Source of the DNA: a virus
DNA: 30,709 nt
IMG/VR virus record: IMGVR_UViG_3300027320_000038
Coordinates: 1-30,709 of that record
Direction: 5' to 3' (one strand)
Shown here: positions 1-30,709 of the stretch, in pieces
How the letters are laid out: every line of letters starts with the position of its first letter
How positions within the stretch are numbered: the stretch's first letter is position 1
Notes under the pieces: model-generated
The model's input: the letters and a program-made list of their open reading frames with translations, nothing else
Told to the model about the DNA's origin: nothing
The model's database searches: none
Translations under genes and position numbers: made by a program

Positions 1-360
1 AGATCTCATTTTAAAGATGACTTACACTTTTGTTCAGCAGATCAAATATATTTGTATAAAAATACAGGGGATTGGAAATCATTTGGAGACAGATGCTTTG
101 TAATGCCTTTAAAAAACAAAGACACTTTAAGATCACAAAAAGAGCAAGACCTTATTGGTATATTAAAAATAGGTAATAGTTCTTTAAAAGCGCTTAATAT
201 CAATCCAGGGGACACAGTAGGGTTTACACCCGGCAGTGAATGGGATTTTATAATAGACGATCAAAGAGTTTATTGTATGAAATCTAATGATATTGTAATT
301 AAGTATGAACACAAAAGAAACCAAGAAGAATATAATCCTAGCTGGGCAAAAAGCAGTTAA
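1..360 (+). CDS. GroES-like co-chaperonin, 3' part (5' end outside window)
   Basis: The frame is open from base 1, so the true start lies outside the window; a TTG at 52 is an internal codon rather than a convincing start. The visible 119 residues end with a pattern that fits a GroES fold: a strand with IGILKIGN, then INPGDTVGFTPGSEW, an IDDQRVYCM segment, and a closing NDIVIKYE, matching the GroES order G-x-V-x-x-[VI]-G, V-x-x-G-D-x-V-x-F, and a final D-I strand. A short polar tail follows (EEYNPSWAKSS). Known family role: a lid for the host GroEL, helping fold phage capsid proteins. Its place just before the terminase genes fits a virion-assembly helper. The call rests on motif order only; an unrelated small beta-barrel protein is possible. 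Confidence 0.45.
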   Translation, partial: RSHFKDDLHFCSADQIYLYKNTGDWKSFGDRCFVMPLKNKDTLRSQKEQDLIGILKIGNSSLKALNINPGDTVGFTPGSEWDFIIDDQRVYCMKSNDIVIKYEHKRNQEEYNPSWAKSS

Positions 361-580
361 GGAGTTAATTAAAGTGGCAGAAGAAAAGATCGTTGACTCA
401 GAAGATGATTTATCAGCTGACAGACTTAAAAATGCTGCCGCAACAAAAAAATTAGCTATATTCGATGCTTTTGAAATACTTGCTAGAATAGAAGAGGAGG
501 ATGAAAGATTAAATGAAAACCCCAAAGAAGCTAAAGAAGAAAAAGCTTTTAGAGGTTTTGCAGAAGGAAGATCTAGATAA
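305..580 (+). CDS. Putative terminase small subunit
   Basis: A 91-residue, highly charged, almost entirely helical protein directly before the large terminase; the stop and the next ATG share one base (TAATG). Its position, size and helical character (GQKAVKELIKVAEEKI, then DRLKNAAATKKLAIFDAFE) fit a phage small terminase subunit, which would bind packaging sites and regulate the large subunit. No helix-turn-helix is evident. The chosen ATG at 305 overlaps the upstream gene by 56 bases and keeps the N-terminal helix. A GTG at 374 preceded by AAGGAG (359-364) would give a 68-residue version with no overlap. Function is inferred mainly from context. Confidence 0.5.
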   Translation: MNTKETKKNIILAGQKAVKELIKVAEEKIVDSEDDLSADRLKNAAATKKLAIFDAFEILARIEEEDERLNENPKEAKEEKAFRGFAEGRSR

Positions 581-2790
581 TGTACGAACAAACCTTAGTA
601 GCAGTATTAAAAGACTATATTAAACCTAAGATATTAAAAAGGTTAAACAGGTATAAGAAATGGGAGTACGGTTATAACGAAGAGCACGATGTAGTTGTGA
701 TCAGTAGAACCGGACAAATAGGAGAGGTTTACGAAATACAAGGAATAAAAATAGCATTGCCAAAAGAAAATGATGTTATTAAATTTGAAGGAGACAAGTG
801 GAAACACACGGAATACCCAAAAGAGCTTTCAAAGATAAAATCGGTATTTGATTGGGACGAATACCCTTCACAGTTTAAAGAAAAGTGGTATGACTATATT
901 GATACAGAATTTAAAAGGCGTGAAGAAGGTTTTTGGTTTTTTAATAAAGACAAGCCTTCTTATATTACTGGTACTCACTACATGTACTTGCAGTGGTCCA
1001 AAATTGATGTTGGGGCAGCAGACTTTAGGGAGTCAAACAGATTATTCTTTATATTCTGGGAAGCTTGTAAAGCAGATGTACGTTGTTACGGAATGTGCTA
1101 TCTTAAGAACAGACGGTCAGGGTTTTCTTTCATGGCCTCAGGCGAAACGGTTAATCAAGCTACAATATCCACAGACTCACGATTTGGTATTCTTTCAAAG
1201 TCCGGGCCAGATGCCAAAAAGATGTTTACTGATAAAGTGGTACCCATCTCGGTTAATTATCCCTTCTTCTTCAAACCAATCCAGGACGGTATGGACAGGC
1301 CGAAGACGGAACTTGCGTACAGAGTTCCCGCGTCCAAATTTACGAGAAAAAAGCTTGACACCAATGAGAAGCTACAAGAGATCACCGGGCTCGATACAAC
1401 GATCGACTGGAAAAACACCGGGGACAACTCGTACGACGGTGAAAAATTAAAACTATTAGTCCACGATGAAAGTGGTAAATGGGAAAGACCTACAAACATA
1501 TTAAATAACTGGAGGGTTACAAAAACCTGTTTGAGATTAGGTTCAAAAATTATAGGTAAGTGTATGATGGGTTCAACATCAAATGCTTTAGATAAAGGTG
1601 GCGAGAACTTTAAAAAACTATACTATGACTCCGACGCAACAAAAAGAAATGCAAATGGACAGACTCGTTCGGGACTCTATAGCTTGTTCATTCCTATGGA
1701 ATGGAACTACGAAGGCTACATTGATTCTTATGGATTTCCTGTATTTGAAACGCCAAAAAAACCAGCTGAAGGGCCTGACGGATCACCTATAAAACAAGGT
1801 GTAATTGAATACTGGAACAATGAAGTTGAAGGATTAAAAGGAGATCAAGATGGTTTAAATGAATACTATCGTCAGTTTCCAAGAACAGAGCAACACGCTT
1901 TTAGAGACGAAGCAAAGCAATCTCTGTTTAACTTAACAAAGATATACGAACAAATAGATTATAACGAAGACCTTAGGAATACATCGATAATAACCACTGG
2001 AAGTTTTATGTGGGAAAACGGTATAAAAGACACTAAGGTAATATTTGTACCAAACAAAAATGGTAGGTTCAACGTTAGTTGGGTACCGCCTTTACAGATG
2101 CAAAACAGAGTTATAGTGAAAGGTAATACAAAATATCCGGGTAACGAGCACTGTGGTGCTTTTGGATGTGATAGCTATGATATATCAGGTACAGTTGACA
2201 AGAGAGGTTCTAACGGAGCTTTGCACGGTTTAACTAAGTTTAGCATGGAAGATGTTCCGCCTAATAGATTCTTTTTAGAATATATAGCTAGACCACAAAC
2301 TGCTGAGATATTTTTTGAAGACGTATTAATGGCTTGCATATTTTACGGTATGCCAATACTTGCGGAAAACAATAAACCTAGATTACTGTATCATTTCAAA
2401 AGAAGAGGCTATAGAGGCTTTTCAATGAACAGGCCTGATAAAAGATTAAACAAATTATCTATAACTGAAAGAGAAATAGGTGGTATACCGAACTCTAGTG
2501 AAGATATTAAACAAGCACACGCTGCAGCTATAGAATCATATATAGAAACTTGTGTTGGACGAACAGAAGCTGGTTATGGTGATATGTACTTTCAAAGAAC
2601 ATTAGAAGACTGGGGTAAATTCAATATAAACAATAGAACAAAGCATGATGCTTCTATAAGTTCTGGTTTAGCAATAATGGCTTGTAACAAAAACCTATAT
2701 TCACCGGTTAGTCCAGTGCAAAAAAAGGTTTACGATTTAGGAATTAAAAGATATGACAATAGAGGTTCTACGTCTAAAATATTAAGATAA
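580..2790 (+). CDS. terL: Terminase large subunit (packaging ATPase/nuclease)
   Basis: 736 residues, the usual size for a two-domain large terminase that drives DNA into the procapsid and cuts it. The ATPase part shows a Walker A-like segment KNRRSGFS (residues 176-183), which lacks the usual GK[ST], a clear Walker B LLVHDE (292-297) and a motif III-like GSTSN near 330. The nuclease part shows acidic clusters typical of the RNase H-like fold: FGCDSYD (528-534) and HDAS (D690). The portal ATG follows its stop directly. Bases 1081-1440, which encode the stretch from just before Walker A to just before Walker B, are much richer in GC than the flanks (46% by hand count against about 32%). Overlapping open frames in this region are shadows. 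Confidence 0.9.
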   Translation: MYEQTLVAVLKDYIKPKILKRLNRYKKWEYGYNEEHDVVVISRTGQIGEVYEIQGIKIALPKENDVIKFEGDKWKHTEYPKELSKIKSVFDWDEYPSQFKEKWYDYIDTEFKRREEGFWFFNKDKPSYITGTHYMYLQWSKIDVGAADFRESNRLFFIFWEACKADVRCYGMCYLKNRRSGFSFMASGETVNQATISTDSRFGILSKSGPDAKKMFTDKVVPISVNYPFFFKPIQDGMDRPKTELAYRVPASKFTRKKLDTNEKLQEITGLDTTIDWKNTGDNSYDGEKLKLLVHDESGKWERPTNILNNWRVTKTCLRLGSKIIGKCMMGSTSNALDKGGENFKKLYYDSDATKRNANGQTRSGLYSLFIPMEWNYEGYIDSYGFPVFETPKKPAEGPDGSPIKQGVIEYWNNEVEGLKGDQDGLNEYYRQFPRTEQHAFRDEAKQSLFNLTKIYEQIDYNEDLRNTSIITTGSFMWENGIKDTKVIFVPNKNGRFNVSWVPPLQMQNRVIVKGNTKYPGNEHCGAFGCDSYDISGTVDKRGSNGALHGLTKFSMEDVPPNRFFLEYIARPQTAEIFFEDVLMACIFYGMPILAENNKPRLLYHFKRRGYRGFSMNRPDKRLNKLSITEREIGGIPNSSEDIKQAHAAAIESYIETCVGRTEAGYGDMYFQRTLEDWGKFNINNRTKHDASISSGLAIMACNKNLYSPVSPVQKKVYDLGIKRYDNRGSTSKILR

Positions 2791-5199
2791 ATGAAAATAC
2801 AAACAAATACTGATAGTTCTTTCCCTAACCAGGTTGTTAGCGACGAAGTAAAAGCTAGTTATGATTACGGCTTGCAAGTCTCTAGAGCTATTGAACAAGA
2901 ATGGTTCAATCAAGGAAGAGGTAACGGTAATAGATACTTAAATAATTGGAATAGCTTTCATTCACTACGTTTATACGCAAGAGGAGAGCAATCAATACAA
3001 AAGTATAAAGATGAATTGTCTATAAACGGTGATTTATCTTATCTTAATTTAGATTGGAAACCCATTCCGGTTATATCAAAATTTGTTGATATTGTTGTAA
3101 ATGGAATGTCAAATAAATCGTATGATATAAATGCTTTTGCTCAAGATCCATTTTCTGTGAAAAGCAGGACTGATTACGCTGCAGCAGTGGAACAAGACAT
3201 GCTTACTAAGGAAGCTTTGTTAAATATAAAGCAAAATTTAGGTATGGATTTTTCTAGAACAGGTGATTTAGAAAGCTTACCTGAAAATAGAGAAGAGTTA
3301 GACGTGCATTTACAAATGACTCCTAAGCAAAACGTAGAGATTGCAGAAGAAGAAGTTATAAGTAACGTATTAGCATTTAACAAGTACGATCAAATAAAAA
3401 AACGCTTAGCGCACGATTTAACTACTATAGGTATTGGAGCTGTTAAAACGTCATTTAATAAAGCAGAGGGAATAGTTACTGATTATGTTGATCCTGCTAA
3501 TATGATTTATTCATATACAGAGCATCCAAACTTTGAAGATATATATTATGTAGGTGAGGTAAAATCCATATCATTAGCTGAACTTAAAAAACAGTTTCCA
3601 TCGTTATCAGCTTCAGAATTAGAAAAGATACAAGATATGCCAGGTAATTCACAGTATGTAACAAACTGGGGAAATTATGATGGTAATACCATACAAGTTT
3701 TATACTTTGAATACAAAACATATTCAGATCAAGTATTCAAAATAAAGAAAACAGATCAAGGGTTAGAAAAAACGTTAGAAAAGCCTGACACATTTAATCC
3801 ACCAGCTAATGATAACTTTGAAAGAATATCTAGAACAATAGAAGTTTTATATACTGGAGCAAAAGTATTAGGTACAAATATTATGTTAGAATGGAAGCTA
3901 GCAGAAAATATGACAAGGCCTACAGCTGATACTACAAAAGTAATGATGAATTATTGTATATCAGCACCTAGAATGTATAAAGGACGTATAGAATCTATAG
4001 TTAGTAAAATTACTAGCTTTGCTGATATGATCCAAATAACGCATCTTAAATTGCAGCAAGTAATGTCTAGGATAGTACCAGATGGTGTATTCTTAGATAT
4101 GGATGGTTTAGCTGAAGTTGATTTAGGTAATGGCACAACATACAATCCAGCTGAGGCATTGAACATGTATTTCCAAACAGGTTCCGTTGTAGGTAGATCA
4201 CTTACTCAAGACGGTGAATTGAATAGAGGTAAAGTACCTGTGCAAGAATTATCATCATCTAGTGGTCAAGCAAAAATACAAAGTTTAATAGGCACATACC
4301 AGTATTATTTACAAATGATAAGAGATGTAACTGGATTAAACGAAGCAAGAGACGGAAGCGCTCCTCATAAAGATTCATTAGTAGGTTTACAAAAAATGGC
4401 AGCTAATGCTTCTAACATCGCAACAAAACACGTATTGGACTCTTTGTTATACTTAACAGTTAGAACGTGTGAAAATATAAGTTTAAAAGTTGCTGATGTT
4501 ATTGAAAACCCTTTAACAGAAAATGCTTTAACAAACGCTATAAGCACGTTTAATACAAAAACCCTTGAGGAGTTAATGAACTTGCAGTTACATGACTTTG
4601 GTATTTATTTAGAGCTAGAGCCGGAAGAGGAAGATAAAGCTTTATTAGAGCAAAACATACAGGTTGCGCTGCAAACACAGGCAATAGCTTTGTCTGATGC
4701 AATTGATATTAGACAAATAAAAAATATAAAGTTAGCTAATCAATTCTTGAAGCTTAGACAAACTCAGAAAATAAAAAGAGAACAAGAACAACAACAAGCT
4801 AATATACAAGCACAAGCACAAGCAAACGCTGAGGCATCTGAAAAAGCTGCAATGGCTGAGGTACAAAAACAACAAGCACTTACTCAAGAAAAAGTAAGTA
4901 TAGAACAAGCTAAGTCGCAGTTTGAAATACAAAGAATGCAAACTGAAGCTCAAATAAAAAAGCAGTTAATGGCTGAAGAGTTCAACTTTAATATGCAGCT
5001 AGCTCAAGTAAGAGCAAATGCGGAAGGAAGTAAAGAAAAAGAAATTGAAGATAGAAAAGATAAAAGAATAAAGATGCAAGGATCTCAACAGTCTGAGTTA
5101 ATACAACAAAGACAAACAGAAGGATTACCTAAAAACTTTGAATCATCAGGAAACGATGTGTTAGGTGGATTTGGAATAGAAGAGTTCGGTCCTAGCTAA
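2791..5199 (+). CDS. Portal protein
   Basis: An 802-residue protein encoded immediately after terL, the classical place for the portal, the dodecameric ring through which DNA is packaged. The N-terminal half contains the aromatic, portal-like segment WKPIPVISKFVDIVVNG (near residues 90-106), with alpha/beta content after it. From about residue 640 to 760 the protein becomes a long Gln/Ala/Lys/Glu-rich coiled coil (repeats of QAQAQA, KQQAL, QRMQTEAQ), which fits the extended C-terminal barrel or helical crown of podovirus portals such as that of P22. The start is fixed by abutment with the terL stop. There is no sign of truncation. The assignment comes from position, size and architecture; I did not see a single diagnostic motif. 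Confidence 0.8.
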   Translation: MKIQTNTDSSFPNQVVSDEVKASYDYGLQVSRAIEQEWFNQGRGNGNRYLNNWNSFHSLRLYARGEQSIQKYKDELSINGDLSYLNLDWKPIPVISKFVDIVVNGMSNKSYDINAFAQDPFSVKSRTDYAAAVEQDMLTKEALLNIKQNLGMDFSRTGDLESLPENREELDVHLQMTPKQNVEIAEEEVISNVLAFNKYDQIKKRLAHDLTTIGIGAVKTSFNKAEGIVTDYVDPANMIYSYTEHPNFEDIYYVGEVKSISLAELKKQFPSLSASELEKIQDMPGNSQYVTNWGNYDGNTIQVLYFEYKTYSDQVFKIKKTDQGLEKTLEKPDTFNPPANDNFERISRTIEVLYTGAKVLGTNIMLEWKLAENMTRPTADTTKVMMNYCISAPRMYKGRIESIVSKITSFADMIQITHLKLQQVMSRIVPDGVFLDMDGLAEVDLGNGTTYNPAEALNMYFQTGSVVGRSLTQDGELNRGKVPVQELSSSSGQAKIQSLIGTYQYYLQMIRDVTGLNEARDGSAPHKDSLVGLQKMAANASNIATKHVLDSLLYLTVRTCENISLKVADVIENPLTENALTNAISTFNTKTLEELMNLQLHDFGIYLELEPEEEDKALLEQNIQVALQTQAIALSDAIDIRQIKNIKLANQFLKLRQTQKIKREQEQQQANIQAQAQANAEASEKAAMAEVQKQQALTQEKVSIEQAKSQFEIQRMQTEAQIKKQLMAEEFNFNMQLAQVRANAEGSKEKEIEDRKDKRIKMQGSQQSELIQQRQTEGLPKNFESSGNDVLGGFGIEEFGPS

Positions 5200-5226
5200 T
5201 AAACAATTATTTAATTATATTATATT

Positions 5227-6363
5227 ATGTCAGAAGTAAAACAAGAAGGGGATTTTAAAATTAAATCCAAGAAAACAAGTCCTAAGCAATTAGGCAATCA
5301 ATCTAACGAGCCTATAAAGGTTAACATAGATGAAGTAAAAGAACCAGTAGCTGAAGAAGTTGCTAAGGTAGTAATACCAGAGGTTAAAGAAGATACTATT
5401 GAAGAACCCGTTGTAGTTGTTAACGATACACCTGAAGTAGCTGAAGAAGATGGTATTATAGAAATTGTAGACGAAGACGATGATACACCTCCGAATAATC
5501 AATTACAAAAAGCTACTGAAGAATACAAGCAAGTGGCGGAGCAAAGAGTACTACCTGAAAACATAGACAAACTTGTTACTTTTATGGAAGAGACAGGTGG
5601 ATCAGTGGAAGACTACGTTAGGTTAAATGCAGACTACTCAAGTGTTGATGACAAAACACTATTAAAAGAATATTACAAACAAACAAAACCTTATCTAGAA
5701 TCAGATGACGTTAGCCTACTATTAGAAGACTACGATTATGACGAAGACCTAGACGAGGAAAGAGATATACGCAAAAAGAAAATTGCGTTTAAAGAAGAAG
5801 TTGGAAAAGCTAAAAGCTTTTTAGAAAAAACCAAGAGTAAATATTACGACGAAATCAAGTTGAGACCCGGCGTTACTCAGGAACAACAAAAAGCAACAGA
5901 GTTTTTCAACCGATACCAAGAAGATCAGAGAATAGCTGAGCAACAGCACTCGGACTTTAAATCAAAAACAAATGATTACTTTACTAACGAATTCAAAGGT
6001 TTTGATTTCAATGTAGGTAAGAAAAAGTTTAGATATGGTTTACAAGATCCTAATAAAGTTGCAGAGAACCAATCAAGCATTAACAATTTCGTAGGAAAGT
6101 TTCTTGACGATAGCGGTAATATAAAAGACACGAAAGGTTATCATAAAGCTATTTACATTGCTTCAAATGCTGACAAAATTATTAATCATTTTTATGAACA
6201 AGGAAGAACAGATGCTACTAAAGAAATAGTTAGTAGTTCTAAAAATCCAAGCACAGAGCCAAGACAAACTACCTCTGGTGAGTTTGTAAACGGAATAAAA
6301 GTTAAGTCAATAAGCGGTCCTGATTCTTCTAAACTTAAAATTAAAACAAAAAAATTTAACTAA
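5227..6363 (+). CDS. Putative scaffolding protein
   Basis: 378 residues, strongly acidic in the first third (runs of Glu/Asp/Val to about residue 90), charged helices in the middle, and a basic end, KLKIKTKKFN. It sits between portal and capsid genes, where scaffold genes normally lie, and ends 16 bases before the capsid ATG. In P22-like systems a basic C-terminal tail binds the coat protein, and the KKFN end fits that role. The N-terminus carries a similar peptide, FKIKSKK. No protease motif was seen, so a separate prohead protease is not evident in this region. The start follows an A/T-only leader ending ATTATATTATATT, shared with the gene at 7948. Confidence 0.65.
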   Translation: MSEVKQEGDFKIKSKKTSPKQLGNQSNEPIKVNIDEVKEPVAEEVAKVVIPEVKEDTIEEPVVVVNDTPEVAEEDGIIEIVDEDDDTPPNNQLQKATEEYKQVAEQRVLPENIDKLVTFMEETGGSVEDYVRLNADYSSVDDKTLLKEYYKQTKPYLESDDVSLLLEDYDYDEDLDEERDIRKKKIAFKEEVGKAKSFLEKTKSKYYDEIKLRPGVTQEQQKATEFFNRYQEDQRIAEQQHSDFKSKTNDYFTNEFKGFDFNVGKKKFRYGLQDPNKVAENQSSINNFVGKFLDDSGNIKDTKGYHKAIYIASNADKIINHFYEQGRTDATKEIVSSSKNPSTEPRQTTSGEFVNGIKVKSISGPDSSKLKIKTKKFN

Positions 6364-6379
6364 AAAAAATTAAAAAATT

Positions 6380-7861
6380 ATGGCAAATGTAAGCCCAGTG
6401 TTTGGAAGCTTAATTCCAACACAAAAAAAGCAAGCCTTAGAAGGCAATTATTTAAACTTTACTGATGGAACGAGTGATTTCGCACAACAGTACTTACCAG
6501 AAATCTATGAAGCTGAAGTAGAGCGTTATGGAAATAGAACCTTAGGTGGTTTCTTAAGAATGGTAGGAGCTGAAATGCCAATGACTTCTGATCAAGTAGT
6601 ATGGTCTGAGCAAAATAGATTACACATTTCTTATGAGAATGTAATAGCAACTAATGCAGGTGCTGTAGGAGCAAAAGTTTCTACTTTAACTATTCCTGTT
6701 GGTGGAGCTGGAGCAACTCTTATTGAAAATGTTGTATCTCCTGGTTCTACAATCGTAGTAATGAATCCAGCAACTGGAGCAGAATTAAACTGTTACGTTG
6801 TTGCCTCTGGAGCTACTCCTGGTAGTGCATTAGGTGCAGGTGTATTAACTGTAGCGCCTTATTCGCAAGAAGCCTTAGACGGAACTGGAGCTGGAGCTGC
6901 TGAAGTAGATTTAGTAACTGGTGGACCAGCGCTTAAGATTTTCGTATACGGATCTGAGTACGGAAAAGGAACTGGAGATGCTAACAGAGTTTCTGTAACA
7001 CCTTCTTTCACTCAATACTCTAACTCTCCTATCATTATCAAAGATAAGTATGCAATCAACGGGTCTGACACTGCTCAGATCGGATGGGTTGAAGTAGCTA
7101 CTGAGTCTGGTCAAGGAGGTTTCTTATGGTACTTAAAAGCTGAATCTGAAACAAGATTACGTTTTGAAGACTACTTAGAAATGTCTATGGTAGAAGGTGA
7201 ATTAAAATCTGGAAGTTCAACTACAACTGCTAAAGGTACTGAAGGTCTTTTTGCTGCTGTTAAAAGCCGTGGAAATGTATTAGTAGACTTTACTGCAACA
7301 ACTGGTTTAGCTCAGTTTGATTCAATTCTTAAAAACTTAGATACTCAAGGAGCAATCGAAGAAAACATGTTATTCTTGAATAGAGAAACTTCTCTAGACT
7401 TTGATGATATGTTAGCTGGTGTAGGGCAAACAGCCGGAGCTGGTGCTTATTACGGTGGTGGTAGTTCTTTTGGTGTATTTGAAAATTCTGAAGAAATGGC
7501 ATTAAACTTAGGTTTCTCTGGATTCAGAAGAGGTTCTTATGACTTCTACAAAACTGACTGGAAATACTTAAACGATGCTTCTACTCGTGGAGGTGTTGCT
7601 GATGCTGGAATCGAAGGAGTATTAGTACCTGCTGGAACTTCTACAGTTTACGATCAAATATTAGGAACTAACATCAGAAGACCTTTCTTACACGTAAGAT
7701 ATAGAGCTTCTCAAGCTGATGATAGAAGAATGAAAAACTGGATCACTGGATCTGTAGGTGGCGCTGCTACTTCTGATTTAGATGCGATGGAGGTTCACTT
7801 CTTATCTGAAAGATGTTTAGTAACTCAAGCGGCTAACAACTTTGTGTTATTCACAGACTAG
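6380..7861 (+). CDS. Major capsid protein
   Basis: 493 residues following the scaffold gene. It has the composition expected of a coat protein: no Cys-rich or catalytic motifs, long Gly/Ala/Thr/Val beta-rich stretches (residues about 95-215), then helices and a conserved-looking block GFRRGSYDFYKTDWKYLND near residues 381-399. The size fits HK97-fold coat proteins of crAss-like and related marine phages. Codon choice shifts toward TCT, GCT, GGA and AAC relative to the neighbouring genes, consistent with very high expression. The ATG follows an A-rich leader ending AAAAAATT with no Shine-Dalgarno sequence. A 17-bp hairpin lies 16 bases after the stop. Confidence 0.85.
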   Translation: MANVSPVFGSLIPTQKKQALEGNYLNFTDGTSDFAQQYLPEIYEAEVERYGNRTLGGFLRMVGAEMPMTSDQVVWSEQNRLHISYENVIATNAGAVGAKVSTLTIPVGGAGATLIENVVSPGSTIVVMNPATGAELNCYVVASGATPGSALGAGVLTVAPYSQEALDGTGAGAAEVDLVTGGPALKIFVYGSEYGKGTGDANRVSVTPSFTQYSNSPIIIKDKYAINGSDTAQIGWVEVATESGQGGFLWYLKAESETRLRFEDYLEMSMVEGELKSGSSTTTAKGTEGLFAAVKSRGNVLVDFTATTGLAQFDSILKNLDTQGAIEENMLFLNRETSLDFDDMLAGVGQTAGAGAYYGGGSSFGVFENSEEMALNLGFSGFRRGSYDFYKTDWKYLNDASTRGGVADAGIEGVLVPAGTSTVYDQILGTNIRRPFLHVRYRASQADDRRMKNWITGSVGGAATSDLDAMEVHFLSERCLVTQAANNFVLFTD

Positions 7862-7877
7862 TACCGATTAAATTAAT

Positions 7878-7918
7878 GTAGTAGTTACCCTTGTTGAACT
7901 GACAGGGGTAATTATTAC
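7878..7918 (+). terminator. Hairpin after the capsid gene, probable partial terminator
   Basis: Bases 7878-7894 pair with 7902-7918 to give a 17-bp stem with three G-U wobbles and a 7-base loop (TGAACTG). The core pairs ACCC with GGGT. A T-rich but interrupted run (TCTTATT) follows. It would act as a rho-independent terminator or as an mRNA 3'-end stabiliser for the capsid transcript. Because there is no obvious new promoter, some read-through into the next genes must be assumed. Confidence 0.65.
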
Positions 7919-7947
7919 TCTTATTAAAAATTTTATTATATTATATT

Positions 7948-8790
7948 ATGGCAGCAAATGCAACCAAGACTACAGCTAAAAAGCCTGTAGCAAAAAAAGA
8001 AATAGTACAAGAGCAAGAAGTAATGACTGCTCCAAAGAAACAAGAACCAGCTAAACCAAGCTGGGAAATAAAGGATAGAATGTATATAGTTATAGGTCAA
8101 GCGCCTTTAACATTAACAATTTCATCCAAACATACATCAAGACACCCTTTATTATATTTTGATAAAGACAAGGGTCTTCAAAGAGAACTTAGATACGCAA
8201 CAAATCAAAATTCTCCTTTTATAGATGAGCAAAACGGTCAAGCAACATTAGGGCATATAATGTTTAAAGACGGCGCTCTATATGTTAAAAAAGAACAACA
8301 AAACCTACAAAAACTACTATCTTTATATCATCCATTATTAGGTAATAAATACTACGAACATAATCCAGTAGCTATAGCCGAAGATGAATTAGAAGATTTA
8401 GAAGTTCAAATAGATGCAATGATGGCCGCAAGAACTATGGACGTTGATGACGCTGAAGCAATACTTCGTGTTGAACTAGGGTCTAAGGTTTCAAGCATGA
8501 CAACTAAAGAACTAAAAAGAGATCTATTATTATTTGCTAAAAGACAACCAGATTTGTTTATAGAGTTAGCAAATGACGACAATGTACAATTAAGAAACAT
8601 AGCTATAAAAGCTTCTGAAATGGGTATTATTAAATTGTCGCAAGATCAAAGAACATTTACTTGGGGATCAAACGGTAGAAAATTAATGACAGTACCTTTT
8701 GACGAAAACCCATACTCTGCAATGGCAGCTTACTTTAAAACCGATGAAGGCGTAGAAGTTTATAGATCAGTAGAGAAAAACTTAGAATAA
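7948..8790 (+). CDS. Conserved head/neck-region protein of unknown function
   Basis: 280 residues. The first 40 are a flexible Ala/Lys/Thr/Gln linker; the remainder is a compact, charged domain with segments such as SSKHTSRHPLLYFDKDKG, ATLGHIMFKDGALYV, AILRVELGSKV and NGRKLMTVPFDENPY. From memory, proteins with this pattern recur in marine phage genomes next to the capsid gene, but I know no assigned function. Placement between the coat protein and the connector genes, isolated by a hairpin on each side, suggests a virion or assembly protein produced at its own level. The start follows the same 13-base A/T leader as the scaffold gene. A capsid-auxiliary protein or a head-completion factor are possible roles. 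Confidence 0.7.
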   Translation: MAANATKTTAKKPVAKKEIVQEQEVMTAPKKQEPAKPSWEIKDRMYIVIGQAPLTLTISSKHTSRHPLLYFDKDKGLQRELRYATNQNSPFIDEQNGQATLGHIMFKDGALYVKKEQQNLQKLLSLYHPLLGNKYYEHNPVAIAEDELEDLEVQIDAMMAARTMDVDDAEAILRVELGSKVSSMTTKELKRDLLLFAKRQPDLFIELANDDNVQLRNIAIKASEMGIIKLSQDQRTFTWGSNGRKLMTVPFDENPYSAMAAYFKTDEGVEVYRSVEKNLE

Positions 8791-8805
8791 CGTGTAATAA
8801 TAAAA

Positions 8806-8841
8806 AGTATAAGAGGTTATAATAGCATAGCCTCTTATATT
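8806..8841 (+). terminator. Intergenic hairpin, possible terminator or processing site
   Basis: Bases 8806-8820 pair with 8827-8841 (15 bp, including a perfect ATAAGAGG/CCTCTTAT block and two G-U wobbles) around the 6-base loop AATAGC. Only ATTAAAC follows rather than a T tract, so simple intrinsic termination is less likely than RNA processing or stabilisation. It separates the 280-residue protein gene from the connector cassette. Confidence 0.5.
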
Positions 8842-8869
8842 AAACAAGCAAATTTAAAAATAAAAGAAA

Positions 8870-9589
8870 ATGGCTATAAACATAAACAAGGTTTATAAAG
8901 CTGTTCTAGTTGTGCTGGAACAAGAAAAAAGAGGAGTGTTGACGCCTAACGAGTTCAACAAGATTGCTACTCAAGCGCAGCAAGAAATTTTTACTCAGTA
9001 CTTTGATGATTTAAATCAATTGCTTGGAATGCCTCAAACCTCATTGGCTTATGCTGATAGGATGGCTTTGTTAGATGAAAAAATATCTATATTTAAAAAA
9101 AATGAAAACGTTGATTTAACTAACAACGTAGCTGTACCTACAGAATCTGTTCAAGAATTAGGTTCTGTTATATACAACAGCCCTACCTCGGGAGTACCAG
9201 GTAGAGAGGCTCAAAGAATACAACAATACGAGCTATTTACAACTAATCAATCTCCTTTAACAGCTCCCACATCTTTCTACCCAGTATACATATACGAAGG
9301 AAATAAGATAACATTGTACCCAGAATCTATACCAGATGGTAGTGGCGTTGTTCAATTGAATTACTTGCACTTTCCAGCAGATCCTAAATGGGGATTTAAT
9401 GTAGATACTGAATTAGGTCACTACATATATAATGAGTTAGATTCTCAAGACTTTCAGATACATAAATCAGATCAACCATTGTTGATAGATAAAATACTAG
9501 GGTATGCAGGTGTAATGACAAAAGATCAATTTGTTATGTCTTTAGCTAATAGTAAAGAACAACAAATAAACGTTAACGATCAAAAATAA
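8870..9589 (+). CDS. Connector-cassette protein A1 (paralogue of A2)
   Basis: 239 residues, first gene of a duplicated pair. The N-terminal 56 residues align without gaps to the protein at 10187, with 33 identities (for example RG-LTP-EFNK and YF-DLNQ). A later segment, PADPKWGFN, matches PINPIWGFT in A2. The N-terminal part is helical and the middle beta-rich. It lies downstream of the head genes and just before a TubA-like/ring-type protein, so a structural role at the head-tail junction is likely. It might alternatively bind DNA or the capsid vertex. The ATG follows an A-rich leader. Confidence 0.6.
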   Translation: MAININKVYKAVLVVLEQEKRGVLTPNEFNKIATQAQQEIFTQYFDDLNQLLGMPQTSLAYADRMALLDEKISIFKKNENVDLTNNVAVPTESVQELGSVIYNSPTSGVPGREAQRIQQYELFTTNQSPLTAPTSFYPVYIYEGNKITLYPESIPDGSGVVQLNYLHFPADPKWGFNVDTELGHYIYNELDSQDFQIHKSDQPLLIDKILGYAGVMTKDQFVMSLANSKEQQINVNDQK

Positions 9590-9595
9590 TAAAAA

Positions 9596-10174
9596 ATGGC
9601 AAATACATTATCAACTAACGCTTTTATATCATTAAATGATATAATAAACAACTTTATAATATCATACACTGGACCTGGTAAACTTATCCCAGATTCTAAA
9701 CGAACAGAAGTAATATTTCACGCTAGGCGTTGTCTACAAGAATTTGCTTACGAAACTTTGAAAAGTAAGTTTATAGTAGAAGCAAGTGTATTACCAGCCA
9801 CCTACACTTTGCCTAGTGATTTTGTAACTATAATTAATATAGAAGCAGATAACATGGATTTTGTTCAAGTCAAAGAGAATCCAGGTCAAGCAGAATATGC
9901 TATAGATTATAATACTAAAATTGTATCATTTAACGCTGGAAACGTAAATGATCCTGATTTTAAATTAACATACTTGTCAAATTCTCTTACAACAGATGAG
10001 AACGCCGCTATTCCAAAGTTAGCAGAAGAGGCTTTATATGCTTGCATGGTTTACGCTATATTAGCAAATAGAGAGAAAACAAATCCAAACTTACTACAAA
10101 GATTATTAATAGAAAAAATAGACAAATTAGAAAGATCAAAATCTAGATTAATTTTTACTAACTTTTCTGAATAA
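9596..10174 (+). CDS. Connector-cassette protein B1, ring/adaptor-type
   Basis: 192 residues. It starts 6 bases after A1. The core segment from residue 11 (LNDIINNF ... GKLIP ... KRTEVIFHARRCLQEFAYETLKS) matches the equivalent part of B2 (30 of 47 residues identical by eye), and the end LAEEALYACM matches MAEEALYAHM. Helices flank a central beta part, like gp4/TubA-type adaptor rings that attach to the portal in podoviruses and crAss-like phages; this is inferred from layout and resemblance, since no catalytic motif exists. It is the minimal form of the domain, without the N-terminal extension and insert seen in B2. Confidence 0.65.
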   Translation: MANTLSTNAFISLNDIINNFIISYTGPGKLIPDSKRTEVIFHARRCLQEFAYETLKSKFIVEASVLPATYTLPSDFVTIINIEADNMDFVQVKENPGQAEYAIDYNTKIVSFNAGNVNDPDFKLTYLSNSLTTDENAAIPKLAEEALYACMVYAILANREKTNPNLLQRLLIEKIDKLERSKSRLIFTNFSE

Positions 10175-10186
10175 AAACATACCAGT

Positions 10187-11002
10187 ATGGCAATAAATGT
10201 AAATACAGTGTATCAAACAGTTCTGTCAATACTTAATAAAGAACAGAGAGGTTTTTTAACGCCATCAGAATTTAACAAGTTAGCTTCGCAAGTACAATTA
10301 GATATATTTGAAAAGTACTTTGAAGATCTCAATCAGCAAATGAGAATTCCTCAGGCTGATGATGATTATTCTGACAGGTTAATGAATCTTGATGAAAAAT
10401 TAGCTATATTCAAAACATTTGGTATTGCTACATACAACTCTTCTACTAACCCTAAATTAAAATCTTTCTCATTACCTATTATAAATGAGTATGGGCAGAC
10501 TGTTGATTTTTATAGGTTAGGAACAGTAACCTATAATCCATCATCATCTACACCTACTGAAGTTCAAAGACTAAATAGAACTGAGTTCTACAATATAGAT
10601 AAATCAGATTTAACATTACCTAGCGAAAGCTATCCTGTTTATTTGTATGAAAACAGAGGTAATGTAAATAATCCTGGCCAACCTATTAATAGTAACATAC
10701 AAAATGTATTGTATGTTAAGCCTTTAAGCATAATTAGCGATATAGAAGTTGATTATATTAGAAAACCAATAAACCCTATATGGGGTTTTACTACAGGTAA
10801 TAGAGGTCAATATATATTCACTAATAGCTATTACGATTCTTCTAACGGAACAGGTTCTATAGATTTCGAACTACACGAATCAGAGCAAGTTAATGTTATT
10901 TTAAGAATATTAGCTTATGCCGGTATAATAATAAGAGACCCTCAAATAGTACAAGCAGCTTCAAGTGAGGTTCAACAAAAGGAAATAAACGCAAAATCTT
11001 AA
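10187..11002 (+). CDS. Connector-cassette protein A2 (paralogue of A1)
   Basis: 271 residues, a clear paralogue of the protein at 8870: 59% identity over the first 56 residues by hand count. It is longer because of added segments in the middle and in the C-terminal half (for example an Asn/Gly-rich loop around NRGNVNNPGQPINS). The retained helical N-terminus and the WGF motif suggest the same fold, with a specialised second copy. It starts 12 bases after B1 and is followed 3 bases later by B2, so the four genes form one tight block. Confidence 0.6.
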   Translation: MAINVNTVYQTVLSILNKEQRGFLTPSEFNKLASQVQLDIFEKYFEDLNQQMRIPQADDDYSDRLMNLDEKLAIFKTFGIATYNSSTNPKLKSFSLPIINEYGQTVDFYRLGTVTYNPSSSTPTEVQRLNRTEFYNIDKSDLTLPSESYPVYLYENRGNVNNPGQPINSNIQNVLYVKPLSIISDIEVDYIRKPINPIWGFTTGNRGQYIFTNSYYDSSNGTGSIDFELHESEQVNVILRILAYAGIIIRDPQIVQAASSEVQQKEINAKS

Positions 11003-11005
11003 TAC

Positions 11006-12208
11006 ATGGGTTTAATTACAGAAAATAATCAGCAATACTACGCAGGAGTACAAAAATTCTTATCTGTAGCTGGTGCCGGACAAGCTTTTACAACTACATT
11101 TGATACTGAATTAGTGTTAGGTAGTTATGATCCTCTTCAGCCAAACTATGCTTTAAACAATTTTAAGTTATACACAGCAAATGCTGGTGTTTTAACATAT
11201 ACAGAATATACTTCACCTTATACCGTATCAGGTAATACAATAACATTTACAGGAAACCTAGCTACCAACACAAGTTTAGTTGTTCAATTAAAAATATTAA
11301 GCGGCGGTGAATACGGAAACAGAGATGCTTATGGTAACACTGTTGAGGAAAACTACGGATCTTATTCTTATATAAAGCTTGATGATATTATTAACAACTT
11401 TTTAGTTGCTTATGTAGGAGACGGTAAATTAATAACAAGTTGCAAAAGAACAGATCTTATGTTTCACGCAAAGCGTGGATTGCAAGAATTTAGTTATGAT
11501 ACACTAAAAAGTATTAAATCTCAAGAATTAAATATACCTCCAGGGTTGAGTGTAGTACTACCTCAAGATTATGTAAACTACACTAAAATATCTTGGATAG
11601 ATCAATTAGGTGTTAAAAGACCTATATATCCTGCAAACAATTTAACTACAAACCCATTTGAAAACCCTGTGCAAGATTCAAAAGGTGTGCCAACTCAAGA
11701 TAACTTTGGCAATAATATAGAGGGAACTTCGATAACAGAGGAAAGATGGAGGTCAGCGGATGATACTTTAATAAACCAAGATGTAACAGACGCACTTTAT
11801 AACCAAGGTTATGATAGCTGGGGATGGGACGAACAAATATTAGGTCAAAATTACGGATTAGATCCACAATATGCTCAAGTAAACGGATGGTTTACCATAA
11901 ATCACAGAGAAGGCAAAATGTCTTTTTCAAGTAATTTAGCGGGAGCATTAATAGTTTTAGAGTATATTTCTGATGGTTTAGCTTCCGATATGGAAACTAA
12001 AGTTCCTAAGATGGCAGAAGAGGCTCTGTATGCTCATATGAGCCACGCTGTGATAGCTTCTAGGATTAACCAACCTGAATATATAGTAAGAAGATTAAAG
12101 CAAGAGAGAAGTGCTAAATTAAGAAATGCTAAAATAAGATTATCTAATATAAAACTTGACGAAATAGTTCAAGTGATGAGAGGTAAATCTAAATGGATAA
12201 AACACTAA
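11006..12208 (+). CDS. Connector-cassette protein B2, enlarged ring/adaptor-type
   Basis: 400 residues. From about residue 122 (IKLDDIINNFLVAYVGDGKLI) it is paralogous to B1. Two additions double its length: an N-terminal beta-rich domain (residues 1-115, with a TVSGNTITFTG strand pair), and an insert of roughly 80 residues after VKRPIYPANN containing Asn/Asp/Trp-rich loops. Proteins with this core are, as I recall, annotated as structural or tail-tubular proteins in marine phages and crAss relatives. It probably forms one of the stacked rings between portal and nozzle. The following gene begins 6 bases after its stop. Confidence 0.65.
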   Translation: MGLITENNQQYYAGVQKFLSVAGAGQAFTTTFDTELVLGSYDPLQPNYALNNFKLYTANAGVLTYTEYTSPYTVSGNTITFTGNLATNTSLVVQLKILSGGEYGNRDAYGNTVEENYGSYSYIKLDDIINNFLVAYVGDGKLITSCKRTDLMFHAKRGLQEFSYDTLKSIKSQELNIPPGLSVVLPQDYVNYTKISWIDQLGVKRPIYPANNLTTNPFENPVQDSKGVPTQDNFGNNIEGTSITEERWRSADDTLINQDVTDALYNQGYDSWGWDEQILGQNYGLDPQYAQVNGWFTINHREGKMSFSSNLAGALIVLEYISDGLASDMETKVPKMAEEALYAHMSHAVIASRINQPEYIVRRLKQERSAKLRNAKIRLSNIKLDEIVQVMRGKSKWIKH

Positions 12209-12214
12209 AATTTA

Positions 12215-15200
12215 ATGGCTAGTTTTAAGAATATTTTCATAAAGTCTAAGATGAATAAAGATCTTGACGATCGATTATTACCTCAAGGAGAATACAGAAA
12301 TGCAGTAAACATCCAAGTTAGCAAGTCGGAGTCTGAAGACGTAGGTGCTTTAGAAAACGTTTTAGGTAACGAAATGGTTGTTGATTTTGGATTAGTAACT
12401 GGAGAAGCAAACGTAATATGCGTAGGCTATTTAGTTTCAGAAGTAAATTCTAGTATTTACTTTTTTCTAACAGACAATACTGTCGCAAGCAATCCTACAG
12501 GCATTTACGATGAAGATGCTAAAAACTTTATAACTAGGTCAATAATATCACCTAATACTTCAATACAAAATACAATATTAGTACAAGGTGCCTTTTTAAA
12601 CTTTTACGAAAACAATCCGATACATGGTATAAATCTTCTTGAAGATCTTTTATTTTGGACTGATAATAGAAATCAGCCTAGAAAAATAAGAGTTAGTGCT
12701 GCTGCTGATGATGTTACATATTACAGCATGGAAGATACAATATCTGTAGCAAAGTACATGCCTTATAACGCACCTGAGCTTTGGCAAGAAAGTAGCGTGG
12801 TTGGTGAATACGAAACTACCATGAAGGATGTTGTTAGCGCGGTTTTACCAAACGGCACAACAGCTAATCCATACTACAATGCCAACTACCAAGGTGACCC
12901 TGATTACTTAGAAGATAAGTTTGTAAGGTTTAGTTATAGATTTAAGTTTGATGACGGCGAGTATTCTGTATTTGCGCCATTTACACAAGAGTGCTTTATA
13001 CCGAAGCAAGACGGTTATTTTATGTACACTAGTGACGATGACAACGATATGTCAGCAGCTTATAGAAGTACTATTGTTGATTTTATGGAAAACAAAGTTA
13101 ATCAAATAGATTTACTTATAGACTTACCTACAAATGGAAATCCAAACATTACAACAACTTTAGAAAATGCAACTAGTCAGTTTAAAATAACTGAAATAGA
13201 GATATTGTATAAAGAATCAAATGGTTTAGCTGTTATGGTAGCGGATGTTATACCTGCTAGCCAAATAATAAGTCAATATGATGCAGCGGCACCTTCAAAT
13301 ATTTATAAATATAGATATTCTGGAACCAAACCTTTTAGAACACTTCCTGAAGATCAGCTAATTAGAGTTTACGACAAAGTACCTGTCAAAGCTTTAGGGC
13401 AGGAAATTATAAGCAATAGAATTGTATACAGTAACTTTCAAACTAAGCACACTCCTCCTTCAATGGATTATAATGTTGGTGCTGGTCCTAAAAGAAATTT
13501 TGATATAACAACAAATCCAAATAATGAAACTTCTTGGAACACTGCTATTGTTGAGTACCCTAATAGTACTTTAAAACAAAATAGAAATTATCAAGCTGGA
13601 TTTGTGTTGTCGGACAGGTTTAGTAGAACAACATCTACCATATTATCAAATACTTCAAACACAACCGTAGCAAGCGCAAGTGTTGCGCAGTTGTCAACTG
13701 TATATTCACCATACAATCCAGAAACATTGAACATAGGTCAATGGCCTGGAGATTCTTTGTTTATAGAGGTAAACGAACAAATACCTCCAAGCATGCCGTC
13801 GGCTCTTTATCCAGGTATATACAACGGAGATCCTACTAGTAGTGAATATAATCCATTAGGCTTTTACACTTGGAAAGTTGTTGTAAAGCAACAAGAGCAA
13901 GATTACTATAATGTATATCTTCCTGGAGCAATAACAGCATATCCAGAAGATACCACTTTAGAAACGGGTTTAACTTCTCATATAACGTTATTAAACGACA
14001 ATATAAATAAAGTACCTAGAGATTTATCTGAAGTAGGTCCTGATCAAAAACAGTTTAGAAGCTCTGTAAAATTATTTGGTAGGGTTGAGAATTCAAACGT
14101 GACCGCAACAGGAGTAACTCCTTATAAATTTGGAGTAGTTAATGAACAATATTATCCATCAAGATCGTCTGATACAGTTTCTACGGTATCTAACATGTTT
14201 GATATGTTTAATATTGACCCTACAGGGACTATACCTAATCCGTACCCAGAAGCTTTTTACGAAGCAGAATCAAATCCTTTAATTGGTAGAGTTAGTACGT
14301 CAGATAGATTTGGGCAAATAGACCCAACAACAGGAGCTTTAACTTACAGTATACAGAATTTAGCTGTTTACGAAACAGAGCCAGTAGAATCTAGGTTAGA
14401 TATATATTGGGAAACTAGCAGCTCTGGTACTATAACTGATTTGAATGAGCAAATAGAATCAGACGGAAATCAAACGATATCAGCATTAGCTGGCTTAGAT
14501 TGGTATTTATCTGAGTATTTTGGAGTTTATAGCGGAAATCCTTTACAACCAGATGTTACAACAACTTCTACCTGCAGCCCTTCAATAGCAAATGGGCAAT
14601 GTGGTAGATTCAGAGCAGTAGCTACTGGTCAATTTCAGTTTGAAGACTCTGTAACAAATCCAATACAAACTATAATTAATCCAAGTTTAACAGTTGCTGT
14701 TAATATAAATGGAATTTCTACTGATGTTTCTGGTGATTTTGAATTAATACAAATAACAGGAGTACTTAATGGTGGGTTAGGCAGCTACATTGATTATAAT
14801 GGGAATGCTACTACTGCAAAAGACTGGGACACTTTTATTATAGTTAATAAAGCATATAGAATATATAAAACAACTAATAGTGATGCTCAATCTTTTACTT
14901 TAACTATAACAGCTACAGATGGAGATCCAAATATTACAAACCCAACCCCTTGGGTGCGTACTTTAAATACAGGTTCTTATGGAACTATATTAACTGATTT
15001 ATCTACAATAATTGTTGGAGGTGAAACTTTCGGAGATGGCGCTACTACATGGGGACAGCATGCTTTACCAGTTCTTAATTATTTAAAGGCTTGTCCTCAA
15101 CCCTTAAGAGTACCTGTTGGTTTAACAAATCAACTTAAACTATACGGATCTAATGGATCTAACAGTTTATCCGCTGGATTAAACAATCAAGATGGATTAC

Positions 15201-16762
15201 AATGGAACATATCTTCTCAAACACAAGATGGGAATGCTATCAACATATTTCAAATTAGCAGTATTGGAGAAATAAGTGAGGTTACTTTTGGTACAGCTTA
15301 TGGTCAATACGCTATAACAGTAACTTTATCAGGTCCTGATGGGCAAACTGATAGCTGTTCTTTTGAATTAGTAGTAGGTGAAGAATTAGCTGACGGTAGT
15401 TTTAGTATTGAAAATAGTTTGAGATTATATACTAATTACGCTTACATTTTAAGCGCTCACAATTCAACTACTAATGCTTTCAATCAAATAACAGCAGGAG
15501 CAGGTAATTCATTTACTGAAATGTACCCAACTCCTCAAAGCACATTATCGAGTGGAGATGCACTTGTTTATGTACCTGTTACAGGTGCTGGAGGTGATGG
15601 AGATAACTCAACTTGTAATCAAGTGCAATACGGAGGCCGACCATACTCTTACCTTGAAAGAAATAAAATACCTTCAGGAACAAACTCTAGCTTAGCTGGT
15701 CCTTTAACTAAAGGTACCGCTTATATTAGTTTGCAACCATATATGGATGCGGTTTATGGTAGTACAAATAGTAATCCTAACTTTGAAAATAACAACGATG
15801 TATCTTGGGCTATAGAATACAGAGCAGACTCTAGTTCATCATGGGTAGCTGCAAAAGATATAGAAGGAAATGTATTATCTTTTAACAGCGAAGTTAGCGG
15901 ATATGGTAGTCCTACTCAAATAAGCAGCAATACCGGTATTAATGCTACATTACCAGTACCAAACCCAGGAGGGTCTCCAAATCCTATAACTTCAGAAAGA
16001 AATATAGTTTATGGATCCTCTGAAGGGCCTGGGTTTAGCGGTAGTTGGGCTAATTGGATTAGAGTTGGTGCTGAAAATAATACTAGTTCAGGAAGCTTTG
16101 GAGGAACTTTTGGTAGAGGTAAATATGGTAGATGGGCAGTTGTAGGTAAAAGCCCTTACTCAAGTGAATCAGATAAGTTTGGCGAATATAGAGTTATAGT
16201 ACAAAGAATAGGCGGGAATCAAGATAACAGCCAATCCTGTGCGGCTCCTATAGCCAGTAATACTAATAGTCAAAGAAACTGGGCAGGTGCTGGAGCCTAC
16301 ATTAAAACAGGTGATTTTTATTATGACTTAGGTCCTAAGGTAGCCTTTGGGTATAAAATAAATCCAGCATTAAAAAGCAGTCACTTTTTAGCTAAAAACG
16401 AAACAACACATAACACAGTGGTATATGCTAGGGAAGGTATACATAGGTATGTTACTACATTCTATGAAGATGCGTTGCTTCAAACTCCTTATACTGGATA
16501 TACTCAAGTAAACACTAATACCGACGTATATTTATCTTATATTTCTATAGAAGATGACGGACAAGACGCAAACGGGTTCCCTTATACAACACCTTATAAT
16601 TCAGGAGCAAGCAGCTCTAGTAACGCTAAACTAGCTTTAGCAGCAGAAGGTGCAAGTAGAGATAATGCTACAAACACTACATCTCAGAATTTAAGAACTT
16701 GGTCTTGCGAAATGAATCCAACAACTGGTTTAAAAGTAAAAGGATCTGCTCAACCTAGATAA
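12215..16762 (+). CDS. Large tail nozzle/stabilisation protein
   Basis: 1,515 residues, almost entirely beta-rich. The N-terminus carries KSKMNKDLDDRLLPQGEYRN (residues 11-30) followed by NVLGNEM, a signature I associate with stabilisation/muzzle proteins of crAss-like and marine phages. Residues about 959-1060 look like an immunoglobulin/cadherin-type domain (GEISEVTFGTAYGQYAITVTL, then SFELVV). The remaining parts contain Ser/Thr/Asn-rich repeats typical of exposed tail surfaces. It probably extends the tail tube outward from the rings and may carry receptor-binding or decoration domains. Its stop is in the same frame as the next gene, with one further in-frame stop between them. Confidence 0.65.
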   Translation: MASFKNIFIKSKMNKDLDDRLLPQGEYRNAVNIQVSKSESEDVGALENVLGNEMVVDFGLVTGEANVICVGYLVSEVNSSIYFFLTDNTVASNPTGIYDEDAKNFITRSIISPNTSIQNTILVQGAFLNFYENNPIHGINLLEDLLFWTDNRNQPRKIRVSAAADDVTYYSMEDTISVAKYMPYNAPELWQESSVVGEYETTMKDVVSAVLPNGTTANPYYNANYQGDPDYLEDKFVRFSYRFKFDDGEYSVFAPFTQECFIPKQDGYFMYTSDDDNDMSAAYRSTIVDFMENKVNQIDLLIDLPTNGNPNITTTLENATSQFKITEIEILYKESNGLAVMVADVIPASQIISQYDAAAPSNIYKYRYSGTKPFRTLPEDQLIRVYDKVPVKALGQEIISNRIVYSNFQTKHTPPSMDYNVGAGPKRNFDITTNPNNETSWNTAIVEYPNSTLKQNRNYQAGFVLSDRFSRTTSTILSNTSNTTVASASVAQLSTVYSPYNPETLNIGQWPGDSLFIEVNEQIPPSMPSALYPGIYNGDPTSSEYNPLGFYTWKVVVKQQEQDYYNVYLPGAITAYPEDTTLETGLTSHITLLNDNINKVPRDLSEVGPDQKQFRSSVKLFGRVENSNVTATGVTPYKFGVVNEQYYPSRSSDTVSTVSNMFDMFNIDPTGTIPNPYPEAFYEAESNPLIGRVSTSDRFGQIDPTTGALTYSIQNLAVYETEPVESRLDIYWETSSSGTITDLNEQIESDGNQTISALAGLDWYLSEYFGVYSGNPLQPDVTTTSTCSPSIANGQCGRFRAVATGQFQFEDSVTNPIQTIINPSLTVAVNINGISTDVSGDFELIQITGVLNGGLGSYIDYNGNATTAKDWDTFIIVNKAYRIYKTTNSDAQSFTLTITATDGDPNITNPTPWVRTLNTGSYGTILTDLSTIIVGGETFGDGATTWGQHALPVLNYLKACPQPLRVPVGLTNQLKLYGSNGSNSLSAGLNNQDGLQWNISSQTQDGNAINIFQISSIGEISEVTFGTAYGQYAITVTLSGPDGQTDSCSFELVVGEELADGSFSIENSLRLYTNYAYILSAHNSTTNAFNQITAGAGNSFTEMYPTPQSTLSSGDALVYVPVTGAGGDGDNSTCNQVQYGGRPYSYLERNKIPSGTNSSLAGPLTKGTAYISLQPYMDAVYGSTNSNPNFENNNDVSWAIEYRADSSSSWVAAKDIEGNVLSFNSEVSGYGSPTQISSNTGINATLPVPNPGGSPNPITSERNIVYGSSEGPGFSGSWANWIRVGAENNTSSGSFGGTFGRGKYGRWAVVGKSPYSSESDKFGEYRVIVQRIGGNQDNSQSCAAPIASNTNSQRNWAGAGAYIKTGDFYYDLGPKVAFGYKINPALKSSHFLAKNETTHNTVVYAREGIHRYVTTFYEDALLQTPYTGYTQVNTNTDVYLSYISIEDDGQDANGFPYTTPYNSGASSSSNAKLALAAEGASRDNATNTTSQNLRTWSCEMNPTTGLKVKGSAQPR

Positions 16763-16772
16763 CATACAATAA

Positions 16773-16785
16773 AGGTAAAATACCT
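16773..16785 (+). other. Small hairpin between the two nozzle genes
   Basis: AGGTA and TACCT pair around an AAA loop, 10 bases after the first stop. The stem has only 5 bp, so a regulatory role is uncertain. Confidence 0.25.
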
Positions 16786-16807
16786 GTAAACATGTAATAT
16801 AAATATT

Positions 16808-18355
16808 ATGGCTTTAATAGAAGTAAAATACTATAATTCATTCACTCTAAGAAAAAGCGTAGACGCAGATAACGGCATCAACTGGTTTGGCTCTAGAGGT
16901 ATACCTACTGGTCAAGGCGGGTGGCCGCAAGGAACAGTAGCAGATCCTCAGCAAGACGTTAACTGGGCTATAGAAGAATCTAGAATTAGAGGTGGTTATA
17001 ATAATACTTCTACTTCTTTTGGAGCTAAAGCTTATTTAGTTGAAGACGAACCTAATGGTAGCGTTAGAGGTAATGCAATGATATATTCAGGTATATACAA
17101 TTCTAGAACTGGTATAAATCAAACAAATCAATTTTCCGTAGGTAAAGAAATAACTAAAGCAATTGATCCTGCTAACGGTAGTATACAAAAACTATATGCT
17201 GAAGATTCTAACTTAATCATATTATCAGAAAATAAAGCTAGTAGAGCTCTTATTGATAAAGACGCTATATATACAGCCGAAGGCGGAGGCGTATCAGTTA
17301 GTAATTTGAAAACTGTTATTGGACAGATAGTTCCTTATGCTGGTAATTTTGGTATTGGAACTAATCCTGAAAGCTTTGCAACTTACGGCTATAGGAAATA
17401 CTTTGTAGATAAAAATAGAGGGGCGGTGTTAAGATTATCTATGGATGGAATAACAGAAATATCAAACTACGGAATGATCGACTGGTTTAGAGATAACTTA
17501 AGCTCTGTTGATTCGTCTAGCTTTGGTCCAGGTAAAATAGTGGGGGGATGGGATATATATACTAAGCAGTATACTTTGTCTTTACAGCCAAGTACACCAC
17601 CAAACGCTACACCTGACAATTCAAGTTACAACACATTGCAATTTGATGAAAGCGTTCGCGGTTGGCCATCTTTTTTTACATTTAAACCTAGGTTTACTTT
17701 TAGCTTAGCAAACAAAATGTATAGCATAGGAAATCAATCAGGCAGTGATAACAAGCTGTATGTTCACAATAGTACAAATGTTCCTAGAGGTGAATTTTAC
17801 GGGGATTCTAATAAATCAAAAGTTACTTTTGTAGTAAATCCAAATATAGATACAAGCAAGGTTTTTAAAACTATAAACTATGAAGGCAGCAGTGGTTGGG
17901 AAGTTACTCAGTATGTGTCAGATATAACGGGTGTTGATAGTTACGAACTAGACACTTCCGGAAATCCTATATGGATTAATCCTCCACAGTTAAGAGATAC
18001 ATCGAATCAAATATATAGCTACTACGAGGGTGAATATATAATAAACCCTATACAATCAAGTTCTACCTACAATCAACCTGTTTATAGACCAAACTATGTT
18101 AGTACTTTTGGAGCTAATAATCCTCCTTATAATAAAGAATATGCTGGTTTTATAAGAAAGGAAAACAAATACTACGCTAACTTAGTTAATAACAGCGAAA
18201 ACCAAACAATGCCTGGCGAAGTTATATTTGGAGAAGATATGACAGGTATAAAAGGTTACTACTGTACTGTAACTTTGCAGAACGATAGTAGTACTAATCC
18301 TGGTGGAGCAAAAGAACTTTTTGCTGTTAACTCTACTTTTGTTGTTAGTAGTTAA
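16808..18355 (+). CDS. Tail nozzle protein, propeller-like part
   Basis: 515 residues, rich in beta strands and aromatic residues. The central block (SIQKLYAEDSNLIILSENKA ... YRKYFVDKNRGAVLRLSMDG ... ISNYGM) resembles the blade region of podovirus nozzle proteins (T7 gp12/P22 gp10 class) and the C-terminal part of crAss-like stabilisation proteins. The neighbouring 1,515-residue protein has the matching N-terminal signature, so the two probably build one nozzle together. The ATG follows an A/T leader and is in frame with the upstream gene after two stops (16760 and 16787). Alternatively it is an independent tail-fibre anchor. Confidence 0.6.
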   Translation: MALIEVKYYNSFTLRKSVDADNGINWFGSRGIPTGQGGWPQGTVADPQQDVNWAIEESRIRGGYNNTSTSFGAKAYLVEDEPNGSVRGNAMIYSGIYNSRTGINQTNQFSVGKEITKAIDPANGSIQKLYAEDSNLIILSENKASRALIDKDAIYTAEGGGVSVSNLKTVIGQIVPYAGNFGIGTNPESFATYGYRKYFVDKNRGAVLRLSMDGITEISNYGMIDWFRDNLSSVDSSSFGPGKIVGGWDIYTKQYTLSLQPSTPPNATPDNSSYNTLQFDESVRGWPSFFTFKPRFTFSLANKMYSIGNQSGSDNKLYVHNSTNVPRGEFYGDSNKSKVTFVVNPNIDTSKVFKTINYEGSSGWEVTQYVSDITGVDSYELDTSGNPIWINPPQLRDTSNQIYSYYEGEYIINPIQSSSTYNQPVYRPNYVSTFGANNPPYNKEYAGFIRKENKYYANLVNNSENQTMPGEVIFGEDMTGIKGYYCTVTLQNDSSTNPGGAKELFAVNSTFVVSS

Positions 18356-18384
18356 AGCAATATAAAATATAAAAGAATAATAAC

Positions 18385-19239
18385 ATGATAGAATTTTTAG
18401 AAATATTTTTCTTTGGACGAGAAGATGTCCAAATGGCTGTTCTAGATCCAATAATTGGAGGCGCTCTTATATCAGGGGGAATTCAAATATTAGGGGGGTT
18501 GTTTGGAGGAGGACAAGCTAAAAAAAGAGAACGAGCAGCACAAGCAGAAAAAGATAGACTGCAAAGAAAACTAACTAATTTAGAAAATAATAGACAAGAT
18601 ATTATAAATCCTTATGAAAATATTAGTGATCTAAGTTCTTTAGCTACTGATTTAAGTAATCAAATGTCTAATCCATTTGCTAATTTAAGCGTAGCAACAC
18701 AGGCTGCTGAAATGGAAATAGAACAAGCTGATATTTCATTAGCAAATACTTTAGATACTTTAGCTGCTACAGGTGCAAGCGCAGGAGGTGCAACTGCATT
18801 AGCTCAGGCTGCTTTACAAAGCAAAAAAGGTGTTTCAGCTAGTATTGAACAACAAGAAGCTCAAAACGAAAAATTAAGAGCACAAGGCGAGCAACAACTA
18901 GAACAACAAAGGGTTGCTGAACAGCGAAGATTACAGGGTATTCAAATTGGTGAGGGTCAGAGAATGCAAGGATTAGATGCAGCTGGTAAACAATTTATGT
19001 TTGGAGCACAAGAAACTAGAGAACTACAACAATTGAATAGAGTATCTACTCAATTAGGTGGAGCTCAAGCGCAACAAATGCAAGCACAAGCTGATCAAAC
19101 AGGTGCATATACATCAATGGTTGGAGGATTAGCTGGCATCGCAGGCAGTACAATAGGCGCGATGGCAGAAGTAAGATCCAGCCCTTATGACTCTGAAGGA
19201 TATTTGAAAGATAAAAAAGTTAGGCCTGAATCTAAATAG
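18385..19239 (+). CDS. Putative internal virion (ejection) protein
   Basis: 284 residues as annotated. A Gly-rich hydrophobic segment (residues 18-44, starting AVLDPIIGGALISGG) is followed by a long Gln/Ala/Glu-rich helical body (QQEAQNEKLRAQGEQQLEQQ) and a second Gly/Ala hydrophobic patch near 235-255. This resembles small internal virion proteins (T7 gp14/P22 gp7 type) that form a channel during DNA ejection. Two starts compete. The ATG at 18385 has an A/T-rich leader. The ATG at 18433 would give MAVLDPIIGG, which looks like a natural N-terminus for this family, but it lies against a 7-bp hairpin. Function is inferred from composition and position. Confidence 0.6.
   Translation: MIEFLEIFFFGREDVQMAVLDPIIGGALISGGIQILGGLFGGGQAKKRERAAQAEKDRLQRKLTNLENNRQDIINPYENISDLSSLATDLSNQMSNPFANLSVATQAAEMEIEQADISLANTLDTLAATGASAGGATALAQAALQSKKGVSASIEQQEAQNEKLRAQGEQQLEQQRVAEQRRLQGIQIGEGQRMQGLDAAGKQFMFGAQETRELQQLNRVSTQLGGAQAQQMQAQADQTGAYTSMVGGLAGIAGSTIGAMAEVRSSPYDSEGYLKDKKVRPESK
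18412..18433 (+). promoter_or_regulatory. Hairpin ending at the alternative start ATG
   Basis: TTTGGAC (18412-18418) pairs perfectly with GTCCAAA (18427-18433) around GAGAAGAT. The last paired A is the first base of the in-frame ATG at 18433. If that is the real start, the hairpin would limit ribosome access. Confidence 0.45.
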
Positions 19240-19256
19240 AAAAAGAACAGATAATT

Positions 19257-20801
19257 ATGAGTTACGAAAACCCAGAACAGTTTGTCGACAAACAGTCAGG
19301 CCAACATTTTAGAAGAATGCAAGAAAGCATAACTAAAGCGGCTACTAGCACTATTGCTAGTTATGTTGATACTTATAAAAGAAATCAAATAAAAATACAA
19401 AAAATAAGAGAACAAGCTGATAAAGAAGCATTGGATGCTAAAAATGCTGTTTTTCAAACTGCTTCAAAAAATTCAACAATTCAATTTCAGAATATAAATG
19501 GTAAATTTAAAAGGTTAGCAGAGCTGAAGAAAAAAAATCCTAGCATGCTAACGGATAAAGAAAGAAATTTTATCAGGTCTATGGACACTATAGGTACGAG
19601 AATGTACAGTGCTTTGGAAAATACCACGGCTAGTTCTTTAGCTTTTAAAGAACAAAGCAGTATCAAACCTGGATCTCAGGGAAGTAATGATGAATTTAGA
19701 AATCCTGATCAGTACAATACTATGATGATCATGAATGGTAAAATACCTGGCAGAAAAGAGGCTAGTTATGAAGAGGATGAAAATGGTAATGTTGTTTATT
19801 CTGTAAAAGTATACGATGGCAAAGGTAAGTTTGTTGGAGATGTTATTAATAAAAACATTGAGGAAACCATGTTTATAGATAAAGTACCTAATTTGCAGCC
19901 TGATATAAATAAAGCAATTGAAAAAGCAAAAGCAATATTAAATATAGAAAGTGAGTTTTCACCTGCGTATATAAAAGATGGAGAGTTAACTGGAAAATTA
20001 ATGGTTGGTGTTAACAACAAAGGAGTTGGAGTATCTGCAGATTTGTGGGAAAAAACATTAAAAGAGCAAGTTGAGTTAATAGCAATAGGTTTAGATCACA
20101 ATGAAAAATCTTCTTTTCACAACAATATAACTAGAACTAAAAATACAAAAGACGATAAAGGCAATATTGTAAAAGACGACTTTTCAACTTTATGGGAATA
20201 TGATCAAGATTTAACTTCTGAGCAAAACACTAATTTTTCACAGGAGCTTTTAAGGTATGCTAACAGTGAAGTAGAATCTGTTAAAGCTAAAAATAAGGTT
20301 ATGCGAAAGGCTAAGACACCTACAACCGACCCAACTAAAAGCCAACAAAAATTCAATGATAGACTTAATTTTGCAAAAGAGACTTCAAATGAAATTAATT
20401 CTTTAATGGGCGATGAAAAAAGTCAAGGCAATAAAAATTTTACCATAAATAAAAAAGGAGCTTTTTTAACTGTTTTAAATAAAAAGCGTTTAGCTTCAGA
20501 TTCTCAAATAAAAAACATAGAAGATATTAAACCTGATTTTTTAGAACAAAAATTAGAAGAGGGGATGACCGGTGAAGCAGCTACTGCTGCCTGGGAAAAA
20601 GCCTCTAAAGATACAGAGTTAGCCTATATAAGAAACGGCAGGATTGTACCTGTAGACTTATCTAGCTCTGACGCTATGAATAAATCAATGTTAGAATTGC
20701 TTATTCCAGGAATAAAACCACTTGAAAGAGATAAGTTAGCTAAAGCTATGAAAGGTAAAGAAGGAGAGATTGTAATAGATTATTCACAATTTGAAGAGTA
20801 A
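19257..20801 (+). CDS. Putative internal virion protein, unknown function
   Basis: 514 residues. It opens with charged helices (residues about 10-65, FRRMQESITKAATSTIASYV then IREQADKEALDAKNA), followed by mixed alpha/beta content with many Lys/Glu/Asn. I recognise no enzymatic motif. It is the middle member of the small-medium-giant trio at 18385-28986, an arrangement like the consecutive internal core/ejection proteins of podoviruses (T7 gp14-15-16). That context is the main basis for the call. It is preceded by an A-rich leader ending ATAATT and lies 17 bases after the previous stop. Confidence 0.5.
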   Translation: MSYENPEQFVDKQSGQHFRRMQESITKAATSTIASYVDTYKRNQIKIQKIREQADKEALDAKNAVFQTASKNSTIQFQNINGKFKRLAELKKKNPSMLTDKERNFIRSMDTIGTRMYSALENTTASSLAFKEQSSIKPGSQGSNDEFRNPDQYNTMMIMNGKIPGRKEASYEEDENGNVVYSVKVYDGKGKFVGDVINKNIEETMFIDKVPNLQPDINKAIEKAKAILNIESEFSPAYIKDGELTGKLMVGVNNKGVGVSADLWEKTLKEQVELIAIGLDHNEKSSFHNNITRTKNTKDDKGNIVKDDFSTLWEYDQDLTSEQNTNFSQELLRYANSEVESVKAKNKVMRKAKTPTTDPTKSQQKFNDRLNFAKETSNEINSLMGDEKSQGNKNFTINKKGAFLTVLNKKRLASDSQIKNIEDIKPDFLEQKLEEGMTGEAATAAWEKASKDTELAYIRNGRIVPVDLSSSDAMNKSMLELLIPGIKPLERDKLAKAMKGKEGEIVIDYSQFEE

Positions 20802-20823
20802 AATAATTAAATAAAATAAAATT

Positions 20824-23800
20824 ATGCCAAGATATAAAGTAAACGAAAAAACTTATAATTTACCTGAGGATAAAGTCGAAGGGTTTTTGCTACAATTTCC
20901 AGATGCCATAGCTATTGAAGACGAAGCACAGGATTTTCCAACAAGCACTCCAGCGGATGCGGATGCAGTGCAGCAACCAATGACAGCATCACAAGCAGGT
21001 TTTACGGAATCACCCTCGGTAGATACTCCTTCGGAATCACTAGATCCTGAGCCTAAAAGCAAAAAATTAATTGAGCTAGAACAAAAATTAGAAAAAGCAA
21101 AGACTTTTAAAACAACAATGAAAGGTCAAATAATTGCAGATCTAAATGATGAAATTGAAATTGAAAAAAATTTAGCTACACCTGAGGGTAAACAAATAGC
21201 TAATGACTTTAATTCTTCTGTTGATGCTATCTTTAATACAAACATTCCTTACCAACTAGAGGAAGGGGTAGTTTTTAAAGATCCTATTGAAGGACAAAGC
21301 ATGACGGAGTTAAATAAAAATCCTGAATGGAGAAATGCTTTAACAAATAAAATTACAGATAGTTACTATAGACTAAACCCTAGCAAGCCTGCTCCTGCAG
21401 AAAGTACTATAAACACTCTTGTAAACGCAAGAATAGACGCTGAACTACAAAAAGAAAAACAAGAAATAGATGCAGAAAGAAGCAATGTAATTCAAGACCT
21501 GCGTGATAATAAAAGATACACAGCTACAGTGGAGTTAGGTGTAAAAGACTACTCAGAAAGTCTTTCACCTCAACAAAAGAATATAGCTGATATGAATTCT
21601 CGCGCAAAAAAGCTAAGAGATATAAAAGATAACGGTACCGCTTTGGAAGCAGCTAAAGCTTCGGAGGAGCTAAATAAATTATCTAAAGAAGCTAATGATG
21701 CTTTAAAAGATTACAATAAAAACTTTCAGTACTGGGTTGATCCTATTACAGGAAACAACATGTCTTTGTCTCAAAAGGAAAAAGATATGCTTACTAATCA
21801 ATCACAACCTAAAAGTTTAAAAAAAGAAATAGACGCTAAAACCGCTCAATACAAAAAATCAACTGCTGCTCAACTTGAGGAAGCATTTGTTTTAAATGTA
21901 TTAGAAACACAAGACAATGCTAAAAGGAAAAATCGTATTGTAAAATTAAAATCATCATTTTTTCCATTAATAAATATTTTATCAGGTAAAGGATATAAAC
22001 CTAATGAAGAAGGAATATATGAAGTAAAATTTCAAGATTTATTACCTCTTAGAAATATAACAGACATAGACAAAGAATTAAGTAAAGCAACTACTTTAGG
22101 GTCAAAAGAAGAAACGCTCGGGCAAGGAGGAATGAAAGATATGCTCGATGATTTATATAAAGATAATATAAGATTAAATATAAACAAAGAAGCTTTAACT
22201 ACTACATTTATGCTTAACATAGATCCAGGTAGTATTAAATCAACCATAGGTAATAAGGTTGGAGATAAAATAGGTGAATTTGTAGGAGCATTAAGTACAG
22301 CTACGTTAGGAGAGGATTTAACTAAAAGTATAGGTACAACTCGAAGAATGGAATTAGATGCGATAGAGGAGCTTCAAACGGACTACGGTATAGACATGTC
22401 TAAATCCCAGCGAGAAAATTACAGAAGATCATTATCTACTCAAGTAGCGGAAGGCTTAGGAGGATTTGTTCCTGAAATTGTTAAGTTTGGAATGTTAAAT
22501 GCTGTTACAGGGGGTACTTTATCTGCTACCAAGTTCGGAGCTAAAATGGCTAAATGGCTTAAGCGTACCAAAAACTTTACCCCTACTAGGCAGCAACAAA
22601 CTCAAAGTTTTATTTACCATGCTCTTTTAGAAGAAGCTAAATTTAAAGCAGTAACAGGTGGCGAATCACAAACAGGTGGCGGAGTTGGTTTTTTTGCAGG
22701 TGGTCAATTAGCAAATAAACTATTAAGCAAGTTTAAATTCAGTGGAAAATCTCAAGTTCTTGAACCTGTTTTTCAAAAAATGATTGCTCCAGGCGTTGGA
22801 GGTATGGTTGGTAGTAATGCAGCTTTAATCACAGAGGAGGCTATTAAGTCATTGTCAAATAATGTTGATTGGAAAAAGTTTATGCATGAAACTTACGGCA
22901 ACGTTTATTATGATAAAACAACAGGAACTTTACTTTCCGAAGAAGAGGTTGAAAAAAGAAAGAAAAGCGGTGATGGAAATACAATGGAAGACCGTAGTAA
23001 AGGCTTTGAAAAAGGAATTGTAGAGATTTTTATGTTTGCTGCTCCAGGGGCTACAAAATTAAAGCCAATAGATTTCATGAGCGTCGCTAAAAAAAGAGCA
23101 AACTTTTCAGATGCTGTTAGGTTATTAGATGAAACAAACACAGATGGTGAATTTAAATTAAAAGGCCAGGAAAGAACTCAAAAGGAAAACTATGCTTTAG
23201 AATTAGAAAATAGTTTACTAAGAGCTGATAATTCGTTTTATAACAAAGAGGTAAGCGAATTGACTAAAGAAATAAATAGAGCTAGATCTAAAATTGATGA
23301 AGGTAATATTTCAAATAGAGAAAAAAGAATTTTAGAAAAAGAAATCATTGTTGCTGAGTCAAAGATTGAAATGACCAAAGCTGGTATTAAAAAATCTTTT
23401 AATAATATAAAAAAATCAGGAGTTTTTCAATCTAAAGGTAAAACACCTGTATTAAAAATAATAAGAAACGAAAAAGAACCTAATGCTTTAGATGGTGATA
23501 AGGCTCGATATTTTCCTGAATCAAATGAATTCCAAGTTGATTTATCAAAATATAAGCCAGGTGTTTTTACTCAAGAAGTAGGACATGCTCTAATGGATTT
23601 AGCTTTTAAAAACAACGAAAGCGCTGCAAAGAAATTTAAAGAAAGCATTGAAACAACAGTAAATAAAGCTTTAGAAGGAGAGCGTTTTGGTAATTTAAGA
23701 GATATGACTTTTCAAGAAATTATTAATGAAAAGTATTCAGATAAAAAACAAAGACCTGAAGAGTATGTAATGAATATTGCAGAATTTTTACAAAATCCTA

Positions 23801-26800
23801 AATTTAAAGATTTACTTTTAAGTAAAGGTTTATTAACTGGAATAAACAGAACAGTTAAAGAAACTGCGGGTAAATTTGGTATTGATTTATCTTCTAAAAA
23901 ACCTTTAGAGCTTGGTGAAAAAAATATAAACAGAGCAAGCGATCTTTTAGAATTTTTATATGATCTTGGTAATATAGAAAAAGGTGGTAAAAATATTTCT
24001 AAACAATTTGAAAGATTTTCTAATGTAGAAATTGATGGTAAAAAATTAATAGATTTAGAAACAGGTATTGAAATTAAAACAGAAGCAGAAAGACTTAAAG
24101 ATTTTTCTTCTAAAGAACTAGAAAGTGATAATAAAGATATATTCAGCAAGGTAAACAAAGCTTATAAAGAAGGTATTGAAAACAATCAAAACATAGAAAC
24201 AACTGGTGTAATGATTGGGTTTGAATATAGACCTATTGTCTTAAAAAAAATAAGAAGATATATAGATAAAAATAATTTACAAGTAGCCAGCGATGTACCT
24301 GAATTACTCGCGGACGCTGTAATTATGGATAAAAATGGTGTTCCTGGAATAGTAAAAAGTTACTCTGACGGTCAGAAAGTTATTAAATATATTAAAGAAA
24401 ATAATCCAAGCAAACAAGAAATTCAAGATTTTGCTAAAGAAAACGGTATACGTGAAATAAGAAGCCAAGAAGGAGCATCTAGATTAGATAAACTTGAAGC
24501 AATGGCTAAAGGAACCAAATCGGAAGCTACTTTGACATCAATGATCACTGGTGATGTAGACAAACGTATATTAGGTATTATGCAGAAACCTGAATATGCA
24601 CAAGAATTTGGAGCAGTTAGATTAGGTGGGTTAGAAGAAAATCAACAAGAAAAAATAGTTCAAGAGTCTACTACAGGAGAAGGTAGTACCGCTTTCTTAG
24701 ATTTAGCTAAAAACGATAGAGTTTCAAGAAAAACCGCTATAGCAGTATCTAGGCTGCCCGAAGAAATTAATAAAAAAGCAACCGACATAGCTGAAAAAAC
24801 ATTATTACAAAAATTTCCTAAGCTAGGTGCTAGAACTTTAGGTAAAGTTAAGCTTAAGTCAGGTGAAGAAGTTACTTACGCATTATTTAGAAATACTGCC
24901 GATGTAAACATTGGAGGAGAAACTTTTAACATTAAAGCTAGAGGTTTTAAAGAAATAAACGATTACTTAACCAGTAAAGGTTTATCTGCTGAAGGCAAGC
25001 CTAGTAAGCTTAAAAACTTTAATCAGTTCCAACAAGAAGCTTTTAAGGTAAGTTTATTTAACGAAATAGAAAAAGTAGCGGGTAAACTTAAAGGAGGTGG
25101 TAAAGTACCAACGCCTGAATATAACATGTTCCTGGATAATACGTTTAAATTATACAAGAATTATATAAGCCAGTCTAGTATAAATAAAAGATTTAATATA
25201 TTTTCAGAACCATTAATAGATTCTAAAACAGGTAAACAAGTAAGAGAATCTTCTGATCAAGGTAATCCTGTATTTAAGAAAAAAAATATAACACCTGCGG
25301 AATGGAAAAAATATTTTGGAGGAGATGGCACAGGTACTGAAAGACTAGATGGTAAAAGAAGATCTCTTATAGAGACTATATCTATGGAAATAGGTAAAGA
25401 TGCTATAATGGAAAAATTAGAATCTGACACGTTTAAAAAAATTGTACAAGAAAGACAAACCGAATTAGGCAACGAAGTAGGTGAAAACTTTATATCAAAA
25501 ATTTCTGTTGAACTAGACAGGTTGCCTTCAGGGGAAATGTCTAAATCTTATTCTTCCGTAGAGCTATTTCATAGGGCTAAAAAAATACCTGGGTTAGCTA
25601 TTAAAAATGAAAATGAATTTAGAACTTTAATAAACCAGTATAATAGAGGTGAATTAGATAAAGATCTCATGGAGCTCATTAAAGAAGAGGCTACAGAATC
25701 TTTTATTAATACAACTAAAGCTAGAAGTTTAATAGCTGAAAATATTAAAAAAGCTATTGGACAAGAAATTTTAAAATCTGAAACAGATATTAATATAAGG
25801 TATAATGAAAAAATAGGACACAATAATAAGCTACATAAAGAATTTAGAGATGAAGTTAAATCAACATTAGAGTTGATACCTAAGGAAATTTTAGAATTGC
25901 AAAAAACATTATCAGGCGAAAAAGGTTTTATTATTGCTGAAACATTAGGGTATGACGGCGGTATGGGAAAAACTGGAAAACAATTTATAAAAGATTTTAA
26001 TAATATTTTAGGAACCAAAGCTGATAATTCTATATGGAAACCTGTTTTTGATTTAATAAAAAAGAATAAACAAAAGTTTTTTGCAGAAATTTCAGGAGGC
26101 TCTAATAAAACAGGTGTTGGACAAGCTAGAGCAATTGTTAAAAATAATGAATTATCTAACGCTGAAAAAATTAAGGAATTAGATAACGTATATGAAGGAG
26201 GATTAAAATATTCAAATGAATTAAATACTGCTTATCACAACGCTATTGTAAAAAGTTTAAATAAAAGTTTAAATACTAAGTATAAAGGTAAACCTTCTGA
26301 AAGAATAAAAGCTGTAGAAAGACTATCGCTTATGATAGCTCAAAATAGAAAATTTGGACCTAGGCTTGCGTCTCCATTTACTATATTTGAATTAAACACA
26401 AAAGGTGGTTTTTCTAATGAGCATTTAAAAGAGTCTGTAAAATATAAATCAGATTTAATAAATTTACTAAAAAAAGGATTGTTTGATATTGATGGTGAAT
26501 TAAAAAAAATAAATACTGGATATGAAAGCGCTCTTGTAGACAATACTTCCAGAACTGCTGCTGACAAGGCTTTAGGTAGTGTGTTTTCTTCAGAAATGAA
26601 ATCTTATTTAAAACTTATTGGGCCGGATGCTTTAGTATTTACTGCTCCGGAAATAGCTAATAAATTAAATAAGTTTTATCACGCTCCTTCTAAAAAGTTA
26701 TTAGGTGATCACATAGTTGAAAAATTTATAAAAGAAGCTGCTTTACCTAATAAAACAAATTTAAATTTATTAAAAAATAAAGGAATAAACGTTAAAAACA

Positions 26801-28986
26801 TCAAAACAAATTTAGGCGCTTTAATTGAAATGGATAAAATTGATGTTAGTCAAGCAGCATTTTCTTCAAAAGATTTAAATTCTAGCAACTTAAGCAAAAC
26901 TTTTAATAGAATAATAGAAGGTAAGACTGGTATAAAAGCTAGTGATGTGTATAGCAAAAGTAGAGGTATTAAATCCGGTAAAGGTAAAGGTAGACTAGAT
27001 ATAATACCACCGTCTGCTGAGGACTTTGTAGGATTACTTTATAAAACTTTAGGTAAAGGAAAAGAAGGTGATGCTCAAATGGCTTGGTATAAGAAAAATT
27101 TAATAGATCCCTTTGCTAGAGGCGACGAAGCTATTACTAATGAAAGAAACGCTTTGATGCGAGACTTTAAGCAGGTTAAAAAAGAAATTGTAGAAAGCAT
27201 TGGCGGAACAGATTTTAAGGGGGTATCTCCTTTAACAAAAAAGCTAAAGGCTAATATAGGTGATCAAGTTTATACAGGTGAAGATGCTGTTAGAATGTAT
27301 ATATGGAAAAAGCAAGGTATGGAAATACCTAATATAGATAAAGCTGAAGTAGACGCAGCGGTAGCTGAAGTTGCTAAAGATCCTATGCTAGCAGATTTTG
27401 CAAACAAAATTAGAACAATAAATAGGGGTAGACTATATACAGCTCCAGAGAATCAATGGGTTGCTGGTAACATTGCTACTGATTTTTTATCAGGTATAAA
27501 CACAGAAGGTAGAGCTAAGTATCTAAAAGAGTGGCAAGCTAATGTAGATGCAGTATTTTCTAAAGAAAATATGAATAAGTTAGAAGGAGCTTTTGGTACT
27601 AACTATAGAAAAGCTATGGAGAACATGCTGAAAAGAATGAGAACCGGTAAGAACAGAGACGTGAATAAAGATAAATTAGGTGGCAGGGTTACTGATTGGA
27701 TTAATAATTCTACAGGAGCTATTATGTTTTTTAATCAAAGATCTGCAGTACTTCAGTTAATGTCGGCTACTAACTTTGTTAACATGTCAGATAATAATAT
27801 ATTTAGTGCGGGTAAAGCATTTGCAAATCAACCTCAATACTGGAAAGACTTTAAAATGTTATTTAATTCAGAATACCTTAAAAACAGAAGAGGAGGTCTT
27901 GAATTTAACGTTACTGAATCTGAAATTGCAGATATAGCTAAGCAAGGCGGTGTTAGTGGTTTGATTTCTAAAATATTAAAAGTAGGATTTACCCCAACAC
28001 AGATAGCAGATAGTTTTGCTATTGCTGCAGGTGGATCTACATTCTTTAGAAATAGATATAAAACCTATTTAAAAGAAACTAATGCTGAAGGCGAAAAAGT
28101 TTACACTGAAAAAGAAGCTAAAGAGAAAGCATTTTTAGATTTTAAAGAGACAGCTGAAGAATCACAGCAATCAAGCAGACCAGATAAAATTAGTCAACAA
28201 CAAGCTAGCGACTTAGGTAGACTTATATTATCTTTTGCTAATACACCTAGTCAGTACGCTAGAATAATTAAAAAAGCTACACTGGATCTTAAAGATGGTA
28301 GAGGAGATGCTAAAAGTAATATATCTAAAATAGCTTACTATTCTTTTTTAACAAACTTAGTCTTCAACGGTATGCAGAAAGCTTTATTTGCTGAAGCAAT
28401 GGGAGATGACGACGAAGAACCACGTAATGCTGCCGAAAGGAAAGCAAAAGAAAAAAGACAATCTAAATATATAGATGTAGCTAACGGTATGATAAGTTCA
28501 TACTTAAGAGGTACAGGCGTTAGAGGTAATGTCTTGAGTACACTTAAAGATATGGGTCTTGAAATATATAAACAGCAAGGTAAAACTGTTCAAGATTATG
28601 ACAGGGTTGCAGATGCTGCATTAGGATTTTCACCACCTATAAGATATAAGTATATACAAATGAAAAGTGCTGGACGAAAGTTTACTTTCCCAGGCAGTAG
28701 AAAAGAAGTAAAAGAAAAACTTTTAGATATAGATAGTCCTGCTTTGATGGCAGGTGCTCAGTATACATCAGCACTTACGAACATTCCTCTTGATAGAGCT
28801 CTTAAAAAAATAAACAATATAGTATTAGCCAGTAACAGTGAGCTTGATGAAATCCAAAGGATAGGATTAATTTTAGGTTGGTCTACATATGATTTGAATA
28901 TACCTAAAAAAGGTGGAGCTAAAAAGAAAAAGAAAGGTAAGAAAAATTTTAAAACGACAAAATTTAAAACGACAAAATTTAAATGA
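20824..28986 (+). CDS. Giant internal virion/cargo protein with degenerate zincin-like motif
   Basis: 2,720 residues, by far the largest gene here. The N-terminus (MPRYKVNEKTYNLPEDKVEG) resembles the opening of other phage ejected proteins. Residues about 480-676 include Gly/Ala-rich hydrophobic stretches that could insert in membranes. Residues 917-921 read QEVGH inside a metallopeptidase-like setting (VFTQEVGHALMD, then RPEEYVMNIAEF at 977-988), a HExxH motif with the first His replaced by Gln. Long charged helices fill 1000-2250. The last 450 residues (for example SAVLQLMSATNFVNMSDNNI and FANTPSQYARIIKKA) look like a domain I recall as widespread in marine phages. The C-terminus is Lys-rich, ending in a repeated KTTKF. 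It is probably packaged in the head and ejected. No polymerase DxDxD motif or lysozyme motif was found. Confidence 0.6.
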   Translation: MPRYKVNEKTYNLPEDKVEGFLLQFPDAIAIEDEAQDFPTSTPADADAVQQPMTASQAGFTESPSVDTPSESLDPEPKSKKLIELEQKLEKAKTFKTTMKGQIIADLNDEIEIEKNLATPEGKQIANDFNSSVDAIFNTNIPYQLEEGVVFKDPIEGQSMTELNKNPEWRNALTNKITDSYYRLNPSKPAPAESTINTLVNARIDAELQKEKQEIDAERSNVIQDLRDNKRYTATVELGVKDYSESLSPQQKNIADMNSRAKKLRDIKDNGTALEAAKASEELNKLSKEANDALKDYNKNFQYWVDPITGNNMSLSQKEKDMLTNQSQPKSLKKEIDAKTAQYKKSTAAQLEEAFVLNVLETQDNAKRKNRIVKLKSSFFPLINILSGKGYKPNEEGIYEVKFQDLLPLRNITDIDKELSKATTLGSKEETLGQGGMKDMLDDLYKDNIRLNINKEALTTTFMLNIDPGSIKSTIGNKVGDKIGEFVGALSTATLGEDLTKSIGTTRRMELDAIEELQTDYGIDMSKSQRENYRRSLSTQVAEGLGGFVPEIVKFGMLNAVTGGTLSATKFGAKMAKWLKRTKNFTPTRQQQTQSFIYHALLEEAKFKAVTGGESQTGGGVGFFAGGQLANKLLSKFKFSGKSQVLEPVFQKMIAPGVGGMVGSNAALITEEAIKSLSNNVDWKKFMHETYGNVYYDKTTGTLLSEEEVEKRKKSGDGNTMEDRSKGFEKGIVEIFMFAAPGATKLKPIDFMSVAKKRANFSDAVRLLDETNTDGEFKLKGQERTQKENYALELENSLLRADNSFYNKEVSELTKEINRARSKIDEGNISNREKRILEKEIIVAESKIEMTKAGIKKSFNNIKKSGVFQSKGKTPVLKIIRNEKEPNALDGDKARYFPESNEFQVDLSKYKPGVFTQEVGHALMDLAFKNNESAAKKFKESIETTVNKALEGERFGNLRDMTFQEIINEKYSDKKQRPEEYVMNIAEFLQNPKFKDLLLSKGLLTGINRTVKETAGKFGIDLSSKKPLELGEKNINRASDLLEFLYDLGNIEKGGKNISKQFERFSNVEIDGKKLIDLETGIEIKTEAERLKDFSSKELESDNKDIFSKVNKAYKEGIENNQNIETTGVMIGFEYRPIVLKKIRRYIDKNNLQVASDVPELLADAVIMDKNGVPGIVKSYSDGQKVIKYIKENNPSKQEIQDFAKENGIREIRSQEGASRLDKLEAMAKGTKSEATLTSMITGDVDKRILGIMQKPEYAQEFGAVRLGGLEENQQEKIVQESTTGEGSTAFLDLAKNDRVSRKTAIAVSRLPEEINKKATDIAEKTLLQKFPKLGARTLGKVKLKSGEEVTYALFRNTADVNIGGETFNIKARGFKEINDYLTSKGLSAEGKPSKLKNFNQFQQEAFKVSLFNEIEKVAGKLKGGGKVPTPEYNMFLDNTFKLYKNYISQSSINKRFNIFSEPLIDSKTGKQVRESSDQGNPVFKKKNITPAEWKKYFGGDGTGTERLDGKRRSLIETISMEIGKDAIMEKLESDTFKKIVQERQTELGNEVGENFISKISVELDRLPSGEMSKSYSSVELFHRAKKIPGLAIKNENEFRTLINQYNRGELDKDLMELIKEEATESFINTTKARSLIAENIKKAIGQEILKSETDINIRYNEKIGHNNKLHKEFRDEVKSTLELIPKEILELQKTLSGEKGFIIAETLGYDGGMGKTGKQFIKDFNNILGTKADNSIWKPVFDLIKKNKQKFFAEISGGSNKTGVGQARAIVKNNELSNAEKIKELDNVYEGGLKYSNELNTAYHNAIVKSLNKSLNTKYKGKPSERIKAVERLSLMIAQNRKFGPRLASPFTIFELNTKGGFSNEHLKESVKYKSDLINLLKKGLFDIDGELKKINTGYESALVDNTSRTAADKALGSVFSSEMKSYLKLIGPDALVFTAPEIANKLNKFYHAPSKKLLGDHIVEKFIKEAALPNKTNLNLLKNKGINVKNIKTNLGALIEMDKIDVSQAAFSSKDLNSSNLSKTFNRIIEGKTGIKASDVYSKSRGIKSGKGKGRLDIIPPSAEDFVGLLYKTLGKGKEGDAQMAWYKKNLIDPFARGDEAITNERNALMRDFKQVKKEIVESIGGTDFKGVSPLTKKLKANIGDQVYTGEDAVRMYIWKKQGMEIPNIDKAEVDAAVAEVAKDPMLADFANKIRTINRGRLYTAPENQWVAGNIATDFLSGINTEGRAKYLKEWQANVDAVFSKENMNKLEGAFGTNYRKAMENMLKRMRTGKNRDVNKDKLGGRVTDWINNSTGAIMFFNQRSAVLQLMSATNFVNMSDNNIFSAGKAFANQPQYWKDFKMLFNSEYLKNRRGGLEFNVTESEIADIAKQGGVSGLISKILKVGFTPTQIADSFAIAAGGSTFFRNRYKTYLKETNAEGEKVYTEKEAKEKAFLDFKETAEESQQSSRPDKISQQQASDLGRLILSFANTPSQYARIIKKATLDLKDGRGDAKSNISKIAYYSFLTNLVFNGMQKALFAEAMGDDDEEPRNAAERKAKEKRQSKYIDVANGMISSYLRGTGVRGNVLSTLKDMGLEIYKQQGKTVQDYDRVADAALGFSPPIRYKYIQMKSAGRKFTFPGSRKEVKEKLLDIDSPALMAGAQYTSALTNIPLDRALKKINNIVLASNSELDEIQRIGLILGWSTYDLNIPKKGGAKKKKKGKKNFKTTKFKTTKFK
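28951..28980 (+). repeat. 15-bp tandem repeat at the end of the giant gene
   Basis: Two exact copies of AAAACGACAAAATTT (28951-28965 and 28966-28980) encode the repeated KTTKF at the C-terminus, just before the overlapping TGA. Confidence 0.95.
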
Positions 28987-29342
28987 AATTAAAATATTTT
29001 ACATACGAAGAGTTTGACTCACCTGATGTTCAGGGTAGTGGTCAATTAATGAATGAGGAACTACTTAACATGCTTGACATTGTTAGAAAAAAGTACGGTA
29101 AATCTATTGTTATTAACTCAGGTTATAGAACTGTAAAACATAATGCTAAAGTAGGTGGAACTTCTGAATCATCTCATACAAAAGGTTTAGCGGTTGATAT
29201 TGCATGTAATAATTCTACTGACAGATTTAAATTAGCAGGTATATTAAGAGAAGTTGGATTTAAAAGAATTGGCATTGCTAAGACTTTTATTCACGCTGAT
29301 ATAGACAAAGATAAAGCGCAAAACGTATTATGGACTTATTAA
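28983..29342 (+). CDS. M15-family D-Ala-D-Ala-type peptidase, candidate endolysin
   Basis: 119 residues, the size of a single-domain Peptidase_M15_3 protein, a zinc enzyme that cuts peptide cross-links in peptidoglycan. The expected ligands are visible: H65 and D72 in SSHTKGLAVDI and H104 in FIHADID; the conserved GYRT lies at 47-50. There is no signal peptide, so release for host lysis would need a holin, which was not found here; a virion-associated role is possible. The ATG overlaps the stop of the giant gene (ATGA), so the two are probably translationally coupled. Confidence 0.85.
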   Translation: MKLKYFTYEEFDSPDVQGSGQLMNEELLNMLDIVRKKYGKSIVINSGYRTVKHNAKVGGTSESSHTKGLAVDIACNNSTDRFKLAGILREVGFKRIGIAKTFIHADIDKDKAQNVLWTY

Positions 29343-29352
29343 AAATAAAATT

Positions 29353-29490
29353 ATGGAATTAACAAAAGGATCACCATTTCAATTAAAAGATGCATGTTAT
29401 CATAAGGTAAAAAAACAATACAAAGTATTCCCTTCGGCATATGCAAGTGGAGCAATAGCTAAGTGTAGAAAAAATAAAGGTAAAAAGTAA
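29353..29490 (+). CDS. Tiny basic protein, SAYASG type
   Basis: 45 residues: a short lead, then CYHKVKKQYKVFPSAYASGA and a Lys-rich end, with cysteines at 15 and 38. From memory, the pattern xxYKVxPSAYASGAxxKCRK occurs in small marine-phage proteins, sometimes ahead of a basic domain like the next gene's. The leader AAATAAAATT is the same as that of the giant gene. Its stop overlaps the next ATG (TAATG), so they form a pair. The biochemical role is unknown; nucleic-acid binding is plausible from charge. Confidence 0.6.
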   Translation: MELTKGSPFQLKDACYHKVKKQYKVFPSAYASGAIAKCRKNKGKK

Positions 29491-29759
29491 TGAGACAGTC
29501 ACCGTTGTTTGTTAGAAAAACAAAAGAAGGTGCAAACCTTAAACGCTGGTTTAAAGAAAAATGGACTGACGAAAAAGGCAACCCTTGTGGATCTACTAAG
29601 AATAAAAACACTAAAAAGTGTAGACCTAGTAAAAGAATTAGCGGTGATACCGTAAAGACTTGGAGTGAAATGTCTTCAGCTGAAAAGAAAAAAGCTGTAG
29701 CTGAAAAGAAAAGAGTTGGGATGGGTAAAAGAGCATCCAATATAAAAAGAAAAAAATAG
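29490..29759 (+). CDS. Small basic protein, DUF5872-like
   Basis: 89 residues, about a quarter Lys. It contains LKRWFKEKWTDEKG, a Cys pair (C33, C44) around a KNKNTKK loop, then RPSKRIS and MSSAEKKKAVAEKKR, the pattern I associate with the DUF5872 family of phage proteins. Function is unknown; a DNA-condensing or virion-internal role would fit the charge. It is the last gene of the plus-strand block, translationally coupled to the 45-residue gene and followed by the terminator. Confidence 0.6.
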   Translation: MRQSPLFVRKTKEGANLKRWFKEKWTDEKGNPCGSTKNKNTKKCRPSKRISGDTVKTWSEMSSAEKKKAVAEKKRVGMGKRASNIKRKK

Positions 29760-29804
29760 GAGTAAAGATTATCAGGCGTACCATACCTGCAATTCCTATA
29801 AAAG

Positions 29805-29834
29805 AAAGGGGCCTCGTTATGAGACCCCTTTTTT
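29805..29834 (+). terminator. Rho-independent terminator of the structural block
   Basis: AAAGGGG (29805-29811) pairs with CCCCTTT (29825-29831), with one C/A mismatch and a further CTC/GAG, closing a GTTAT loop, and runs into six T's (29829-29834). A shorter weak hairpin (29773-29789, CAGG/CCTG) lies just before it. It ends the plus-strand block and may also stop transcription from the converging gene. Confidence 0.85.
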
Positions 29835-29885
29835 AATATGTATAGATTATTTAATTATTTATACATATTAATTATTATATGTATA
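29835..29885. repeat. Three copies of a 9-bp element, two direct and one inverted
   Basis: ATATGTATA occurs at 29836-29844 and 29877-29885, and its reverse complement at 29860-29868; the first and the inverted copy extend to a 10-bp inverted repeat (29835-29844/29860-29869). It is extremely AT-rich, so part of this could be chance, but three copies in 50 bases between converging genes are notable. Confidence 0.6.
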
Positions 29886-29886
29886 A

Positions 29887-29902
29887 AAAAGTTATAACTT
29901 TT
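29887..29902 (-). terminator. Possible weak terminator of the minus-strand gene
   Basis: A perfect 16-base palindrome AAAAGTTATAACTTTT lies 5 bases beyond the nrdA stop. Read on the minus strand it is followed by two more T's, making a run of six. The short stem makes it weak; the 29805 hairpin may serve as the stronger stop. Confidence 0.4.
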
Positions 29903-29907
29903 AGCCT

Positions 29908-30709
29908 TTAGCCATCACAAGCTAAACAATCTTCACTCATAGCTTGCTGAGCTATATCTCCACGTAAAACAGATTCTGTTCTAGTATAATATAAGGTTTT
30001 AACACCTTTCTTCCAAGCTTCAAAATGAACTTTGTTCAACCACTTAGGTGTAGCTTCAGATGGAAAAGCTAGGTTTAAACTAACGGACTGATCTACGTAT
30101 TGTTGCCTAAGACCAGCTTGATTAACTAATTCTAATTGATTAATCTCTTTAAAAGTTTTAAAAACTTCTTTAACTGGAATGTTATGGCCCATAGTAATAT
30201 TATCCAAAGCATCGATATCCTGTATGCTACCTCCGTCAGCCAGTATTTTATTCCACGTTTCATTTGTATTTAGTTTATGTTTCTTTAATAGTTTAACTAG
30301 CGTCGGGTTTTTCCTAATGAAAGTCCCCTTTGCACTCTGCTCTGTAAAAACATTCGCAGCCCACGGCTCAACACCAGGAGAAACATTACCGCTAAGCTTG
30401 CTATTAGAAACAGTAGGAGCAATAGCACGGAGATGAGTATTACGCATACCCGTCCCAACACACCATAAAGGCTCGCCGTAAATTTCTGCCAAGTCTCTCG
30501 AGGCTCTTTCACTTTCAATTTTAATTTGCGAAAATATTTTCCTAGTTTCAAACTGAGATAGTAAACCCTCGAAAGGAATACCTTTTTCTTGGAGATAGGT
30601 GTGCCATCCGAGTACACCAAGTCCCAATGCTCTCCCTTTCTGCGCAGACCGAACAGCATTTTCAAACCCGCGAAGTCCCTTGGCTCTTTGAATAAATTCC
30701 TCCATAACT
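29908..30709 (-). CDS. nrdA: Class I ribonucleotide reductase, large (alpha) subunit, C-terminal part
   Basis: The frame is open to the right edge; the M at 30705 is internal and the gene's 5' part is outside the window. The visible 266 residues match the C-terminal part of class I alpha subunits, which reduce ribonucleotides to deoxyribonucleotides: GRALGLGVLGWHTYLQ, SPGVEPWAANVF, the radical-path tyrosines in LYYTRTE (Y239-Y240 counted from that M) and the redox tail EDCLACDG with its CxxC pair. Everything needed at the C-terminus is intact. A small subunit would be expected upstream or nearby outside the window. Bases 30301-30480 and 30601-30660 are far richer in GC (48-55%) than the 3' part (18-42%). 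Confidence 0.95.
   Translation of the reverse strand, partial: VMEEFIQRAKGLRGFENAVRSAQKGRALGLGVLGWHTYLQEKGIPFEGLLSQFETRKIFSQIKIESERASRDLAEIYGEPLWCVGTGMRNTHLRAIAPTVSNSKLSGNVSPGVEPWAANVFTEQSAKGTFIRKNPTLVKLLKKHKLNTNETWNKILADGGSIQDIDALDNITMGHNIPVKEVFKTFKEINQLELVNQAGLRQQYVDQSVSLNLAFPSEATPKWLNKVHFEAWKKGVKTLYYTRTESVLRGDIAQQAMSEDCLACDG

What the first reader, a model, noticed from the sequence alone, without database searches (positions are those of the whole stretch)
23563..23796. Zincin-like site in the giant protein with His replaced by Gln
VFTQEVGHALMD followed about 58 residues later by RPEEYVMNIAEF looks like HExxH plus a downstream Glu. Q917 is encoded by CAA, one base from His. Either the peptidase was lost and the domain became structural, or a nonstandard ligand is used.
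Basis: partly seen in the sequence, partly recalled or inferred. Interest (0 to 1): 0.5.

Follow-up and report, generated by a model that had tools for sequence, protein, structure and literature searches.

The report
Phage zincin with altered metal ligand
A giant protein of a marine phage carries a protease-like domain in which one of the three metal-binding residues has been swapped, and related phages show a second kind of swap with matching changes around it, which suggests the site is still in use rather than dead.

Summary
Q917 (CAA, 23572-23574) stands where relatives carry the first His of HExxH; E918, H921 and the downstream Glu, E980, are intact. A profile built only from HExxH relatives finds the window's domain (E = 6e-6, filters off); models show a zincin-like core. 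Of 113 distinct domains, position 917 is His in 95, Glu in 12, Gln in 6; E918, H921 and E980 are in all 113. A last scan added two Gln-types and one Glu-type. The Gln-type domain is under purifying selection, stronger than its flanks. Residue 987, seven after E980, follows the ligand: Asp/Glu with His (90/95), Glu with Gln (6/6), Asn with Glu (12/12, at least two lineages). That fits an oxygen ligand in place of His with the second-shell hydrogen bond kept, though the contact is inferred. I favour an altered-ligand metal site, probably still a peptidase; a metal-free pseudo-peptidase is a serious rival. QExxH (Volvox VMP3, copper) and EExxH (ZIP8, manganese) are known elsewhere; I found no description of a His/Gln/Glu series in one phage family (searches, open-licence papers only).

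The parts
20824..28986 (+). Giant virion-type protein, 2720 aa, that holds the domain
   Evidence: a giant gene lies at the same place, at the end of the structural block, in MW202828 and Elemovirus, where it is annotated 'structural protein' in the latter
23302..24021 (+). Zincin-like domain, residues 827-1066 as aligned and modelled
   Evidence: HMM match, alignment A7, model
23551..23553 (+). Y910, seven residues before ligand 1: Tyr in 6/6 Gln-type, 11/12 Glu-type, 0/95 His-type
   Evidence: of three later members L299 (Gln) has Phe, L300 (Glu) and L301 (Gln) have Tyr
23572..23574 (+). Q917 (CAA), in the place of the first His of HExxH
23575..23577 (+). E918, catalytic-base position
   Evidence: 113/113 distinct domains
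23584..23586 (+). H921, second His of the motif
   Evidence: 113/113 distinct domains
23761..23763 (+). E980, third-ligand Glu on the downstream helix
   Evidence: 113/113; 86/86 in A7
23770..23772 (+). M983 (E980+3), second-shell position; Thr/Asn in 84/95 His-type, Met in 6/6 Gln-type, Ala in 9/12 Glu-type
23782..23784 (+). E987 (E980+7), second-shell position; acidic in 90/95 His-type, Glu in 6/6 Gln-type, Asn in 12/12 Glu-type
26776..28983 (+). Conserved C-terminal module of the giant protein, used to collect relatives
   Evidence: 46-52% identity in 21 of 22 loci (the other is the near relative at 95%); 48-49% to L196 and L244

Best explanation
The domain is a zincin-like (gluzincin-type) metallopeptidase domain inside a giant virion/ejection protein of a marine podovirus related to phages of Flavobacteriia. 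In its lineage the first metal ligand is Gln instead of His. The site is kept, not decaying: Gln (or, in sister lineages, Glu) most likely binds the metal through a side-chain oxygen, together with H921 and E980, and E918 remains the base. The residue at E980+7 holds ligand 1 by a hydrogen bond whose direction fits each type: His N-H or Gln NH2 gives to Asp/Glu; Glu oxygen receives from Asn. The domain then probably cleaves the giant protein itself or a partner during packaging or ejection, perhaps with a metal other than zinc. Shown: homology, intact other residues, purifying selection, covariation. Inferred: the 917-987 contact, metal binding, metal identity, catalysis, substrate.
For: Homology and site: the H-only HMM finds the window (E 6.4e-6), other Gln-types (2.8e-7 to 3e-5) and Glu-types (3.8e-9 to 4.9e-15). 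Census: position 917 His 95, Glu 12, Gln 6 of 113; E918, H921, E980 113/113. The scans aimed at Gln- and Glu-types used peptides that do not include E918/H921 (patterns), so their retention there is not made by the search pattern. Selection: domain dN/dS in Gln pairs 0.053, 0.085, 0.111, 0.070 against 0.121, 0.179, 0.439, 0.483 for the whole gene; Glu pairs 0.078, 0.053, 0.036; His pairs 0.041-0.171 plus one uninformative pair at 1.0. Covariation: residue 987 Asn in 12/12 Glu-type, acidic in 90/95 His-type, Glu in 6/6 Gln-type. L244, a Glu-type with Asn987 and Ala983, is sister to the Gln clade (100/99) and far from the other Glu-types; starred branches force at least two changes of Glu. L300, next to L244, has Glu917 with Ala983 and Asn987, read in two frames. 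Over residues 978-989 L244 and L116 differ only at 983 and 987. Of 173 columns, 987 is the best match after 917 itself between the two Glu lineages; 983 is sixth. Precedents: Volvox VMP3, QEXXH, prefers Cu (PMC7717551, passages); in ZIP8/ZIP14 EEXXH is tied to Mn transport (PMC10457451, passage).
Against: No metal or activity data. Only two supported independent Glu events (three on the best tree); the paired test cannot reach significance with so few. L229 and L249 are His-type with Asn987, L118 has Gln there and the distant L005 and L006 Gly, so the rule is not absolute. Three other columns (1005, 902, 1006) also separate the Glu-types. The window's own model is middling (pLDDT 69.8, pTM 0.66) and no fold match is strong. 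The HMM was built from HExxH domains, so domains that lost the motif altogether may be missed; giants L121, L123 and L166 have no detectable domain. Purifying selection would also be seen in a structural pseudo-enzyme. No other His and no Cys lies in residues 827-1066 of the window protein.
Confidence: 0.5

Rival explanations
1. Pseudo-peptidase: the metal was lost when His became Gln or Glu, and the domain was kept as a scaffold or binding module of the giant protein. The changes at 983 and 987 then repack a metal-free core.
For: Loss of a zinc ligand usually abolishes zincin activity (general knowledge). PMC3650047, section 6 read, says that about half of the HExxH domains surveyed have members with substituted motifs, first His to Glu being about twofold over-represented, with roles of such proteins not well understood. 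The fold neighbours include the N-terminal region of anthrax lethal factor, which I recall as a metal-free zincin fold.
Against: E918 and H921 have no clear reason to stay fixed in such a scaffold, yet the 8 Gln-types and 13 Glu-types seen keep them. Substitution at ligand 1 is limited to Gln and Glu, both able to bind metals; no other residue was seen there among 113.
Confidence: 0.35
2. Metal-binding but not catalytic: the altered site holds a metal for stability or for ejection-linked refolding, without peptidase activity.
For: Same site conservation as for the best explanation; oxygen ligands suit Mn, Ca or Fe (general knowledge).
Against: E918, which is not a metal ligand in zincins, is present in 113/113.
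Confidence: 0.1
3. The link between ligand 1 and residue 987 is inheritance, not compensation: a few ancestral sequences happened to carry both. (This concerns one argument and can be true together with any of the other readings.)
For: Two supported independent events only; many other columns of the larger Glu group also differ by descent.
Against: The same pair arose in two distant lineages, and 987 is the top column of 173 after 917; it is otherwise acidic in 90 of 95 His-types.
Confidence: 0.15

Closest known systems
Zincin-like MPTase domains of phage polyvalent proteins (Iyer et al. 2017, PMC5512222; passages seen)
   Same: Metallopeptidase fold inside a very large phage protein near virion genes; helix with motif, second helix with Glu; unified there with lethal factor endopeptidase, as in the fold lists here
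   Different: That paper describes HEXXH and HEXXXH; the passages seen mention no Gln or Glu in place of the first His, and the paper is not among those that hold QEXXH or EEXXH together with 'phage' (search 114). No other domain above a curated cut-off was found in the window's giant protein
Volvox VMP3, QEXXHXXGXXH (PMC7717551, passages; I recall gametolysin M11 as its family)
   Same: Gln in place of the first His; reported active and favouring copper
   Different: Third ligand is a His in HXXGXXH; here it is a distant Glu. Eukaryotic extracellular-matrix enzyme of another family
ZIP8/ZIP14 transporters, EEXXH (PMC10457451, passage)
   Same: Glu in place of the first His of HEXXH; the motif is critical for Mn transport
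   Different: Membrane transporter, not a peptidase; no homology claimed
Peptidase_M78 (ImmA/IrrE) and SprT-like Pfam families
   Same: 14 and 10 of 87 domain members match at E<=1 (best 1.9e-7 and 0.0078); IrrE and a protease of DNA-protein crosslink repair (6mdw) appear in the fold lists
   Different: The window's own domain has no Pfam match at E<=1
Substituted HExxH families surveyed by Lenart et al. 2013 (PMC3650047; section 6 and passages read)
   Same: First His replaced in otherwise conserved zincin families; first His to Glu noted as frequent in M2
   Different: The parts read report no paired change of a second-shell residue and no phage virion family

Membership tests
Polyvalent-protein zincin-like MPTase | HEXXH (or HEXXXH) on the active-site helix | tested here: not met
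   Window has QEVGH; first His present in 95 of 113 relatives, counting HEMVGH of L106
Polyvalent-protein zincin-like MPTase | Glu on the second conserved helix | tested here: met
   E980, 113/113; in predicted helix 152-162 of the model
Polyvalent-protein zincin-like MPTase | N-terminal helix, three strands, then two helices | tested here: met
   By prediction only: helix 5-39, strands 50-54, 68-71, 76-80, helices 88-102 ... 152-162; the better His-type model has helix 7-22, strands 28-33, 60-64, 71-76, motif helix from 88, Glu helix 145-162
Polyvalent-protein zincin-like MPTase | Fused to other effector domains in one polypeptide | tested here: inconclusive
   No other Pfam or PHROG family above cut-off or at a convincing E-value in the window protein; DUF3293 in the Elemovirus giant
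Zincin metallopeptidase (functional) | Binds a metal and cleaves peptides | not testable with these tools
   No biochemical data
VMP3/gametolysin kind (QEXXHXXGXXH) | HXXGXXH third ligand directly after the motif | tested here: not met
   Window reads QEVGHALMDLAFK
Peptidase_M78 / SprT-like | Pfam profile match | tested here: not met
   Window domain 0 families at E<=1; some relatives match
Podovirus of the Flavobacterium/Cellulophaga phage kind with crassvirus-like tail | Muzzle C-terminal domain, P22-like portal, TerL similarity | tested here: met
   crAss_MUZ_C 2.9e-10, P22_portal 8.4e-8; TerL 64% to MW202828, 46% to Elemovirus, 36-39% to Cellulophaga phages. Membership of the order Crassvirales itself was not tested

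The most novel reading that the evidence does not exclude
One phage virion peptidase family has evolved a natural series of first metal ligands, His, Gln and Glu, each with its own matched second shell, and uses them to work with different metals (for example zinc, copper, manganese or iron) in different waters or hosts.
Probability: 0.2. Interest if true: 0.75.

Novelty: new variant of a known kind. Interest (0 to 1): 0.5.

Why it matters
Zincins with a changed HExxH are commonly taken as inactive. Here one family offers His-, Gln- and Glu-type members whose other catalytic residues are intact and whose second-shell residue changes with the ligand. That makes a sharp test possible: do Gln and Glu types still bind metal, which one, and do they cleave? 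It would also tell whether giant phage ejection proteins need an active protease. A search for papers with two of QEXXH, EEXXH and 'phage' found one, on Volvox (search 114, open-licence papers only).

Tried and rejected
Tried, little or nothing gained: tblastn of the giant protein against 50,697 phage records gave no match at E<=0.01. PDB sequence search with the domain alignment: one chance row, E 1.2. Foldseek against PDB: no match at E<=0.001 for either model; the first rows are lethal factor chains at E 0.66 and 0.41 with probability 0.47 and 0.63. VIA-align: best Z 5.9 and 6.6, upper rows zincin-like, lower rows mixed with unrelated folds, all under the level that the tool calls clear. 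BFVD: best row 1.4e-3; an Elemovirus structural protein is fifth. BLASTP of the window giant against those of L005 and L006: no significant zincin alignment; the one in register scored E 1.1. HMMER's default filters hid the Gln-types. The Elemovirus isolation paper PMC7077304 (passages) gave nothing on virion proteins.

Rejected: sequencing error at Q917 (CAA in the 7 other Gln-types read). Loss with drift (dN/dS). A rule 'Tyr at -7 whenever ligand 1 is not His': 17 of 18, but L244 has Leu and L299 Phe; left as a note. A single origin of the Glu type: contradicted by L244 (0% of 200 bootstrap trees); inside the larger Glu group one or two origins are unresolved (12% of bootstraps with one; AU p 0.017 on a longer region, where the flanks recombine and the group was chosen after seeing the data). 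The tree of the C-terminal module scrambles the labels, so halves of the giant gene recombine; I used domain trees instead. With L299 and L301 added, Gln is one clade in 79% of bootstraps, against 98% before.

In some searches and 73 sites were picked by [HQE]E..H, so E918 and H921 were invariant by construction there; searches used the HMM alone. L209 matched over 54 residues only and has no domain hit. The 107-row tree left out L005, L006, L200, L291, L292 and L293. Of 89 C-terminal rows, six giants had no domain hit, three of them cut at the contig end.

Full report
What was claimed and whether it is there. The giant ORF (20824-28986, 2720 aa) holds VFTQEVGHALMD from V914 and RPEEYVMNIAEF from R977. 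Q917 is CAA. The window is a 30.7 kb virus record with TerL, P22-like portal, a capsid-type virion protein, a protein with the crassvirus muzzle C-terminal domain, then the giant gene, an endolysin gene and part of a ribonucleotide reductase gene on the other strand. Its TerL is 64% identical to MW202828 and 46% to Elemovirus phages of Flavobacterium. Both have a still larger protein at the end of the structural block (3859 and 3694 aa by their annotated spans), annotated as structural in Elemovirus.

Is it a zincin-like domain? Relatives were found through the conserved C-terminal module and through the domain itself. Of the 17 complete giants in the first set of 22 loci, 13 had HExxH at the matching place, one QEVGH, two EELFH and one (L106) no HExxH. 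An HMM from 66 His-type domains, without Gln- or Glu-types, then found the window's domain (E 6.4e-6), the divergent Gln-types, the Glu-types, the Elemovirus protein (1.9e-9) and MW202828 (1.5e-5) among 907 ORFs, with filters off. Some members match Peptidase_M78 (14 of 87 at E<=1, best 1.9e-7) and PHROG 87 metallo-protease (7 of 87, best 5.9e-7). The window model has the expected order of elements, with the motif on helix 88-102 and E980 on helix 152-162 (pLDDT 69.8). A His-type relative, L136, folds with pLDDT 91.4 and pTM 0.90. The upper fold neighbours of both are zincins (lethal factor, Certhrax, PPEP, IrrE, 6mdw), at Z 6.6 or less and mixed with unrelated rows further down, so the fold is supported but not by a strong single match.

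How odd is the Gln? Of 113 distinct domains from 192 loci, position 917 is His in 95, Glu in 12 and Gln in 6, while E918, H921 and E980 are present in all 113. By 70% clusters: 77 His, 7 Glu, 2 Gln. The last scan added Gln-types L299 (QEIGH) and L301 (QEFGH) and Glu-type L300 (EEVFH). Besides the window, Gln is in eight contigs (L002, L003, L004, L195, L196, L197, L299, L301). Gln-types form one clade (98% of bootstraps; 79% with L299 and L301 added) that spans domains only about 38% identical. One giant, L106, has HEMVGH, the HEXXXH form already described for polyvalent proteins. Giants L121, L123 and L166 lack a detectable domain.

Is it decaying? No. In Gln-type pairs the domain has dN/dS 0.053-0.111, below the whole gene and both flanks in each pair (whole gene 0.121-0.483), and in the range of informative His-type pairs (0.041-0.171) (15 pairs run, of which one was identical and one, L178/L179, uninformative at 1.0). 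The motif and PEEYVMN stretches are among the best conserved of the Gln clade.

Second-shell covariation. On the helix that carries E980, residue 987 (E980+7) is acidic in 90 of 95 His-types, Glu in 6 of 6 Gln-types and Asn in 12 of 12 Glu-types; residue 983 (E980+3) is Thr or Asn in 84 of 95 His-types, Met in 6 of 6 Gln-types and Ala in 9 of 12 Glu-types. The added L299 and L301 also read PEEYVMNVVEFL. L244, a Glu-type, is the sister of the Gln clade (100/99), so Glu with Asn987 arose at least twice. Between L244 and the Gln-type L116, residues 978-989 differ only at 983 and 987, and L300 repeats Ala983/Asn987 in another reading frame of a frameshifted contig. In a control over 173 columns, 987 ranks first after 917 itself for agreement between the two Glu lineages; 1005, 902 and 1006 come next and 983 is sixth. 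Exceptions are L229 and L249 (His with Asn987), L118 (Gln987) and the two distant phages L005 and L006 (Gly), where the match is weakest. The number of independent events (two supported, three on the best tree) is too small for a paired test.

How it most likely works. Gln and Glu can offer an oxygen ligand. If 987 touches 917, the pairs His-Asp/Glu, Gln-Glu and Glu-Asn each keep one hydrogen bond in the right direction and a pair charge of -1. I recall that thermolysin uses an Asp four residues after its Glu ligand to hold the first His; here the spacing would be seven, and the contact is inferred. This pattern is expected if ligand 1 still holds a metal and not obviously if the site were empty. 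Known cases show that such swaps can be functional with a changed metal: QEXXH in Volvox VMP3 favours copper (passages of PMC7717551), and EEXXH in ZIP8/ZIP14 is tied to Mn transport (passage of PMC10457451). Function in the phage follows by analogy: Iyer et al. propose that such domains process their own giant protein before packaging, in the head or after injection, or act on host proteins (passages of PMC5512222), and crassviruses store and eject large cargo proteins (passages of PMC10172136).

Rivals. A metal-free pseudo-peptidase remains possible; substituted HExxH motifs are common and their roles not well understood (PMC3650047 section 6). Against it stand the unbroken E918 and H921 and the restriction of ligand 1 to His, Gln and Glu in the sample. 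A metal-binding, non-catalytic site cannot be told apart from an active one by sequence, save that E918 is conserved.

Novelty. A search for two of QEXXH, EEXXH and 'phage' gave one paper, on Volvox (search 114); QEXXH with metalloproteinase gave four, on MMP8 and Volvox (search 36); two of EEXXH, QEXXH and 'metal' gave eight, none on phages by title (search 76). Only open-licence papers are held, so this is weak evidence of absence. I call it a new variant of a known kind: known domain, known single swaps elsewhere, but a His/Gln/Glu series with a matched second shell inside one phage virion family that I did not find described.

Noticed in passing
L106, giant ORF about residues 980-1151: The domain has HEMVGH, one residue longer than HExxH, as in the HEXXXH set of polyvalent proteins.
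   Followed up: partly
L005 (MW202828.1 741-12320, minus): Giant protein of 3859 aa with two HEFGH motifs, annotated as 'reticulocyte binding/rhoptry protein', which looks like a spurious label.
   Followed up: no
giant genes of the rows: The tree of the C-terminal module does not follow the ligand types of the domain: halves of the giant gene seem to recombine between phages.
   Followed up: partly
window 23551-23553 and relatives: Tyr seven residues before ligand 1 in 17 of 18 Gln/Glu-types and 0 of 95 His-types; L244 (Leu) and the later L299 (Phe) are exceptions.
   Followed up: partly
L229, L249: His-type domains with Asn at the +7 position, against the rule.
   Followed up: no
L300: Reading frame changes between the motif and the Glu helix in this contig; assembly error or real frameshift unknown.
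   Followed up: partly
window 28983-29342 (+) and 29908-30708 (-): Endolysin gene directly after the giant gene, then part of a ribonucleotide reductase large-subunit gene on the other strand.
   Followed up: no
L288-L294 (genome contigs): Giant-protein relatives on contigs binned as Flavobacteriaceae, Flavobacteriales, Aliivibrio and Woesearchaeota MAGs; probably phage contigs, partly misbinned.
   Followed up: no
L006 giant protein residues 1323-1392: DUF3293 domain in the Elemovirus giant protein.
   Followed up: no
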